Program-made: the position numbers and the translations under genes
Assembly (NCBI RefSeq): GCF_000262345.1
Contig: NZ_AJTQ01000139.1
Coordinates: 62,001-126,000 of the forward strand
Reading direction: 5' to 3'
Length of the DNA stretch: 64,000 nt
DNA from: Streptomyces xiaopingdaonensis
Lineage (GTDB): Bacteria > Actinomycetota > Actinomycetes > Streptomycetales > Streptomycetaceae
Notes under the pieces: generated by a model
The model's input: only the letters and a program-made list of their open reading frames with translations
What the model was told of the DNA's origin: nothing
The model's database searches: none
Shown here: in pieces, positions 1-64,000 of the stretch
Layout of the letters: every line of letters starts with the position of its first letter
Position numbering within the stretch: the stretch's first letter is position 1

Positions 1-1
1 C

Positions 2-994
2 GTCCGCGAGGGCCTGTTGATGCTCGACGGCACCCGCAGGGTCGCCCTCATCAACGACGGCGCCCGTACGCTCCTCGGGCTCCGCGACGTCGAGGTGCTC
101 GGCCGGGGCGCGGACCAACTGGGGCTGCCGCGGCGGCTGGCGGGTGCGCTCCTCTCCTCCGAACCGCGGGTCGACGAGGTGCACCTGACGGCGGACCGGG
201 TCGTCGTCGTCAACACCTCGCCCGTCGCGGGCGGGGAGCGCAGGGGCACCGTGGTGACGCTCCGGGACCACACGGAAATCCAGTCGCTGGCAGGCGAGTT
301 GGACTCGGCGCGCGGCCTCGCCGAGGCGCTCAGGGCCCAGGCGCACGAGGCGGCCAACCGCCTCCACACCGTCGTCTCCCTCGTCGAACTGGGACGCACC
401 GAGGAGGCGGTGGAGTTCGCCACCGAGGAGTTGGAGCTCGCGCAGGAGCTCACCGACCAGGTCGTCGCAGCCGTCTCGGAACCGGTGCTCGCCGCGCTGC
501 TGCTGGGGAAGGCGGCGCAAGCCAACGAGCACGGCGTCGAGTTGGTGCTCACCCCCGACAGCGGGGTGCACGACGGGCTGCTCCCCGACGAGCTGCCGGC
601 GCGCGATCTCGTCACCGTCCTCGGCAACCTCATCGACAACGCGGTGGAGGCGGCGGTCGGCTCCGGGGCCGCGCGCGGGGACGCGAGCCCGCCGCGCGTC
701 ACGGTGACGGTGCGGCTCTCGGCGGCGGAGCCGGGCGGAGGGCCGCCCGAGTTCCTCGTGCGCGTCCACGACACCGGGCCCGGGCTGCCCGTGAGCGGCG
801 AGGCGGTCTTCGAGCACGGGTGGTCCACGAAGACGCAGGGCGGCAGGCACGGCGCCGGCCGCGGCATCGGTCTCGCGCTGGTGCGGCAGGCGGCGCTGCG
901 GCACGGGGGCAGCGTCGCCGCCGCCGAAGGTCCTGGCGGCGGCGCGGAGTTCACCGTACGGCTGCCGATCCGGAACGCGGAGGTGCCCGCATGA
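2..994 (+). CDS. Sensor histidine kinase, DcuS/CitA type (5' end outside window)
   Basis: The frame is open from base 2, so the true start and the N-terminal periplasmic sensor lie upstream of the window. What remains is a PAS-like segment beginning REGLLMLDGTRRV, a dimerisation/phosphoacceptor helix with HEAANRLHTV (His codon at about 344), and a C-terminal HATPase_c domain with the N-box NLIDNAVEAA and glycine-rich GRGIGLALV. The H-box wording (AHEAxNRLHTV) is that of the CitA/DcuS dicarboxylate/citrate-sensing family. The stop overlaps the ATG of the downstream response regulator by 4 bases (ATGA), so the two are translationally coupled. The ligand cannot be predicted because the sensor domain is not visible. 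Confidence 0.9.
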   Translation, partial: VREGLLMLDGTRRVALINDGARTLLGLRDVEVLGRGADQLGLPRRLAGALLSSEPRVDEVHLTADRVVVVNTSPVAGGERRGTVVTLRDHTEIQSLAGELDSARGLAEALRAQAHEAANRLHTVVSLVELGRTEEAVEFATEELELAQELTDQVVAAVSEPVLAALLLGKAAQANEHGVELVLTPDSGVHDGLLPDELPARDLVTVLGNLIDNAVEAAVGSGAARGDASPPRVTVTVRLSAAEPGGGPPEFLVRVHDTGPGLPVSGEAVFEHGWSTKTQGGRHGAGRGIGLALVRQAALRHGGSVAAAEGPGGGAEFTVRLPIRNAEVPA

Positions 995-1749
995 GCCCTT
1001 CCGTCGAGGACGCGCTGCGGGTGCTCGTCGTCGAGGACGATCCCGTGGCCGCCGACGCGCACGCGCTCTACGTCTCGCGGGTGCCCGGCTTCGCCGTCGC
1101 CGGGATCGCGCACACCGCGCTGGAGGCGTTCCACGCGGTGGAGCGGCACCGCGTCGACCTTCTCCTGCTCGACCTCTACCTGCCCGAAGGCGGGGGCGCG
1201 GCCTCCAGGGGCGGCGAGGTCACCGGGGACGCCGGGGACACCGCCACGCCGACGGGGCTCGCGCTGCTGCGGCGGCTGCGCAGCGCCGGGCGGACGACCG
1301 ACGTTTTCGCCGTGACGTCGGCCCGGGACCTGACGGTGGTCAGGGAGGGCGTCTCGCTCGGGGTCGTGCAGCACGTACTGAAACCGTTCACCTTCCGGAC
1401 GCTGCGGGAACGGCTGCTCCAGTACGAGCGGTACAAGGCGACGGAGGCCGCTGCGGGCAGCGAGGTGCGCAGCCAGGCGGAGGTGGACAGGGCGATGGCG
1501 GTGCTGCGTACGCCGAAGCGGGCCGTGCCGCCGAAGGGGATGAGCGCCGCCACGCTCGACCGCGTCGTCTCCGAGCTGCGGGAGGCGGACGACGGGCTCA
1601 CCGCGGCGTCCGCCGCCGAGCGCATCGGCGTCAACCGGATCACGGCGCGCCGGTACCTGGAACACCTGGTGGAGGCGGGACGGGCGCGCAGGGCCCCGCT
1701 CTACGGGCAGGTGGGGCGGCCCGAGTACTGCTACACCTGGCGCGACTGA
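991..1749 (+). CDS. Response regulator, CitB/DcuR family
   Basis: This is a 252-aa partner of the kinase just upstream. The receiver domain shows acidic residues E15-D16-D17, phospho-acceptor D61 (LLLLDLYLP), S110 and K131 (LKPF). The C-terminal part (about 190-252) is a helix-turn-helix of the CitB/DcuR type (LTAASAAERIGVNRITARRYLEHL) that ends in GRPEYCYTW. The start is the ATG in the 4-base overlap with the kinase stop. A longer frame exists upstream but would begin inside the kinase. Odd feature: about 20 Gly/Ala/Thr-rich residues (roughly 67-87) are inserted right after the phosphorylation site, in the loop where relatives go directly from LPxxxG to LLRxLR. Targets are probably transport or catabolic genes outside the window. 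Confidence 0.92.
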   Translation: MSPSVEDALRVLVVEDDPVAADAHALYVSRVPGFAVAGIAHTALEAFHAVERHRVDLLLLDLYLPEGGGAASRGGEVTGDAGDTATPTGLALLRRLRSAGRTTDVFAVTSARDLTVVREGVSLGVVQHVLKPFTFRTLRERLLQYERYKATEAAAGSEVRSQAEVDRAMAVLRTPKRAVPPKGMSAATLDRVVSELREADDGLTAASAAERIGVNRITARRYLEHLVEAGRARRAPLYGQVGRPEYCYTWRD

Positions 1750-1882
1750 TCCCGACGGCCGCGTCCCGCGAGGCGGTTGGCCGCCGATGTTCTCGGTGTC
1801 CGCGATCAGACGCCGCCGGGCCGCACGACCACCGGAAACACCGCGCCGGCCGGCTCGGGCGGAGCAGGGCGCGGCAAAGTCG

Positions 1883-1897
1883 TAGGAAGGTTTCCTA
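1883..1897. promoter_or_regulatory. Inverted repeat TAGGAA-GGT-TTCCTA upstream of chitinase
   Basis: A perfect 6-bp inverted repeat with a 3-bp spacer, 81 bp upstream of the chitinase start and 8 bp before the DasR-like site. It has the size of a repressor operator. I do not know the protein that binds it. Confidence 0.5.
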
Positions 1898-1905
1898 TCC
1901 TTTCT

Positions 1906-1920
1906 ATTGTCTGGACCAAT
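1906..1920. promoter_or_regulatory. DasR-responsive element (dre-like) upstream of chitinase
   Basis: ATTGTCTGGACCAAT matches 10 of 12 positions of the core TGGTCTAGACCA recognised by DasR, the GntR-family N-acetylglucosamine regulator that controls chitinase genes in Streptomyces. It lies 57 bp before the chitinase GTG, the place expected for a repressor of this promoter. The match to the known consensus is from memory. Confidence 0.65.
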
Positions 1921-1977
1921 CCGGGGTCGCTACGGTGCCGAGCACCCACAACTGGACTCCAGAACGGGAGAGTTGCT

Positions 1978-3012
1978 GTGCGCCCCCACACCCCTTCGCA
2001 CCGCAGAACAGCCCCCCGCACCCGCCGCAGGCTCGCCCTCGGCCTCGCCGGCGCGCTCACCGCGGCCGGCGCCCTCGCCGCCACCGCGCAGGCGGCGCCG
2101 GGCGAGGACGCCCCCGCCGCCGCGCCCAGCGGAGCCAGCGGCCCCTACCTGTACCTGGGCTGGGGCAACCCGCCGGACGCCGCCGCCTTCATGGCGGAGA
2201 CCGGCACCGAACAACTGACGATGGCCTTCATCCTCTCGGACGGCGGCTGCTCGCCGGCCTGGGACGGCCAGCGCCCGCTGGAGGGCGGCCAGGACCAGCA
2301 GACGATCGAAGCGATCCAGGCGGCGGGCGGCGACGTCACACCGTCGATCGGCGGCTGGAGCGGCAACAAGCTCGGCGAAGCCTGCGGCAGCGCCGAGGAG
2401 TTGGCCGGCGCCTACCAGCAGGTGATCGACGCCTACGGGCTCGACTCGATCGACATCGACATCGAGGCGAGCGAGGTCGAGTCCGGGGAGGTCAGGCAGC
2501 GCGTCGTCGACGCACTCAAGATCGTCAAGGACCGGAACGAGGGCATCAAGGTCTACGTCACCTTCGGCACCGCGCCCAGCGGCCCCATCGAGGCCGGCCA
2601 GGACCTCATCAACAAGGGGGCCGCCGCAGGGCTCGACGTCGACGGCTGGACGGTGATGCCGTTCGACTTCGGCGACGGCACGACGGACATGGCCGCCGCC
2701 ACCAAGTCGGCGGTCGACGGGCTCGCCGGACGGGTCGCCGACGCGTACGGGATCTCCGAGGCGGAGGCGTACGCGAAGTCCGGCTTCTCCTCGATGAACG
2801 GCCACACCGACGTCGAGGGCGAGGTCGTCTCGGCTGCCGACTTCCAGGAGATGGTCGACTACGCCAAGGAGCACAACCTGGCCCGCGTCAGCTTCTGGGC
2901 CGTCAACCGGGACCGCGCCTGCGAGGGCGGCGGTGCCCCCGGCGACTCCTGCGGCGGTATCGACCAGCAGGAGTGGGAGTTCTCCAAGATCCTCGCCGGG
3001 TACGGGAATTGA
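1978..3012 (+). CDS. Secreted glycoside hydrolase family 18 chitinase
   Basis: A 344-aa exported chitinase. The start is the GTG at 1978 behind GGGAGAG; an in-frame upstream ATG would include the promoter and operator. Residues 1-40 form a signal peptide with an arginine-rich n-region (RRTAPRTRRRLALG, possibly Tat) and an AQA cleavage site. The GH18 barrel follows (about 55-344), with SIGGW at 123-127 and the catalytic DxxDxDxE motif at 156-163 (general acid E163). It has no carbohydrate-binding or fibronectin module, so it is a single-domain enzyme similar to compact ChiC/ChiD-like actinomycete chitinases. Two inverted repeats upstream (one DasR-like) suggest induction by chitin-derived amino sugars. 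A strong terminator lies at 3070-3104. Confidence 0.9.
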   Translation: MRPHTPSHRRTAPRTRRRLALGLAGALTAAGALAATAQAAPGEDAPAAAPSGASGPYLYLGWGNPPDAAAFMAETGTEQLTMAFILSDGGCSPAWDGQRPLEGGQDQQTIEAIQAAGGDVTPSIGGWSGNKLGEACGSAEELAGAYQQVIDAYGLDSIDIDIEASEVESGEVRQRVVDALKIVKDRNEGIKVYVTFGTAPSGPIEAGQDLINKGAAAGLDVDGWTVMPFDFGDGTTDMAAATKSAVDGLAGRVADAYGISEAEAYAKSGFSSMNGHTDVEGEVVSAADFQEMVDYAKEHNLARVSFWAVNRDRACEGGGAPGDSCGGIDQQEWEFSKILAGYGN

Positions 3013-3069
3013 GCACGCCAGGGAGATGAGTCCGACGCCCTGACGGGTCGGGCCCGGCGAGAACGGAGC

Positions 3070-3104
3070 GAGGGCGCGTGCACCGGCTCGGTGCACGCGC
3101 CCTC
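3070..3104. terminator. Bidirectional terminator between chitinase and LAETG protein
   Basis: A perfect 15-bp stem (3070-3084 with 3090-3104) and a 5-base loop, GC-rich, between two convergent genes. It can serve both. Confidence 0.85.
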
Positions 3105-3205
3105 GTCGTTCGTGCGCTCGGCGTCCGCCGATGTCCCCGGGCGGGCCGACGGCAGGCGCGTCGGCCCTCCCGCCCGCGTCGCCGCCGACGGGAGGGGCCG
3201 GTGCG

Positions 3206-3829
3206 TCAGCCTCGCGCCGAGCGGCGCTTCCGGGTGACGGCGAGCAGGACGCCGCCGATGATCACGACGGCCGCGGCGATGCCGGCGAGCATCGGGGTGG
3301 AGTTGGAGGAGCCGGTCTCGGCGAGGTCGGCGGAGTCGCCGCCCTGCTGCGGCGCCGCGGCGGGGGCGCTGCTGCTCGGCTGCTCGCTCGCCGGCGGGGC
3401 CGGGGCCTCGGAGGACGGCGGCGTGCTCGGGTTTTCGGTCTCGGACGGCGTCGGGGCCGGCGGCTCGGTCTCCTCGCAGGCCGGGGCCGTCTTCTCCTCG
3501 TCACGGGAGAACTTGTCGTCGTCGCCCGCGTTGACGACGAGGCGGACGGTCACCTCGTCCTTGTGCTCGGGCAGGTCGAGCTTCTTGTGGAACTCGCGCT
3601 TGAAGGTCTGCTCGGCGAGGAGGTCCTTGCCGTCCACCGTGATCTTCACGGTGTTGTCGACCTGCTCGTTGTAGTTGGTCAGGTCGACGGAGACCGTCGA
3701 GCAGTCCACGTCGAAGCCCGGGCTGTGCGCCTGGGCGGGAGCAGCGGCTATCGCGGTGCCGAGGAAAGCCGTCGCCCCCATCGCCGCGATGGCGGCGGAG
3801 CGCTGCCACCTCTTCCTCACTGCTGTCAT
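3206..3829 (-). CDS. LAETG sortase-anchored surface protein
   Basis: A 207-aa cell-wall protein. The ATG at 3829 is preceded by GGAAGG and is followed by a signal peptide ending PAQA (about residue 34). An extracellular beta-type domain spans about 38-115. A Pro/Ser/Thr/Glu-rich wall-spanning stretch (about 117-165) follows, then LAETG (169-173), a hydrophobic helix and a basic tail (TRKRRSARG). LAxTG is the signal of class E sortases in Streptomyces, so the protein should be covalently linked to peptidoglycan. No sortase gene is in the window. The extracellular domain is not one I recognise. It resembles small SCO-type LAETG proteins with no assigned function. Confidence 0.85.
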   Translation of the reverse strand: MTAVRKRWQRSAAIAAMGATAFLGTAIAAAPAQAHSPGFDVDCSTVSVDLTNYNEQVDNTVKITVDGKDLLAEQTFKREFHKKLDLPEHKDEVTVRLVVNAGDDDKFSRDEEKTAPACEETEPPAPTPSETENPSTPPSSEAPAPPASEQPSSSAPAAAPQQGGDSADLAETGSSNSTPMLAGIAAAVVIIGGVLLAVTRKRRSARG

Positions 3830-4484
3830 CGTTTTCCTTCCGGGTAATTTCCTGCCGCACGGGGAAAGACGCGGCCGAGGGAGCACGCTACTCCCGCGCG
3901 CAACGCGGGACACACCGACCCGGGAGTTCCAACTCCCCCTGGCGCCGGAGCATTTCGAGATCACGCGCGGACCGGTGGCTTGCTGGCGGTGCGCACTTTC
4001 CCCACCGGCGGAAAGTTCTCCGCAGCGGTCGGGCCGCGGAAAGAGCAAAGAATTCACCAAGATTCTGGATCACTTCGCCGGACGATCTTCCGCGGTGCGC
4101 CGGAATGCCACCACCGAGAGCGACCGATGCCCTTGCGACGTACGGGAATTGCGTGTCGGCCAGCACAATACGGCAGCCGCGCCCCCGCCGCCCCGCAGAA
4201 TCGTCACAACCCCGTCACAGTGCCTCCAGAGGAGGTTCAACGCGACGCACAACGAGGGGAGTTGGCCGCAAGGAACCTCGCCGGGCTCGCGACGGTCGTG
4301 AGAAACCCGGCCGCGGGCCAGGGCAGCGGGCGTCAGGAACGCCCCGCGACCGGCACTCCAAGTGCCCTGCACACACGCGCCCTCGGACACTCCCGCACGC
4401 GCACCAGGCGACCGGGCCCCTTCCCCCTCCGACCCCCACGCATCGCAAGCCGCTCACCGCCCTCGCGACGGCCGGGCTCCCGCC
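3830..4484. other. 655-bp intergenic region, relatively AT-richer, no gene recognised
   Basis: It lies between the LAETG gene (promoter side) and the 3' end of pfkA. I found no ORF with Streptomyces-like codon bias and a ribosome site. It contains an inverted pair ACTTTCC-N8-GGAAAGT (3995-4016), which could be an operator for the LAETG gene. A GC-rich hairpin at about 4326-4347 (GCGGGCGT/ACGCCCCGC, one bulge) could terminate pfkA. Open frames on both strands here look like noise. Confidence 0.5.
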
Positions 4485-5510
4485 TCAGAAGACGGCTTCG
4501 GTCTCGTCCATCCGGTACTGGGGCACGTGCTTGAGCTCGGTGACCGCGTCGGCGAGCGGCGCCATCACGATCTCCGTGCCGCGCAGCGCCGTCATCTGCC
4601 CGAAGTCGCCGCGGTGCGCGGCCTCGACGGCGTGCCAGCCGAAGCGGGTGGCGAGGACCCGGTCGTACGCGGTGGGCGTGCCGCCGCGCTGGACGTGGCC
4701 GAGGATCACCGGCTTCGCCTCCTTGCCGAGGCGGTGCTCCAGCTCGACGGCGAGCTGGTTGCCGATCCCGGTGAACCGCTCGTGGCCGTACTGGTCGATG
4801 GTGCCCTTCTCGTAGGGCATCGAGCCGGCGGCGGGACGGGCCCCCTCGGCGACGCAGATGATCGCGAACTTCTTGTTCCGCGCGAACCGCTCCTCGATCA
4901 TCTTCGCCAACTCGTCGATCTCGAAGGGCCGTTCGGGGACGCAGATGCCGTGCGCGCCGCCCGCCATGCCGGCCTCCATCGCGATCCAGCCGGCGTGCCG
5001 CCCCATCACCTCGACGACCATGACGCGCTGATGGGACTCGGCCGTGGTCTTCAGCCGGTCGAGGGCCTCGGTCGCCACCGTGACGGCCGTGTCGAAGCCG
5101 AAGGTGCGGTCGGTCGCCGAGATGTCGTTGTCGATCGTCTTCGGTACGCCGACGACCGGGAGCCCCGCCTCGGCGAGCAGCCGCGCGGCCGTGAGCGTGC
5201 CCTCGCCGCCGATCGGGATGAGCGCGTCGAGCCCGAGGCGCGCCACCAGCTCCTCGGAGTTGTCGCAGGCGTCCCGCAGCCGCCCCTGCTCCAGCCGGGC
5301 CGAGCCGAGGATGGTGCCGCCCCTGGCGAGGATGCCGCTGACCGAGTTGATGTCGAGCGTGCGGTAGCGGCCGTCGAGCAGGCCCTTGAACCCGTCCTCG
5401 AAGCCGATCACCTCGTCGCCGCGGTCGTGCACGGCGCGGTGGACGAGGGACCGGATGACGGCGTTGAGACCAGGGCAGTCACCGCCGGCGGTGAGGACTC
5501 CGATGCGCAT
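4485..5510 (-). CDS. pfkA: 6-phosphofructokinase
   Basis: 341 aa, the expected size for a bacterial PfkA. It phosphorylates fructose 6-phosphate to the 1,6-bisphosphate in the cytosol. Visible motifs: nucleotide loop AGGDCPG (8-14), GGEGT (101-105) and PKTIDND (123-129) with catalytic D127, then MGRHAGW and the C-terminal HVQRGGTPTAYDR. Gly104 is the ATP-type residue, while Lys124 is the residue typical of PPi enzymes. This mix is known for the actinomycete group, and the S. coelicolor enzyme is ATP-dependent. The start ATG is preceded by CAGGAGAAG. The gene is transcribed divergently from pta. Its leader contains a small hairpin and a tandem 9-bp repeat. Confidence 0.96.
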   Translation of the reverse strand: MRIGVLTAGGDCPGLNAVIRSLVHRAVHDRGDEVIGFEDGFKGLLDGRYRTLDINSVSGILARGGTILGSARLEQGRLRDACDNSEELVARLGLDALIPIGGEGTLTAARLLAEAGLPVVGVPKTIDNDISATDRTFGFDTAVTVATEALDRLKTTAESHQRVMVVEVMGRHAGWIAMEAGMAGGAHGICVPERPFEIDELAKMIEERFARNKKFAIICVAEGARPAAGSMPYEKGTIDQYGHERFTGIGNQLAVELEHRLGKEAKPVILGHVQRGGTPTAYDRVLATRFGWHAVEAAHRGDFGQMTALRGTEIVMAPLADAVTELKHVPQYRMDETEAVF

Positions 5511-5536
5511 GGGGTTAGCTTCTCCTGCTCGCTGTG

Positions 5537-5554
5537 GGCCCGCTGAGACGGGCC
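5537..5554 (-). other. Hairpin in the pfkA leader
   Basis: GGCCCG-ctgaga-CGGGCC, a perfect 6-bp stem ending 27 bases before the pfkA start. It might affect translation; no known riboswitch class is recognised. Confidence 0.4.
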
Positions 5555-5585
5555 GCTGTACTGCTGTTCCGCTGGTACTGCTTTT

Positions 5586-5603
5586 CCATGTGAGCCATGT
5601 GAG
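5586..5603. repeat. Tandem 9-bp direct repeat upstream of pfkA
   Basis: Two exact copies of CCATGTGAG in the pfkA/pta divergent region. A looser repeat of GTACTGCT lies nearby at about 5558 and 5575. The 404-bp gap (5511-5914) must hold both promoters; I could not assign convincing -35/-10 pairs. Confidence 0.4.
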
Positions 5604-5914
5604 CCGGTGCGATTGTTTCACGTCTTGAACCCATCGGCACCGCCCGTCCCGGTCCCTGGACCCGTCCGCGCACCTGAGCGCAGGCCCGCACGGATCGACT
5701 GCGCGCGCGGAGGGATCGCACCCGAAGGTATGGTCGAGAAGCAGGGAGGCAGTGCGGAGGCACGCCTGCACACCCGCGAGCGCGCCTGCGCGGAAGTGCA
5801 GCTCGGGGCCGCCGGACGGCGCACGTCCGCGCCCGGAGCCGCGCCGGGACGGGCGGCGTGCGTACGGTCGGACCTGCCGACGGACGGAGCCCACGGGCAG
5901 GAGGGAGCCACCGC

Positions 5915-8059
5915 GTGACGCGCAGCGTGTACATCTCCGGAATCGGCCGGAGCGACGGCCGCCAGGTCGTCGAACTCGGCCTGATGGAGCTGCTTTCGCG
6001 GCAGGTCGACCGCGTCGGGATCTTCCGCCCGCTCGCCCACGAGGGCCCCGACCGGATCTGCGAACTGCTGCGCGCCCGCTACCGGCTCACCCAGCCCGCC
6101 GCCTCCGTCTTCGGGCTCCGCTACGAGGACGCTGCCGAGATCCAGGCGAACCGCGGCACCGACGAACTCGTCTCCCGGCTCGTGGAGCGCTACCACCAGG
6201 TCGCCATGGAGTACGAGGCGGTCCTCGTCCTCGGCACCGACTACGCGGAGACGGGCCTCCCCGCCGAACTGGCGCTCAACGCGCGGCTCGCCAACGAGTT
6301 CGGCGCCTCCCTCGTCCCCGTCGTCGCCGCCCGCGACCAGGGCCCGGAGTCGGCCGTCGCCGAGCTCCGGAACGCGCACGAGGCGTACGCCTCGCTCGGC
6401 ACCGACATCAGCGCCCTCGTCGCCAACCGCGTCCTCGACGACGCCACCCGGCACGCCCTGCGCGACCTCGGCGAGCACCTGCCCTGCCCGCTCTACGTCC
6501 TCCCCGAGGAGCCCGCGCTCAGCGCGCCCACCATCTCCCAGGTCCGCGAGGCGCTCGACGCGGACGTGGTCCTCGGCGACCCGGCGGGCCTCGCGCGCGA
6601 CGTCCGCGACTACGTCTTCGGCGGCGCCCATCTCCCCGCCTTCCTCCCCGCGTTGACCGAGAGCTGCCTCGTCGTGACGCCAGGGGACCGCGCCGACCTC
6701 GTCATGGGGGCGCTCGCCGCGCACGCCGCGGGATCGCCGCCGATAGCGGGCGTGCTCCTCACCCTCGGCCACCGCCCCGACGACCAGGTCCTCGCGCTCG
6801 CCTCCCGACTGGCGCCGGGGACGCCGCTGCTCTCCGTCCCCGAGAGCTCCTTCCCCACCGCGTACGAACTCTTCGGCCTCGAAGGCGAGTTGACGTCGAC
6901 CACACCGCGCAAGGCCGAGGTGGCGCTCGGGCTCTTCGAGAACCACGTCGACACGAGGGAGCTCACCCGGCTCCTCTCCGTCGGACGCAGCTCCCGCGTC
7001 ACCCCGCTGATGTTCGAGCACGAACTGGTGGAGCGGTCGCGCGCCGCGCGCCGGCACATCGTCCTTCCCGAGGGCGCGGAGGAGCGGGTGCTCCGCGCCG
7101 CCGAAGTGCTGCTGCGGCGCGGCGTCTGCGACCTGACGCTCCTCGGCGACCCGGTGGAGGTCCGCAAGGTCGCCGCCGAACTCGGCATCTCGCTGCGGCT
7201 GTTGTCGGACGGCGAGCCGGCCGAACCCGGCGGCCCCGTGGCCCGCGTCGTCGACCCCCAGGCGTCGCCGCTGCGGGACGAGTTCGCCGAGTCGTACGCG
7301 CGGCTGCGCGCGCACAAGGGCGTCACCTACGAACTCGCCAGGGACATCGTCACCGACGTCACCTACTTCGGCACCCTCATGGTCGAGCACGGCCTCGCCG
7401 ACGGCATGGTCTCGGGCGCCGCGCACTCCACGGCCGCCACGATCCGCCCGGCGTTCGAGGTGATCCGCACCAAGCCGGACGCGGCCGTCGTCTCGTCTGT
7501 CTTCTTCATGTGCCTCGCCGACCGCGTCCTCGTCTACGGGGACTGCGCCGTCGTACCCGACCCGGACGCCGAGCAGTTGGCCGACATAGCGATCCAGTCG
7601 GCGCAGACGGCGCAGCGGTTCGGCGTGGAGCCGCGGATCGCGCTGCTCTCGTACTCGACGGGGAGTTCGGGCTCGGGTGCCGACGTCGAGAAGGTGCGGA
7701 CGGCCACCGAGCTGGTGCACGACCGTCGTCCCGACCTCCTCGCCGAGGGCCCGATCCAGTACGACGCGGCCGTCGACCCGACGGTCGCCGCCGCCAAGCT
7801 CCCCGGCTCGCACGTCGCGGGGCGCGCGACGGTCCTCGTCTTTCCCGACCTCAACACCGGCAACAACACCTACAAGGCCGTGCAGCGCTCGGCCGGCGCC
7901 GTCGCCGTCGGCCCGGTGCTCCAGGGTCTGCGCAAGCCCGTCAACGACCTCTCTCGGGGAGCGCTCGTGCAGGACATCGTCAACACCGTCGCGATCACGG
8001 CCGTGCAGGCGCAGACGCAGAGCGCCCTGCCGCCGGAGCCGGAGGAGGCAGCGCCGTGA
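5915..8059 (+). CDS. pta: Phosphate acetyltransferase, long two-domain form
   Basis: 714 aa, the long form of Pta. It interconverts acetyl-CoA and acetyl phosphate. The N-terminal BioD-like domain (about 1-220) keeps only a degenerate P-loop (GIGRSDGRQ). A DRTGG-type middle domain follows, and the C-terminal catalytic PTA_PTB domain starts near 380 (RRHIVLPEGAEERVLRAAE) and contains GAAHSTAATIRPAF and FPDLNTGNNTYKAVQR. The GTG start is fixed by GGAGGGAG 9 bases upstream. The stop overlaps the ackA GTG (GTGA), so pta-ackA is one operon for acetate overflow and acetyl phosphate supply. Confidence 0.96.
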   Translation: MTRSVYISGIGRSDGRQVVELGLMELLSRQVDRVGIFRPLAHEGPDRICELLRARYRLTQPAASVFGLRYEDAAEIQANRGTDELVSRLVERYHQVAMEYEAVLVLGTDYAETGLPAELALNARLANEFGASLVPVVAARDQGPESAVAELRNAHEAYASLGTDISALVANRVLDDATRHALRDLGEHLPCPLYVLPEEPALSAPTISQVREALDADVVLGDPAGLARDVRDYVFGGAHLPAFLPALTESCLVVTPGDRADLVMGALAAHAAGSPPIAGVLLTLGHRPDDQVLALASRLAPGTPLLSVPESSFPTAYELFGLEGELTSTTPRKAEVALGLFENHVDTRELTRLLSVGRSSRVTPLMFEHELVERSRAARRHIVLPEGAEERVLRAAEVLLRRGVCDLTLLGDPVEVRKVAAELGISLRLLSDGEPAEPGGPVARVVDPQASPLRDEFAESYARLRAHKGVTYELARDIVTDVTYFGTLMVEHGLADGMVSGAAHSTAATIRPAFEVIRTKPDAAVVSSVFFMCLADRVLVYGDCAVVPDPDAEQLADIAIQSAQTAQRFGVEPRIALLSYSTGSSGSGADVEKVRTATELVHDRRPDLLAEGPIQYDAAVDPTVAAAKLPGSHVAGRATVLVFPDLNTGNNTYKAVQRSAGAVAVGPVLQGLRKPVNDLSRGALVQDIVNTVAITAVQAQTQSALPPEPEEAAP

Positions 8060-9264
8060 CCGCCGCCACGCGGGTGCTGGTGCTCAACTCCGGTTCCTCC
8101 TCCGTCAAGTACCAGCTCCTCGACATGGCCGAGGGCGTCCGCATCGCCACGGGGCTCGTGGAGCGGATCGGCGAGCGGGAGTCCCGCCTGGAGCACGTGC
8201 CGCGGCTCTCCGGCACGGGGGCCCGCGAGCGGCACACCCGCGTCGCCGACCACGACGAGGCGCTGGCGGCCGTCGCCGACGAGCTGGCAGCCGACGGATA
8301 CGGCCTCGACTCGCCCCAACTCGCCGCCGTCGGGCACCGCGTGGTCCACGGCGGCCTCCGCTTCACCGAGCCGACGCTCGTCGACGACGCGGTGCTCGCG
8401 GAGATCGAGCGGCTCGTGCCCGTCGCGCCGCTGCACAACCCGGCGAACCTCACCGGCATCGAGACGGCCCGCCGGCTGCGCCCCGACGTTCCGCAGGTGG
8501 CCGTCTTCGACACCGCCTTCCACTCCGCCATGCCGGAGGAGGCGGCCCGGTACGCGATCGACGTGCGCACGGCCGACGCGCACCGCGTCCGCCGCTACGG
8601 CTTCCACGGCACCTCGCACGAGTACGTCGCCCGCCGCACCGCCGACCTCCTCGGCACGGAGCCGGAGGAGACCAACACGATCGTGCTCCACCTCGGCAAC
8701 GGCGCCTCGGCCTCCGCCGTCTCCGGCGGGCGCTGCCTGGACACCTCGATGGGTCTCACCCCGCTGGAGGGCCTCGTGATGGGGACGCGCTCCGGCGACG
8801 TCGATCCGGCCGTCGTCTTCCACCTCCACCGGGTCGCGGGGATGTCGCTCGACGAGATCGACACCCTCCTCAACCGGGACAGCGGGCTGCGGGGCCTCTG
8901 CGGCGAGAACGACATGCGGCAGATACGCAAGCGTCGGACCGAGGGCGACGCCGCGGCGCAGCTCGCGTTCGACATCTACATACACCGGTTGAAGAAGTAC
9001 ATCGGCGCGTACTTCGCCGTCCTCGGCCGTGTCGACGCGCTCGTCTTCACCGCGGGCGTCGGGGAGAACTCGGCCGACGTGCGCGCAGCGGCCGTGGCCG
9101 GGCTCGACGGCTTCGGGCTCGCCGTGGACCCGGAGTTGAACACCGCGGACGCCTCGGGGCCGCGGCTCGTCTCGCCGCCGGACGCGGGGGTGGCCGTGGG
9201 GGTCGTACCGACCGACGAGGAATGGGAGATAGCCCGTCAGACCTACGCGCTCGTCACCGCCTGA
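8056..9264 (+). CDS. ackA: Acetate kinase
   Basis: 402 aa, normal length. It makes acetate and ATP from acetyl phosphate and ADP, or the reverse. Signature motifs: NSGSSSVKYQL (11-21), GHRVVHGG with R95, FDTAFH with D152, YGFHGTSHEYV, HLGNGASA (phosphate loop) and TAGVGENS near the C-terminus. The GTG start lies in the 4-base overlap with the pta stop, which implies coupled translation. A longer open frame extends through pta in this reading frame but is only the antiphase of pta. Pyruvate kinase follows 61 bases later with its own ribosome site. Confidence 0.96.
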   Translation: MTAATRVLVLNSGSSSVKYQLLDMAEGVRIATGLVERIGERESRLEHVPRLSGTGARERHTRVADHDEALAAVADELAADGYGLDSPQLAAVGHRVVHGGLRFTEPTLVDDAVLAEIERLVPVAPLHNPANLTGIETARRLRPDVPQVAVFDTAFHSAMPEEAARYAIDVRTADAHRVRRYGFHGTSHEYVARRTADLLGTEPEETNTIVLHLGNGASASAVSGGRCLDTSMGLTPLEGLVMGTRSGDVDPAVVFHLHRVAGMSLDEIDTLLNRDSGLRGLCGENDMRQIRKRRTEGDAAAQLAFDIYIHRLKKYIGAYFAVLGRVDALVFTAGVGENSADVRAAAVAGLDGFGLAVDPELNTADASGPRLVSPPDAGVAVGVVPTDEEWEIARQTYALVTA

Positions 9265-9325
9265 GGCGGTGCGCGCCCTCGCCCCCATTCGTTCCGAACA
9301 TAAACAAAACGATAGGATCGCCCTC

Positions 9326-10753
9326 ATGCGCCGTTCCAAAATCGTCTGTACGCTCGGGCCAGCCGTCGACTCCTACGAGCAGTTGAAGATGCTCGCCGAG
9401 GCCGGAATGAACGTGGCCCGTTTCAACATGAGCCACGGTTCGCACTCCGAGCACCAGGAGCGGTACAACCGCCTCCGCAAGGTCTCGGAGGAGTCAGGAC
9501 GCGCCATCGGCGTCCTCGCCGACCTTCAGGGCCCGAAGATCCGGCTGGAGACCTTCGCCGACGGGCCGGTCGAGCTCGTGCGCGGCGAGGAGTTCACCAT
9601 CACGACGGAGGACGTCGCCGGTGACAAGAGCATCTGCGGCACCACCTACAAGGGCCTCCCCGGCGACGTCGCCAAGGGGGACCCGGTCCTCATCAACGAC
9701 GGGAACGTCGCGCTCCAGGTCACCTCGGTCGAGGGCCCGCGGGTGCACACCATCGTGATCGAGGGCGGCGTCGTCTCCGACCACAAGGGCATCAACCTGC
9801 CGGGCGCCGCCGTCAACGTCCCCGCGCTGAGCGACAAGGACGTCGAGGACCTGCGGTTCGCGCTGCAGATGGGGTGCGACCTCGTCGCCCTCTCCTTCGT
9901 GCGCGACGCCGCGGACGTGCGCGACGTCCACCAGGTCATGGACGAGGTGGGGCGGCGCGTCCCGGTGATCGCGAAGGTCGAGAAGCCGCAGGCGGTCGCG
10001 AACATGGAGCAGATCGTCGCCGCCTTCGACGGCGTGATGGTGGCGCGCGGCGACCTCGCGGTGGAGTACCCGCTCGAGCGGGTGCCGATGGTGCAGAAGC
10101 GCCTCGTCGAGCTCTGCCGCCGGAACGCGAAGCCCGTGATCGTCGCGACCCAGATGATGGAGTCGATGATCACCAACTCCCGCCCGACGCGCGCCGAGGC
10201 GAGCGACGTCGCCAACGCGATCCTCGACGGCGCCGACGCGGTGATGCTCTCCGCGGAGTCCTCGGTCGGCCAGTACCCGATCGAGACGGTGAAGACGATG
10301 TCGAAGATCGTCGGAGCCGCCGAGGGCGAGCTGCTCTCGCGCGGCCTCCAACCGCTCGTGCCGGGCAAGAAGCCGCGCACGCAGGGCGGTTCCGTCGCGC
10401 GCGCCGCCGCCGAGATGGCCGACTTCCTCGACGCCAAGGTCCTCGTCGCCTTCACCAAGTCCGGTGACACGGCGCGGCGCCTGAGCCGCTACCGCGCACG
10501 CCAGCCCATCCTCGCCTTCACGACCGACGCGTCGACGGGCAACCAACTCACTCTCTCCTGGGGCGTCGAGGCGCACGTCGTCCCGCACGTCGACCACACG
10601 GACGAGATGGTCGACCTCGTCGACGCCGAGCTGCTGAAGATGGGCCGCTTGCAGCAGGGCGACACGATGCTGATCACCGCGGGGTCGCCCCCCGGCGTCC
10701 CCGGCACGACCAACATGGTCCGCGTCCACCACCTCGGCAACAGCGGCAACTGA
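9326..10753 (+). CDS. pyk: Pyruvate kinase
   Basis: 475 aa. It converts phosphoenolpyruvate and ADP to pyruvate and ATP. N-terminal SKIVCTLGPA, the substrate/K+ loop RFNMSHG (32-38), VEKPQAVANMEQI, VARGDLAVE (about 239-247) and the family signature ATQMMESMITNSRPTRAE are all present, as is the C-terminal allosteric domain. The ATG at 9326 follows GATAGGATCG. The leader just upstream is AT-rich (ATAAACAAAACG), unlike its surroundings, and may carry the promoter, so pyk need not depend on pta-ackA read-through. It is probably the pyk2 orthologue of S. coelicolor, judged by position next to ackA. Confidence 0.96.
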   Translation: MRRSKIVCTLGPAVDSYEQLKMLAEAGMNVARFNMSHGSHSEHQERYNRLRKVSEESGRAIGVLADLQGPKIRLETFADGPVELVRGEEFTITTEDVAGDKSICGTTYKGLPGDVAKGDPVLINDGNVALQVTSVEGPRVHTIVIEGGVVSDHKGINLPGAAVNVPALSDKDVEDLRFALQMGCDLVALSFVRDAADVRDVHQVMDEVGRRVPVIAKVEKPQAVANMEQIVAAFDGVMVARGDLAVEYPLERVPMVQKRLVELCRRNAKPVIVATQMMESMITNSRPTRAEASDVANAILDGADAVMLSAESSVGQYPIETVKTMSKIVGAAEGELLSRGLQPLVPGKKPRTQGGSVARAAAEMADFLDAKVLVAFTKSGDTARRLSRYRARQPILAFTTDASTGNQLTLSWGVEAHVVPHVDHTDEMVDLVDAELLKMGRLQQGDTMLITAGSPPGVPGTTNMVRVHHLGNSGN

Positions 10754-10817
10754 CGTACGGGCCCCCGCCGTCCCCTGCACGCACTGGAGCCGGGGCCGCG
10801 CAAGGGCCGCCCGTCGA

Positions 10818-10846
10818 GGCCCGGCGCTTCCTGCGTGCGCCGGGCC
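10818..10846 (+). terminator. Terminator of pyk
   Basis: A perfect 10-bp stem GGCCCGGCGC/GCGCCGGGCC with a 9-base loop, 65 bases after the pyk stop. Confidence 0.75.
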
Positions 10847-11029
10847 CCGACTTGTCTCGGCACGGGCGCATCGGCAACTCCGCCGGCTTCACGGGGAGTC
10901 GCACCACGTGTGCGTGACCGGGTCCCCCCGGGTGCGGCCGCACCGAGAGGTCTCGCCATGCGCCGTCCGCTCGTCGCCGGCGGGACGCCCTTCCCCGTCC
11001 TCGGGCTCTCTGCCCGCCGGATCCCACCT

Positions 11030-11093
11030 GCGTGCGCCAGGCCCCCGACGCGCCGGGGCCCTGGCGCACGCGGCGTGCGCCAGGGCCCCGGCG
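11030..11093. terminator. Three-arm competing hairpins at the 3' end of the coiled-coil secreted protein gene
   Basis: The middle arm (11051-11071) is complementary over 21 bases to 11073-11093 and over 12 bases to 11030-11041, so two mutually exclusive hairpins can form. It lies 25 bases beyond the stop of the minus-strand gene and downstream of the pyk terminator, in a convergent gap that otherwise holds no gene (10754-11118). Confidence 0.7.
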
Positions 11094-11118
11094 GTGTGCG
11101 GCTCCCGGAAGGTACGGG

Positions 11119-12561
11119 TCAGGTGATGGACTGCTGGAGCCCCGGCACGGTGAGGGTGCCTCCGAACTGCGCGGCCTGCTTCACCGTCACCTTGGTGAAG
11201 TACGCCTCGGGGATGTTGAGCGGCGGCGGGTGCTCCGGGTCGAAGGTGATCGGGATGAGCCCGAAGAGGTTCCCCTTCAGCTCCTCGGTGTACATGGTGA
11301 CCTGACCGTCATCGATCGTCGAGGTCGATCCCTCGGCCGCCTGCACGTGGTACTTGGTGCCGTCGGCGCCCTCGACGATCTGGTGGAGGTCGCCGATCTC
11401 CAGGCCCTTGGCGGTGAACTTCAGCGCCTGCTTCGTCTTCCCGCCGGCCGTGCGGATGTTGACGACGCCCTCGTAGTCGAGGCCGTGCAGGGTCAGCGAG
11501 GTGGCCTCCAGCGTCCATGGGTCGTCGGGAACGGCCGCGGGCGTCTGCTCGTCCTCGCCCTCGTCCTTCTTCTCCTCGACGCACGGGAAGGGCTGCTTGC
11601 CGTTGGCGTCACGGCCGTTCTCGTCGAGCTCGGGGGCCTTCCCGCCGCCGGAGTCGCCGGCGTCGGCGTCCTCGCCCGCCTCGCTCTCGCCGTTCTCGCC
11701 TTCCTTGCCTTCCTTGCCGTTCTCCGAGCCGGTCTCGCCGTTCCCGGAGCCCTTCTCGTCGTCCTCGCCGGACTTCGCGGCCTTCTTCGCCTTGGCGACC
11801 GCCGCCTCGGCCTCGTCCAGCGCCTTCTCCGCCTTCTCCTTGGCGTCGTCCGCCTGCTTCTGGAGCTTCTTCAAGAGCGGGTCGGTCTCGGTGGGCGCCG
11901 ACTCGTTTTCGGCCTCGCCGTCCTCGGCCGACTCATCGGACTCCGCCGCCTTCTCCTCCTTCGGCGTGAAGAGATCCTTGAGCTTCTCGCCGAGCCCCAG
12001 CGGGTCGAGCGGGTTCTTCGGCTTCTCCTCCTCGGGCGCTTCGCCCTCGTCGGTACCGGAGTCGGCGTCCTCGCCGTCCTCGCCCTGCTGCTTCTTCTTC
12101 TCGGCCGCGTACTTCTTGGCCGCCTTCTCGGCGCCCTCGACGGCCTTCGTGGCGCGCTCCTTGGCGTCCTCGGCGGCCTGCTCGACGGCCGTCGTCGCCT
12201 TCTCGCCCGCCTCAGCCGCGGAATCCCCGCCCTGCTCCAGGGCCTTGCCGGGGTCGTCGGCAGCCGAGCCCTTCTCGGTGGCCTTCTCGTCCTCCTGCCC
12301 CTTGTCGGGCATCGAGACGCAAGGGCCGTCCCTGAAGGGGTTCTTGGGGATCGGCTTCGCGTTGGCGAACTGGGGTGTGACGCCCATGCCCAGGAGGACC
12401 GTGGGCATCGCCGCCAGAGCTATCGCCTTGCCCGCCGGCATGTGCAGCCGGGTCAGCAGCGGCTTGCGCGGCAGAGCATGCCGGGGGCCGGTTCCGCCGC
12501 GGCCGGCGGGTGCGGATGCCGCACCTCCGCCTGCCTCCTCGTGCACCTCGTCACCCGGCAC
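11119..12561 (-). CDS. Secreted Glu/Lys-rich coiled-coil protein of unknown function
   Basis: 480 aa; I do not recognise the family. The GTG at 12561 is preceded by GGGAGGCACC and overlaps the 3' end of the DUF6114 gene. An atypically long n-region leads to a hydrophobic stretch (about 41-62) ending near NAKPIP, consistent with export. The middle (about 90-310) is a low-complexity, charged Ala/Glu/Lys coiled coil (AEDAKERATKAVEGAEKAAK). The C-terminal 150 residues look like a beta-sandwich (ATSLTLHGLDYEGVV, VTMYTEELKGNLFGLIPI) ending TVPGLQQSIT. Two cysteines (GPCVS and PFPCVE) flank the coil. It is the last gene of the DUF6230-DUF6114 operon, so it probably acts with them at the cell surface. 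Confidence 0.75.
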   Translation of the reverse strand: MPGDEVHEEAGGGAASAPAGRGGTGPRHALPRKPLLTRLHMPAGKAIALAAMPTVLLGMGVTPQFANAKPIPKNPFRDGPCVSMPDKGQEDEKATEKGSAADDPGKALEQGGDSAAEAGEKATTAVEQAAEDAKERATKAVEGAEKAAKKYAAEKKKQQGEDGEDADSGTDEGEAPEEEKPKNPLDPLGLGEKLKDLFTPKEEKAAESDESAEDGEAENESAPTETDPLLKKLQKQADDAKEKAEKALDEAEAAVAKAKKAAKSGEDDEKGSGNGETGSENGKEGKEGENGESEAGEDADAGDSGGGKAPELDENGRDANGKQPFPCVEEKKDEGEDEQTPAAVPDDPWTLEATSLTLHGLDYEGVVNIRTAGGKTKQALKFTAKGLEIGDLHQIVEGADGTKYHVQAAEGSTSTIDDGQVTMYTEELKGNLFGLIPITFDPEHPPPLNIPEAYFTKVTVKQAAQFGGTLTVPGLQQSIT

Positions 12562-13174
12562 GGTGCCTCCCGTTCCCCATCGCGTCGGCCCCCGCGGCGG
12601 GGGCCACTCCAGAGACTGCTGTGCTCGTTCCGGGGCCCTCGGCGTCCGGGCCCTGTTGCGGTCGCTCGGCGCGGGACGCGCCCTCGGCTCCGTGGGCCTG
12701 CGCGGGGCGCGGGGCCGCCGTGGCGTCAGGGTCCTCGCCGCTCTCGCCCGTACCGGGCTGCTCCGGCGGCTGCGGCTTGCCCGGTGCCCAGGAGACGCCC
12801 AACGCGCCGCCTATCAGACCGAGAAGAAAACCGATCAGGAACGCGCCCACGTTCGAGACGACCAGCGAGACCAGCGACAGCAGGATCGCGGCGACGCCGG
12901 CGAAGACCCTGGAGTGCGGCTGGAACCACATGGTGAGGCCGAGGACGACCAGCAGCACGCCGATGATCAGCGAACCGGCCCCCGCCGTCGTCGACATACG
13001 GATCGTCAACGAGCCCAGTGTGAGGTTCTGGTAGGGGATGTACATGATCGGAATGCCGGCGAGCAGCGTCAGCAGCCCTCCCCAGAACGGGCGCTTGCCG
13101 CGCCAGTTCCGGAACGAACGGCGCTTCCGGCCGAATCCGGTCATCAGCCTCTGTCGCGTATCGGCGTCGCTCAT
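12551..13174 (-). CDS. DUF6114 membrane protein
   Basis: 207 aa. The start at 13174 is preceded by AAGGAG. After a basic N-terminus (FGRKRRSFRNWRGKRPFWGG) come four likely transmembrane helices (about 30-125), including LLTLLAGIPIMYIPY, TAGAGSLIIGVLLVVLGL and VGAFLIGFLLGLIGGALG, then a Pro/Gly/Ala-rich cytoplasmic or external tail of about 75 residues. I match it by pattern to the DUF6114 family, which occurs next to DUF6230 in Streptomyces. Function is unknown. It is 114 bases downstream of the DUF6230 gene and overlaps the next gene, so the three form one operon. Confidence 0.75.
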   Translation of the reverse strand: MSDADTRQRLMTGFGRKRRSFRNWRGKRPFWGGLLTLLAGIPIMYIPYQNLTLGSLTIRMSTTAGAGSLIIGVLLVVLGLTMWFQPHSRVFAGVAAILLSLVSLVVSNVGAFLIGFLLGLIGGALGVSWAPGKPQPPEQPGTGESGEDPDATAAPRPAQAHGAEGASRAERPQQGPDAEGPGTSTAVSGVAPAAGADAMGNGRHRAG

Positions 13175-13288
13175 GTCGTAGGGCTCCTTGAACTGGCGCA
13201 AAAACGTACTGGGTGGTGCAATGCCGGCCGCACGGGCGCGGGACGGAAACACGCCGAAGTCCTCGCGCCCGTACGGTCGTTCAGTGCG

Positions 13289-13906
13289 TCAGTAGCACTC
13301 GTGCTTGCCCTTCTTGACGGACATGTTGAGCCCGCTCAGCTTGAAGGTGCCGGCCGTGGTCGCCCACGCACGCTGCTTGACGTCGGTGAAGTGCACGCTG
13401 TCGGCCTGCTGCGAGAACGAGTCCGGCAGGTACTTGTCGCCCTTGTGCGGACCCGGGCCCTTCGTGCCCTTGTCGACCGAGACACCGATGTCGATGTTCT
13501 TGAACGTCGCATTGGTGCTCATCTGGTCGGCGTCGACGTAGAGCTTCTTCGCCTCGACCTTCGGGCTGCCCTTGGCACCCGCACCGAGGTTCATCGACAC
13601 GTCGCCGAAGACCGGCACGGGAATGACGACCGACTGGCACAGGTTCCTGATCTGCGCCGAGTTCATGCCGACGACCGTGACGGGCTTCTGGCCCTTGGCC
13701 GTGCTGTCGATGGCGCCGTACTGAACGAAGCCGTTCGCGTCGAGCGACTCGGCAGTGAGCTTGAACTGCTGACCGGAGACGCTGAACGATGCCGCCAACG
13801 CGCCCTGCGAGAGCGCGACGCCGATGGCGGCGGTTGCGGCAACGCTGGGCACCATGACCACGGCGAACCGCTTCCATCTGGTCCCGCCACGAGCCTGGGA
13901 CTCCAT
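13289..13906 (-). CDS. DUF6230 secreted protein
   Basis: 205 aa with a perfect GGAGGAAAG ribosome site. A basic start (RGGTRWKRF) and a hydrophobic segment ending QGALAASF (about 23-40) make an export signal. The remainder is a beta-rich domain with paired cysteines (NLCQSV and the C-terminal HECY) and a repeated theme of lipoprotein-like strands (FSVSGQQFKLTAE, TFKLSGLNMSV). Relatives have been labelled cholesterol esterase in databases, but I see no Ser-His-Asp hydrolase signature, so that name is not supported. It is the first gene of the operon. A perfect palindrome 415 bp upstream could be its operator. Confidence 0.75.
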   Translation of the reverse strand: MESQARGGTRWKRFAVVMVPSVAATAAIGVALSQGALAASFSVSGQQFKLTAESLDANGFVQYGAIDSTAKGQKPVTVVGMNSAQIRNLCQSVVIPVPVFGDVSMNLGAGAKGSPKVEAKKLYVDADQMSTNATFKNIDIGVSVDKGTKGPGPHKGDKYLPDSFSQQADSVHFTDVKQRAWATTAGTFKLSGLNMSVKKGKHECY

Positions 13907-14320
13907 GACTTTCCTCCTTCTCGGACGTACATCTCCGGCCCGGGCACTGCCGAGCGGCAGTCGCTCCCGGCCTGGGATGGGAGAAGTGCTACGTCCTCGG
14001 GAAGGGGAACGCCGCCGTCGAAGACGTGTCTGCGTCAAGACGTCACGTCCGAGCTGTCGGCGATCACCCCCGAGCGACAACCACTGGCCACGCTCACGCG
14101 CAACCTGCTTTGTACGGACAGGCCCTGCCTGGGCAGAGACCCCCCTGTCCGGGAAGACCGGCGATGTTCCGGGCGCGCCGTGCAGCGCTCGCGCGGCGCT
14201 GATGCCGGTCTGCTCGGTGGGGACCCACAGCCGCGCAGCACCGAATGGATTGCCGGGCTGCGAGCGATGGACCGAGCTTGGCCGATCGTGGTGCATCTGA
14301 ACGCTCCGCACAAGGGGGTT

Positions 14321-14338
14321 CGTTACTTACGAGTAACG
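14321..14338. promoter_or_regulatory. Perfect palindrome CGTTACT-TACG-AGTAACG
   Basis: 7-bp arms with a 4-bp spacer, in the shape TTACTnnnnAGTAA common for TetR-family operators. It sits in the 677-bp gap between the DUF6230 gene and the thioredoxin gene. A looser partner GTTAC-N5-GTAAC occurs at 14452-14466. The distance to the DUF6230 start (415 bp) implies a long leader or a promoter set far back. The rest of the gap shows no gene. Confidence 0.55.
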
Positions 14339-14463
14339 CTCAGGTCACCGGAGTGGGAGTCTCTGGTGCAGACCGGGTACGCAGCGTCGCCGGAGAGTGG
14401 CGTGCGGAAGAGGGGTGAAAGGAGCAATACCGGACGAGAAGACGAAGATCCGTTACCGGACGT

Positions 14464-14509
14464 AACAGCGGCCGCGTTCGCCAAGTTTTGGCAAAACGCG
14501 GCCGCTGTT
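14464..14509 (-). terminator. Terminator of the thioredoxin/TPR gene
   Basis: Long nested hairpin: outer 15-bp perfect stem (14464-14478 with 14495-14509) plus an inner GCCAA/TTGGC stem around a 3-base loop. It is 75 bases past the stop. Confidence 0.85.
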
Positions 14510-14583
14510 GTCGCTAAATCAATGAGTAGTGGCGGGGACGGAGCTGGTCAGCACGGCCGCCGACGAGCCCCGGTCGCCCACGG

Positions 14584-15540
14584 TCAGAACAACACCCGGG
14601 CGAGCGCCGCACGCGCTGCGACCACCCGCGGGTCCTCGGAGCCGATCACCTCGAAGAGCTCGAGCAGCCGCAGCCGCGCGCGCTCCCGCTCGTCCCCCGC
14701 GCTCCGCTGCACCGTCTCGACGAGCCGCGAGAAGGCGTCCTCGACGTGGCCGCCGGCCATGTCGAGGTCGGCCACGCGGAGTTGGGCCGCGACGTCGCGC
14801 GGGGCGTCGGCGGCCTCCTGGCGCACCTGGCGCGCGTCGAGCTGCTGCACACGGCCGAGCAGCTCGGCCATGGCGAGGCCGACCTTCGCCTCGGTGTTGT
14901 TGGGCTGATCGGCGAGCACGTTCTTGTACGCCTGGACGGCACCGCCCAAGTCGCCTGCGTCCAGGGCCTCTTGGGCCGCGGCGAGCACCGGGTCCTCGGG
15001 GGCTGCGGGTTCGGCGGCGGGCTCCTCGGCCTCCTCCGGGACGCCCTGGAGCCCGGTGATGCCGAACCGCTGCTCGGCGACCTGGACGAGTTGGTCGAAG
15101 GTCTGCCTGATCTGCTCGTCGCCCGCGGCCCCCTGGAAGAGGGGCAGTGCCTGGCCCGCGATGACGGCGAAGACCGCGGGGATGCCCTGGATGCCGAACT
15201 GCTGCATCAGCATCTGGTTCTTGTCGACATCGATCTTGGCGAGGAGGACGCGACCGGCGTACTCCTTCGTCACCCGCTCCAGCGCGGGCGAGAGCTGCTT
15301 GCACGGCTCGCACCACTCGGCCCAGAAGTCGATGACGACCGGCACCTCGGCCGAACGCTGGAGGACGTCGGCCTCGAAACCGGCCTCGTCCACATCGATC
15401 ACCAGACCCGCCGGTGCGGGCGCTCCGCCCCCTTCGGCGGAGCGCGTACGCGCCTGCTCCGCCTTCTCCTTGGCCTCCCCGGCCGCCTTCACCGCGGCGA
15501 GGTCGACGACTCCGCTCATGGACATGTTGCGTGGCTGCAT
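14584..15540 (-). CDS. Thioredoxin-domain protein with C-terminal TPR region (CnoX-like)
   Basis: 318 aa. The thioredoxin fold spans about 48-160, with the active site W76-C77-E78-P79-C80; the usual G-P pair is replaced by E-P. It keeps the cis-proline region GIQGIPAVF. The C-terminal half (about 185-318) has TPR-like helices (AQEALDAGDLGGAVQAYKNVLADQPNNTEAK, quoted in parts: AQEALDAGDLGG, then AVQAYKNVLADQ). This architecture is that of YbbN/CnoX-type chaperedoxins and of the actinobacterial tetratricopeptide thioredoxins. It has no signal peptide, so it is cytosolic. The ATG at 15540 has AGGGGGAG upstream; a second ATG lies 15 bases inside. It is divergent from the TetR gene. Confidence 0.88.
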   Translation of the reverse strand: MQPRNMSMSGVVDLAAVKAAGEAKEKAEQARTRSAEGGGAPAPAGLVIDVDEAGFEADVLQRSAEVPVVIDFWAEWCEPCKQLSPALERVTKEYAGRVLLAKIDVDKNQMLMQQFGIQGIPAVFAVIAGQALPLFQGAAGDEQIRQTFDQLVQVAEQRFGITGLQGVPEEAEEPAAEPAAPEDPVLAAAQEALDAGDLGGAVQAYKNVLADQPNNTEAKVGLAMAELLGRVQQLDARQVRQEAADAPRDVAAQLRVADLDMAGGHVEDAFSRLVETVQRSAGDERERARLRLLELFEVIGSEDPRVVAARAALARVLF

Positions 15541-15686
15541 AAGACCAGTCTCCCCCTTCCGCGCGGGCGGTTGTGCACATGCGCCGGGTCCCCACCCGGC
15601 TCGTGGTTGTCGCAGCAGGAGTGACCGCCCGGAGGAGACCGGGCAGGGCAGGAACGCGAGACGCACTCGCACGGCCCTGCATTCCG

Positions 15687-15703
15687 CTACGCGTCGTAGC
15701 GTA
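15687..15703. promoter_or_regulatory. Inverted repeat CGCTACG-CGT-CGTAGCG in the trx/tetR divergent region
   Basis: A perfect 7-bp inverted repeat with a 3-bp spacer. It is the obvious candidate operator for the adjacent TetR regulator and could control both genes. Confidence 0.55.
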
Positions 15704-15832
15704 ACACCGTGCCGCCGAGGCGTGCAGCCCTCCGGGGACGAGGGGCGAACGCCGCCAACTCCCTTCCCTGACCAGGGAGAACCGGTTACCGGGGAGTACT
15801 CCGCACGCGTACCCGGCGGTATGGTGCGCACC

Positions 15833-16453
15833 ATGACAGCCCCCTCCCGCCCGCGACGCGGCCGCCCCCGGAGCCCGGAGGCCGACCGCGCGATCCTCGA
15901 CGCCACCCGGTCCGCGCTGGTGGAACTGGGCTGGAGAAAGGTGACGATGGGGCTCGTCGCCGAACGGGCCGGCGTGGCCAAGACCACCCTCTACCGGCGC
16001 TGGGCGAGCAAGAGCGAGCTGGTGGTGGACGCGGTCTCCGTGCTCTTCGACGAGCTCCACCTCCCCGACAGCGGCAGCCTCCGCACCGACATCGAGGACG
16101 TCGTGCTCGCCTTCGCCGAGCTGCTCCGCCGGCCGGAGGCGAAGTCGGCGCTGATGGCCGTGGTCGCCGAGGCGACGACGGAGCCCGTACTGCGCGCCAA
16201 GATCAAGGAGATCCTCGTCGGGCGGCAGAAGCGGCTCGTGGTGCTCGGACGCCAACGCGCCCAGGAACGGGGCGAGTTGCCCTCCGACCCGGGCGGTCCC
16301 GAGCAGGCCTCCCGCGCCATAGACCTCATCTTCGACGTGATAGCGGGCGCCGTCGTCCACCGCTCCCTGATCAGCACCGAGCCGATAGACCGCGAGTGGG
16401 CACAGCGCTTCACCAACCTGCTCCTCGGCGGCCTCCCCGCCACCTCCGAGTGA
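15833..16453 (+). CDS. TetR-family transcriptional regulator
   Basis: 206 aa. The N-terminal HTH (about 15-65) reads SPEADRAILDATRSALVELG, then VTMGLVAERAGVAKTTLYRR, typical of TetR. The C-terminal ligand domain is of the type with EATTEPVLRAKIKEILVGRQ and ends in a helix pair. A second in-frame ATG at 15821 would add four residues. Neither start has a good ribosome site. A TATGGT box overlapping the first ATG could be a -10 element for a leaderless transcript beginning near 15833, hence my choice. It is divergent from the thioredoxin gene and convergent with icmA. Likely autoregulated through the inverted repeat at 15687. Confidence 0.85.
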   Translation: MTAPSRPRRGRPRSPEADRAILDATRSALVELGWRKVTMGLVAERAGVAKTTLYRRWASKSELVVDAVSVLFDELHLPDSGSLRTDIEDVVLAFAELLRRPEAKSALMAVVAEATTEPVLRAKIKEILVGRQKRLVVLGRQRAQERGELPSDPGGPEQASRAIDLIFDVIAGAVVHRSLISTEPIDREWAQRFTNLLLGGLPATSE

Positions 16454-16454
16454 T

Positions 16455-16488
16455 CCCGGGCCGCGGACCGCCGCGGCCGCGGCCCGGG
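16455..16488. terminator. Bidirectional terminator between tetR and icmA
   Basis: A perfect 12-bp stem CCCGGGCCGCGG/CCGCGGCCCGGG, 1 base after the tetR stop and 4 bases from the icmA stop. Confidence 0.85.
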
Positions 16489-16492
16489 TGGC

Positions 16493-18193
16493 TCAGAAGA
16501 CGGGCGGCTCGGTGTAGACGCCCCACTCCTCCCGCAGCGCCCCGCAGATCTCCCCGAGCGTCGCCTCGGCACGCACAGCGGCGAGCATCGGCTCGATGAG
16601 GTTCGCCGAGCCCCGCGCCGCCTCGACCATCGCCGCGAGCGCGGCCGAGACGGCGGCGTCGTCCCGCTCGGCCTTGCGCTCGCCGAGCGCCTTCACCTGC
16701 TCCTGCTCGACCTCGTGCCCGACGCGGAGGATCTCCAACTCCCCCGTGACCGAACCCGTGTGGCAGTTGACGCCGACGACCTTCTTCTCCTCCTTCTCCA
16801 GCGCCTGCTGGTACCGGAAGGCGGACTCGGCGATCTCTCCGGTGAACCAGCCGTCGTCGATCCCGCGCAGGATGCCCGAGGTCATCGGCCCGACCGGGTG
16901 CTCGCCCGTCGGCACAGCACGCTCCGCACGCTCCAGTATCCGCGCGAAGACCTCCTCGGCCTGCTCCTCGATCCGGTCCGTGAGCTGCTCGACGTACCAC
17001 GAACCCCCCAGCGGGTCCGCGACGTTGGTGACCCCCGTCTCCTCCATCAACACCTGCTGGGTACGGAGCGCGATCTCCGCCGCCTGCTCGCTGGGGAGGG
17101 CGAGCGTCTCGTCGAGCGCGTTGGTGTGCAGCGAGTTGGTGCCGCCGAGGACGGCGGAGAGGGCTTCGAGCGCGGTGCGCACCACGTTGTTGTACGGCTG
17201 CTGCGCGGTGAGCGAGACCCCTGCGGTCTGCGTGTGGAACCGCAGCCACTGCGCCCGCGCCGTCTTCGCGCCGTAGACGTCGCGCATCCACCGGGCCCAG
17301 ATCCGGCGCGCCGCGCGGAACTTGGCGATCTCCTCGAAGAAGTCGAGGTGCGCGTCGAAGAAGAACGAGAGGCCCGGTGCGAAGGTGTCGACGTCGAGGC
17401 CGCGGGAGAGCCCGAGCTCGACGTAGCCGAAGCCGTCGGCGAGGGTGTAGGCGAGCTCCTGCGCGGCCGTGGAGCCGGCCTCCCTGATGTGGTAGCCCGA
17501 GACGGAGAGCGGCTTGTACGCCGGTACGTCGCGGGTGCAGTACTCCATGAGGTCGCCGATGAGGCGCAGATGGGGTTCTGGCTTGAAGAGCCACTCCTTC
17601 TGCGCGATGTACTCCTTGAAGATGTCGGTCTGGAGCGTGCCGTTGAGCGCCCCCGTGTCGACGCCCTGCCGCTCGGCCGCGACGAGGTACATGCAGAAGA
17701 CCGGGACGGCGGGCCCGGAGATCGTCATCGATGTGGTGACGCCGTCGAGCGGGATGCCGCGGAAGAGCACCTCCATGTCCGCGGCCGAGTCGATCGCGAC
17801 GCCGCAGTGGCCGACCTCGCCGAGGGAGCGGGGGTCGTCCGAGTCGCGGCCCATGAGCGTCGGCATGTCGAAGGCGACGGAGAGCCCGCCGCCGCCGGCG
17901 TCGAGGATCATGCGGTAGCGCTCGTTGGTCTGTTCGGCGTTGCCGAAGCCGGCGAACTGGCGGATGGTCCAGGTGCGTCCGCGGTACCCGGTGGGGTGCA
18001 GACCGCGCGTGAACGGATACTCGCCCGGCCAGCCGATCCGCTCGAACCCCTCGTAGGTGTCCGTGGGTCGGGGGCCGTACACCGGCTCCACGGGGTCGCC
18101 GCTGAGCGTGGTGAAATCCGCGTCCCGCCGGTGGGCGGCGTCGTAGCGCGCCTGCCAGCGGTCGCGGCCCTGTGCGATGGCTTCAACATCCAT
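16493..18193 (-). CDS. icmA: Isobutyryl-CoA mutase large subunit
   Basis: 566 aa, the length of IcmA and shorter than methylmalonyl-CoA mutase because the B12-binding domain is on a separate protein (IcmB, not in this window). It interconverts isobutyryl-CoA and n-butyryl-CoA with IcmB and adenosylcobalamin. The substrate-specificity pair is decisive: F80 (TIRQF, Tyr89 in methylmalonyl-CoA mutase) and Q198 (YIAQKEW, Arg207 in that enzyme) are both the residues reported for IcmA. The rest of the TIM barrel is intact (TISGPAVP, SGYHIREAG). The ATG has no clear Shine-Dalgarno, and a palindrome sits 5 bases upstream. meaB, adenosyltransferase and hydroxybutyryl-CoA dehydrogenase are also in the window. 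Confidence 0.95.
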   Translation of the reverse strand: MDVEAIAQGRDRWQARYDAAHRRDADFTTLSGDPVEPVYGPRPTDTYEGFERIGWPGEYPFTRGLHPTGYRGRTWTIRQFAGFGNAEQTNERYRMILDAGGGGLSVAFDMPTLMGRDSDDPRSLGEVGHCGVAIDSAADMEVLFRGIPLDGVTTSMTISGPAVPVFCMYLVAAERQGVDTGALNGTLQTDIFKEYIAQKEWLFKPEPHLRLIGDLMEYCTRDVPAYKPLSVSGYHIREAGSTAAQELAYTLADGFGYVELGLSRGLDVDTFAPGLSFFFDAHLDFFEEIAKFRAARRIWARWMRDVYGAKTARAQWLRFHTQTAGVSLTAQQPYNNVVRTALEALSAVLGGTNSLHTNALDETLALPSEQAAEIALRTQQVLMEETGVTNVADPLGGSWYVEQLTDRIEEQAEEVFARILERAERAVPTGEHPVGPMTSGILRGIDDGWFTGEIAESAFRYQQALEKEEKKVVGVNCHTGSVTGELEILRVGHEVEQEQVKALGERKAERDDAAVSAALAAMVEAARGSANLIEPMLAAVRAEATLGEICGALREEWGVYTEPPVF

Positions 18194-18197
18194 GCGG

Positions 18198-18210
18198 CCA
18201 ATTTAATTGG
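18198..18210. promoter_or_regulatory. AT-rich palindrome CCAAT-TTA-ATTGG at the icmA start
   Basis: 5-bp arms with a 3-bp spacer, 4 bases before the icmA ATG. AT-rich against a GC-rich background. Further upstream on the minus strand is GATAGTAGGACG, possible -10 sequence. The layout suits an operator at the transcription start of a short-leader mRNA. Confidence 0.5.
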
Positions 18211-18318
18211 ACGTCCTACTATCCGTCTACGGGAGCAGGTCAGCCCGGTACTCGGCTGTCCCGGACCGGCTCCAGGAGGAGGACGAGCGTCCCGGACTCC
18301 GGCCCGGGCCGGGGGAGT

Positions 18319-18651
18319 TCAGGCCCTGACCGGGTCCTGCTTCGCGTCGGCGAGGAGCGGCTCGACTTCGGCGCGCACCCGGCGCTCGACGAAGAAGGCG
18401 GCCGTCGGAATCGTGCCGGCGACGAGGACCCAGAGCAGCTTGCCGAACGACCAGCGCGCCTTCTGCCCGAGATCGAAGGCGAAGCCGAGGTAGACGATGT
18501 AGAGCAGGCCGTGCGCCTGCGAGACGACGAACGTGACGTCCTCGCCCACGCCGAAGCCGTACTTGAAGATCATGCAGGCGCAGAGCACCAGCAGCATCAC
18601 GGCGGTGACGTAGGCCATCACCCGGTAGCGGGTCAGCACGGTCCTCTTCAT
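18319..18651 (-). CDS. DUF3817 integral membrane protein
   Basis: 110 aa. It contains the DUF3817 pattern: a first helix YVTAVMLLVLCACMIFKYG, the conserved VSQAHGLLYIVYLGFAFDL and a third helix LLWVLVAGTIPTAAFFVERR. Members are small actinobacterial inner-membrane proteins of unknown role. A second member lies 1 kb away (19635-20021). Start ATG at 18651. The ribosome site is weak (CGTCCCC), so it may be translated from a short leader. It lies between icmA and a MarR gene on the same strand. Confidence 0.85.
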   Translation of the reverse strand: MKRTVLTRYRVMAYVTAVMLLVLCACMIFKYGFGVGEDVTFVVSQAHGLLYIVYLGFAFDLGQKARWSFGKLLWVLVAGTIPTAAFFVERRVRAEVEPLLADAKQDPVRA

Positions 18652-18714
18652 GGGGACGAGCCTAAGCGGTCCGCTCCGTGCACTCTCCGGCGGGTATGCA
18701 CGGAAGGCTCCGCG

Positions 18715-19224
18715 TCAGTCCTCCTGGAAGTCGTCCGCCGCTATCCGCAGCGGGCGCAGCATCTCGAAGATCTGGCGGCACTCCTCGGAGTCGTAGACGC
18801 CGAGGCCGAAGTCGATCGCCATCAGCTCCCGCGTCGTCGCCTCGCAGACCTCCCGGCCCTTGTCCGTGATGGAGGCGAGGGTGCCGCGGCCGTCGTTGGG
18901 GTTCGGACGCTTGGCGACGAGCCCGGCCGACCGGAGGCGGTCGATCGTGTTGGTGACCGAGGTGGGATGCACCATCAGCCGCTCGCCGATCTTGGACATC
19001 GGCAGCTCGCCCTCGCGGGAGAAGGTGAGGAGCACCAGCGCCTCGTACCGCGCGAAGGTGAGCCCGTAGGGCTTGACGACGGCGTCCACCTCGGCGAGCA
19101 GGATCTGCTGGGCACGCATGACGGAGGTGATCGCGGCCATCGACGGCACGGAGCCCCAGTGCTGCTTCCAGTGCTCGTCGGCGCGGGCGATGGGATCGAA
19201 CGTCAGGCTCAGCGGCTTCGACAC
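18715..19224 (-). CDS. MarR-family transcriptional regulator
   Basis: 169 aa from GTG 19224. A winged-helix core (about 60-130) shows LTFARYEALVLLTFS, LPMSKIGERLMVHPTSVTNT and the wing AKRPNPNDGRGTLASITDKG. The N-terminus (LTFDPIARADEHWKQHW) and C-terminus supply the dimer helices. The upstream frame is open but lacks a better start. The gene lies directly after the palindromic terminator of the MTH1187/DUF3817 pair and before the first DUF3817 gene, 63 bases away, so the two may be co-transcribed. Confidence 0.85.
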   Translation of the reverse strand: MSKPLSLTFDPIARADEHWKQHWGSVPSMAAITSVMRAQQILLAEVDAVVKPYGLTFARYEALVLLTFSREGELPMSKIGERLMVHPTSVTNTIDRLRSAGLVAKRPNPNDGRGTLASITDKGREVCEATTRELMAIDFGLGVYDSEECRQIFEMLRPLRIAADDFQED

Positions 19225-19293
19225 GTGGCCGACCCTACCGGCCGCCCACATGGCGGTTGTAGCGGTCTCACGCAACGGGCGGACGCAGCGGTA

Positions 19294-19329
19294 GGACGCG
19301 TGGCGGAGGGGCCCCTCCGCCACGCGTCC
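19294..19329 (-). terminator. 36-bp perfect palindrome, terminator of the DUF3817-MTH1187 pair
   Basis: 18-base arms with no spacer (19294-19311 with 19312-19329), 12 bases after the MTH1187 stop. It is the most symmetric element in the window. Confidence 0.8.
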
Positions 19330-19341
19330 CGGTACGGCTGC

Positions 19342-19638
19342 TCAGCGCTCGCCGAGGAGGCGGTCCACCTTCTCGACCTTCTCGTCGAGGCCGTTGGTGA
19401 CGCCCGGACGGATGTCCGCCTTGAGCGTCACGGACACCCGGGGAGCACGTGCCTCGACGGCGGCCGTCGCCCTGCGGACCACGTCCATGCAGGCATCCCA
19501 GTCGCCCTCGACGGAGGTGAACATCGCGTCGGTGCGGTGCGGGAGCCCGGACTCGCGGACGACGCGCACGGCGTCCGCGACGTACTCCCCCACGTCCTCA
19601 CCGACGCCCAGCGGCGTGATGGAGAATGCGACGATCAT
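19342..19638 (-). CDS. MTH1187/YkoF-like thiamine-binding protein
   Basis: 98 aa, full length for the family. Begins [20 protein letters not shown] and has the conserved [19 protein letters not shown] segment; the fold is a small ferredoxin-like domain. Family members bind thiamine or related small molecules and are predicted to tetramerise. Start codon overlaps the stop of the DUF3817 gene (ATGA), so the two are translated together. Physiological role unknown. Confidence 0.85.
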
Positions 19639-20021
19639 GAGTCCACGCTACTGGGAACGCTCGTCTGCTCCTTGCGGGCGCGGGCGGCGATGACCCCGGC
19701 CTCCTCCTCCCGACGCAGCATCCGGTCGGCGAAGAACCCGCCCGTCGGCAGGACGGAGAGGACGAAGTAGAGAGCCGCCTTCGAGAAGGGCCACTTGATC
19801 CTGTTCCAGGCGTCCGCCCAGAAGAGGACGTAGAGGATGAAGAGGATCCCGTGGATCGCGCCCATCACGGGCACGGCGTTGAAGTCGGTGGTCCGCTTCA
19901 GGACGGAGCAGACCAGCAGGAGGAGGAAGGAGACCGCCTCGGGAGCCGAGGTGAGGCGGAGTCGGCGGAGGGAGGAGACGGCCTTGGGCGGCAGCCCGCT
20001 CGGAGTTTCCAGTATGGCCAC
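19635..20021 (-). CDS. DUF3817 integral membrane protein, second copy
   Basis: 128 aa from GTG 20021, with AAGGA upstream. Core [35 protein letters not shown] and [19 protein letters not shown] gives three membrane helices with the DUF3817 AxHGxLFIxYV pattern. Compared with the copy at 18319 it has a longer N-terminus and an Arg/Glu-rich tail ([17 protein letters not shown]). The tail end overlaps the MTH1187 start. Divergent from the AIM24 array across 89 bp that carry a CRP-like palindrome. Confidence 0.88.
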
Positions 20022-20036
20022 GGCTGGGTCCTTGTT

Positions 20037-20052
20037 TGTGAAGGGATGCACA
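20037..20052. promoter_or_regulatory. CRP-like site TGTGA-N6-GCACA
   Basis: TGTGA-AGGGAT-GCACA matches the CRP/GlxR half-sites TGTGA-N6-TCACA except one base. It lies in the 89-bp divergent promoter region between the DUF3817 operon and the AIM24 operon. Confidence 0.5.
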
Positions 20053-20110
20053 AGCGTCTTCCATTGTGGCAGCAGTCCCGGCGATCCACGCCGCCGGGTA
20101 AGTTCGCGGC

Positions 20111-20749
20111 GTGACTGACTTCCGACTGCACGGCAGCAAGGTGCTCGCCGTCTCATTGGGCGGGGACGCCGTCAAGGCGAAGAACGGGTCGATGGTCGCT
20201 TACGAAGGGCGGATGGCCTTCAAGAAGTTGACCGGAGGCGGGGAAGGGCTCCGCGGGATGGTGAGCCGAAGACTCACAGGGGAGCAGATGACGGTGATGG
20301 AGGTGAAGGGAGAGGGCGTCTGCTACTTCGCCGACGAGGCGAGGGACATCAACCTGGTGCGGCTCGGCGGTGAGAAGCTGCACGTCGAGGCGAGCAACCT
20401 GCTCTGCACCGACTCGGGGCTGCGCACGGGCACCACGTTCACGGGGCTGCGCGGCGCCTCGCAGGGCAACGGCCTCTTCACGACGACGGTGGAGGGGACG
20501 GGCCGGGCGGCACTGCTCTCGACCGGACCCGCCGTGCTGCTGCGCGTCTCGCAGGGCACACCGCTCCAGGTCGATCCGGGAGCGTACGTCGGGCACCAGG
20601 GGGAGTTGCGGCAGAGCTTCCAGTCGGGCGTCAACTTCCGCACCGTGCTGGGCGAGGGATCCGGCGAGTCCTTCCAGATCCGGTTCGAGGGAGAGGGCCT
20701 GGTGTACGTGCAGCCGAGCGAGCGCGCGACGGTCGGGGGCGATCTGTGA
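20111..20749 (+). CDS. AIM24 family protein, first of three
   Basis: 212 aa, GTG start. AIM24 proteins fold as a double beta-sandwich of the TRAP/AIM24 type. Visible hallmarks: VKAKNGSMVAYEGRMAFKK near the N-terminus, EVKGEGVCYFADEARDINLV, the glycine turn GLFTTTVEGTGRAALLS and VDPGAYVGHQGELRQSF. Its stop overlaps the next AIM24 gene. Yeast Aim24 affects mitochondrial membrane organisation, while bacterial roles are not established. Ribosome site weak; the transcript may be nearly leaderless. Confidence 0.88.
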   Translation: MTDFRLHGSKVLAVSLGGDAVKAKNGSMVAYEGRMAFKKLTGGGEGLRGMVSRRLTGEQMTVMEVKGEGVCYFADEARDINLVRLGGEKLHVEASNLLCTDSGLRTGTTFTGLRGASQGNGLFTTTVEGTGRAALLSTGPAVLLRVSQGTPLQVDPGAYVGHQGELRQSFQSGVNFRTVLGEGSGESFQIRFEGEGLVYVQPSERATVGGDL

Positions 20750-21399
20750 TGCCGTTCAAGGAGCTCAGCGCCAAACTCGTGGAGGCGCAACTCGTCCCGG
20801 GGCAGCGGATGTTCAGTCAGCGGGGCGCGATGGTGGCCTACAAGGGCGAGGTCAGCTTCACGCCCAACATCCAGGGCGGACAGGGCGGCTTCGGTTCCAT
20901 GATCGGGCGACGGGTCGCGGGCGAGGCGACGCCGCTGATGACGGTCGAGGGCCGCGGCACGGTGATGTTCGGGCACGGCGGCCACCACGTCGAGGTGATC
21001 GAGCTCGACGGGGAGACCCTCTGCGTCGAGGCCGACCGGCTCCTCGCTTTCGACGGCAGCCTCCAACAGGGGACGATGTTCCTCGGCAAGGAGGGCGGCG
21101 TCATGGGCATGGTCCGCGGCCAGATGACTGGCCAGGGCCTCTTCACCACCACGCTCCAGGGCAAGGGCGGCGCCGCGGTGATGGCGCACGGCGGCATCAT
21201 CCGGCTGCCGATCACGCCGGACCACCCGGTCCACGTCGATCCGCAGGCGTACGTCGCGCACCACGGCGACGTACGCAACCGGCTCTCCAGCGCACTGAGT
21301 TGGCGCGACATGGTTGGGCGCGGCTCGGGTGAGGCGTTCCAGCTCGAGCTCTCGGGGAACGGCGCCGTTTTCGTGCAGGCAAGCGAGGAGAAGCTGTGA
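20746..21399 (+). CDS. AIM24 family protein, second of three
   Basis: 217 aa. GTG 20746 and ATG 20749 are adjacent; GGGGGCGATCT precedes either. Same plan as the first copy: QRMFSQRGAMVAYKGEVSF, VEGRGTVMFGHGGHHVEVIEL, GQGLFTTTLQGKGGAAVMAHG, VDPQAYVAHHGDVRNRL. A more Gly/His-rich middle (FGHGGHHVE, LGKEGGVMGMV) distinguishes it. Overlaps both neighbours by 4 bases, so the three are made in fixed ratio and may form a hetero-oligomer. Confidence 0.88.
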   Translation: MMPFKELSAKLVEAQLVPGQRMFSQRGAMVAYKGEVSFTPNIQGGQGGFGSMIGRRVAGEATPLMTVEGRGTVMFGHGGHHVEVIELDGETLCVEADRLLAFDGSLQQGTMFLGKEGGVMGMVRGQMTGQGLFTTTLQGKGGAAVMAHGGIIRLPITPDHPVHVDPQAYVAHHGDVRNRLSSALSWRDMVGRGSGEAFQLELSGNGAVFVQASEEKL

Positions 21400-22133
21400 G
21401 GGACCAGGCAGAGCCGCTGGACTTCCGTACCCTGCCGGCGGACGACAACGTCAACGACTACGCCTTCTGCGTCGCCCTCGACGGGCGGTGGTTCCTGCAG
21501 AAGGGCAAGATGATCGCCTACTACGGGCAGATCGAGTTCCACGGCGTCGGCCACGGCCCGCTCGACGCGCTGATCGCCTCCAGCTTCCACTCCCCGCTCC
21601 ACGCGGCGGACTGGGTCGTCGCCGAGGGCAGCGGCAAGATGCTCCTCGCCGACCGCGCCTTCGACGTCAACTCCTACGACCTCACCGACGGCAACCTCAC
21701 CGTGCGCTCGGGGAACCTGCTCGCCTTCGAGCCCTCGCTCTCGCTGAAGCAGTCGATCATTCCGGGGTTCCTGACGCTGGTGGGCACGGGGAAGTTCGTC
21801 GCCGCCTCCAACGGCGAGGTGCACTTCGTCGAGCCACCGGTGCGCGTGGACCCGCAGGCGCTGGTGGGGTGGGCGGACTGCCCCTCGCCCTGCCACCACT
21901 ACGACCACGCCTACCTGCGCGGATTCCTCGGCGGCGTACGGTCGTTGACGGGGATCGGCGGCGCCTCGGGCGAGGAGCACCAATTCGAGTTCACGGGTGA
22001 GGGAACGGTGCTCGTCCAGTCGACGGAGACGATGCTCGCCGACCGCGAGACCGGCAACGTGCCCGGCCAGGCCGGCGTACCGGGCGGGCAGCAGGGGCAG
22101 GCGGGCCCCGGCTTCCAGCGCTCGTACGGCTGA
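21396..22133 (+). CDS. AIM24 family protein, third of three
   Basis: 245 aa from the overlapping GTG. Core KGKMIAYYGQIEFHGVG, DWVVAEGSGKMLLADRAFDV, VDPQALVGWADCPSPCHHYDHAYL and a C-terminal tail rich in Gly/Gln (PGQAGVPGGQQGQAGPGFQ). It is the most divergent copy: the GLFTTT turn is replaced by IIPGFLTLVGTGKFV, and it gains a CPSPCHHYDH motif that could bind a metal. Ends the AIM24 operon. Confidence 0.86.
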   Translation: MRDQAEPLDFRTLPADDNVNDYAFCVALDGRWFLQKGKMIAYYGQIEFHGVGHGPLDALIASSFHSPLHAADWVVAEGSGKMLLADRAFDVNSYDLTDGNLTVRSGNLLAFEPSLSLKQSIIPGFLTLVGTGKFVAASNGEVHFVEPPVRVDPQALVGWADCPSPCHHYDHAYLRGFLGGVRSLTGIGGASGEEHQFEFTGEGTVLVQSTETMLADRETGNVPGQAGVPGGQQGQAGPGFQRSYG

Positions 22134-22242
22134 GGACGGGGGCCCGGGCGAGGTCGCTCGGGTCCTCATCTTCCGCCCGCCACCGTCAACTTCGGTGAAC
22201 GCAGCGCGCGCGGTGCCGGCCCGGCTCGGTAAGGTCTCCGGC

Positions 22243-22719
22243 ATGGAGACGGAGAACGGCACGGCCTGGCTGTCCGAAGAGGAGCAGCGGACCTGGCGCA
22301 CCCATCTGGAGGTGAGCCGCCTGCTGACCTACCAACTCGAACGCGACCTCCAGCCGTTCGGGCTGACGATGAACGACTACGAGATCCTCGTCAATCTCTC
22401 GGAGTCCGAGGACCGCAGGATGCGCATGAGCGACCTCGCCGCGGCCACCCTCCAGTCGAAGAGCCGGCTCTCGCACCAGGTCACGCGGATGGAGAAGGCC
22501 GGCCTCGTGCACCGGGAGAGCTGCGAGTCGGACCGGCGCGGCCTCTTCGCCGTCCTCACCGAGTCGGGGTGGGAGACCATGCGCAAGGTCGCACCGCACC
22601 ATGTCGACTCCGTGCGGCGGCACTTCATCGACCTGCTGCCCGCCGAGCGGCTCGCCGCGCTCCGCGAGACGTTGGAGCCGGTCGCCGAGGAGCTGCGGGA
22701 GCGGCGCGGGCGGGTGTGA
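22243..22719 (+). CDS. MarR-family transcriptional regulator
   Basis: 158 aa. The winged helix reads GLTMNDYEILVNLSESEDR, MRMSDLAAATLQSKSRLSHQ, GLVHRESCESDRRGLFAVLT. The start ATG is preceded by AAGGTCTCC. A Cys in the wing (RESCESD) is notable because some MarR proteins sense oxidants or electrophiles through cysteines, but one residue proves nothing. Convergent with the flavin oxidoreductase gene with only 3 bases between stops and no terminator between them. Confidence 0.86.
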   Translation: METENGTAWLSEEEQRTWRTHLEVSRLLTYQLERDLQPFGLTMNDYEILVNLSESEDRRMRMSDLAAATLQSKSRLSHQVTRMEKAGLVHRESCESDRRGLFAVLTESGWETMRKVAPHHVDSVRRHFIDLLPAERLAALRETLEPVAEELRERRGRV

Positions 22720-22722
22720 GCC

Positions 22723-23658
22723 TCAAACCTCCTCGGTGCGGGGCCCGTTGAGGTGCGCCAGGACCCGGTCGGCCGCGTCGAGGTACTCCTCGCGCACGAT
22801 GTAGCGGGTGATGCCCCAGCGGCGGGCGTGCACCGCGGTCGCCGCGGCGATCTCGTCCACCGTGCCGAGCCAGACGTACGGCGAGGCGAGGATCTCCGCG
22901 GCCGTGGCGCCGATCCGGTCGCCGAGGTCGTGCGCGGCGCGCTCGGCGTCGTCGGTCACCTCGGCGTGCTGCACGAGCGCCTCGCGCTCGGGCGGCGTCT
23001 CGCGCCCCGCGGCCGCCTCCTCGACGAGCGCGGCCTGCCGGTCGATCTGCGCGCCGCTCCAGCGCACCTCGTGGTCGTACCCGTCCGCGAGCGTGCGGCC
23101 GAGGCCGGTGAGCGCCACGATGTCGGCGTGCTCCCCCGCCCAGCGCAGGAGCGCGGCGTTGCCGCCGCCGACGGCGAGGGGGATCGGGCGCTGCACCGGC
23201 TCCGGCATCGGCATACGTGCCCCGACCGCCTCCAGCTCCGGGCCGTACGCGGTGACTTCGCCACCGTCGAGCAGGGTGCGGCAGGCTTCGGCGACGGCGA
23301 TGAGCCGGCGTACGCGCGCGGCGGCCCCCGGCCGTTCGCGGCCGAGCATCCGCCACTCGGCCGGGGTGTGTCCGGCGCCGAGGCCGAGGCGTGCGCGTCC
23401 CCCTGAGACGACGTCGAGCGTGGCCACGTCGGAGGCGAGGAGGAGCGGTTCGCGGACGCCGGCCTGCGCGACGTTGGTCCCGAGCGCGATCCGCTCCGTC
23501 ACGGGAGCGGCGGCCGCGAGGGCGACGAAAGGGGAGGCGGCGGCGCCCGGGTGGTCGGCGGCGAGGAGCGCCGCGTAGCCGGTGGCCTCGACGCGTCGGG
23601 CGAGGGCCGTCCAGGAGGCGGCGTCGCGGGGCTTTGCCTGTACGGCGAGGGTGGGCAT
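22723..23658 (-). CDS. Luciferase-like (LLM class) flavin-dependent oxidoreductase
   Basis: 311 aa. The bacterial luciferase-like barrel is recognisable from GYAALLAADHPG, RIALGTNVAQAGVREPLLLA, GRARLGLGAGHTPAEWRMLG and RPIPLAVGGGNAALLRWAGEHADIV (in parts). These enzymes use FMN or F420, and the GLGAGHTPxE form is typical of F420-dependent members in actinomycetes. Substrate unknown. The ATG at 23658 was chosen; GTG 23679 would add 7 residues. It stands alone between the MarR gene and the kinase operon. Confidence 0.85.
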   Translation of the reverse strand: MPTLAVQAKPRDAASWTALARRVEATGYAALLAADHPGAAASPFVALAAAAPVTERIALGTNVAQAGVREPLLLASDVATLDVVSGGRARLGLGAGHTPAEWRMLGRERPGAAARVRRLIAVAEACRTLLDGGEVTAYGPELEAVGARMPMPEPVQRPIPLAVGGGNAALLRWAGEHADIVALTGLGRTLADGYDHEVRWSGAQIDRQAALVEEAAAGRETPPEREALVQHAEVTDDAERAAHDLGDRIGATAAEILASPYVWLGTVDEIAAATAVHARRWGITRYIVREEYLDAADRVLAHLNGPRTEEV

Positions 23659-23719
23659 GCTCGGAGCGTAGAGGCGCACCCGGTGGCGCAGGGGCTGTTC
23701 CGCCGCGGGTGAACGGCGG

Positions 23720-25195
23720 CTAGCCGACGGGAGGCCGGCCGCCCTCGGCCGTCGGCACGCGGAGCACGAAGCTTGCCCCGCCCGCGGGTGACTGTCCCAC
23801 CGTGAGCGTCCCGCCGTGCCGTTCGGCCACGTCGCGCGCGATGGCGAGGCCGAGTCCCGCGCCGCCCTCGTCGCGGCTGCGCGCGTCGTCGAGGCGGACG
23901 AACCGCTCGAAGATCCGCCGGCGTTCGGCCTCCGGCACGCCGGGCCCGTCGTCCTCCACGGCGAGTTCGAGGCGGCCGGGGCTCTCGCGGCGCATGCGGA
24001 CGCGCACCTCGCTCCGTGCGTGGCGCTCGGCGTTGTCGAGCAGGTTGCGCAGGACGCGTCCGAACTGGCCGCGCGAGCCCGCGACTTCGTCGGGGACCAG
24101 GGACTCGGCGCGGGGCGCGACGCGGTGGCCCGCGCGCTGCGAGAGCTCCTCGCGGACGAGTTCGGCCGGCGAGAACCGGCCGTGCTGCGGGCGCTCGCCC
24201 GCGTCGAGCCTGGCGAGGAGCAGGAGGTCGGCGGCGAGCTGCTGGAGGCGGACCGTGTCGGTCACCGCGCCCGGCAGGTCGAGGAGTTCGGGGTGCGCCT
24301 CGGCGACCTCCAACTGGGTGCGGAGGGAGGCGATCGGGCTGCGCAGCTCGTGCGAGGCGTCGGCGACGAAGCGGCGCTGGCGCTCCGTCGAGGTCTCCAG
24401 CGCGGCGAGGGTCTCGTTGGTGGTGTGTGCGAGGCGGGCGATCTCGTCGCGGGAGTCGGGCACGGGGACGCGGCGTCCCAGGTCGGCGCTGGCGGTGATC
24501 GTCCCCATCTCCCTGCGGATGCCCTCGACGGGGCGCAGCGCACGCCGGACGACGAGCCACGTCACCCCGGCCACCACGACGAGCAGCACGGGCAGGCCGA
24601 CGAGCATCGCGCGGGTGACGGTGGCGACGGCCTCCTCCTGGTCGCGGAGGGAAGCGCCGGCGTAGACGGTCACCGGGGTGCCGTCCGCCGTCGTCGTGCG
24701 CACGGCGACGACGCCGAAGTCCTGCTCGCCCACGGCGTCTTCGGCGCGCGTCGGCTCGCCGTCGTCGTCCACGGGGAAGGTGACGGTCTCCTCCTCGCTC
24801 CCGCTGTCGGCGTCGGGTTCGGCGGAACGGTCGTCCTCGTCGTCGGGATCGTCGTCCTCGTCGTCGCGGTCCTGCGAGGCACGTTCGGGACGGTGGAAGT
24901 CGGCGAAGGGTGCCTCGCCCTCCAGGTGGTCCGAGGCGCCGAGGACCCGGCCGTCGGCGTCGACGACCTGTATCGGGTCGTCGTCGAGCGCGTCGAGGCC
25001 GTGCACGTCGCCGGTGGCCGCCGCGGAGGTCTGCGCGGCGACCTCGCGGGCCTGGGCCTCCGCGGCGAGTGCGGCGTTGTCGGCGAGCCCGGAGCGGAGC
25101 ACCGAGACCACGAGGAGCCCTACGGCGACGAGAGCGGCCGCGACCACGGCCGTCGCACCGAGCGCGGCACGCAGCCGCACGGAGCCGCTACGCAT
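23720..25195 (-). CDS. OmpR-class sensor histidine kinase with acidic extracytoplasmic loop
   Basis: 491 aa. TM1 at about 10-32, extracytoplasmic domain about 35-193, TM2 about 194-216, HAMP about 217-270, phosphoacceptor H282 in DASHELRSPIAS, N-box NLLDNAERHA and G-box GGAGLGLAIARDVAERHGG. The sensor loop contains a run in which most residues from 109 to 136 are Asp or Glu (RDDEDDDPDDEDD), suggesting binding of cations or cationic peptides. Its ATG overlaps the response regulator's 3' end by 8 bases. The next gene beyond the regulator encodes a PepSY protein, the usual output of this type of system. Confidence 0.93.
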   Translation of the reverse strand: MRSGSVRLRAALGATAVVAAALVAVGLLVVSVLRSGLADNAALAAEAQAREVAAQTSAAATGDVHGLDALDDDPIQVVDADGRVLGASDHLEGEAPFADFHRPERASQDRDDEDDDPDDEDDRSAEPDADSGSEEETVTFPVDDDGEPTRAEDAVGEQDFGVVAVRTTTADGTPVTVYAGASLRDQEEAVATVTRAMLVGLPVLLVVVAGVTWLVVRRALRPVEGIRREMGTITASADLGRRVPVPDSRDEIARLAHTTNETLAALETSTERQRRFVADASHELRSPIASLRTQLEVAEAHPELLDLPGAVTDTVRLQQLAADLLLLARLDAGERPQHGRFSPAELVREELSQRAGHRVAPRAESLVPDEVAGSRGQFGRVLRNLLDNAERHARSEVRVRMRRESPGRLELAVEDDGPGVPEAERRRIFERFVRLDDARSRDEGGAGLGLAIARDVAERHGGTLTVGQSPAGGASFVLRVPTAEGGRPPVG

Positions 25196-25859
25196 GCGCG
25201 TCCCCTTCGGTGAGCCGGTATCCGGCCCCGCGCACCGTCGTGATCCAGTCGGCGCCGAGCTTCCGTCGCAGCGCGCTGACGTAGACCTCGACGATGTTCA
25301 CGTCGCCCTGGTAGGCGAAGTCCCAGACGTGCTCCAGGATCTCGCCCTTCGAGACCACCTCCCCCGCCCGCATCGCGAGGTACTCGAGGACCGCGAACTC
25401 CTTAGCCGTCAGCTCCGGTCGGCTCTCGCCCACCGTCACGCGCCGTCTGGCGGGGTCGAGCGTGAGGCGGCCGAGGCGGAGCAGGGCGTCGCCGCGGCCG
25501 GCGCGGCGGCGGAGGAGGGCGCGGATGCGGGCGAGGAGGACGACGTAGGAAAACGGCTTGGTGAGGTAGTCGTCGGCGCCGGTGTCGAGGCCCTCGGCCT
25601 CGTCGTACTCGCCGTCCTTCGCCGTGAGCATGAGGATCGGCGTCTCGTCGCCGGCGGCGCGGAGCTCGGCGCAGACGCGGTAGCCGTTGAGGCCGGGGAG
25701 CATCAGGTCGAGGACGACGAGGTCGTAGCCGCCTTCGCGCGCGAGGTGGAGTCCTTCGATTCCGTCGTGCGCGAGGTCGACGGCGAAGCCCTCGGCGCGG
25801 AGCCCCTTGGCGAGGGACTGCGCGAGACGCCGTTCGTCCTCCACGATCAGCAGGCGCAT
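25188..25859 (-). CDS. OmpR/PhoB-family response regulator
   Basis: 223 aa. Receiver: E7-D8, phospho-acceptor D51 (VVLDLMLPGLNG), MLTAKD and LTKPFS. C-terminal winged helix: ELTAKEFAVLEYLAMRAGEVVSKGEI (in parts) and VYVSALRRKLG. It precedes and overlaps the kinase gene. It is divergent from the PepSY gene, and the 115-bp gap holds three phased CTTCAG repeats that are likely its binding sites, giving joint control of its own operon and the PepSY gene. Confidence 0.94.
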   Translation of the reverse strand: MRLLIVEDERRLAQSLAKGLRAEGFAVDLAHDGIEGLHLAREGGYDLVVLDLMLPGLNGYRVCAELRAAGDETPILMLTAKDGEYDEAEGLDTGADDYLTKPFSYVVLLARIRALLRRRAGRGDALLRLGRLTLDPARRRVTVGESRPELTAKEFAVLEYLAMRAGEVVSKGEILEHVWDFAYQGDVNIVEVYVSALRRKLGADWITTVRGAGYRLTEGDAHA

Positions 25860-25882
25860 CCGTACACCTTGCCAGAGCGCGC

Positions 25883-25919
25883 CTGAAGCGCTCTTCAGCT
25901 CGCTTCAGGTCCCCTTCAG
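25883..25919. promoter_or_regulatory. Phased CTTCAG direct repeats, likely response-regulator box
   Basis: CTTCAG at 25893, 25903 and 25914 (spacing 10 and 11 bp, one helical turn) plus an inverted CTGAAG at 25883. This is the normal arrangement of OmpR/PhoB-family sites, placed between the regulator gene and the divergent PepSY gene. Confidence 0.7.
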
Positions 25920-25974
25920 CATCCTCGTCGCACGGTGGTCCCCTGACTCGGTCCGATCCCGACGGAGGGAAACC

Positions 25975-26685
25975 ATGCAGCTCAAGCGATTCACCCGGCG
26001 CAACACCGTGCTCGCGGGCGTCGCGGCGGCCGTCCTGGTCGGCGGCGGTGCCTCGGCCGTCGCGTTCAGCGGCGGCTCGTCGGACGGCGGCTCCTCGGAC
26101 GGCGGCTCCTCGGACGGCGGCTCCTCGGCGCAGGCGACCGCGGGCTCGCAGCGCGCTCAGGCAGGCGCGTCCTCGCTCGACCGCGAGGACAGGGGCGACG
26201 TCCGGATCTCCGCGACCGGCGCCGTCGACCGCGTGCTGAAGGCGGTTCCGGGCGACGTCACCGAGCTGGAGCTCGACCACGACGACGGCCGGTACGTCTG
26301 GGAGGCCGACGTGCTCGGGAAGGGCGGTGGCTGGCACGAGGTGACGCTCGACGCCGACTCCGGCAGGCTCCTCGAGAAGCACAAGGAGCGCGCGGACGAC
26401 GCGGAGGAGCGCGCCGCGCACCGCGCGAAGGCGAAGCACACCTCCGCCGCCTTCGACGGCGGCCACGTCGACGCGCGGGACGCGCTCTCCACGGCCGAGA
26501 AGTACGGCACCGCGACCGAACTCGACCTGGAGCGCGTCGAGTCCGGCCGGGGCGGCGCCGTCTGGGAGATCGAGACGGCCGACGGCTCGGGCGTGGAGCG
26601 GACGGTCCTGGTGGGCCTCGACGACGGCAAGGTCAAGGGCGTGGAGACGGAACAGAAGGCGGACGGCGACGAGGACGACGACTGA
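25975..26685 (+). CDS. Secreted/membrane-anchored PepSY-domain protein
   Basis: 236 aa with an ideal ribosome site (CGGAGGGA). N-terminal TM or signal segment NTVLAGVAAAVLVGGGASAVA (in part, about 10-30), then a flexible GGSSD repeat linker (33-51), then two PepSY domains: ISATGAVDRVLKAVPGDVTELELDHD... with VWEADVLGKGGGWHEVTLDA, and DARDALSTAEKYGTATELDL with VWEIETADGSGVERTVLVGL. The acidic C-terminus ends DGDEDDD. PepSY proteins are thought to inhibit or sense proteases at the envelope. The divergent two-component system presumably controls it. Confidence 0.88.
   Translation: MQLKRFTRRNTVLAGVAAAVLVGGGASAVAFSGGSSDGGSSDGGSSDGGSSAQATAGSQRAQAGASSLDREDRGDVRISATGAVDRVLKAVPGDVTELELDHDDGRYVWEADVLGKGGGWHEVTLDADSGRLLEKHKERADDAEERAAHRAKAKHTSAAFDGGHVDARDALSTAEKYGTATELDLERVESGRGGAVWEIETADGSGVERTVLVGLDDGKVKGVETEQKADGDEDDD
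26071..26127 (+). repeat. 15-bp tandem repeat coding for GGSSD linker
   Basis: 3.8 copies of GGCGGCTCCTCGGAC (first copy has one change). It is in frame and likely varies in number between strains. Confidence 0.85.
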
Positions 26686-26723
26686 GGCGTACGCCCCTGC
26701 GATCCGCGGAACCTCGCGCACCA

Positions 26724-26750
26724 CCGGCCCGGGCCAGGCGCCCGGGCCGG
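26724..26750. terminator. Bidirectional terminator between PepSY gene and meaB
   Basis: A perfect 11-bp stem CCGGCCCGGGC/GCCCGGGCCGG with a 5-base loop in a convergent gap. Confidence 0.85.
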
Positions 26751-26809
26751 TTCGCGTGCCGGTGCGGCGGAAGTACGGCCGCACCGGGCGCGCTTGACGA
26801 GGGCGCCCC

Positions 26810-27778
26810 TCAGCCCGCCTCGGTCAGCTCGGCGAGGAGTTCGTCCGCCGCCCCGTAGGGGTCGAGGGTGCCGCCGAGGACGCGTCCGGCGAGGGCGTCC
26901 AGCCGTGCGCCGCCGCGCAATTCACCGATCCGCTCGCGGAGGGCCGTCACCGCGATCGTCTCGATCTCGCGGGCGGCCCGGCGGGCGCGGCGCTCGGTGA
27001 GCACCCCGTGCTCCTCCATCCAGCCGCGGTGCTTCTCCACGGCCGCCACCACCTCGTCGACGCCCACACCCTCGGCGGCGACGGTCTTCACCACCGGCTG
27101 CCGCCAGTCCCCGGGGGCGCGCGCCTCGCCGAGGCCGAGCATGTGGTTGAGCTCCCGGGCCGTCGCGTCGGCGCCTTCCCTGTCCGCCTTGTTGACGACG
27201 AAGACGTCGCCGATCTCCAGGATGCCGGCCTTCGCCGCCTGGATGCCGTCGCCCATGCCGGGTGCGAGGAGCACGACGGCGGTGTCGGCCTGCGCCGCGA
27301 TGTCCACCTCCGACTGCCCGACGCCGACGGTCTCCACGAGCACCACGTCGCAGCCGGCGGCGTCGAGCACCCTGATCGCCTGCGGCGCGGACCAGGAGAG
27401 GCCGCCGAGGTGGCCGCGGGTCGCCATGGAGCGGATGTAGACGCCGGAGTCGGAGGCGTGCTCGCTCATGCGGACGCGGTCGCCGAGGAGGGCTCCGCCG
27501 GAGAAGGGCGAGGAGGGGTCTATCGCGAGGACGCCCACCCTCCTGCCGGTCCGCCGGTAGGCGCTGACCAGTGCGGAGGTCGAGGTCGACTTCCCCACAC
27601 CGGGCGCCCCCGTGACGCCGACGACCTGCGCCCCGCCGCAGTGCGGCGCCAACTCGGCCATCACCGCCCGCAGTTCGGGCGCCGCCCCCTCGACGAGGGA
27701 GATCAGCCTCGCCACCGCGCGCGGCCTCCCCTCGCGCGCCTGGGCGACGAGACCGGGTACGTCCACTCGGGCCGCCAT
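26810..27778 (-). CDS. meaB: MeaB/ArgK-type GTPase, chaperone of B12-dependent mutases
   Basis: 322 aa. G3E-family P-loop GTPase that gates loading and protects adenosylcobalamin in acyl-CoA mutases. P-loop GAPGVGKST (57-65), Walker B/G3 ETVGVGQSE (149-157), base-specificity motif NKAD (196-199), and the C-terminal dimerisation arm (RAAREIETIAVTALRERI in part). Partner in this window is IcmA, although methylmalonyl-CoA mutase elsewhere is also possible. Downstream of the thiolase gene on the same strand, separated by a terminator-like hairpin. Confidence 0.93.
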   Translation of the reverse strand: MAARVDVPGLVAQAREGRPRAVARLISLVEGAAPELRAVMAELAPHCGGAQVVGVTGAPGVGKSTSTSALVSAYRRTGRRVGVLAIDPSSPFSGGALLGDRVRMSEHASDSGVYIRSMATRGHLGGLSWSAPQAIRVLDAAGCDVVLVETVGVGQSEVDIAAQADTAVVLLAPGMGDGIQAAKAGILEIGDVFVVNKADREGADATARELNHMLGLGEARAPGDWRQPVVKTVAAEGVGVDEVVAAVEKHRGWMEEHGVLTERRARRAAREIETIAVTALRERIGELRGGARLDALAGRVLGGTLDPYGAADELLAELTEAG

Positions 27779-27837
27779 CGCGTGCTCCGCTCCTCGTAAG
27801 TACGTCTGGACACGCCGGAGGTCACCGGCGGAAACGA

Positions 27838-27863
27838 GCGCGGGAGGCGTGCGCCTCCCGCGC
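27838..27863 (-). terminator. Hairpin between thiolase gene and meaB
   Basis: 12-bp inverted repeat GCGCGGGAGGCG/CGCCTCCCGCGC with a 2-base spacer, 20 bases after the thiolase stop. It may limit read-through into meaB. Confidence 0.65.
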
Positions 27864-27883
27864 CGACTGGCGGGTCGCGCCCG

Positions 27884-29086
27884 TCACCTGCCCGGCACGC
27901 GCAGCAGCAGTGCGTCGCCCTGCCCGCCGCCGCCGCAGAGCGCCGCGGCACCCGTGCCGCCGCCGCGCCGCCTCAGCTCCAGCGCGAGGTGGAGTGCGAT
28001 ACGCGCCCCGGACATCCCGATCGGGTGACCCAGCGCGATGGCGCCTCCGTTGACGTTCACCTTTTCGGTGTCGACGCCGAGGTCCTTCGTCGACTGCACG
28101 GCGACGGCCGCGAACGCCTCGTTGATCTCGATCAGATCGAGGTCCCCGACGGCGAGCCCGTCCTTCTTCAGGGCGTGCTCCACGGCGCTGGACGGCTGCG
28201 ACTGGAGCGAGTTGTCGGGCCCCGCGACGTTGCCGTGCGCGCCGATCTCGGCGATCCACTCGAGGCCGAGCTCCTCCGCCTTCGCCCGACTCATCACGAC
28301 GACCGCCGCGGCACCGTCGGAGATCTGCGAGGAGGAACCGGCCGTGATCGTGCCGTCCTTGGCGAAGGCCGGGCGCAGCCTGCCGAGGGATTCCTCCGTG
28401 GTCTCCGCGCGGATCCCCTCGTCCTGCGAGAAGACGACCGGGTCGCCCTTCCGCTGCGGGATCTCCACCGGCGTGATCTCCGCCTCGAAGAGACCGCCCT
28501 GCTGCGCCGCCGCGGCCCGCTGGTGGGAGGCGGCGGCGACGGCGTCCTGCTCGGCGCGGCCGATGCCGAGCCGGGTGTTGTGCCTCTCGGTCGACTCGCC
28601 CATGGCGACGTTCTCGAAGGAGTCGGTGAGCCCGTCGTGCGCCATCGAGTCGAGCACCTCGAGGGAGCCGTACTTGTACCCCGCGCGCGACTTCGGCAGC
28701 AGGTGCGGCGCGTTGGTCATCGACTCCTGGCCGCCCGCCACGACGACGTCGAACTCGCCCGCGCGCACGAGCTGGTCGGCGAGGGCGATCGCGTCGAGCC
28801 CGGAGAGGCAGACCTTGTTGACGGTGAGCGCGGGGACGTTCATCGGGACGCCGGCGTGCACGGCGGCCTGCCGCGCCGGGATCTGGCCGGCACCGGCCGT
28901 GAGGACCTGACCCATGATCACGTACTCGACCTGGTCGCCGCCGATGCCGGCCCTGTCGAGCGCCGCCTTGATCGCGAAGCCGCCCAACTCGGAACCGGAG
29001 AAGGGCTTCAGGGACCCGAGCAGCCGCCCCATGGGGGTGCGGGCGCCGGCGACGATCACTGAGGTGGTGCGGGAGGTGCGAGTCAT
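27884..29086 (-). CDS. Acetyl-CoA acetyltransferase (thiolase)
   Basis: 400 aa, biosynthetic/degradative thiolase fold. Nucleophile C93 ([10 protein letters not shown]), catalytic His H354 ([12 protein letters not shown]) and second cysteine C384 ([14 protein letters not shown]). EINEAFAA and the [11 protein letters not shown] motif (a thiolase landmark) are intact. It condenses two acetyl-CoA to acetoacetyl-CoA or cleaves it. AAGGGA precedes the ATG. With the 3-hydroxybutyryl-CoA dehydrogenase at 48.5 kb it would supply the butyryl/crotonyl-CoA branch. Divergent from the epimerase. Confidence 0.94.
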
Positions 29087-29286
29087 GGTGTTCCCTTCCG
29101 GCCGGGAAGTGAAGTCGGGGCGCGGCCGGGTGCCCGGCCGCCTCCGGCCCGGCCCACACGGTCCCGGGCACGCGCCCGCACGAGGGTTGGCGCCAATGTA
29201 CTGAGCAGTATGCTTCCCGGTCACCCCGCGTACGGTGTGACCGTGCGCACGTTGCGTAACCACGGCGCAAGCGCTGCACTGTCCCC

Positions 29287-29730
29287 ATGCTGACGCGTAT
29301 CGACCACATCGGGATCGCCTGCTTCGACGTCGAGGAGACCGCCGGGTTCTACGCCCGCACCTACGGCTTCGAGGTCGCCCACACCGAGGTCAACGAGGAG
29401 CAGGGGGTCAGGGAGGCCATGCTCAGGGTCAACGGCACCGACGACGGCGGCGCCACCTGGCTCCAGCTCCTGGAGCCGGTGCGGGAGGACTCGGCCGTCG
29501 GGAAGTGGCTCGCCAAGAACGGCGAGGGCGTCCACCACATCGCCTTCGGCACCGCCGACGTCGACGCGGACTCCGAGGAGATCGGGGAGAAGGGCGTCCG
29601 CGTCCTCTACGACGAGCCGAGGCGCGGCTCGATGGATTCCCGTATCACCTTCCTCCACCCCAAGGACTGCCACGGCGTTCTCACCGAACTCGTCACCGCT
29701 GCAGGGTCGTCGAGCCGGGCGGACCACTGA
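29287..29730 (+). CDS. mce: Methylmalonyl-CoA epimerase
   Basis: 147 aa, VOC superfamily. The four metal ligands are at H7 (RIDHIGIA), Q60 (WLQLLEP), H84 (GVHHIAFG) and E134 (VLTELV), matching the known His-Gln-His-Glu set. It interconverts (R)- and (S)-methylmalonyl-CoA, linking propionyl-CoA to the mutase and to polyketide extender supply. No clear Shine-Dalgarno before ATG 29287; probably leaderless or short leader. It lies immediately upstream of scy, whose promoter overlaps its stop codon. Confidence 0.94.
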
Positions 29731-29755
29731 CGTCCGCTTCTCGGCCCGGTAGAGT
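29727..29755 (+). promoter_or_regulatory. Putative HrdB-type promoter of scy
   Basis: CTGACG (29727-29732), 17-bp spacer, TAGAGT (29750-29755): close to the Streptomyces vegetative consensus TTGACn/TAGRRT. It overlaps the mce stop and leaves a leader of about 240 bases before scy. Confidence 0.6.
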
Positions 29756-30000
29756 GACACTTCGGCCGGGGCGGAATCGCTGCGCTTGCGGTGGGGTCCC
29801 CGGCTGGGGGCTCGGTCCACGTTCCGCCGACGATCTGACACCATTTCCGGGAGGACCTCCTCCACCGGACGGGACAGCGCCCGAGGGCACTGCCGCTCCG
29901 CCCGGACGGACCCGGTACCACCGGGCCGGCAAGCGGAGGGGGTTCGACCGAGATGCCCGGATCACCTCCACGACGACCAGGGGACGGATGGGACCGCGCA

Positions 30001-33000
30001 GTGCGGGGCTACGACCGCTACGAGGCTGACGACCAGCTCTCGCAGTTCGAGGCCGAGATGGATCGGCTGAAGAAGGAACGCGAGAAGGCCGTCGACCACG
30101 CCGACGACCTCGGCTACCAGGTCGAAGTGCTGCGTGCCAAGTTGCACGAGGCGCGACGCACCCTTGCCACGCGCCCGGCGAGCTACGACAACCTCGCGCA
30201 GCAGGCGGAGCAGATGCTCCGCAACGCCCAACTCCAGGCCGACCAGATGCGCGGGGACGCGGAGCGCGAACTCCGCGACGTACGCGCGCAGAACCAGCGG
30301 GTGCGCCAGGAGCAGGCGGAGCAGCAGGCACGCCTCCAGTCCGAGCTGCACGCCGAGGCCGTACGCCGCCGTCAGCAACTCGACCAGGAACTCGCCGAGC
30401 GCCGCACCACCGTCGAGAACCACGTCAACGAGAACGTCGCCTGGGCCGAGCAGGTCCGCACCCGCACCGAGGAGCAGGCGCGGCGCCTCATGGAGGAGAC
30501 CCGCACCGAGGCCGAACGCACCCTCGCGCAGGCGCGCGCCGAGGCGCAGCGCCTCGCCGACGAGTCGCGCAGCCGCGTCGGTGCCGAGTCCGAGGAGGCG
30601 CGCACCGAGGCGGACGCCGTACTCCGCCGGGCACGCGCCGAGGCCGAGCGCCTGGTCAACGCGGCCTCCGCGCAGGCGCAGGAGGCCAGCGACCACGCGG
30701 AGCAGGTCCGCGCCACCAGCGCGCAGGCGGCCGAGACCGGCCGGCGCGAGGCCGCCGAACTCCAGCGCGCCGCCGAGGAGCGGATGCGGAAGGCCGAGGA
30801 GGAGGCGCAGCAGCTCCGCGAGGAGGCCGAGCGCCTGCGCGCCGAGGCCGAGGAGACGGCGGAGAAGCGCCTCGCGGACGCCGAGTCGGAGAACGAGCAG
30901 CGCACCCGCACCGCGAAGGCCGAGGTCGCCCGCCTCGTCGGCGAGGGCACGAAGGAGGCCGAGGCGCTCAGGTCCGAGGCCGAGCAGCTCAAGGAAGAGG
31001 CGAAGGCCGAGGCGGAGCGGCTCGTCGCGGAGGCGAAGGAGCAGGCCCGCACGACGACGGCCGAGGAGTCGGCGAACCAGCTCGCCGAGGCGGCACGCAC
31101 CGCGGACGAGGTCCTCACCAAGGCGGCCGAGGAGGCGAAGGCGACCACCAAGGCCGCGGCGGAGGAGGCCGAACGGCTCCGCAAGGAGGCCGAGGAGGAG
31201 GCCGACCGCCTCCGTTCCGAGGCGCACGACACCGCGGAAGAGCTCAAGGGCTCGGCGCAGAACGACACCAAGGAGTACCGCGCCAAGACCGTCGCCCTCC
31301 AGGAGGAGGCGCGGATGCTGCGGAGCGAGGCCGAGCAGCTGCGCACCAGGGCGGTCGAAGAGGGCGAGCGCATCCGCAGCGAGGCCCGCAGGGAGGCCGT
31401 CCAGCAGATCGAGGAGGCGGCGACCCGCGCCGAGGAGCTCCTCGCCAAGGCGAAGGCCGACGCGGAGGAGACGCGCACCGACGCGACGAGCGAGAGCGAA
31501 CGCGTCCGCACCGAGGCGATCGAGCGCGCCACCTCGCTGCGCAACCAGGCCGACGAGGCCCTGGAGCGGGCGCGGACCGAGTCGGAGGAGCTGCGCACCC
31601 AGGCCGAGCAGCAGGCCGAGGAGACCCGCGCCGAGGCGGACGAAGCCGCGCGCCGCGTCCGCGAGGAGGCGGAGGAGGCGGCCTCGGAACGCAGGGCGGA
31701 GATGGCAGCGGAGGCCGAGCGGCTGCGTGCCGAGGGAGAGCGCCAGGTCGCGGAGGCCGAAGAGGCGCTCGCCGACGCACGGGCCGAGGCCGAACGGCTC
31801 CGCGAGGAGGCGAAGAGCGAGGGCGAGCGGCTCCGCAGCGAGGCGGCGGAGCGCGCCCGCACCGTGCAGCAGCAGGCCGAGGAGGAGGCCGAACGGCTCC
31901 GCGAGGAGGCGGCGTCGGAGGCTTCGCAGAGCAGGGCCGAGGGCGAGGCGTACGCGGTGCAGCTGCGTACCGAGGCCGAGACGGAGGCCGAACGCCTCCG
32001 CGCCGAGGCGCAGGAGACCGCGGACCGGGTGCGGGCCGAGGCGGACGCGGCGGCCGAGCGGCGGGGCACCGAGGCGGCCGAGGTTCTCGCCGCCGCCCGC
32101 GAGGAGGCGGCAAGGCTGCGCGCCGAGGCGGACGAACTCCTCGCCACCGCGCGGGAGGAGGCGCACCAGGAGCGCACCTCGGCGCGGGAGCAGTCCGAGG
32201 AGCTGCTGGCGCAGGCGCGGACGCGGGTCGAGGAGGCGCAGGCCGAGGCGGAGCGCACGGTGGCGGACGCGGAGCGGCGCTCGGCCGAACTCGTCGCGGC
32301 GGCCGAGGAGACGGCGCAGCAGGTGCGCGACTCCGTCGCCGGTCTCCACGAGGAGGCGGAGACGCAGATCGCCGAGGCACGCGCCGCGGCGGAGGCCGAG
32401 GCCCGCGCCCTGCGCTCCGAGGCCGAGCAGGCGGCCGAGACGCTGCGCCGGGAGGCGAACGAGGAGGCGGAGACGGCCAAGTCCCTCGCGGAGACGACCG
32501 TTTCGGAGGCGTCGGCCGAGTCCGACCGCCTCCGCGCCGAGGCGGAGCAGGCGCTCGACGACGCCCGCACGGAGGCGTCACGCAAGCGCAGCGAGGCGGC
32601 GGAGCAGGCCGACGAACTCGTCACCCGCGCGCAGGAGGACGCCCGCGCGGCGCAGGCCGCCGCCGAGGAGCAGGCCGACTCGATGGTCACCGCGGCGCGT
32701 ACGGAGGCCGAACGGCTCGTCGCCGAGGCGCGGGCCGAGGGCCGCGAGGCCGTGGAGAAGGCCAGGTCCGACGCGAACACGATGCTGGAGGAGGCGCGGA
32801 ACGACGCCAACGCCATAAGGACCCGCGCCGAGGAGCTGCGCTCCCGGATCGAGGGCGAGGTCGAGGAGCTCCACGAGCGCGCACGCCGGGAGTCGGCGGA
32901 GGCGATGCAGTCGGCGGGCGAGCGGTGCGACAAGCTCGTCAAGGCTGCTGAGGAGCAACTCGCCGAGGCGCGCGAGGAGTCGGAGCGGCTGGTGTCGGAG

Positions 33001-33606
33001 GCCGAGGCCGAGGCGGGCAAGGTGCGCATCGCCGCCGTGAAGAAGGCCGAGGGGCTCCTCAAGGAGGCCGAGCAGCGCAAGTCGGAGACGGACCGCGAGG
33101 CGGAGAAGCTGAAGTCGGACACCGAGCGCGAGGCGGAGCAGCTCAAGGCCGACGCGGAGGCGGAGGCGGAGCGGATCGTCGCGGCGGGGCAGAAGGACCT
33201 CGACGTACTGGAGCGCCGCCAGGAGGACATCAACGCCGAAATCAGCCGTGTCCAGGAGGTGTTGGACGCACTCGGTTCCTTCGAGGCGCCCGGCTCCGGC
33301 GGCTCGTCGGGCAAGGGCGACCCGGGCGGCAAGGGCGACCCGGGCGAGGCCGACGAGGGTCCCGCGGGCGGTTCGTCGAGCGGTCCGTCGAAGGGCCCGT
33401 CCGGTGGGTCGAACGGAAACGGCGGCAAGAGCTCGGGGAGCGGCGGGAGTTCGGGCTCCTCGGGCGGCGGTTCGAAGTCGGGCAACGGCTCGGGACCGCG
33501 CGGTGACGGCAGGCCGGATCCACGTACCGGCACGGCAAAGGGCGGTGTGAAAGCGGGTGTTGGACCAGGTGCACCACGTTCGGGTGGCAAGGGTTCGAGA
33601 GGCTAG
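30001..33606 (+). CDS. scy: Scy, polar-growth coiled-coil scaffold
   Basis: About 1201 aa, nearly all one coiled coil with runs such as EAERLRAEAE and AEEAERLREEA in 11-residue (hendecad) phasing. In S. coelicolor, Scy assembles the tip-organising complex with DivIVA and FilP. Starts RGYDRYEADDQLSQFEAEMD, like the known protein. GTG 30001 is chosen on that similarity with GGGA at the right spacing. ATG 29953, preceded by GGAGGGGG, would add 16 residues and has the better ribosome site, so the start is uncertain. The coil ends near residue 1090 (ISRVQEVLDALGSFEAP) and is followed by an unusual Gly/Ser/Lys-rich tail of about 107 residues. filP follows under its own promoter. Confidence 0.93.
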   Translation: MRGYDRYEADDQLSQFEAEMDRLKKEREKAVDHADDLGYQVEVLRAKLHEARRTLATRPASYDNLAQQAEQMLRNAQLQADQMRGDAERELRDVRAQNQRVRQEQAEQQARLQSELHAEAVRRRQQLDQELAERRTTVENHVNENVAWAEQVRTRTEEQARRLMEETRTEAERTLAQARAEAQRLADESRSRVGAESEEARTEADAVLRRARAEAERLVNAASAQAQEASDHAEQVRATSAQAAETGRREAAELQRAAEERMRKAEEEAQQLREEAERLRAEAEETAEKRLADAESENEQRTRTAKAEVARLVGEGTKEAEALRSEAEQLKEEAKAEAERLVAEAKEQARTTTAEESANQLAEAARTADEVLTKAAEEAKATTKAAAEEAERLRKEAEEEADRLRSEAHDTAEELKGSAQNDTKEYRAKTVALQEEARMLRSEAEQLRTRAVEEGERIRSEARREAVQQIEEAATRAEELLAKAKADAEETRTDATSESERVRTEAIERATSLRNQADEALERARTESEELRTQAEQQAEETRAEADEAARRVREEAEEAASERRAEMAAEAERLRAEGERQVAEAEEALADARAEAERLREEAKSEGERLRSEAAERARTVQQQAEEEAERLREEAASEASQSRAEGEAYAVQLRTEAETEAERLRAEAQETADRVRAEADAAAERRGTEAAEVLAAAREEAARLRAEADELLATAREEAHQERTSAREQSEELLAQARTRVEEAQAEAERTVADAERRSAELVAAAEETAQQVRDSVAGLHEEAETQIAEARAAAEAEARALRSEAEQAAETLRREANEEAETAKSLAETTVSEASAESDRLRAEAEQALDDARTEASRKRSEAAEQADELVTRAQEDARAAQAAAEEQADSMVTAARTEAERLVAEARAEGREAVEKARSDANTMLEEARNDANAIRTRAEELRSRIEGEVEELHERARRESAEAMQSAGERCDKLVKAAEEQLAEAREESERLVSEAEAEAGKVRIAAVKKAEGLLKEAEQRKSETDREAEKLKSDTEREAEQLKADAEAEAERIVAAGQKDLDVLERRQEDINAEISRVQEVLDALGSFEAPGSGGSSGKGDPGGKGDPGEADEGPAGGSSSGPSKGPSGGSNGNGGKSSGSGGSSGSSGGGSKSGNGSGPRGDGRPDPRTGTAKGGVKAGVGPGAPRSGGKGSRG

Positions 33607-33652
33607 CCACTCGAACGAGCGCACATTTTCCAGATCAAACGGGCATCAGCTC

Positions 33653-33681
33653 GATGACACGCCGCTATGCCCCCTAGGATT
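33653..33681 (+). promoter_or_regulatory. Putative promoter of filP
   Basis: GATGAC (33653-33658), 17-bp spacer, TAGGAT (33676-33681), inside the 124-bp scy-filP gap. It gives filP transcription independent of scy, with a leader of about 43 bases. Confidence 0.55.
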
Positions 33682-33730
33682 CACCTATCACTCCCCCGTC
33701 TGATAACCCGTCTGAATCGACAGGAACCCC

Positions 33731-34690
33731 ATGAGCGACACCTCATCCTCCCCCTTCGGCTTCGAGCTCGTGCGGCGTGGTTACGACCGCGGACAGGTTG
33801 ACGACCGCATCACCAAGCTCGTCGCCGACCGTGACAGCGCCCTCGCCCGCATCACCTCCCTCGAGAAGCGGATCGAGGAGCTCCACCTCGAGACCCAGAA
33901 CGCCCAGCAGCAGGTCAACGACTCCGAGCCCTCGTACGCCGGCCTCGGCGCCCGCGTCGAGAAGATCCTGCGCCTCGCCGAGGAGGAGGCGAAGGACCTC
34001 CGCGAGGAGGCGCGCAAGGCGGCCGAACAGCACCGCGAACTCGCCGAGGGCGCCGCCCAACAGGTGCGCAACGACGCCGAGTCGTACGCCGCCGACCGCA
34101 AGCAGAAGGCGGAAGAAGAGGGCGCCCAGATCGTCGAGAAGGCGCAGGGCGAGGCGAACCACCTGCGCACCGAGGCGGAGAAGGACGCGGAGTCCAAGCG
34201 CGAGGAGGCCGACTCCCTCTTCGAGGACACCCGCGCCAAGGCCGCCCAGGCCGCCGCCGACTTCGAGACCAACCTCGCCAAGCGCCGCGAGCAGTCCGAG
34301 CGCGACCTCGCCTCGCGTCAGGCGAAGGCGGAGAAGCGCCTCGCGGAGATCGAGCACCGGGCGGAGCAACTGCGCCTGGAGGCCGAGAAGTTGAAGTCGG
34401 ACGCCGAGCGCCGCGCCCGCCAGACCGTCGAGACGGCGCAGCGCCAGGCCGAGGACATCGTCACCGACGCCAAGGCGAAGGCGGACCGCGTCCGCAGCGA
34501 GTCGGAGCGCGAGCTGGCCGCCCTCACCAACCGCAGGGACAGCATCAACGCCCAGCTCACCAACGTCCGCGAGATGCTGGCGACGCTCACGGGCGCCGCG
34601 GTCGCCGCGGCCGGCCAGCCCGGCGCCGAGGAAGGCGCGGAGGAGGACGAGCAGCAGCAGGCGGGCGTCCCGGCGCAGCAGTCCCGCTGA
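33731..34690 (+). CDS. filP: FilP, intermediate-filament-like coiled-coil protein
   Basis: 319 aa. N-terminal FGFELVRRGYDRGQVDDRI resembles the DivIVA N-domain; then a continuous coiled coil (about 40-285) and a polar, acidic tail (GAEEGAEEDEQQQAGVP). FilP forms filaments and networks in vitro and rigidifies the subapical hypha in S. coelicolor. Its length matches the known protein (about 310). Shares the RGYD start motif with Scy just upstream, and the two are known partners. AAGGAC-like ribosome site is weak (CAGGAACCCC). A long hairpin follows at 34742. Confidence 0.94.
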   Translation: MSDTSSSPFGFELVRRGYDRGQVDDRITKLVADRDSALARITSLEKRIEELHLETQNAQQQVNDSEPSYAGLGARVEKILRLAEEEAKDLREEARKAAEQHRELAEGAAQQVRNDAESYAADRKQKAEEEGAQIVEKAQGEANHLRTEAEKDAESKREEADSLFEDTRAKAAQAAADFETNLAKRREQSERDLASRQAKAEKRLAEIEHRAEQLRLEAEKLKSDAERRARQTVETAQRQAEDIVTDAKAKADRVRSESERELAALTNRRDSINAQLTNVREMLATLTGAAVAAAGQPGAEEGAEEDEQQQAGVPAQQSR

Positions 34691-34741
34691 CCGCCGCGCG
34701 GCTCCGCCGAGCACCGAGCGCCGTCCCCCACGTACGGCCCC

Positions 34742-34780
34742 GCCCCTGCGCGGCCCGGTCCATACCGGGCCCGCAGGGGC
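34742..34780 (+). terminator. Terminator of filP
   Basis: Outer 8-bp stem GCCCCTGC/GCAGGGGC and inner 8-bp stem GGCCCGGT/ACCGGGCC with a 4-base loop, one bulge between them. Confidence 0.8.
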
Positions 34781-34879
34781 GTGCACGTATCCGCACCCTG
34801 CGAGCTCCGCTCCGGCGGTGTCCTCCGTACGCAGAGCGCCGAGTCGCGGCCGGCCGCGGCCCGACGTAGCGTCGCCCAC

Positions 34880-35863
34880 ATGATCGAGCTGCTGGGGCTC
34901 ACCAAGCACTACGGCGAGAAGAAGGCCGTCGAAGACCTCACGTTCACCGTCCGCCCCGGGAAGGTCACCGGCTTCCTCGGACCGAACGGCGCGGGCAAGT
35001 CCACGACGATGCGGATGATGCTCGGCCTCGACAAGCCGACGGCGGGTGACGTCCGCATCGACGGCATGCACTACCGCGACCTCAAGGAACCGCTCAGCTA
35101 CATCGGGGCGCTCCTGGAGGCGAAGTCGGTCCATCCCGGGCGTACCGCGTACCACCACCTGCTCTGCCTGGCGCAGTCGAACGGGCTGCCCGAGCGGCGG
35201 ATCGACGAGGCGCTGGAGATGGTGGGTCTCGCCGCTGTGGCACGCAAGCGACCGCGGTCCTTCTCCCTCGGCATGGGCCAGCGGCTCGGGATCGCCGCCG
35301 CCATGCTCGGCGATCCCCGCATCCTGATGTTCGACGAGCCGGTCAACGGGCTCGACCCGGAGGGCATCCGGTGGATCAGGAACCTGATGAAGCACCTGGC
35401 CGACGAGGGGCGCACCGTCTTCGTCTCGAGCCACCTGATGAGCGAAATGGCCCTCACTGCCGACCACTTGGTGGTGATCGGCCGCGGAAGGCTGATGGCC
35501 GACACCGAGATGTCGGACTTCATCAGCAGCAACTCCCGTACCTACGTGCGCATTCGCACCCCGGAGCCCGAGCGCATGCGTGATCTGCTCACCTCGAACG
35601 GGCTGACGTACGTCGCGGCGGAGGACGGCTCGCTGGAGATCGAGGGCGACGAGACGGCGCGGATCGGCGACCTCGCCGCGCAGTGGCGCCTCCCGCTGCA
35701 CGAACTCAGCCCGCAGCGCGCCTCGTTGGAGGACGCCTTCATGCGGCTCACCGCCGAGACCGTCGAGTACCACGCACACTCGGGCGACCAGCCGGAGACC
35801 GAGCAGGAGCCCGCCGAGCGCTGGGGGCCCGGCTCCCCAGGTCGCGGCGGCGAGGGGAGCTGA
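34880..35863 (+). CDS. ABC transporter ATP-binding protein
   Basis: 327 aa. Walker A GPNGAGKS (34-41), signature FSLGMGQR (128-135), Walker B ILMFDEP with D152-E153, H-loop SSHLMSE. The C-terminal extension of about 90 residues is typical of the DrrA/NatA type of exporter. It precedes the permease by 2 bases. Substrate unknown; such pairs often export antibiotics or lipids. Start ATG 34880 lacks an obvious Shine-Dalgarno, and TAGCGT 14 bases upstream could be a -10 for a leaderless message. Confidence 0.93.
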   Translation: MIELLGLTKHYGEKKAVEDLTFTVRPGKVTGFLGPNGAGKSTTMRMMLGLDKPTAGDVRIDGMHYRDLKEPLSYIGALLEAKSVHPGRTAYHHLLCLAQSNGLPERRIDEALEMVGLAAVARKRPRSFSLGMGQRLGIAAAMLGDPRILMFDEPVNGLDPEGIRWIRNLMKHLADEGRTVFVSSHLMSEMALTADHLVVIGRGRLMADTEMSDFISSNSRTYVRIRTPEPERMRDLLTSNGLTYVAAEDGSLEIEGDETARIGDLAAQWRLPLHELSPQRASLEDAFMRLTAETVEYHAHSGDQPETEQEPAERWGPGSPGRGGEGS

Positions 35864-35865
35864 CG

Positions 35866-36636
35866 ATGCGCCATGCGACGAGGGTCCTCCGCTCGGAGTG
35901 GACCAAGCTGCGGTCGGTCCGCGCCACTCGCTGGACACTGATCGCCGCGGTGCTGATCACCGCCGGGCTCTCCGCGCTGATCTGCGTCTTCTCCAGGGCC
36001 GACTTCGACAACATGTCCCGGCGGTCGCAGGCGACGTTCGACGCCACCTACGTGAGCTTCACCGGCATGGGCATCGGGCAGCTCGCGATGATGGCCTTCG
36101 GGGTGCTGGTCGTCTCGGCGGAGTACAGCACGGGCATGATCCGCAGCTCGCTCTCGGCCGTGCCGCAGCGGGGGCTTTTCCTCGTGTGCAAAGTGGCGGT
36201 GGCGACGGGGCTGGTCTTCGTCGTCGGACAGATCACCGGCTTCGGCACTTTCTACCTCGGCCAGTGGCTGCTCGGGCCGCACAGCGTCGGCATCACCGAG
36301 ACCGGTGTGCTGCGTGCCGTGGTCGGCGCCGGTCTCTACATGACGCTCATCGGGCTCTTCGCGATGGGCCTGACGTTCGTGCTGCGCAGCCCCGTCGTCG
36401 CGTTCATCGTGCTGATGCCGTTCTTCTTCATCGTCTCCGGCATCCTCAGCTCGGTGAGCGCGACGCAGAAGATCGCGCACTACCTCCCCGACCAGGCGGG
36501 TACGACGATCATGGCCGTCGTACCGCAGACGCTCGACCGCCCCTACGGGCCCTGGGGCGGCCTGCTGATCATGGTGGGATGGACGGCCGCCGCGCTCGTC
36601 GCCGGCTATCTCGTGCTCCGGGAGCGGGACGCCTGA
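35866..36636 (+). CDS. ABC transporter permease (ABC-2 type)
   Basis: 256 aa with GGGGAGCTG upstream. Begins MRHATRVLRSEWTKLRSVRATRW, the characteristic cytoplasmic start of Streptomyces ABC-2 permeases, then six transmembrane helices (for example WTLIAAVLITAGLSALI, MGIGQLAMMAFGVLVVSAEY, SPVVAFIVLMPFFFIVSGIL). SAEYSTGMIRSSL is the conserved element of the family. Forms an exporter with the preceding ATPase; substrate unknown. A homologous second permease, often found in such systems, is absent here. Confidence 0.9.
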   Translation: MRHATRVLRSEWTKLRSVRATRWTLIAAVLITAGLSALICVFSRADFDNMSRRSQATFDATYVSFTGMGIGQLAMMAFGVLVVSAEYSTGMIRSSLSAVPQRGLFLVCKVAVATGLVFVVGQITGFGTFYLGQWLLGPHSVGITETGVLRAVVGAGLYMTLIGLFAMGLTFVLRSPVVAFIVLMPFFFIVSGILSSVSATQKIAHYLPDQAGTTIMAVVPQTLDRPYGPWGGLLIMVGWTAAALVAGYLVLRERDA

Positions 36637-36806
36637 CCGTCGGAGCGTGAGCCTCCGATCGTCGCGCCGGAGGAACCGATCGGACGCCTGTGCGCCTCCC
36701 AGGCGGTGTCGGGGAGCAACGGCCCCGCACTGCGTCCGGGGACCGGAAGGTGCTCACGGGCGCTTACGCACTGCCGGCGAAGCACGACGCCTGAGCGGAG
36801 CCCGGG

Positions 36807-37130
36807 TCACATCCAGCGCTGCGCCCCGCCCGGCCTGCGCATCCGGGCACTGCGGCGCTCGCGCGCACCCCAGCAGGCGCCGTGCCAGTGGCGCCTGTCG
36901 TCGACGCTGCCCTCCCGCTGCCAGGCGACGACGTGCGGGACACCCGGCGGGATCTCCTGGTCGCACCCGGGGCAGCGGTAGTGCTTCGCCGCTGCGCCTC
37001 CGCTTATCCGCCGGACGACCCACTCCTCGCCGCGCCACTCCTCGGTGTGCTCCAGGCCGTATCTGTCCTGTCCCTCCCGCGCCGAGCTGGCCTTGGGCGC
37101 GCCTCGGGGGCGGTTGCGTCGCGGGGACAC
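36807..37130 (-). CDS. Small zinc-ribbon-like protein
   Basis: 107 aa from GTG 37130 (GAGGTG upstream). Basic N-terminus (SPRRNRPRGAPK), then RYGLEHTEEWRGEEWVVRRISG, then a likely metal site CPGC ... HVVAW ... HWHGACW. I recall similar proteins annotated only as ATP/GTP-binding protein in Streptomyces, but there is no P-loop here. The CxxC...HxHxxC pattern suggests a single zinc ribbon able to bind nucleic acid or protein. Convergent with the ABC permease gene. Function unknown. Confidence 0.75.
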   Translation of the reverse strand: MSPRRNRPRGAPKASSAREGQDRYGLEHTEEWRGEEWVVRRISGGAAAKHYRCPGCDQEIPPGVPHVVAWQREGSVDDRRHWHGACWGARERRSARMRRPGGAQRWM

Positions 37131-37331
37131 GGCGGGCACCTCGTTGGGTCGCGAGCGGTCGGTCGGCGCGCGCCCTGCCGTCGCGCCGCTCGGCGAGGAG
37201 GGGCGGGCGCTGGGGCCGCACCGGGCGGCCGGCCCGTCCACCAGGTTACGCACCCTCCTACCAGAAGCGCCTACTCCGTCTGTGCGGAGCGTCCCGCGGA
37301 GCGGCCGTGTTCTTCCGAAAAGCTGAGCAGT

Positions 37332-37399
37332 ACGCGTGCCTTTGGCACGTGTCAGGCGTTAGTGCCTGGAGGGGACGGACTTCGCAGAGGGTCCCGAAG
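37332..37399 (+). other. Structured 5' leader of the LLM oxidoreductase
   Basis: Three consecutive hairpins can form just before the ribosome site: ACGCGTGCC/GGCACGTGT (37332-37352), CAGGC/GCCTG (37353-37368) and CTTCG/CGAAG (37380-37399). They do not match a riboswitch class I can recognise. The 288-bp gap (37131-37418) has no other feature. Confidence 0.45.
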
Positions 37400-37418
37400 A
37401 CCAAGGAGGTGGCAGCAC

Positions 37419-38444
37419 ATGCGAGTTGGTGCGTTCGTGCTGGGCGCGCAGTTCCCGGGGCAGCGGCAGGAGGAGGCGCTGGCCGGAGCGGTGCGGGCGG
37501 CCGAAGTCGCTGAGGAGGCGGGGCTCGACGACGTCTGGTTCGCGGAGCACCACTTCGTGCCGTACGGGGTCTGCCCCTCGGCAGTGACCCTCGCCGCGCT
37601 GCTGCTCGGGCGCACCCGGCGCATCGGCGTCGGCACGGCCGTCTCCGTGCTCCCCAACACGCACCCCGTCGCCCTCGGCGAGCAGACGGCCCTCCTCCAC
37701 CTGACCTCTGGCGGACGGTTCACGCTCGGCGTCGGGCGCGGCGGTCCCTGGGTCGACCTGGAGGTCTTCGGCGGCGGGCTCCCCGCGTACCAGCGGGACT
37801 TCCCCGAGGCGCTCGATGTCCTCCTGCGCTGGCTGCGCCGGCCGACCGTCGAGGGCACGGGGCCGCGCTACCGCTTCCGCGAGGTCCCCGTCGTGCCCCG
37901 CGCCCCCGACCAGGGGGACGAGACCCGGGTCGTGGTCGCCTGCACCTCACCGGGCACGGTGCGGACGGCCGCGCGGCAGGCGCTGCCGATGCTGCTCGGC
38001 ATGCACTGCGACGACGAGGAGAAGGCGGAGATGACCGCGCTCTGGCGCCGCGAGGCGACGGCCGCCGGACACCCGCGCGAGCGCGTGGAGTTGGCCGAAT
38101 CCCGCCACGTCTCGGCGGGCGTCGCACAGGTCGGCGACTCCGTCGAAGAGGCGACCGACGCGCTCACCCGGGCCCTCCCCGGATGGCTGCGCGAGGGCCT
38201 CGGCGCGCACCGCACCGTCGACGGCCGCCCACGCCCGATGCGCGATCCCCTCGGCTACACGGAGCACCTCTGCGGACTCCACGCCGTGGGCACTCCGAAG
38301 CACTGCGCCGAGCGCCTGGCGACGACGGCGGAGCGCACGGGCATCAGGCGGTTCGCGCTGCTCGTCGAGGGCGCGGGCGACCCGGCGCTGACCGAGGCGA
38401 ACGTCGCACGCCTCGGCGGCGAGGTGCTGCCGCTCCTGCGGTAG
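37419..38444 (+). CDS. Luciferase-like (LLM class) oxidoreductase
   Basis: 341 aa behind a consensus AAGGAGGT. Luciferase-like barrel: MRVGAFVLGAQFPGQ, EEAGLDDVWFAEHHFVPYGV, RTRRIGVGTAVSVLPNTHPV, GGRFTLGVGRGGPWVDLEVFG. EHHF and GVGRGGP are hallmarks of the alkanal monooxygenase/LuxA-like group using FMNH2 or F420. The C-terminal half contains a long insertion with two domains (ESRHVSAGVAQVGDSVEEA). Substrate unknown. It stands alone; a terminator follows at 38509. Confidence 0.87.
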   Translation: MRVGAFVLGAQFPGQRQEEALAGAVRAAEVAEEAGLDDVWFAEHHFVPYGVCPSAVTLAALLLGRTRRIGVGTAVSVLPNTHPVALGEQTALLHLTSGGRFTLGVGRGGPWVDLEVFGGGLPAYQRDFPEALDVLLRWLRRPTVEGTGPRYRFREVPVVPRAPDQGDETRVVVACTSPGTVRTAARQALPMLLGMHCDDEEKAEMTALWRREATAAGHPRERVELAESRHVSAGVAQVGDSVEEATDALTRALPGWLREGLGAHRTVDGRPRPMRDPLGYTEHLCGLHAVGTPKHCAERLATTAERTGIRRFALLVEGAGDPALTEANVARLGGEVLPLLR

Positions 38445-38508
38445 GGGAACGCGCCCTGACGGTACGGGCGTCGGGCTCACCACAACCGGAACGGCAGCCG
38501 GGCCAGGA

Positions 38509-38530
38509 GGTTCCCGCCCCGCGGGGAACC
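38509..38530. terminator. Terminator between LLM gene and SCO5389-family gene
   Basis: GGTTCCC/GGGAACC with an 8-base GC loop, in a convergent gap. Confidence 0.7.
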
Positions 38531-38601
38531 CGTCCCGACCCTGTCCGACCGCGTCCGCCGGCACGAAGCCGGGGGCGCGGCCGGATCACCCTCGCGTACG
38601 C

Positions 38602-38994
38602 TCAGCAGTCACGCAGCTCCGGGGACTGGTTGAGCACCTGCCCGCGGGCTGAGGTGAAGCGCGCCAGCCTGTCGTCCACCGCCGAGTCGAGCGGGAAGAC
38701 CGCCACCCGGTGGCAGTTCTGGAAGGCGAGACGTACACCGAAGTGCCGCTCCAGCGCGCCCCGGATCGCGTTGCTGGCGAGAGCGCGCAGCAACTGGCCG
38801 CGCGCCTGCTCGTCCGGCGGAGGGGTCTGGTTGTCGGCGAACTCTCCGCCGTCCACTTTCAGTTGAGCGACCAGCGAGCTGACCATCTCCCAGGCGTACG
38901 GGAGAGAGGCGCGGACGCAGTCGACGAAAGCCGCTTCATCCACCTCACCGCGCTCGGCCTGTTCAAGAAGCGCAGGTGGAACATCGAGCGACAT
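38602..38994 (-). CDS. SCO5389 family protein, conserved hypothetical
   Basis: 130 aa. Begins MSLDVPPALLEQAERGEVDE with GAGGAG upstream. All-alpha pattern: FVDCVRASLPYAWEMVSSLVAQL, QLLRALASNAIRGALERHFGV, then AFQNCHRVAVFPLDSAVDDRLARF. Adjacent to nucS (divergent) as in S. coelicolor, where the gene gave its name to the family. No enzymatic motif. Function unknown; an N-terminal DUF-like helical bundle with a C-terminal beta hairpin is my reading only. Confidence 0.8.
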   Translation of the reverse strand: MSLDVPPALLEQAERGEVDEAAFVDCVRASLPYAWEMVSSLVAQLKVDGGEFADNQTPPPDEQARGQLLRALASNAIRGALERHFGVRLAFQNCHRVAVFPLDSAVDDRLARFTSARGQVLNQSPELRDC

Positions 38995-39356
38995 GGCTTC
39001 TCCTCTCACAGCCCCGGCCCCCGGGCCGGGTCTCTTAGGGATACGGCCCCCGACCGGCCGCGGCGGAGCTACAGGCGGGTCGGGACGCCCCCGTGCCGGG
39101 GAGCAATGGGGGCTGGACCGGAGGACACACCGCACCGCGTAGTCACGCAACCCCGTACGGCGACGTCCCCGCTGCTTACCGTAGGCCGCGCGGAGGTGAC
39201 GCACCATGCGAATGGGAATACTCGCGCCATTACCGAACGCACCCTTCCAAGAACGTTCCGCGCCGCACCGCGCGTACGCGCCGGCTCCCCCGGAGCCCTC
39301 GCCGGCCGAGAGGGCGGATCGCGCGCCGAGGGGGAGTTCGAGTAGCGTTGCCGACC
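38995..39356. other. 362-bp divergent region between SCO5389-family gene and nucS
   Basis: No ORF with Streptomyces codon bias. A TAGCGT box at 39343-39348, 8 bases before the nucS ATG, would start transcription at or next to the start codon. Otherwise no strong repeat seen. Confidence 0.5.
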
Positions 39357-40016
39357 ATGCGTCTCGTCATCGCCCGCTGCTCCGTCGACTATGCGGGGAG
39401 GCTCACCGCCCACCTGCCCTCGGCCCCGCGACTGATCCTGGTCAAGGCCGACGGCTCGGTCTCCGTGCACGCGGACGACCGCGCGTACAAGCCGCTCAAC
39501 TGGATGTCCCCGCCGTGCGCCCTCAAGGAGACCGAGGACCGCTGGACGGTGGAGAACAAGGCGGGCGAGAAGCTGGTGATCACCATGGAGGAGGTGCTCC
39601 ACGACTCCTCCCACGAACTCGGCGTGGACCCGGGCCTGGTCAAGGACGGTGTCGAGGCGCACCTCCAGAAGCTCCTCGCGGACCGGATGGAGACCCTGGG
39701 CGAGGGGTGGACGCTCGTCCGGCGCGAGTACCCCACGGCCATCGGCCCCGTGGACATCCTGGGACGGGACGCGGACGGCGGCACGGTCGCCGTGGAGATC
39801 AAGCGCCGCGGGGAGATCGACGGCGTCGAACAGCTCACCCGCTACCTGGAGTTGCTCAACAGGGACCCGCATCTCGCACCCGTCCGCGGTGTCTTCGCCG
39901 CGCAGGAGATCAAGCCGCAGGCCCGCGTACTCGCCACCGACCGCGGCATCGACTGCGCCGTCCTCGACTACGAGGCGCTCCGCGGCATCGACGACGACAA
40001 GCTCCGACTCTTCTGA
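39357..40016 (+). CDS. nucS: NucS/EndoMS mismatch endonuclease
   Basis: 219 aa. NucS replaces MutS/MutL in actinobacteria: it cuts both strands at certain mismatches. N-terminal DNA-binding domain ([23 protein letters not shown] in part), then the PD-(D/E)xK-like nuclease with D133 (GPVDILG), E147 and K149 (VAVEIKRRG) and Q159 ([12 protein letters not shown]). The protein ends LRLF, the kind of short hydrophobic tail used to bind the beta clamp. Length as expected (about 220). Leaderless start inferred from the position of the -10-like box. Confidence 0.94.
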
Positions 40017-40110
40017 CGGACCCGCGCCCGCGTCCCGCCCGAAAACTCCCGAACGGCCTTCGGCTGTCCGCAGTTGGCCGGTGAGCGATGCCCGGCGGGC
40101 GGGCGCCGTC

Positions 40111-40124
40111 AGAGAGCGCTCTCA
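40111..40124. promoter_or_regulatory. LacI-family operator (CebR-like) upstream of the sugar ABC operon
   Basis: AGAGAGCGCTCTCA is a palindrome around GAGAGCGCTCTC and matches 11 of 14 positions of the CebR box TGGGAGCGCTCCCA (cello-oligosaccharide repressor). It is 230 bp before the binding-protein gene. The rest of the 337-bp gap is AT-rich (about 40268-40325), probably the promoter zone, with an ACTTAAGT palindrome at 40317-40324. Confidence 0.6.
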
Positions 40125-40353
40125 TTGTTACCTCTCCGAGTCCGGGAACGCTCCCACACCGCGCGCCGCAGGTCACCGGCGCGCCCTCCGTCGACTTCCC
40201 TGCCCATAAGGGGAGTTGGACGGCCTGACGGCCCGTCGGCCCGTGTCGCACCTCTTGACGCGCTCTTCTCTCAATAATTAACTCACTGCGCGAATTAAGG
40301 GTGTTCCGCCTTCAGTTACTTAAGTGAGCTTCCCCTGAGAGGGGCAGACGACC

Positions 40354-41667
40354 ATGAGCAGAAGCAGCAGGAGCCGCGGGCGCCTCGCCGCAGCAGCAGC
40401 CCTCACCACGGCGCTCACCGCCACCGCGTGCGGCGGCGGGACCACCACGGACGGGAGCAGCAACGACGACCCGAAGACGCTCACCTACTGGGCGAGCAAC
40501 CAGGGACCGAGCGTCGAGGCCGACAAGAAGATCCTCACCCCCGAGTTGAAGAAGTTCGAGAAGAAGACAGGGATCAAGGTCAAACTGGAGGTGATCCCCT
40601 GGGACAGCCTCCTCGACCGCATCCTTGCGGCCACTTCCTCGGGCCAGGGCCCCGACGTGCTCAACATCGGCAACACCTGGTCGTCCTCGCTCCAGTCCAG
40701 CGGCGGGCTCCTCCCCTGGACCAAGAAGAACTTCGAGAAGATCGGCGGCCGGGACCGCTTCGAACCGAGCGCCGTCGCCGCCGCCGGCGCCAAGGGCGAA
40801 CCCCCGTCCGCCGTCCCGCTCTACTCGCTCTCCTACGCCCTCTACTACAACAAGGAGATGTTCGAGGAGGCCGGGATCGACGGGCCCCCGAAGACCTGGA
40901 AGGAGTTCGACGCCACGGCGAAGAAGCTCACCTCGGACGGCCGTTACGGCGTGGCCGTGGAGGGCGGAAACCCGGTGGAGAACGCCCACCACGCCTTCAT
41001 CTTCGCCAAGCAGCACGGCGCCGACTTCTTCGACGCCGAAGGCAACCCCACCTTCGACAAGCCCGGCAACGTCAAGGGCGTCAAGCAGTACATCGACCTC
41101 CTCGCGAACGACAAGGTCGCGGCCCCCGGCAACGCCGAGTACGCGCAGAACCAGACGATCAAGGATGTCGCCACGGGCAAGGCCGCCATGATGCTCTGGC
41201 AGGCCGCGGGCAGCACGCTGAAGCCGCTGGGGATGAAGGAGGACGAGTACGGCGTCGCGCCGATCCCCGTACGGGAGGGCCAGCAGGACGCCGTCAACTC
41301 GATGGTCGCGGGCATCAACATCGCCGTCTTCGAGAACACCGACAACCACGACGGTGCCCTCGAGTTCGTGAAGTTCATGACCTCCGACGCCGAGCAGAAG
41401 ATCCTCAACAAGACCTACGGCTCGATACCGCCGGTGAAGCCCGCACAGCAGGACGCCGCCTTCGCCAAGCCCGAACAGAAGATCCTGCGCGAGGTGTTGT
41501 CGAACACCTCGGACCCGCTCCCGCAGGTCCCCGACGAGTCCCAGTTCGAGACGCTCGTCGGGACGGCGATGAAGGAGCTCTTCGCCGACGCGGCGGCCGG
41601 CCGCACCGTGACCGAGGAAGCGGTGAAGCAGCGGCTCACCAAGGCCCAGCAGCAGATGCAGAAGTGA
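40354..41667 (+). CDS. Sugar ABC transporter substrate-binding lipoprotein
   Basis: 437 aa. Signal peptide with lipobox LTATAC (Cys26) followed by GGG; then a typical solute-binding fold of the extracellular SBP_bac_1 family (TLTYWASNQGPSVEADKKI in part, VPLYSLSYALYYNKEMFEEAGI, AMMLWQAAG, DAVNSMVAGINIAVFE). Such proteins deliver oligosaccharides, and the linked GH1 enzyme suggests beta-glucosides. GAGAGGGG precedes ATG. Two permeases and the glucosidase follow closely. No ATPase is in the cluster, so the shared MsiK-type ATPase is expected to power it. Confidence 0.92.
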   Translation: MSRSSRSRGRLAAAAALTTALTATACGGGTTTDGSSNDDPKTLTYWASNQGPSVEADKKILTPELKKFEKKTGIKVKLEVIPWDSLLDRILAATSSGQGPDVLNIGNTWSSSLQSSGGLLPWTKKNFEKIGGRDRFEPSAVAAAGAKGEPPSAVPLYSLSYALYYNKEMFEEAGIDGPPKTWKEFDATAKKLTSDGRYGVAVEGGNPVENAHHAFIFAKQHGADFFDAEGNPTFDKPGNVKGVKQYIDLLANDKVAAPGNAEYAQNQTIKDVATGKAAMMLWQAAGSTLKPLGMKEDEYGVAPIPVREGQQDAVNSMVAGINIAVFENTDNHDGALEFVKFMTSDAEQKILNKTYGSIPPVKPAQQDAAFAKPEQKILREVLSNTSDPLPQVPDESQFETLVGTAMKELFADAAAGRTVTEEAVKQRLTKAQQQMQK

Positions 41668-41677
41668 GCCGAAGGCG

Positions 41678-42691
41678 ATGACAGCCACCGAGACACCGAG
41701 CAGCGCCGCGCCGTCGGCGCCGGGCGGCGGGGAGCGCGGCCGGCCGCCGACCGGGCGCCGCTTCCGGCGGTTCCTCTCCGCGCGGATACGCCGCGGCGGC
41801 CTGCCCTACCTGCTGCTGCTCCCCGCCCTCGTCCTCGAACTCCTCATCCACGTGGTGCCGATAGCCACCGGCGTGGTGATGAGCTTCCGGGAGCTGACCG
41901 ACGAGTACCTGCGGCACTGGGGCGACGCCCCCTGGCGCGGGCTCGACAACTTCCGCGTCGCCGTGGACTTCGACGGGCCCGTGGGCGCGGCGCTCCTCAA
42001 GTCGTTCGGCGTCACCTGCGCGTTCACCATTCTCGCGGTCGGGCTCGCCTGGGTGCTGGGGGCAGGCGCCTCGATCCTCATGCAGGACGCCTTCCGGGGG
42101 CGCGGTGTACTGCGGGCGCTCTTCCTCACCCCGTACGCGCTCCCCGTCTACGCCGCCGTCATCACCTGGTCGTTCATGCTCCAGCGGGACAACGGCCTCG
42201 TGAACCACGTGCTCCACGAGCAGTTGGGGATCACGGACGAGCCCTCGTTCTGGCTCATCGGCGGGAACAGTTTCACCTCGCTCGTCGTCGTCTCCGTCTG
42301 GCGCACCTGGCCCTTCGCCTTTCTGATCATCACGGCCGCGCTCCAGAACATCCCGCGCGACCTCTACGAGGCGGCGGCGATCGACGGCGCCGGGATCTGG
42401 CAGCAGATCAGGAAGATCACGCTTCCCTCGCTCCGCTCCGTCAACCAGGTGCTGCTGCTCGTCCTCTTCCTGTGGACCTTCAACGACTTCAACGTGCCGT
42501 TCATGCTCTTCGGGAAGGCGGCGCCGGAAGCGGCGAACCTCATCTCCCTCCACATCTACAAATCGTCCTTCATCACCTGGAACTTCGGCACCGGCACCGC
42601 CATGTCGGTACTCCTGGTGCTGTTCCTGCTGATGGTGACGGCGGCGTACCTGCTCGCGACGTCCCGCAACAAGAGGGGTGCCGATGTCTAG
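41678..42691 (+). CDS. Sugar ABC transporter permease (MalF/CebF type)
   Basis: 337 aa. After a Pro/Gly-rich cytoplasmic start come six transmembrane helices (LPYLLLLPALVLELLIHVV, FTILAVGLAWVLGAGASIL, ALFLTPYALPVYAAVITWSF). EAA loop: LYEAAAIDGAGIWQQIRKIT, the contact for the ATPase. Start ATG is 10 bases after the binding-protein stop. Overlaps the next permease by 8 bases. Confidence 0.92.
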   Translation: MTATETPSSAAPSAPGGGERGRPPTGRRFRRFLSARIRRGGLPYLLLLPALVLELLIHVVPIATGVVMSFRELTDEYLRHWGDAPWRGLDNFRVAVDFDGPVGAALLKSFGVTCAFTILAVGLAWVLGAGASILMQDAFRGRGVLRALFLTPYALPVYAAVITWSFMLQRDNGLVNHVLHEQLGITDEPSFWLIGGNSFTSLVVVSVWRTWPFAFLIITAALQNIPRDLYEAAAIDGAGIWQQIRKITLPSLRSVNQVLLLVLFLWTFNDFNVPFMLFGKAAPEAANLISLHIYKSSFITWNFGTGTAMSVLLVLFLLMVTAAYLLATSRNKRGADV

Positions 42692-43592
42692 CGCGACCGA
42701 GGGCGCCACCGAAGCGCGACGGCGCACGCCCGCACCTGTCCGGCGCTCCCCCAACGCGCCGCCCCCGTCGTTCCTCTGGACGCGGCGAATCCTGCTCACC
42801 CTCCTCGCCGTCTTCTCCGCGGTGCCGATCTACGTCATGATCAGCTCCTCGCTGAAACCGCTGCAGGACGTCACGGGCAAGTTCCAGTGGATTCCGAGCG
42901 GTCTGACGATCCGCCCCTACATCGACATCTGGCAGACGGTGCCGCTGGCGAAGTACTTCATGAACTCGCTGATCGTCTCGCTCGCCGCCACCGCCTGCTC
43001 CGTGGTCGTCGCGGTCTTCGCCGCGTACGCGGTGAGCCGGTACCGGTTCCGCGGCAAGCGGTTCTTCACCGTCACCGTGCTCTCCACGCAGATGTTCCCC
43101 GGCATCCTCTTCCTGTTGCCGCTCTTCATCCTCTTCATCAACATCGGCAACGCCACGGGGATCGCGCTCTACGGGTCGCGCGGCGGACTCATCCTCACGT
43201 ACATGACGTTCACGCTGCCGTTCTCGATCTGGATGCTCGTGGGCTACCTCGACTCCATCCCGCGCGACCTCGACGAGGCCGCCCTCGTCGACGGCTGCGG
43301 AGCGATCGGAGCGCTCTTCCGGGTCGTCGTCCCGGCGGCCGTGCCGGGGATCGTCGCCGTCGCCGTCTACTCGTTCATGACCGCGTGGGGCGAGATCCTC
43401 TTCGCCTCCATGATGACCAACGACGTCACCCGCACGCTCTCCATCGGCCTCCAGGGCTACGCCACGCAGACCCAGGTCTACTGGAACCAGGTGATGGCCG
43501 CCTCGCTCGTGGTGAGCGTGCCCGTGGTCGCCGGATTCCTGCTCCTCCAGCGGTACCTCGTCGCCGGGCTCACCGCCGGCGCCGTCAAGTGA
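42684..43592 (+). CDS. Sugar ABC transporter permease (MalG/CebG type)
   Basis: 302 aa from ATG 42684 (GAGGGG upstream). A GTG at 42678 would add two residues. Six transmembrane helices ([60 protein letters not shown]). EAA loop: [20 protein letters not shown]. The second half of the importer. Stop to glucosidase start: 61 bases. Confidence 0.92.
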
Positions 43593-43653
43593 CCCCTCAG
43601 GCAACGGCGTTCGCCGCAGCGCACCGCGGCCGGCGCCGCAAGAAAGGACCAGC

Positions 43654-45021
43654 GTGCAACCCGAGTACCCCGAGCAACACAGCGCTCTCCCCGAGGACTT
43701 CGTCTGGGGCGTCGCCACCGCGGCCTACCAGGTCGAAGGGGCCGCTGCCGAGGACGGGCGCGCCCCGTCGATCTGGGACACCTTCTCGCACACGCCCGGC
43801 ATGGTCGCCGGCGGCGACACCGGTGACATCGCGTGCGACCACTACCACCGATGGCCGGAGGACATCGCGCTGATGCGCCGGCTCGGCGTCGACGCCTACC
43901 GCTTCTCGATCGCCTGGCCGCGCGTGATGCCGGATGGCGACGGCGTCAACCCGAAGGGGCTCGCCTTCTACGACCGGCTCGTCGACGGGCTCCTCGAAGC
44001 CGGCATCACCCCCTTCCCCACGCTCTACCACTGGGACCTGCCGCAGGCGCTCCAGGACCGGGGCGGCTGGCCCGAGCGTGCGACGGCGGAACGCTTCGCC
44101 ACGTACACGCAGGTCGTGGCGGAGCGGCTCGGGGACCGCGTCACCGAGTGGGCGACGCTCAACGAGCCGCTCTGCTCGGCCTGGATCGGGCACCTGGAAG
44201 GCCGCATGGCGCCCGGCATCGCCGACGTCCGCGCCGCCGTTCCCGCCGCCCACCATCTGCTCCTCGGGCACGGTCTCGCGGTGCAGGCGCTGCGCGCGGC
44301 CGTGCCGCACGCGCGCGTCGGCATCGTCAACAACCTCTCCGACCACACGCCGGCGAGCGACTCCGAGGCGGACGTCGCCGCCGCGAGGCGAGCCGACGGG
44401 CACACCAACCGGTGGTGGATGGACCCGCTGCACGGGCGCGGCTACCCGGCCGACATGGTCGAGCTGTACGGCGTCGAGCCGCCCGTGCGCCCCGGCGATC
44501 TGGAGGCTGTCGCCGCCCCGCTCGACTGGCTCGGGCTCAACTACTACTTCCGCAACGTCCTCGCCGACGCGCCGGACGGCGAACTCCCGTACGCGGCCCA
44601 GGTGGTCGCGGAGGACGCGCGACGCACCGCGATGGGCTGGGAGGTGCACGCGGAGGGGCTCACGAGGACGCTCCGGCGGATGACCGACGACTACGGCGCG
44701 CGCCGGATATACGTCACCGAGAACGGCGCCGCCTACGAGGACACCGTGGGACCCGACGGGCAGATCGACGACCCCGAGCGGACCAGGTACCTGGAGGAGC
44801 ACCTGGCGGCGTGCGCCGAGGCGGTCCGGCAAGGGGTGCCGCTCGCCGGCTACTTCGCGTGGTCGCTGCTGGACAACTTCGAGTGGGCGTACGGGTACGA
44901 GAAGCGCTTCGGCCTCGTGCACGTCGACTATCCGACGCAGCGGCGGACCCTCAAGGGAAGCGGCCACCGCTACCGGGAGATCCTCGCCTCGCACCACGCA
45001 CGGCGACACCGCGCGGCCTGA
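43654..45021 (+). CDS. GH1 beta-glucosidase
   Basis: 455 aa, (beta/alpha)8 barrel of family 1. Acid/base E171 in TLNEPLCSA, nucleophile E356 in YVTENGAAY, and the substrate-holding [13 protein letters not shown] near the end. No signal peptide, so it hydrolyses imported glucosides inside the cell, releasing glucose for pfkA/pyk. GTG start preceded by AAAGGACC. Resembles BglC next to cebEFG in S. coelicolor and S. scabies, but its position beside nucS is not one I recall, so it may be a second or relocated copy. Confidence 0.93.
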
Positions 45022-45041
45022 GGGGCGGGCGGGGCAGGGGG

Positions 45042-45078
45042 CGAGTGGCCGGTCGCACGGACGCCGTCCGGCCACTCG
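45042..45078. terminator. Terminator after the glucosidase gene
   Basis: 11-bp perfect stem CGAGTGGCCGG/CCGGCCACTCG, with an internal CGGAC/GTCCG alternative. Confidence 0.8.
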
Positions 45079-45138
45079 ACCAAGCCCCGATCCGCCGCAG
45101 CCCGGTCTCCCGCAGCGCCTCAACCGGGGCCCTCCGCC

Positions 45139-45166
45139 GCCGGCCGTCGAACCCTGGACGGCCGGC
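45139..45166. terminator. Second hairpin in the convergent gap
   Basis: 10-bp perfect stem GCCGGCCGTC/GACGGCCGGC with an 8-base loop, nearer the minus-strand ATPase gene. Confidence 0.75.
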
Positions 45167-45281
45167 GATTGGATGCCGCAGGAAACGAAGTCCCGGGCTC
45201 TCCACACTTCGGGAACACCGGCCCCGAGCCTCCGCCCGCGGACTCCGTTCCCCGGCCGCCCACCGGCGATTCCGCTCCGAC

Positions 45282-47582
45282 TCAGGCCATCGAGACCTCG
45301 GAGACCGGCGGTTGGACATGGCGGGCGGAAGAGGTCCCGGACTCTCCGGCGGAGGAGCTGGAGTCCGGCCCGTCGTCCTCCGGGTCGGACGGGTCCGGGT
45401 CGTCGGGGGAGGTCGTCGGGTCCTCCGGCGAGGACGGTGGGTCGTCGGGGGACGTCGTCGGGTCCTCCGGTGAGGTCGGCGGGTCGTCGGGCGAGGAGGG
45501 CCGGCCGCCGCCACCGCTGCCGCCGCCACCGTCGGAGGAGCTGGGGGCCTCCTTCGTGGACGAGCGGTCGTCGTCCTTTTCGTCCGAGGGTCGGGAGGCG
45601 CTGGTGCTGGGGCTGTCCGAACCGCCGTCCTGCGTCGAGGACTCGACGGGCCGCACGGGTCTGCTCGAGCGGTCCGACTGCTCGTCCACCGGGGAGTCGT
45701 CGGCGGCCGGCTGCTCGTCGCCCTCCTGCTGCGAGGTCGACTGGCGCGGCCGGACGGAGTCCGGCTCTCCGTCACCCGCCGTGCTGCCGAGGGTGACGAG
45801 GGTCCCGAGGACCGCCACGAGCACCGCGCCCGCGCCCGCCGCCACCAGGTTCCTCCGACTCCCTTTCAGCGCCGGGGTCCTCTCCGGTTCGGGGGGTTCC
45901 TCCGCCGAGAGGCTCATACGCGTGCCTGCCGTGGCGGAAGCGGCGGCCTGGTCGGCGGCGGGCGGCGGAATCCGCTCGGCGACGGGGACGGGGACGGGGG
46001 CGACCCCGGTGGGCGGTGTGCTCACCGACGCGGGCTCCGGGGCCGCATCCGCGGGCCCAGCCGCCTCGGCGAGGAGGCGATCGGCGACGAGGGCGAGCGC
46101 GCGCCTGCCTGCGACGGTGCCGCGCTGGTCGGCGAGGACCCCGCGGAGCCCGATCGACGCCTCCAGCTCGGCACGTGCCCTCTCCGGCTGGCCCGTGCAG
46201 AGGGCGAGGACGCCCAACTCGTGGTGGAAATACGCCTCTTCGGCGACCTCTCCGGCTATCCGGGCCGCCTCCTGGCCTCCTCGGAGAATCCGCTCCCAGT
46301 CGCCCCAACGGAGCCCGGCGGCGAGCACGGGGGCCGCGGCCCTGGCGAGGAGCACCGCGGCGCTCGGGGCGCCGTCGCGCTGCGCACCCTTGAGTGCGGC
46401 AAGGAGCGCATCGGCCTCGGCCGTGACGCGTTCGTGCGTGACGGAGGGATGGCCCGCCCACCAGCCGTAGTGACGCGCCGCGGTGAGGGCGCGTGCCCCG
46501 CTGCCTTCCGCGTACCCCGCCTCGGTGAGCTGCTCGGCGACACCGGCCGCGAGGCGGAAGTGCCCGCCGACGGGCGAGACGAGGCCCGCGTCCCGAAGGT
46601 CGGTGAGGGTGTCGTCGGCGTCGTCCGAGCCGGTGAGGGCGGGGAGGTGCGAATGGTGGGGCACCTCGCCCTCCAACGCGAGGGCGTACCGCAGGACTTC
46701 GCGCGCGGACTCGGGGAGCGCGGCGACGACCTGGCGCGCCGGCGGCCCTTCGGCCGGAACCCCGCCGCCCCCCAGCCGCAGCAGCGCGCCCGCCTGGACG
46801 AAGGTGCGTGCGTTGCCCTCGGAGGAGAGCCAGAGGCCCGAGGCCCAGTCGGCCTCCGCGTCGAGGAGAGGGCGCTGCACGGCGTGCTCCAGCAGCTCCA
46901 GGCACGCGGTGCGGCTGAGCCCTTCGAGCGGGACCTCCTCGACGTGCGAGGCGGGCTCGGGGGCGGGAGTGCCGGGCAGCGCCGAGAGCAGGAAGGCGCA
47001 TTCGGGGGTGTGGCTCAGCAGCGACTCCAGCGCCTCCCGGCCGAACTCCAGATCGTCGACGAGGACGATCGCCCCGATCCGGCCGAGCGCGGCGTGGAGT
47101 TCGGAGGGCTCGGGGCGGTGGCCGAAGGCGTCGTAGACCGCGGCGTAGAGGGCGTGTTCGAGGTCGCGGGCCGTGCGGTGGTGGCCGCTGAGGCGGACGA
47201 CGCCGTCGGGCGGCAGCCCGGCGACGTCGACGGCGACCGCGTCGAGGAGGGCCGTGCGGCCGGAGCCGGGGGCGCCCGTGACACGGACCGAGCGGCCGCA
47301 CGCGAGCAGCCCGGCGAGCCGGCTGCGCTCCTCTTCCCGTTCCAGCAGCGGGGGTCGGCCCGCCGGTCCGGGCACGGCTGAACGCTCGGCGGCCGGCAGC
47401 TTCGTCGGAGAGGACGGGCGCATGCCGGGAGGGCAGGGCTCGACCTCGCTGCCGTCGACCGGATTGACCGTCAGCAGCAGTTCACCGGCGACGAGTTGGA
47501 CGATCCGGGCAGGGCCCTTCCCCGATCCCGCGCCGCCCGCGGCCGACCCCCCGCCGCCGAAGCGGCCGCCGTCCTGCTCCAT
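45282..47582 (-). CDS. Large membrane-anchored P-loop protein with variant Walker A
   Basis: 766 aa. Gly-rich N-terminus, P-loop at 103-110 (GAPGSGRT), hydrophobic Walker B AIVLVDDLEF, and an AAA/STAND-like ATPase region (VRVTGAPGSGRTALLDAV) followed by a winged/helical part (about 280-440, TDLRDAGLVSPVGGHFRL) and TPR-like helices (FHHELGVLALCTGQPERARAEL). One transmembrane helix (NLVAAGAGAVLVAVLGTLVTLG, in part, about 578-600) leads to an outward low-complexity tail of Ser/Asp/Pro. The Walker A lysine is arginine. Similar to the LuxR/AfsR-class ATPase proteins, but with no HTH. Role unknown; it follows the STAS gene on the same strand. Confidence 0.75.
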   Translation of the reverse strand: MEQDGGRFGGGGSAAGGAGSGKGPARIVQLVAGELLLTVNPVDGSEVEPCPPGMRPSSPTKLPAAERSAVPGPAGRPPLLEREEERSRLAGLLACGRSVRVTGAPGSGRTALLDAVAVDVAGLPPDGVVRLSGHHRTARDLEHALYAAVYDAFGHRPEPSELHAALGRIGAIVLVDDLEFGREALESLLSHTPECAFLLSALPGTPAPEPASHVEEVPLEGLSRTACLELLEHAVQRPLLDAEADWASGLWLSSEGNARTFVQAGALLRLGGGGVPAEGPPARQVVAALPESAREVLRYALALEGEVPHHSHLPALTGSDDADDTLTDLRDAGLVSPVGGHFRLAAGVAEQLTEAGYAEGSGARALTAARHYGWWAGHPSVTHERVTAEADALLAALKGAQRDGAPSAAVLLARAAAPVLAAGLRWGDWERILRGGQEAARIAGEVAEEAYFHHELGVLALCTGQPERARAELEASIGLRGVLADQRGTVAGRRALALVADRLLAEAAGPADAAPEPASVSTPPTGVAPVPVPVAERIPPPAADQAAASATAGTRMSLSAEEPPEPERTPALKGSRRNLVAAGAGAVLVAVLGTLVTLGSTAGDGEPDSVRPRQSTSQQEGDEQPAADDSPVDEQSDRSSRPVRPVESSTQDGGSDSPSTSASRPSDEKDDDRSSTKEAPSSSDGGGGSGGGGRPSSPDDPPTSPEDPTTSPDDPPSSPEDPTTSPDDPDPSDPEDDGPDSSSSAGESGTSSARHVQPPVSEVSMA
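45397..45498 (-). repeat. Tandem repeat in the P-loop protein tail
   Basis: About two and a half 42-bp units coding for PDDPPTSPEDPTTS-like blocks. Disordered, acidic, Pro-rich; likely wall-spanning if outside. Confidence 0.7.
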
Positions 47583-47928
47583 GCTCGTGCCCCCAGTCGC
47601 GTCCTGCGCACGCGGCGCCTCCGCAGGGCTGCCCCTGCCCCGCGCAGCACGTCCGATGCCGTCTCCTCGTGCCGTGCAAGCACACTATCGCCACACTCCG
47701 ACAGCGCTCACGGTGCTGACTCGTCCGCTACCTCTCCGCAACAAACCGCCCCGGAAGGGGAGATGCGGGAAGAGCAGGGCCGTGCCCAGCGGCGCGACGC
47801 GAGGCTTCCCTACCGCCGCCCCGGGACGCGGACCCCTTCGCCCGCGGCCGAGCGGGAGAACCGGCCCGCAACGCCGGCGAGTTGCCCCACCATCGAGTGA
47901 ACTCCCCGCCCGCTGGAAGGCGACGGGC
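47583..47928. other. 346-bp gap between STAS gene and P-loop gene
   Basis: No credible gene. On the minus strand, TAGTGT (47687-47682) may be a -10 element for the P-loop gene; no matching -35 is evident. Confidence 0.4.
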
Positions 47929-48264
47929 CTACTGCTGGGAGAGGAGCGAGGGATCGGCCGCCGGCGGTTCGGCGCCCTCGATCGCCAGGATGCGGTGGAG
48001 CCGGGTGGCGACGAGGAGGCGCTGCATCTGCGGCGGCACCTCGCGCAGCACGAGCCGCCGCCCGCACCTGCCCGCCCTGCGGTGCGCCCCCATGATGACG
48101 CCGAGCCCCGTCGCGTCCCAGGAGTCGAGCTCGGTGAGGTCGAGCACGAGGTCGCCGTCGCCCGAGTCGACGGCGGAGTGCAGGACCGTACGGGCGTCCG
48201 CGGCGCTGCGTACGTCGAGGCGGCCCCCGACGACCAGCTCGGCGTGGTCGCCCCTGATGTGCAT
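47929..48264 (-). CDS. STAS-domain protein (anti-sigma factor antagonist-like)
   Basis: 111 aa, GGGGAG upstream of ATG 48264. A single STAS domain: HAELVVGGRLDVRSAADARTVLHSAV (in part), LVLDLTELDSWDATGLGVIMGAHRR, RRLVLREVPPQMQRLL. In SpoIIAA/RsbV proteins the phosphorylated Ser follows Asp (DSSG); here D50-A51-T52-G53, so the Ser is missing. It may be constitutively active or use Thr52. No anti-sigma kinase or sigma gene adjoins it. Confidence 0.88.
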   Translation of the reverse strand: MHIRGDHAELVVGGRLDVRSAADARTVLHSAVDSGDGDLVLDLTELDSWDATGLGVIMGAHRRAGRCGRRLVLREVPPQMQRLLVATRLHRILAIEGAEPPAADPSLLSQQ

Positions 48265-48494
48265 ATTTGCTCCCCGCTCTCTCGCTGCTGCCGGCCGTGC
48301 CCGTGCTCGGCCCATGCGACCTTCTCCGTCTGTTGTCCCATCACAACTGACTGCCCGGGCGGCAGCGAAGTTGCCGATCGTGCGCGATATGGCGCCGATT
48401 TCACCCGGCAGGGTGAGCAGTCGGCGGCGCCTCCCCGCCGTTCCCGGCACGCGGTCACCAGGCCGGGAACAGGGGCTGCCGGACGGCCGGAGCC

Positions 48495-49352
48495 TCAGTA
48501 CGTGTAGTACCCGCGGCCGCTCTTGCGTCCGAGGTCGCCGGCGTCGACCATGCGGCGCATCGACTCGGGCGGCGCGAACTTGGGGTCCTTCGACTCCTCG
48601 TGGATGTTGTCGGTGGCGTGCAGCAGGATGTCGACGCCCGTGAGGTCGGTGGTGGCGAGCGGGCCCATCGCGTGCCCGAAGCCGAGCCGGCAGGCGGTGT
48701 CGATGTCCTCGGCCGAGGCGACGCCGGATTCCTCCAGCTTCGCCGCCTCGACGACGAGCGCGGAGATCAGCCGTGTCGTCACGAAGCCGGCGACGTCCCT
48801 GTTGACGACGATGCAGGTCTTGCCGACGGACTCCGCGAAGGACCGCGCGGCGGCGAGCGTCTCGTCGCTCGTCCTGTGCCCGCGCACCAGCTCGCAGAGG
48901 GCCATCATCGGGACGGGCGAGAAGAAGTGCGTGCCGACGACGCGTTCGGGCCGCTCCGTGGCGGCGGCGATCTTCGTGAGGGGGATCGCCGACGTGTTGG
49001 AGGCGAGCACCGCGTCCTCGCGTACGAGCCGGTCGAGTGCGGCGAAGATCTCGCGCTTCACCTCGATCTTCTCGAAGACCGCCTCGACGACGACGTCCGC
49101 GTCGGCCACCGCGTCGAGTTCGGTGCTGGTGGTGATGCGCGCGAGCGCCGCCTCGGCGTCGTCGGTCGAGAGCTTGCCCTTCGCGGCGAACTTCTCCAGC
49201 GAGGTGCTGATCGCGTCCCTGCCGCGGGCGAGTGCCTCGTCCGTCACGTCACGGAGGACCACGTCCCAGCCGGCCTGCGCCGAGACCTGCGCGATTCCGG
49301 AACCCATCAGTCCGGCTCCGACGACGGCGAGCTTCTTCGCCACGGCATTCAC
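48495..49352 (-). CDS. 3-hydroxybutyryl-CoA dehydrogenase
   Basis: 285 aa. NAD-binding GAGLMG (12-17), catalytic H142 in VGTHFFSPVPMM, and the C-terminal domain DVAGFVTTRLISALVVEAA with DKxTGRG-like GRKSGRGYYTY end. Reduces acetoacetyl-CoA to 3-hydroxybutyryl-CoA or the reverse. Fits with the thiolase at 27.9 kb and with icmA (butyryl-CoA). GTG 49352 chosen; GAGGTG lies just upstream. Confidence 0.93.
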   Translation of the reverse strand: MNAVAKKLAVVGAGLMGSGIAQVSAQAGWDVVLRDVTDEALARGRDAISTSLEKFAAKGKLSTDDAEAALARITTSTELDAVADADVVVEAVFEKIEVKREIFAALDRLVREDAVLASNTSAIPLTKIAAATERPERVVGTHFFSPVPMMALCELVRGHRTSDETLAAARSFAESVGKTCIVVNRDVAGFVTTRLISALVVEAAKLEESGVASAEDIDTACRLGFGHAMGPLATTDLTGVDILLHATDNIHEESKDPKFAPPESMRRMVDAGDLGRKSGRGYYTY

Positions 49353-49745
49353 CTCTGCTCGTCTGTGCGTGTACGTGTCTGCGGCACGCTGTCATCCCAC
49401 GGCACGGCTGCGACGACGCACCACGGTGCGGCGGCCGGGGCGTCGATCCCCGAGAGCTCGCCGTCGGTGCGGTGCGCCCGAACAGCCCGGGCGCCAACGG
49501 ACCTTTGACGCAGCGTCCGTTGAGCGGACATTACTGGTTATCCGCGGTGTGTGGGCAGGGAAGAGACACGTATCACGTCTCACATGGCGGACGTCACACC
49601 GCTGGACCACAGGCGCCGCACACGAACCGCCGTCTCCGCCTCTCGGAACAGCGCCCGGGCGCCAACGGGCGTGCACAGTACGGAGGTCCGCGCTGCGGCG
49701 TACGCGGGGCGGCGCGGGGCGGCGCGGGGCGCCGGGCGGCGCCCG
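49353..49745. other. 393-bp gap, no gene recognised
   Basis: Holds the promoter of the dehydrogenase and, near 49700-49740, a GC-only run with a 10-bp repeat (GGGGCGGCGC). A small inverted repeat GTCCG-N5-CGGAC is at 49515-49529. A TTGACG box on the plus strand (49505) has no clear partner. Confidence 0.4.
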
Positions 49746-50144
49746 TCACATCCGTCGCACGCGGTGGACACGCGCCATCGCCAGCGACAGGAACCCGAGC
49801 ACCACGGCACCCGCGACGACCCCCGCCGCGACGACTTGCCCGACGGACGGCTTTCCCTGCGACAGCAGCATCCCCGCCGCCACCGCCGCCACGAGCACCC
49901 CGGACAACACGCTGCACAGAAAGGCACGTTCAGGCGAGCGCACGCCGCCGACCGCACGCGCACCGAGCGCCGCCCACCACGCGCCCGCCTCCCGCCGCTC
50001 CCGCCTGCGCGCCACGACGGCACCGAGGCGGAGGAGGGCGCACGCCGCGACCCCCGCGCCCGCGGCCCACCCGACGAGCGCACGCGCGGTGCCGAGGAAG
50101 AGCAGGGCGGCGAGCACGGCGCCCGTCCCCCGGCCGAGTACCAC
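49746..50144 (-). CDS. Small integral membrane protein, hypothetical
   Basis: 132 aa from a GTG inside the ctaD fragment's last codons. Likely three to four transmembrane helices ([59 protein letters not shown]) and ends VHRVRRM. It is read in another frame than the ctaD remnant and has no ribosome site of its own, so it may be the 3' part of a gene whose front end was lost. Codon use is Streptomyces-like. No family recognised. Confidence 0.5.
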
Positions 50145-50589
50145 CCGCCGGTGTCAGGAAGCTACTCGCCGCGATGAGTGAACCGAAGAGGAAGAGCCAG
50201 TAGGCGAGCATGTTCAGTCGCGGGAACGCCACGTCCGGAGCGCCGATCTGGAGCGGCATCAGCCAGTTGGCGAACCCGGTGAAGAGGGGCATCGCGAAGA
50301 GCAGCAGCATGATCGAACCGTGCATCGTGAACGCCTGGTTGAACTGCTCGTTCGACATGATCTGCGTACCAGGCCCGGCGAGTTCGGCGCGCATCACCAG
50401 CGCCAGCACCCCGCCGACGGCGAAGAAGACGAGCGCCGAGACGAGGTAGAGCGTGCCGATCCGCTTGTGGTCGGTGGTCGTCAGCCACACGACGACGGAC
50501 GCACCCCGCGGCCGCTCCTCCTCGACTCCGCGCGAACCCTCGTCCGCGGCCTCAGGTTCCTCGATGGCACTCACCGGCCGACTCACCAT
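50140..50589 (-). pseudogene. ctaD: Truncated cytochrome c oxidase subunit I (ctaD remnant)
   Basis: ATG 50589 with GAGAGG upstream opens a reading frame that reads [76 protein letters not shown] and [16 protein letters not shown]: the first 150 residues of CtaD, with two of twelve helices and one haem-a ligand His. Similarity stops at 50140; the frame then runs on as noise to 49930. About 420 residues are missing. It cannot form an oxidase. It looks like a partial duplication joined to another gene, unless the stop of similarity is an assembly artefact. Confidence 0.8.
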
Positions 50590-50871
50590 GCCTCTCGGCG
50601 GCCGGACCCACCGGTCGCCCGTCCACCGCCCGCGGTGGGGCGCACACGTACGGAAGCCGAAGGGGACGGAGTCGGGCGGCGATCCCCGCTCCCTCGGCGC
50701 CGTCCATGCTCGCCGCGGAGCACTCCCCCTCCGTAGGGGCGAGGAACCCCGCGCACAGGGGCCGTTGGGCCCGTTGGCACGCGCCGGCCACCGGGCCGAA
50801 AGGTGTCCGCACCGGGGCCGCCGGGGGAAGCCACCTGGGGCGCCCCCGAGCAGGGTGGCTACCCTCGTCGC

Positions 50872-51444
50872 ATGGTCAATCTGACGCGCATCTACACCCG
50901 GACCGGCGACAAGGGAACGACCGCGCTCGGCGACATGAGCCGTACCCCCAAGACGGACCTGCGGATCACCGCGTACGCCGACGCCAACGAGGCCAACGCG
51001 GTCATCGGCACCGCCCTCGCGCTCGGCGAACTCGAAGAGGAGGTGCGCGAGGTCCTGGTCCGCGTGCAGAACGACCTCTTCGACGTCGGCGCCGACCTGT
51101 CCACACCCGTCCAGGAGAACCCCGCGTACCCGCCGCTCCGCGTCGAGCAGGAGTACGTCGACAGGCTGGAGGAGGACTGCGACCGCTTCCTCGCCCAACT
51201 GGAGAAGCTCCGCAGCTTCATCCTCCCCGGCGGCACCCCGGCAGCAGCCCTCCTCCACCAGGCGACGACGGTCGCACGCCGCGCCGAGCGCTCCACCTGG
51301 GCCGCCCTCGAGGTGCACGGCGACACGATGAACGCACTCACGGCCACCTACCTCAACCGCCTCTCCGACCTGCTCTTCATCCTCGCCCGCATCGCCAACA
51401 AGGCCACGGGCGACGTGCTCTGGGTCCCCGGCGGAGAGCGCTGA
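50872..51444 (+). CDS. Cob(I)alamin adenosyltransferase, PduO type
   Basis: 190 aa. N-terminal ATP loop [11 protein letters not shown] (9-19), [17 protein letters not shown], and the C-terminal motif [13 protein letters not shown] with [13 protein letters not shown]. It converts cob(I)alamin and ATP to adenosylcobalamin, the cofactor required by IcmA. TACCCT lies 7 bases before the ATG, so the mRNA is probably leaderless. Followed after 43 bases by the AEC transporter. Confidence 0.94.
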
Positions 51445-51487
51445 ATCCCTCCGCGCCCGGCCTGCCCCGCGGCCGCCGGGAGGCGAA

Positions 51488-52429
51488 GTGGGCGGTGTGA
51501 TCACGGGGTTCGGGGTGATCGCAGCGGTGATCGCCGCCGGCTGGCTCCTCGGCACGTACGAACTCCTCGGCCCCGGCGGACGCGAGGTGCTCACGCGCCT
51601 CGCGTTCCACATCGCCACGCCCGCACTGCTCTTCGCGATGCTCTCCGAGGCCGACCTCGGCCTTCTCGCCTCGGGTCCGCTCCTGGCGATGGCCCTCTCC
51701 ACGGCGGCGGTCGCCGCGCTCTACGCGGCCCTCGCCGCCCTGCGCCGCTGGCCGGCGGGCGACTCGACGATAGGCGCCCTCTCGGCGTGCTACGTCAACG
51801 CCGGCAACCTGGGCATCCCCGTCGCCGCCTACGTCCTCGGGGACGCCTCCCTCGCGGCGCCGGTGATGCTCTTCCAGCAACTCGTCGTCGGCCCCCTCGC
51901 GTTGACGATCCTCGACGCTACGGGCGACCCCGGGGGGCGCACCGCGCAGCAGCCCCGCCGCAGCCTCGCGCGGCGGCTGAGCGGGCCGCTGCGCAACCCC
52001 ATGGTGCTCGGCTCGCTCCTCGGCGTCGCCGTCGCCGCCACGGGGCTCCGCATCCCCGACCCGGTGCGCGAGCCCTTCGAGCTCGTCGGCGCCATGTCGG
52101 TGCCCGCGATGCTGCTCGCCTTCGGCATCTCGCTCCACGGCAGCGCCGCGCCCGCGCGAGGCCCCGAGCGCGTCCCCGTCCTCGTCGCCGTGGCGCTGAA
52201 GACGGTGGTGCAGCCCGTACTCGCCTGGGCGGCAGGGGCGTGGGTGCTCGGGCTCGGCGGGGCCGAACTCTTCGCCGCCGTCGTGCTCTGCTCGCTCCCC
52301 ACCGCGCAGAACATCTTCACCTACGCCTCCCACTACCGCACCGGCGTGCGCCTGGCGCGCGAAGCGATACTCCTCTCCACGGTCCTCTCCCCGCTCTGCC
52401 TCGTCCCGGTGGCGGCGCTGCTCGGCTGA
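51488..52429 (+). CDS. AEC-family transporter (auxin efflux carrier type)
   Basis: 313 aa, about ten transmembrane helices in two halves. Markers: [16 protein letters not shown]-like [37 protein letters not shown] (the NAGN motif of AEC proteins), [19 protein letters not shown] and [17 protein letters not shown]. These carriers export small organic acids or related compounds. GTG 51488 follows GGGAGG; GTG 51497 is also possible. Ends 4 bases before a convergent gene with no terminator. Confidence 0.87.
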
Positions 52430-52433
52430 GGGT

Positions 52434-52997
52434 TCACCTGCCGGCCGGCACGTCCTCGGACGTCGGCGCCCGCTTCGGCCAGAGCGTGTAACTCGCCGCT
52501 ATCAGCGCCGAGATGCCCGCGACGAAGGCCATCTTCGTCTGCCAGTCACGCAGCGGGGCGGCCTGTGCAGGATCGCCGACGTACCAGATCGCCCCCTGGA
52601 GCAGCACGGCGGCGATCGCGGCGCCGCCCATCGCCCGTGCGCCCATCTTCCACTCGTGGACGGCCCGCGCCCTGCCGTACCGCGGCGGCTTCGCGGGGCG
52701 CGGCCCGCCGGCGAGCCGGTGCGCCGCGTGCCGGTCGGCCCAGGCGACGGCGTAGCGCCCGTGCGTCACGGTGAACCCCAGGTAGACGGCGGCGAGTCCG
52801 TGCTTCCAGTCGGGCTCGGCACCGCGCCCCAGGTCGACGACGCCCGCGACGAGCAGCACCACTTCGAGCGCCGGCTCCATCAGCAGCACGACACCCCCCG
52901 CACGGCGCCGCCGCAGCCCGTACCGCAGGCCCAACCCGGCTGCCAGCAGCACCCAGAAGCCGACCTCGGAGACGACGACGAGCGTGACGATCACCAT
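52434..52997 (-). CDS. Integral membrane protein, hypothetical
   Basis: 187 aa, AAGGGG upstream of ATG 52997. Five predicted helices (VIVTLVVVSEVGFWVLLAAGL in part, GVVLLMEPALEVVLLVAGVV, HGLAAVYLGFTVTHGRYAVA, MGGAAIAAVLLQGAIWYVG, AFVAGISALIAASYTLWP). Family not recognised. Divergent from the kinase at 53206 and convergent with the AEC gene. Confidence 0.78.
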   Translation of the reverse strand: MVIVTLVVVSEVGFWVLLAAGLGLRYGLRRRRAGGVVLLMEPALEVVLLVAGVVDLGRGAEPDWKHGLAAVYLGFTVTHGRYAVAWADRHAAHRLAGGPRPAKPPRYGRARAVHEWKMGARAMGGAAIAAVLLQGAIWYVGDPAQAAPLRDWQTKMAFVAGISALIAASYTLWPKRAPTSEDVPAGR

Positions 52998-53205
52998 TGC
53001 CCCTTTCACGGAACCGAGCCGTACGCACCCAGGCTCCCGTTCCGCACCGCCGCAGGACATCGTCGCCGCAGCCGATCCCTGCCGGCCCGCACTGCATACT
53101 TCGACGTACCCGACCGGCGCCCGGCTGGTCCCGGAAGCCGAGGCGGCGCAGCCCGCGCGCCTCCTACGCTGGTCCCGCGCCCGCACCTCCCCGCGGAAGG
53201 CCCCC

Positions 53206-54453
53206 ATGCACCTCCCCCGACGCCGGCCCGCTCGCGACGACGTCCTCATCGCCGCCGCCGGCCTCGCGTTCGGCCTCGCGCTCTGGAGCCTCGGCGTACT
53301 CGGCGACGCGCAGGAGCGGCACGGCGCGCTCGTCCTCCTCCCGCTCGCCGCCGTGTGCCTCGCGACGCTCGGCCGCCGGACCGCGCAGCCGTGGGTGCTG
53401 CTGCTCGCCGTCCTCGCGCAGCTCGCGGACGCGACGATGGGCACGTTCCTGCCCACGGTGATCCTCTTCACCGACGTCGTCTACGCCTCCGTCCTCTACG
53501 GTTCGCCCCGACTGGGCCGCCTCGTCACCAGAGCGAGCGTGGCGTTCTCCGTCGCCGCCGTTCTCGTCCTGCTCGCGCTCGTCCCGCCGGGGGAGGTGCT
53601 GCTCTTCGGGGCGCTCTGCGCCGGCCTCACCGTGGCGCCCGCATGGACGGGGCTGGTGCTGCGCGACCACAGGGAGGCGGCGGCAGCGGAGCGGCTGCGC
53701 GCCGAACAGACCGCGCTGCTCGCGGAGTTCGACCGGAACCAGGCCGTCCAGGAGGAACGGGCGCGGATGGCGAGGGAGCTCCACGACGTCGTCGCCAACC
53801 ACCTCTCGGCGATCGCCATCCACGCCACGGCGGCGCAGGCGGCGGCCGACGGGCGCGAGGACGCCGAAGACGGCGGCGGGCAGGCCGCCGAGGCCGCACA
53901 GCGGGCGCTCGGCGTCATCCGGGAGAACAGCGTCCGCGGGCTCACCGAGATGCGGCGGCTCATCGGCCTCCTCCGCGACGCGGAGGGCGCGGACGAGGGC
54001 CCCACGGCCTCGCCGAGCCTCGACGCGCTCGACGCGCTCCTCGCCCGCTGCCGCGCGGCCGCCGCCCCGGAGACGGCAGAGTCCTTCGCCTTCGTGCTCA
54101 AGGACGAGCGCACCTCGGCGGCACCGCTCCCCGCCCCGGTCGAGCTCGCCGCGTACCGCATCGTCCAGGAGGCCGCCACCAACGCGCTGAAGCACGCGGC
54201 GCCCGGTGAGGTCACCGTCCGGCTCGCACGGCCGCGTCCGGAGTCGGCGCTCACCGTCCACGTCGCCAGCGCGATGCAGCGGGACGGCGCGCACGTGAGC
54301 GGACCGCGCGCCCCGGGTGCCGGCGCCGGGCTCGTCGGCATGCGGGAGCGAGCGGCGCTCCTCGGCGGGGAGTTGGAGGCCGGGCCCGACGCGGAGGGAG
54401 CACGCTGGGAGGTACGGGCGCGGCTGCCCGTCGCAGGAGAGGAGCGAAGGTGA
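53206..54453 (+). CDS. NarL-class sensor histidine kinase
   Basis: 415 aa. Four to five N-terminal helices (about 13-150), no large extracellular domain, then HisKA_3 with H193 (ARMARELHDVVANHLSAIA) and HATPase_c (AAYRIVQEAATNALKHA, GLVGMRERAALLGGELEAG). GGAAGG precedes the ATG. Overlaps the response regulator by 4 bases (GTGA). Stimulus unknown; the membrane-embedded sensor layout is that of intramembrane-sensing kinases, often envelope stress. Confidence 0.92.
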   Translation: MHLPRRRPARDDVLIAAAGLAFGLALWSLGVLGDAQERHGALVLLPLAAVCLATLGRRTAQPWVLLLAVLAQLADATMGTFLPTVILFTDVVYASVLYGSPRLGRLVTRASVAFSVAAVLVLLALVPPGEVLLFGALCAGLTVAPAWTGLVLRDHREAAAAERLRAEQTALLAEFDRNQAVQEERARMARELHDVVANHLSAIAIHATAAQAAADGREDAEDGGGQAAEAAQRALGVIRENSVRGLTEMRRLIGLLRDAEGADEGPTASPSLDALDALLARCRAAAAPETAESFAFVLKDERTSAAPLPAPVELAAYRIVQEAATNALKHAAPGEVTVRLARPRPESALTVHVASAMQRDGAHVSGPRAPGAGAGLVGMRERAALLGGELEAGPDAEGARWEVRARLPVAGEERR

Positions 54454-55172
54454 ACCAGGCCGAAACGGGGCGCCCCGTCCGGGTGCTCGTGGCGGAGGAC
54501 CAGCAGGCGGTGCGCGCGGGGCTCGTGCTGATCCTCGGGGGCGCGCGGGGCGACCCGCCGCTCGAGGTCGTGGCGGAGGCGGGCGACGGGGAGGAGGCCG
54601 TGGCCCTCGCCCGCGAACTGCGCCCCGACGTCGTTCTGATGGACGTGCAGATGCCGCGGCTCGACGGGGTCAGCGCCACCCGGCGGATCACGGCGGAGCG
54701 CCTCGCGGACGTCCTCGTGCTCACCACTTTCGACCTCGACGAGTACGTCTTCGGGGCGCTGCGTGCCGGCGCCTCGGGGTTCCTCCTCAAGGAGAGCGAG
54801 GCGTCCGCGGTCGTCTCCGCCGTGCGTACGGTCGCCGCGGGCGAGGGCATGATCGCGCCGGCGGTGACCCGGCGTCTGATCGCGGAGTTCGCCCTCTCCT
54901 CCCCCGGCGGTCCCGCGGGGGAGCCGGAAGGGCTGGCGGAACTCACCAGGAAGGAGCGCGAGGTGCTCGCTCGGCTCGGCGAGGGTCTCTCCAACTCGGA
55001 AGTGTCACAGGTGCTTTCGATGGCGGAGGCCACGGTGAAGACGCATGTCAGCCGGCTGCTCGCCAAGCTCGACCTGCGCAGCCGCACGCAGGCGGCGGTG
55101 TTCGCGCAGGAGTGGGGGGTCGTGCCGGGCACGGAAGACGACCCGAACGGGCAGTCCCCTAGGCGACGTTGA
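54450..55172 (+). CDS. NarL/LuxR-family response regulator
   Basis: 240 aa. Receiver with D65 (VVLMDVQMPRLDG), T-S-type TTFDLDEYV and FLLKES. C-terminal LuxR HTH: LTRKEREVLARLGEGLSNSEVSQVLSMAEATVKTHVSRLLAKL (in parts). GTG start overlaps the kinase stop. The last 14 bases overlap the 3' end of the convergent DUF2550 gene. Targets unknown. Confidence 0.93.
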   Translation: MNQAETGRPVRVLVAEDQQAVRAGLVLILGGARGDPPLEVVAEAGDGEEAVALARELRPDVVLMDVQMPRLDGVSATRRITAERLADVLVLTTFDLDEYVFGALRAGASGFLLKESEASAVVSAVRTVAAGEGMIAPAVTRRLIAEFALSSPGGPAGEPEGLAELTRKEREVLARLGEGLSNSEVSQVLSMAEATVKTHVSRLLAKLDLRSRTQAAVFAQEWGVVPGTEDDPNGQSPRRR

Positions 55173-55611
55173 CGCGCTGCCCCGGCGGCGCCGCCTCCAG
55201 CCAGGCGAGGAAACCGGTGAGCGCGTCCTCGCTCATCGCCAGCTCCACCCGCACCCCGTGGAGCGCGCACGCGAGGATCACGGCGTCGGAGAGGAGTGCC
55301 AACTCCTCCTCCCCCTGCGGCAGTCGGCGCTCCAGGACCTCGATCCCGCCCCTGACGAGGAACCGCTTGGGGCGAGGCGCGTACGAGAAGACCCGGAACC
55401 ACTCGATCCGGTCACCGTTGTAGCGCGCGACGCCGTACGCCCACCCCGTACCCGTCGGCTCGGCCGCCTCCTGCTCGGAGACCGCCCAGCGCAGGTTGCA
55501 GTCGAAGGTGCCGCCGGTGCGCTGGATCAGCCGCCGGCGCACCCCGAAGGCGAACAACCCCCCCGCCACCAGCAGAACGACCGCGCCGCACAGCAGCAGA
55601 GCGAGGACCAT
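55159..55611 (-). CDS. DUF2550 membrane protein
   Basis: 150 aa. One N-terminal helix (VLALLLCGAVVLLVAGGLFAF, in part), then a cytoplasmic domain FDCNLRWAVSE, GWAYGVARYNGDRIEWFRVFSY, RPKRFLVRGGIEVLERR. Conserved downstream of atpC in actinobacteria (SCO5375 in S. coelicolor), function unknown. ATG 55611 with GAGGAGG upstream. Convergent overlap with the response regulator. Confidence 0.9.
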   Translation of the reverse strand: MVLALLLCGAVVLLVAGGLFAFGVRRRLIQRTGGTFDCNLRWAVSEQEAAEPTGTGWAYGVARYNGDRIEWFRVFSYAPRPKRFLVRGGIEVLERRLPQGEEELALLSDAVILACALHGVRVELAMSEDALTGFLAWLEAAPPGQRVNVA

Positions 55612-55709
55612 CTTCACCGACCTCCTCGCCGAGACTCGAACCGCCGCCCCGCGAGGAGCGACGCGGGCGCCGTTCCCCGCGGGCCCGGCGACCCCACCTG
55701 TATGGCTAC

Positions 55710-55763
55710 AGCCGCGGACGGCCCCGGCGAACACAATTCGGTTCGCCAGTGCCGTCCGCGGCT
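55710..55763 (-). terminator. Nested hairpin terminating the atp operon
   Basis: Outer 13-bp stem AGCCGCGGACGGC/GCCGTCCGCGGCT and inner GGCGAAC/GTTCGCC, 37 bases after the atpC stop and before the DUF2550 gene. Confidence 0.8.
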
Positions 55764-55799
55764 GAGTGTCGTACCCGTCGTATCAGCCCCGCCAATACA

Positions 55800-56183
55800 T
55801 CAACGCGCCGCCGTCACCGAACGGAGGCGGACGTCCGCGCGACGCTCGGCGTGCGCGTCCGCGTCCTCCTTCGCACGCTCCAGGGCACGCTCGGCACGCT
55901 CGACGTCGATCTCGTCGGTGAGCTCCGCGATCTCGGCGAGGATCGAGAGCTCGTTCTCGGAGAAGGAGATGAAGCCGCCGTGCACGGCGGCGACGACGGT
56001 GCCGTCGCCGCTCTCCCCCGTCGTACGGATGGTGACCGGGCCGGAGTCCAGCACACCGAGCAGCGGCTGGTGCCCGGGCATGACGCCGATGTCACCCGAC
56101 GAGGTGCGCGCGACGACCAGGCTGGCCTGCCCCGACCAGACCTTGCGGTCGGCGGCGACCAACTCGACGTGCAGCTCAGCCAC
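55800..56183 (-). CDS. atpC: ATP synthase epsilon subunit
   Basis: 127 aa. Beta-sandwich start MAELHVELVAADRKVWSGQA, then VMPGHQPLLGVLDSGPV and the helical C-terminus (AERALERAKEDADAHAERR) that acts as a regulator of rotation. Last gene of the operon; 84 bases after atpD. Confidence 0.95.
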   Translation of the reverse strand: MAELHVELVAADRKVWSGQASLVVARTSSGDIGVMPGHQPLLGVLDSGPVTIRTTGESGDGTVVAAVHGGFISFSENELSILAEIAELTDEIDVERAERALERAKEDADAHAERRADVRLRSVTAAR

Positions 56184-56267
56184 TGTGGCTCCTCAGACTG
56201 GGATGGGGATCAGGATAAGGGGTGCGGACACGGGGGCGGGAAGCGCACCCGCCCCCGCGGAGCGACG

Positions 56268-58669
<2,402 letters not shown>

Positions 58670-58671
58670 GC

Positions 58672-60243
58672 TCAGCCCTCGCCCAGGAGCTTGCCGTCCG
58701 AGGTCTCGAACTGCTTCCTGAACTCGTCGACCGCGTCGCCGAGGGCCGTGAGCGTGTCGTCGGACATCTTGCCGCCCTCGACGATGCTCGTGAGCAGACC
58801 CTTCTGCGTGCGGTGCATGTACTCCAGCAGCTCGGTCTCGAAGCGCTTGACGTCCTCGACCGGCACGTCGTCCATCTTGCCCTTGGTGCCGGACCAGACG
58901 GAGACGATCTGGTCCTCGGTGGAGAACGGCGCGTACTGCGGCTGCTTGAGCAGCTCGGTCATCCGCTTACCGCGCTCCAGCGCCTGCTTCGACGCGGCGT
59001 CGAGGTCGGAGCCGAAGGCCGCGAAGGACTCCAGCTCGCGGTACTGCGCCAGGTCGACGCGGAGCGACCCCGTGATCTGCTTGATCGCCTTGTGCTGGGC
59101 CGAACCACCCACACGGGAGACCGAGATGCCGACGTTGAGCGCGGGGCGCTGGCCGGCGTTGAAGAGGTCGGACTCCAGGAAGCACTGGCCGTCGGTGATG
59201 GAGATGACGTTGGTCGGAATGAACGCCGAGACGTCGTTCGCCTTCGTCTCGACGATCGGGAGGCCCGTCATCGAACCGGCACCCATGTCGTCGGAGAGCT
59301 TCGCGCAGCGCTCCAGCAGCCGCGAGTGCAGGTAGAAGACGTCGCCCGGGTAGGCCTCGCGGCCCGGCGGACGACGGAGCAGCAGCGAGACCGCACGGTA
59401 GGCGTCGGCCTGCTTGGTGAGGTCGTCGAAGACGACGAGGACGTGCTTGCCCTGGTACATCCAGTGCTGGCCGATCGCCGAACCGGTGTACGGGGCGATG
59501 TACTTGAAGCCGGCCGGGTCGGAGGCGGGAGCGGCCACGATGGTCGTGTACTCCAGCGCACCGGCCTCCTCCAGGGAGCCGCGCACCGAGGCGATCGTGG
59601 AGCCCTTCTGGCCGACCGCGACGTAGATGCAGCGCACCTGCTTGTCGGGGTCGCCCGAGCGCCAGTTCTCGCGCTGGTTGATGATCGTGTCGACGCAGAG
59701 CGCGGTCTTGCCGGTCTGACGGTCGCCGATGACGAGCTGGCGCTGGCCGCGGCCGACCGGCGTCATCGTGTCGACCGCCTTGTAGCCGGTCTCCATCGGC
59801 TCGTGCACCGACTTGCGCTGCATCACCGTGGGGGCCTGCAGTTCGAGGGCGCGGCGGCCCTCGGTCTCGATCTCGCCGAGGCCGTCGATCGGGGCGCCCA
59901 GCGGGTCGACGACGCGGCCGAGGTAGCCGTCGCCGACCGGGACGGAGAGCACCTCGCCGGTGCGGTACACCGACTGGCCCTCCTCGATGCCGCTGAACTC
60001 ACCCAGCACGACCGTGCCGACCTCGCGCTCGTCGAGGTTGAGGGCGAGGCCGAGGGTGCCGTCCTCGAACTTCAGCAGCTCGTTCGCCATGGCCGAGGGG
60101 AGCCCCTCGACCCTTGCAATGCCGTCGCCGGCAACGCTGACCGTACCGACCTCTTCGCGCGAGGCCGCGTCCGGTGTGTACGACTGGACAAAGTTCTCCA
60201 GCGCGTCCCGGATCTCATCCGGCCGGATCGTGAGCTCCGCCAT
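58672..60243 (-). CDS. atpA: ATP synthase alpha subunit
   Basis: 523 aa. P-loop GDRQTGKT (173-180), [13 protein letters not shown], and the non-catalytic nucleotide fold. Start 60243. A 267-base gap with strong hairpins separates it from atpH upstream, the largest gap in the operon apart from that before atpB. Confidence 0.97.
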
Positions 60244-60450
60244 CTGGGTTCCCTGCTCTCCTTGTTGGGACCGTAAGTCACTTCGGGCCTGGGGCCGCCG
60301 CTTCGGCGACGCTCACCTGAGCTTCCCCAGGAGATCCCCTGTACGGCCCAACTCGGGCCGCTGTCGTGCTTGTTGAGTTGGTGTGGCGCCTGCGGCGCCG
60401 AGGTGCTGCCTGCTGCCCTGGGGCGTCGGCAGCGACCCGCGGTGGACGTC

Positions 60451-60507
60451 CGGAGCCGCGCGGCTCCGCCTCCCCCGGCGACCGGCCTGCGGCCGATCGC
60501 CCCGGGG
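60451..60507 (-). other. Hairpins in the atpH-atpA gap
   Basis: A perfect 18-base palindrome (60451-60468, CGGAGCCGC/GCGGCTCCG) and a second stem GGCGACCGGCC/GGCCGATCGCC (60477-60501, one mismatch). A small GGCGCC-tgc-GGCGCC hairpin is at 60385-60399. These may be mRNA processing or attenuation sites. Confidence 0.5.
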
Positions 60508-60510
60508 ACG

Positions 60511-61323
60511 TCAGCCGGCCATCCGCCGTTCCGCCTCCCCGACGCGCTCCGCGAGGGAGCCGTCGATGACCTCGTCCCCGACCCGGACCGAGATCCCGCC
60601 GAGGATCGTCGGGTCGACGTCGAGGTTGAGGTGGACCTCGCGTCCGTACAGCTTCGCGAGTGCGGCGCCGAGGCGCTGCTTCTGCTGGTCGCTGAGCGGG
60701 ACTGCGGAGGTCACCACGGCGACCGACCGGTTGCGCCGCTCGGCCGCCAGCTTGGACAGACCTTCGAGTCCGCCCTCAAGGCTACGTCCTCGCGACTCGG
60801 TGACGAGCCTGGTGATCAGACGCTCGGTGACGGGCTCGGCCCGGCCCCCGAGCAGCCGGTGCACCAGCTCGGCCTTGGCCTCACCGCCGGACTCCCGCGA
60901 GAGCGCGGCCCGCAGCCGCGGCTCCGCGCTCAGGATGCGGCCGAAGCGGAAGAGCTCGTCCTCGACGCCGTCGAGGGAGCCGTCGCGCTCGGCTGCGATG
61001 AGGTCGGCGGAGTCGGCGAGCTCTTCGACGGTGTCGACGAGGTCACGCGAGACCGACCAACGCGACCGCACCATGCCCGCGGCGAGGTCGACGACCTCGC
61101 CGCTCACCTTGTCGCCGAGGACGCGCCTGACGAGTCCGGCCTTGGCCTCACCGTCCTGCGAAGGGTCGGTGAGGGCTCGCCTGAGCCCGACCTCGCGCTC
61201 CAACAGGGCTGTCACGGCGGCGAGCTCGTCGGCGAGAGACCTGGCGTCGGCCGACGTGCCGTCGGCGAGCGCCTGCAGGTTCTCGCGTGCGGCTGCCGCC
61301 GCCTCACGGCTCGCTCCGTTCAT
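60511..61323 (-). CDS. atpH: ATP synthase delta subunit
   Basis: 270 aa, longer than E. coli delta (177) as usual in actinobacteria. C-terminal TSAVPLSDQQKQRLGAAL and VDPTILGGISVRVGDEVIDGS are the conserved OSCP signature. Start ATG overlaps the atpF stop (ATGA). Confidence 0.93.
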   Translation of the reverse strand: MNGASREAAAAARENLQALADGTSADARSLADELAAVTALLEREVGLRRALTDPSQDGEAKAGLVRRVLGDKVSGEVVDLAAGMVRSRWSVSRDLVDTVEELADSADLIAAERDGSLDGVEDELFRFGRILSAEPRLRAALSRESGGEAKAELVHRLLGGRAEPVTERLITRLVTESRGRSLEGGLEGLSKLAAERRNRSVAVVTSAVPLSDQQKQRLGAALAKLYGREVHLNLDVDPTILGGISVRVGDEVIDGSLAERVGEAERRMAG

Positions 61324-61865
61324 CGGCCTGCCTCGGCCTTCTCCTCGAGGTCGTCGAGGAACCGGTCGATCGTGCGGCTCTGCCTGGCGTGGTCCTCAAG
61401 GGACTCGCCGACCAGCTTGCCGGCGAGCTCGGTCGCGAGCTTGCCGACGTCCTGGCGCAGCGCCTGGGCGGCCTGCTTGCGGTCCGCCTCGATCTGGGTG
61501 TGGCCGGCCGCGACGATCTCGTCGCGCTGCCGCTGGCCTTCGGCACGCATCTCGGCGATGAGCGCCGCACCCTGCTCCTGCGCCTCGGAGCGCAGCCGGG
61601 CGGCCTCGTGGCGGGCCTCCGCGAGCTGGTCCTTGTACTGCTGGAGGACGTCGTTCGCTTCTTGCTGGGCCGCCTCGGCCTTCTCGATGCCGCCCTCGAT
61701 GGCCTCACGGCGCTCGTCCAGAACCTTGTTGATGTTCGGGAGGAGCTTCTTCCAGAGGAAGAAGAAGACGATGGCGAAAGCGAGCAGGCCGATGACGAGC
61801 TCTGGAATCGGCGGGACGAGGGGGTTCTGCTCCTCCTCGGCCGCCAGCTGAACCAGGGCGTTCAC
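61320..61865 (-). CDS. atpF: ATP synthase subunit b
   Basis: 181 aa. One membrane helix (ELVIGLLAFAIVFFFLWKKL) then a long charged helix (INKVLDERREAIEGGIEKAE) forming the peripheral stalk. Overlaps atpH by 4 bases. Confidence 0.95.
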   Translation of the reverse strand: MNALVQLAAEEEQNPLVPPIPELVIGLLAFAIVFFFLWKKLLPNINKVLDERREAIEGGIEKAEAAQQEANDVLQQYKDQLAEARHEAARLRSEAQEQGAALIAEMRAEGQRQRDEIVAAGHTQIEADRKQAAQALRQDVGKLATELAGKLVGESLEDHARQSRTIDRFLDDLEEKAEAGR

Positions 61866-61906
61866 ATCAGTGCCTTTCGTCGACAGAAGCAGTTCGGTGA
61901 GTGGAA

Positions 61907-62167
<261 letters not shown>

Positions 62168-62226
62168 TCATGCGGGCCGGTGGGGGTTGGCCACCGGTTG
62201 GCCTGAGCCGGGGAACCGGGCGGTGC

Positions 62227-63054
62227 TCAGTGGTTCTCGGCGAGCGCGCCCTGGATGTAGTTGCAGGTCAGGAGGACGAAGACATACGCCTGGATCGCCT
62301 GGATGAAGAGCTCGAAAGCGACCATCGCGATCGTCATCACGAACGAGACCGCGGCGTACGCGATACCGATGCCGTTCAGCAGGTACCAGCTCGCGATCGT
62401 GAACATCACGATCAGCAGGTGTCCCGCGAACATGTTGGCGAAGAGCCGGACGGCGTGCGTGAAGGGCCGCACGAGCAGGTTCGAGAAGAACTCGATGAGC
62501 ATCGCGAGCGGCAGCACGGGACCGAGCGACTTGTCGTAGCCGGTGAAGTTCTTCCAGGCGCCGGTCCAGCCGTGCCGCTTGAACGTCAGGGAGACCCAGA
62601 TGATGTAGACGAGCGCGGCGAGGACCATCGGGTACGCGATGATCGACGTCACGGGGAACTGGGCGAGCGGGATCACGGACCAGAGGTTCATGACCCAGAT
62701 GAAGAAGAACAACGCCACCACGAACGGGACGTACTTCTCGCCCTCGCGCTTTCCGAGGTTCTCGTAGACCACGCCCCTGCGGACGAAGTCGTAGCCGGCC
62801 TCGCCGACCATCTGGAGCTTGCCCGGCACGAGCTGCGGCTTGTTGAAGGCGGCCCAGAAGAACCAGACGATCGCCAGGGTGCCCACGAGGGCGAGCAGCA
62901 TGGGCTTGTTGAACTCGAAGCCGCCGACCGTGAAGAGCGGCTCGAAGACGAAAGAGTGGAGCCCCGGAGCCGGGAAGCCGCAACCGTCGAAGATGTGGCA
63001 ATCGGTCTCGAAGGCGAGCATCTGGTCAGCACTCACCGCGAGCTCCTTCTGCAT
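62227..63054 (-). CDS. atpB: ATP synthase subunit a
   Basis: 275 aa, six helices. The essential arginine is R203 in AVRLFANM. Ends ... NYIQGALAENH. Preceded by a 228-base gap after atpI that carries GCTCG-AA-CGAGC and may contain an additional promoter. Confidence 0.96.
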   Translation of the reverse strand: MQKELAVSADQMLAFETDCHIFDGCGFPAPGLHSFVFEPLFTVGGFEFNKPMLLALVGTLAIVWFFWAAFNKPQLVPGKLQMVGEAGYDFVRRGVVYENLGKREGEKYVPFVVALFFFIWVMNLWSVIPLAQFPVTSIIAYPMVLAALVYIIWVSLTFKRHGWTGAWKNFTGYDKSLGPVLPLAMLIEFFSNLLVRPFTHAVRLFANMFAGHLLIVMFTIASWYLLNGIGIAYAAVSFVMTIAMVAFELFIQAIQAYVFVLLTCNYIQGALAENH

Positions 63055-63282
63055 GGCGCATGGATACGGCTACCTCGATGTGTCGGCGCGGCGCGGGGCC
63101 GCGGGGCGGCACTGGACTGGTGTTACGGATGTGGGGGCGGCGGACGGTTCGCGAGGGGCGCGGGCCGTTCCGTCGCCGGGAACCTGCCTGCTCGACCACC
63201 CGCACCTGCTGCGCCGCAGTTGGCAAAGGACGATAGCAGTTGCTCGAACGAGCGCTTATTCCGCCCCTACGTCTGCCCCGCG

Positions 63283-63720
63283 TCACGAACTCGCCCCCGA
63301 GGCCACCTGCTTGCCGGTCTCGGACGAATCGGGCTCGATATAGAGGATCTTGGCCTTCGAGTGCGAGAGGGCCTGGCACACGACCCAGACCACGGTGGCA
63401 CCGAGCAGCGTGAAGGCGAACGCCTTGGTGTCGAAGAGCGTGGTGTTCTTGAAGACCGCCAACACGACCGCGAGCAGCAGGATCTGCGTCGTGTACAGCA
63501 TCAGGCCCATGGCCTGGAAGAGGTGCGGAAAGGATTTGGCGGTCCGCTGGAGAACGATCTGGCCGATCCCCATGAAGAGGATCACCACGAACGCTCCGAC
63601 GGCCGCACCGATTGCTCCTTTGCCGCCTGCGAGTACGCCGCTGAGCACCGCGCCCGCGGCACCCGCGAGAGCGGTCGGGACGGCGCAGTGCAGCAGCATG
63701 CGAGCGTCGGGCGACTGCAT
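63283..63720 (-). CDS. atpI: AtpI-like membrane protein of the ATP synthase operon
   Basis: 145 aa, ATG 63720 (GGAGCAAG upstream). Four helices; LLHCAVPTALAGAAGAVLSG, GAFVVILFMGIGQIVLQR, LMLYTTQILLLAVVLAVFKN, FAFTLLGATVVWVVCQALSH. Thought to help c-ring assembly or Mg uptake in other species. First gene of the operon. Confidence 0.88.
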   Translation of the reverse strand: MQSPDARMLLHCAVPTALAGAAGAVLSGVLAGGKGAIGAAVGAFVVILFMGIGQIVLQRTAKSFPHLFQAMGLMLYTTQILLLAVVLAVFKNTTLFDTKAFAFTLLGATVVWVVCQALSHSKAKILYIEPDSSETGKQVASGASS

Positions 63721-63866
63721 GGGGCTTGCTCCGGAGGTCTTGGGGGTTGTCGTCGTTGACGAGCGGCACCCCGGTCGATGAAGGCCGTTACCGATCAACA
63801 CCTCGCCGACGGGCCGCCGTTCAGCATTTGCACGAGGACACATCGACCGGTCACCGGGGTTCGTGA

Positions 63867-63896
63867 ACGGTATCACAAACTATTTGATGAGGTCTT
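63867..63896 (-). promoter_or_regulatory. Possible promoter of the atp operon
   Basis: On the minus strand: AAGACC (63896-63891), 18-bp spacer, TACCGT (63872-63867), about 147 bases before atpI. The region 63860-63900 is AT-rich (ATCACAAACTATTTGATGAG). The remaining upstream DNA to 64000 shows no gene. Confidence 0.4.
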
Positions 63897-64000
63897 TACC
63901 CGCCCCCTGTGCTGCCTGTCACATACACAGAGTTCGGTCTGTGCGCCCCTCCCGCGGTCGCGAACTCACCTCGTTTTCACGGAGAGTGGAGACGCGCACA

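Follow-up and report, generated by a model that had tools for sequence, protein, structure and literature searches.

A probable lineage-specific pseudogene pair from a short-repeat deletion in a redundant accessory ctaD locus of Streptomyces xiaopingdaonensis

Deletion between short direct repeats is a known route to bacterial pseudogenes. In Streptomyces coelicolor, SCO2155 and SCO2156 are named as CtaD and CtaC of the bcc-aa3 supercomplex (PMC7931247). The locus described here lies in a stretch of 64,000 nucleotides of Streptomyces xiaopingdaonensis (contig NZ_AJTQ01000139.1, positions 62,001 to 126,000 of the forward strand), hereafter the window. It carries an N-terminal stump of ctaD joined to the interior of a small membrane-protein gene. 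We assign a probability of about 0.95 to the reading, drawn from sequence comparison, that the two are a lineage-specific pseudogene pair, left behind when a single deletion at a short repeat struck an accessory oxidase locus that was redundant.

The ctaD stump and its intact counterpart

The preliminary description had recognized the start of CtaD in the frame from ATG 50589 on the reverse strand, and this was borne out over 149 codons by matches to positions 1-102 of 436 of Pfam COX1 (E 3.8e-32) and to positions 2-118 of 522 of NCBIfam cyt_aa3_Actin (E 6.3e-57). The cut-offs for a full-length CtaD were not reached, with 193.6 bits against 880 for NF050116 (positions 2-118 of 522) and 158.3 bits against 670.75 for TIGR02891 (positions 1-115 of 504). 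What the stump keeps is the first histidine region (MHG) and three segments predicted to lie in the membrane; all later helices are absent and none of the later catalytic segments is kept. The catalytic-centre histidine motifs that come next in a complete CtaD (HPEVY, HH and HFH) do not occur in the 219-aa frame of the stump and lie beyond residue 149 in the translation of the Streptomyces sulphureus gene. A break in similarity had been placed at about 50140, which is right to a few bases: among the matches listed, the similarity to the DNA of relatives ended at query bases 452-479 (window 50169-50142), most commonly at bases 471-479, and the protein similarity to CtaD of S. sulphureus stops after residue 149. 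The frame had been described as open, and indeed the junction is crossed without a stop codon, the frame terminating at 49930. For the proposed ribosome site, an AGAGG is present (50595-50591), but it stands only 1 base 5' of ATG 50589 and its spacing would suit GTG 50586 better. The features of the locus are collected in Table 1.

Table 1. Features at and around the ctaD junction, in window positions
Feature	Position	Strand	Remark
ctaD remnant, codons 1-149	50143..50589	-	start shared with S. sulphureus; lacks codons 150-572
Out-of-frame run-on of the ctaD frame to the first stop	49930..50142	-	219-aa predicted product
Junction, 8-bp direct repeat CCGGCGGG	50144..50151	-	present at either end of the bases that S. 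sulphureus has and the locus lacks
Downstream membrane-protein gene remnant, codons 47-178 of 178	49746..50144	-	hydrophobic 132-aa ORF; GTG 50144 created at the junction
3-hydroxyacyl-CoA dehydrogenase (hbd-like), intact flank	48495..49352	-	same place in S. sulphureus
pduO-type cobalamin adenosyltransferase, intact flank, divergent	50803..51444	+	same place in S. sulphureus

Scanning of the species genomes with the 132-aa ORF led to one locus, located in S. sulphureus DSM 40104 (NZ_KB905814.1, here L141). Its gene order is a pduO-type cobalamin adenosyltransferase, a full ctaD, a gene for a membrane protein of 178 aa and a 3-hydroxyacyl-CoA dehydrogenase. The ctaD (L141 4019-5737) is of full length, with 572 aa and 1010 bits against the cut-off of 880, and its stop is overlapped by the start of the 178-aa gene (5734-6270) in the sequence GTGA. 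Window positions 54607-50144 are collinear with L141 1-4464 at 94.8 % identity, and positions 50151-44000 with L141 5864-11975 at 92.4 % identity. An intact orthologue thus occupies the same position in a close relative, as expected for a pseudogene formed by deletion. The accessory ctaD of S. sulphureus agrees with the stump in position, start and 136 of the 149 retained residues (28 of 447 bases differ, 93.7 % identity), but it is complete with 572 residues, and the gene that overlaps its end is intact, neither of which holds for the locus described here. Besides this counterpart, the size of the loss was observed directly: counted between surely homologous codons, 1408 bases of L141 are missing in the window. 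The ctaD fragment is a remnant of such a gene, a possibility already raised by the preliminary description. S. sulphureus, the closest relative found, served as proxy for the ancestor. A literature search retrieved no paper combining Streptomyces sulphureus, genome and pseudogene.

The junction and the downstream membrane-protein gene

The missing bases comprise 1407 between two copies of CCGGCGGG and one base just beyond the repeat. The repeat, likewise a direct observation, measures 8 bp across the window and both L141 edges and 9 bp within S. sulphureus. Among random breakpoint pairs 1.0-1.8 kb apart in L141, at least 8 bp were shared at a frequency of 0.00056. In S. sulphureus the two genes share 63 exact repeats with a length of 8 bp or above, some longer than the junction repeat, which therefore suggests a mechanism without proving it; slippage at a short repeat or end joining would be the deletion route it points to. 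A 28-base junction sequence, searched with up to 3 mismatches, was present only in the genome of the window among the 392 examined from the genus, and the same deletion was found in none of the 391 others. This sample was drawn from the larger genus with one genome per species, and S. sulphureus is evidently not included, since apart from the window itself no sequence in it matches the 132-aa ORF with more than 46 % identity.

The hydrophobic 132-aa ORF reported at the junction was confirmed; its frame differs from that of ctaD. The first 46 codons of the small membrane-protein gene are missing from the window, and the GTGA stop/start overlap of S. sulphureus is deleted. No Pfam or NCBIfam family was found above its cut-off for the small protein in the two copies scanned (178 aa from L141 and 181 aa from L083:2257-2802); EccD, DUF202 and DUF2207_C stayed below.

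Paralogues, relatives and signs of decay

Three COX1-family genes are encoded elsewhere in the genome, on contigs C120, C311 and C365. The preliminary description had called for a search for an intact ctaD, and C120 holds one as a 575-aa ORF, preceded by ctaC and followed by ctaE and a qcrC-like gene (these three neighbours were recognized by eye from their translations). This directly observed paralogue is of the same family as the stump, with 82.5 % DNA identity over 338 aligned bases, but is intact and adjoins ctaC and ctaE, whereas the stump is truncated. The copy on C311 is cut by the contig end; it is apparently split over the end of C311 and the start of C312. C365 contains a divergent COX1-family gene (8864-10186, 417.8 bits, with 46 % identity to the aligned part of the stump) which sits inside a 1656-aa open frame. 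The missing stretch gave six matches in the own assembly, none of them a long near-identical copy: C120 with 87 %, C311 with 85 % and its continuation on C312 with 85 %, two pieces on C365 with 64 % and 79 %, and on C71 a match of 29 bases with 93 %. That no near-identical copy turns up in the rest of the assembly is again a direct observation and one that a pseudogene by deletion would present.

Twenty-three genus loci were fetched, picked for matching one part of the locus or the other. In 17 of them a near-full-length ctaD match is closely trailed by a small-protein match, these small proteins being divergent and several of the matches extending over only about 30-60 residues. Three loci have ctaD alone, one (L110) only two short ctaD-like pieces, one (L102) the small gene alone and one (L104) neither gene. 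The small-gene homologue of L102, from genome G075, is 49 % identical to the S. sulphureus protein, and the 7 kb of sequence retrieved there contain no match to ctaD. As the pair prevails in these 17 loci, it is very likely that the intact arrangement of ctaD and small gene is the older state and that the window carries a deletion. Of 29 pduO loci retrieved from relatives, with flanks of no more than 1.5 kb either way and some of them truncated where a contig ended, 8 showed hbd and none showed ctaD, which suggests that the pair may have arrived at this spot in the lineage of S. sulphureus.

Had the 150-residue form been shared by many species, the stump would have to be regarded as a gene, a condition raised by the preliminary description; such a form was not seen among the relatives sampled. 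Eight ctaD frames in relatives are shorter than 200 aa (two each in G016, G020 and G033, one each in G026 and G060). Ten partial pieces were fetched from G033, G020, G016 and G026 (L158-L167), representing seven of the eight short frames plus three longer-frame pieces at contig edges; all ten touch a contig edge and have to be seen as assembly breaks rather than real short forms. The short piece of G060 starts at base 3 of its contig. A conserved short CtaD in relatives was rejected.

Residue 72 of the stump is Gly. Counted gene by gene, with the own genome and L141 left out, Arg stands at this site in every one of the 61 different ctaD genes from relatives that extend over it. S. sulphureus likewise has Arg, as do two copies of the own genome, those on C120 and C311, and the divergent copy on C365 has Gln. 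Val 34, found in none of the 60 genes from relatives that cover this position, was considered as a sign of decay and dropped, since the own copy on C311 has the same Val. Pairwise dN/dS values to S. sulphureus, which are not assigned to a branch, were 0.087 for ctaD codons 31-149 (three amino-acid differences), 0.378 for the whole stump (codons 1-149) and 0.654 for the small-gene remnant, compared with 0.051 for hbd, 0.250 for pduO and 0.229 for the transporter gene beside pduO. The value of 0.087 fits a recent loss and would also fit retained selection; a recent loss of ctaD at this place would be the simplest reading.

Alternative explanations and proposed history

A misassembly, with an intact ctaD truly present and 1.4 kb skipped by the assembler, has to be considered in a draft of 384 contigs, and ctaD seems hard to assemble because contigs of the own genome (C311/C312) and of several relatives end inside copies. 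However, the junction continues on its right into internal sequence of the small gene instead of a second ctaD copy, and collapsing one ctaD onto another cannot produce such a join. At 8 bp, the shared repeat is much shorter than the words with which assemblers usually work, and the missing stretch is left over on no contig, the long ones of its six own matches reaching at most 87 %. The unusual Gly 72 and the single-base loss beside the junction also argue against this explanation, which, judged from assembly and sequence, is unlikely. A recent partial duplication had been proposed in the preliminary description. It would have placed part of another ctaD next to a membrane gene unconnected with it, and could draw on the three other COX1-family genes in the genome. 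The stump is located at the orthologous position and is closer to the syntenic S. sulphureus gene (93.7 %) than to its paralogues on C120 and C311 (about 82 %), and both parts are neighbours in S. sulphureus as well as in the 17 loci of relatives mentioned above. The syntenic intact locus speaks decisively against the duplication, and on identity and synteny it was rejected as next to impossible.

A function of the fragment, as an N-terminal CtaD peptide or as a leader controlling expression of the membrane ORF, would agree with the open frame, the start common with S. sulphureus and the low pairwise dN/dS in codons 31-149. Against it stand the restriction of the join to one of the 392 sampled genus genomes, the loss of the first 46 codons from the membrane ORF and Gly at a site where every one of the relatives' genes has Arg. 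The translational coupling suggested earlier finds no basis in the arrangement: the ctaD frame does not end near the start of the membrane ORF but continues for about 215 bases beyond its GTG before stopping, and the overlap that joins the genes in S. sulphureus is gone. We consider such a peptide or leader most improbable. It is similarly very doubtful, if slightly less so, that the three-helix stump is still made and acts in this lineage only, e.g., as an assembly decoy or membrane peptide.

The deletion reading leads to the following probable history. The ancestor would have possessed, between pduO and hbd, an accessory ctaD and a small membrane-protein gene with an overlapping start. In the lineage of the window, about 1.4 kb would then have been lost by deletion between the copies of the 8-bp repeat. 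With it would have gone ctaD codons 150-572 and the first 46 codons of the small gene, the remaining parts being fused in different frames. The two stumps are now most likely pseudogenes, the function of CtaD being covered by the intact ctaD elsewhere. A single event, a repair or slippage mechanism and a loss of function are each the most likely interpretation. The persistence of an intact oxidase gene elsewhere in the genome makes the locus a case of ordinary gene decay. The small membrane-protein gene trailing the accessory ctaD in many of the Streptomyces loci examined may merit a study of its own. Otherwise the locus is of little import beyond providing a clean example of the loss of a redundant respiratory gene. 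Like bacterial pseudogenes formed by deletion between short direct repeats, it has one gap, a repeat at the junction and a redundant gene, and by comparison with them nothing unusual was seen at this locus.
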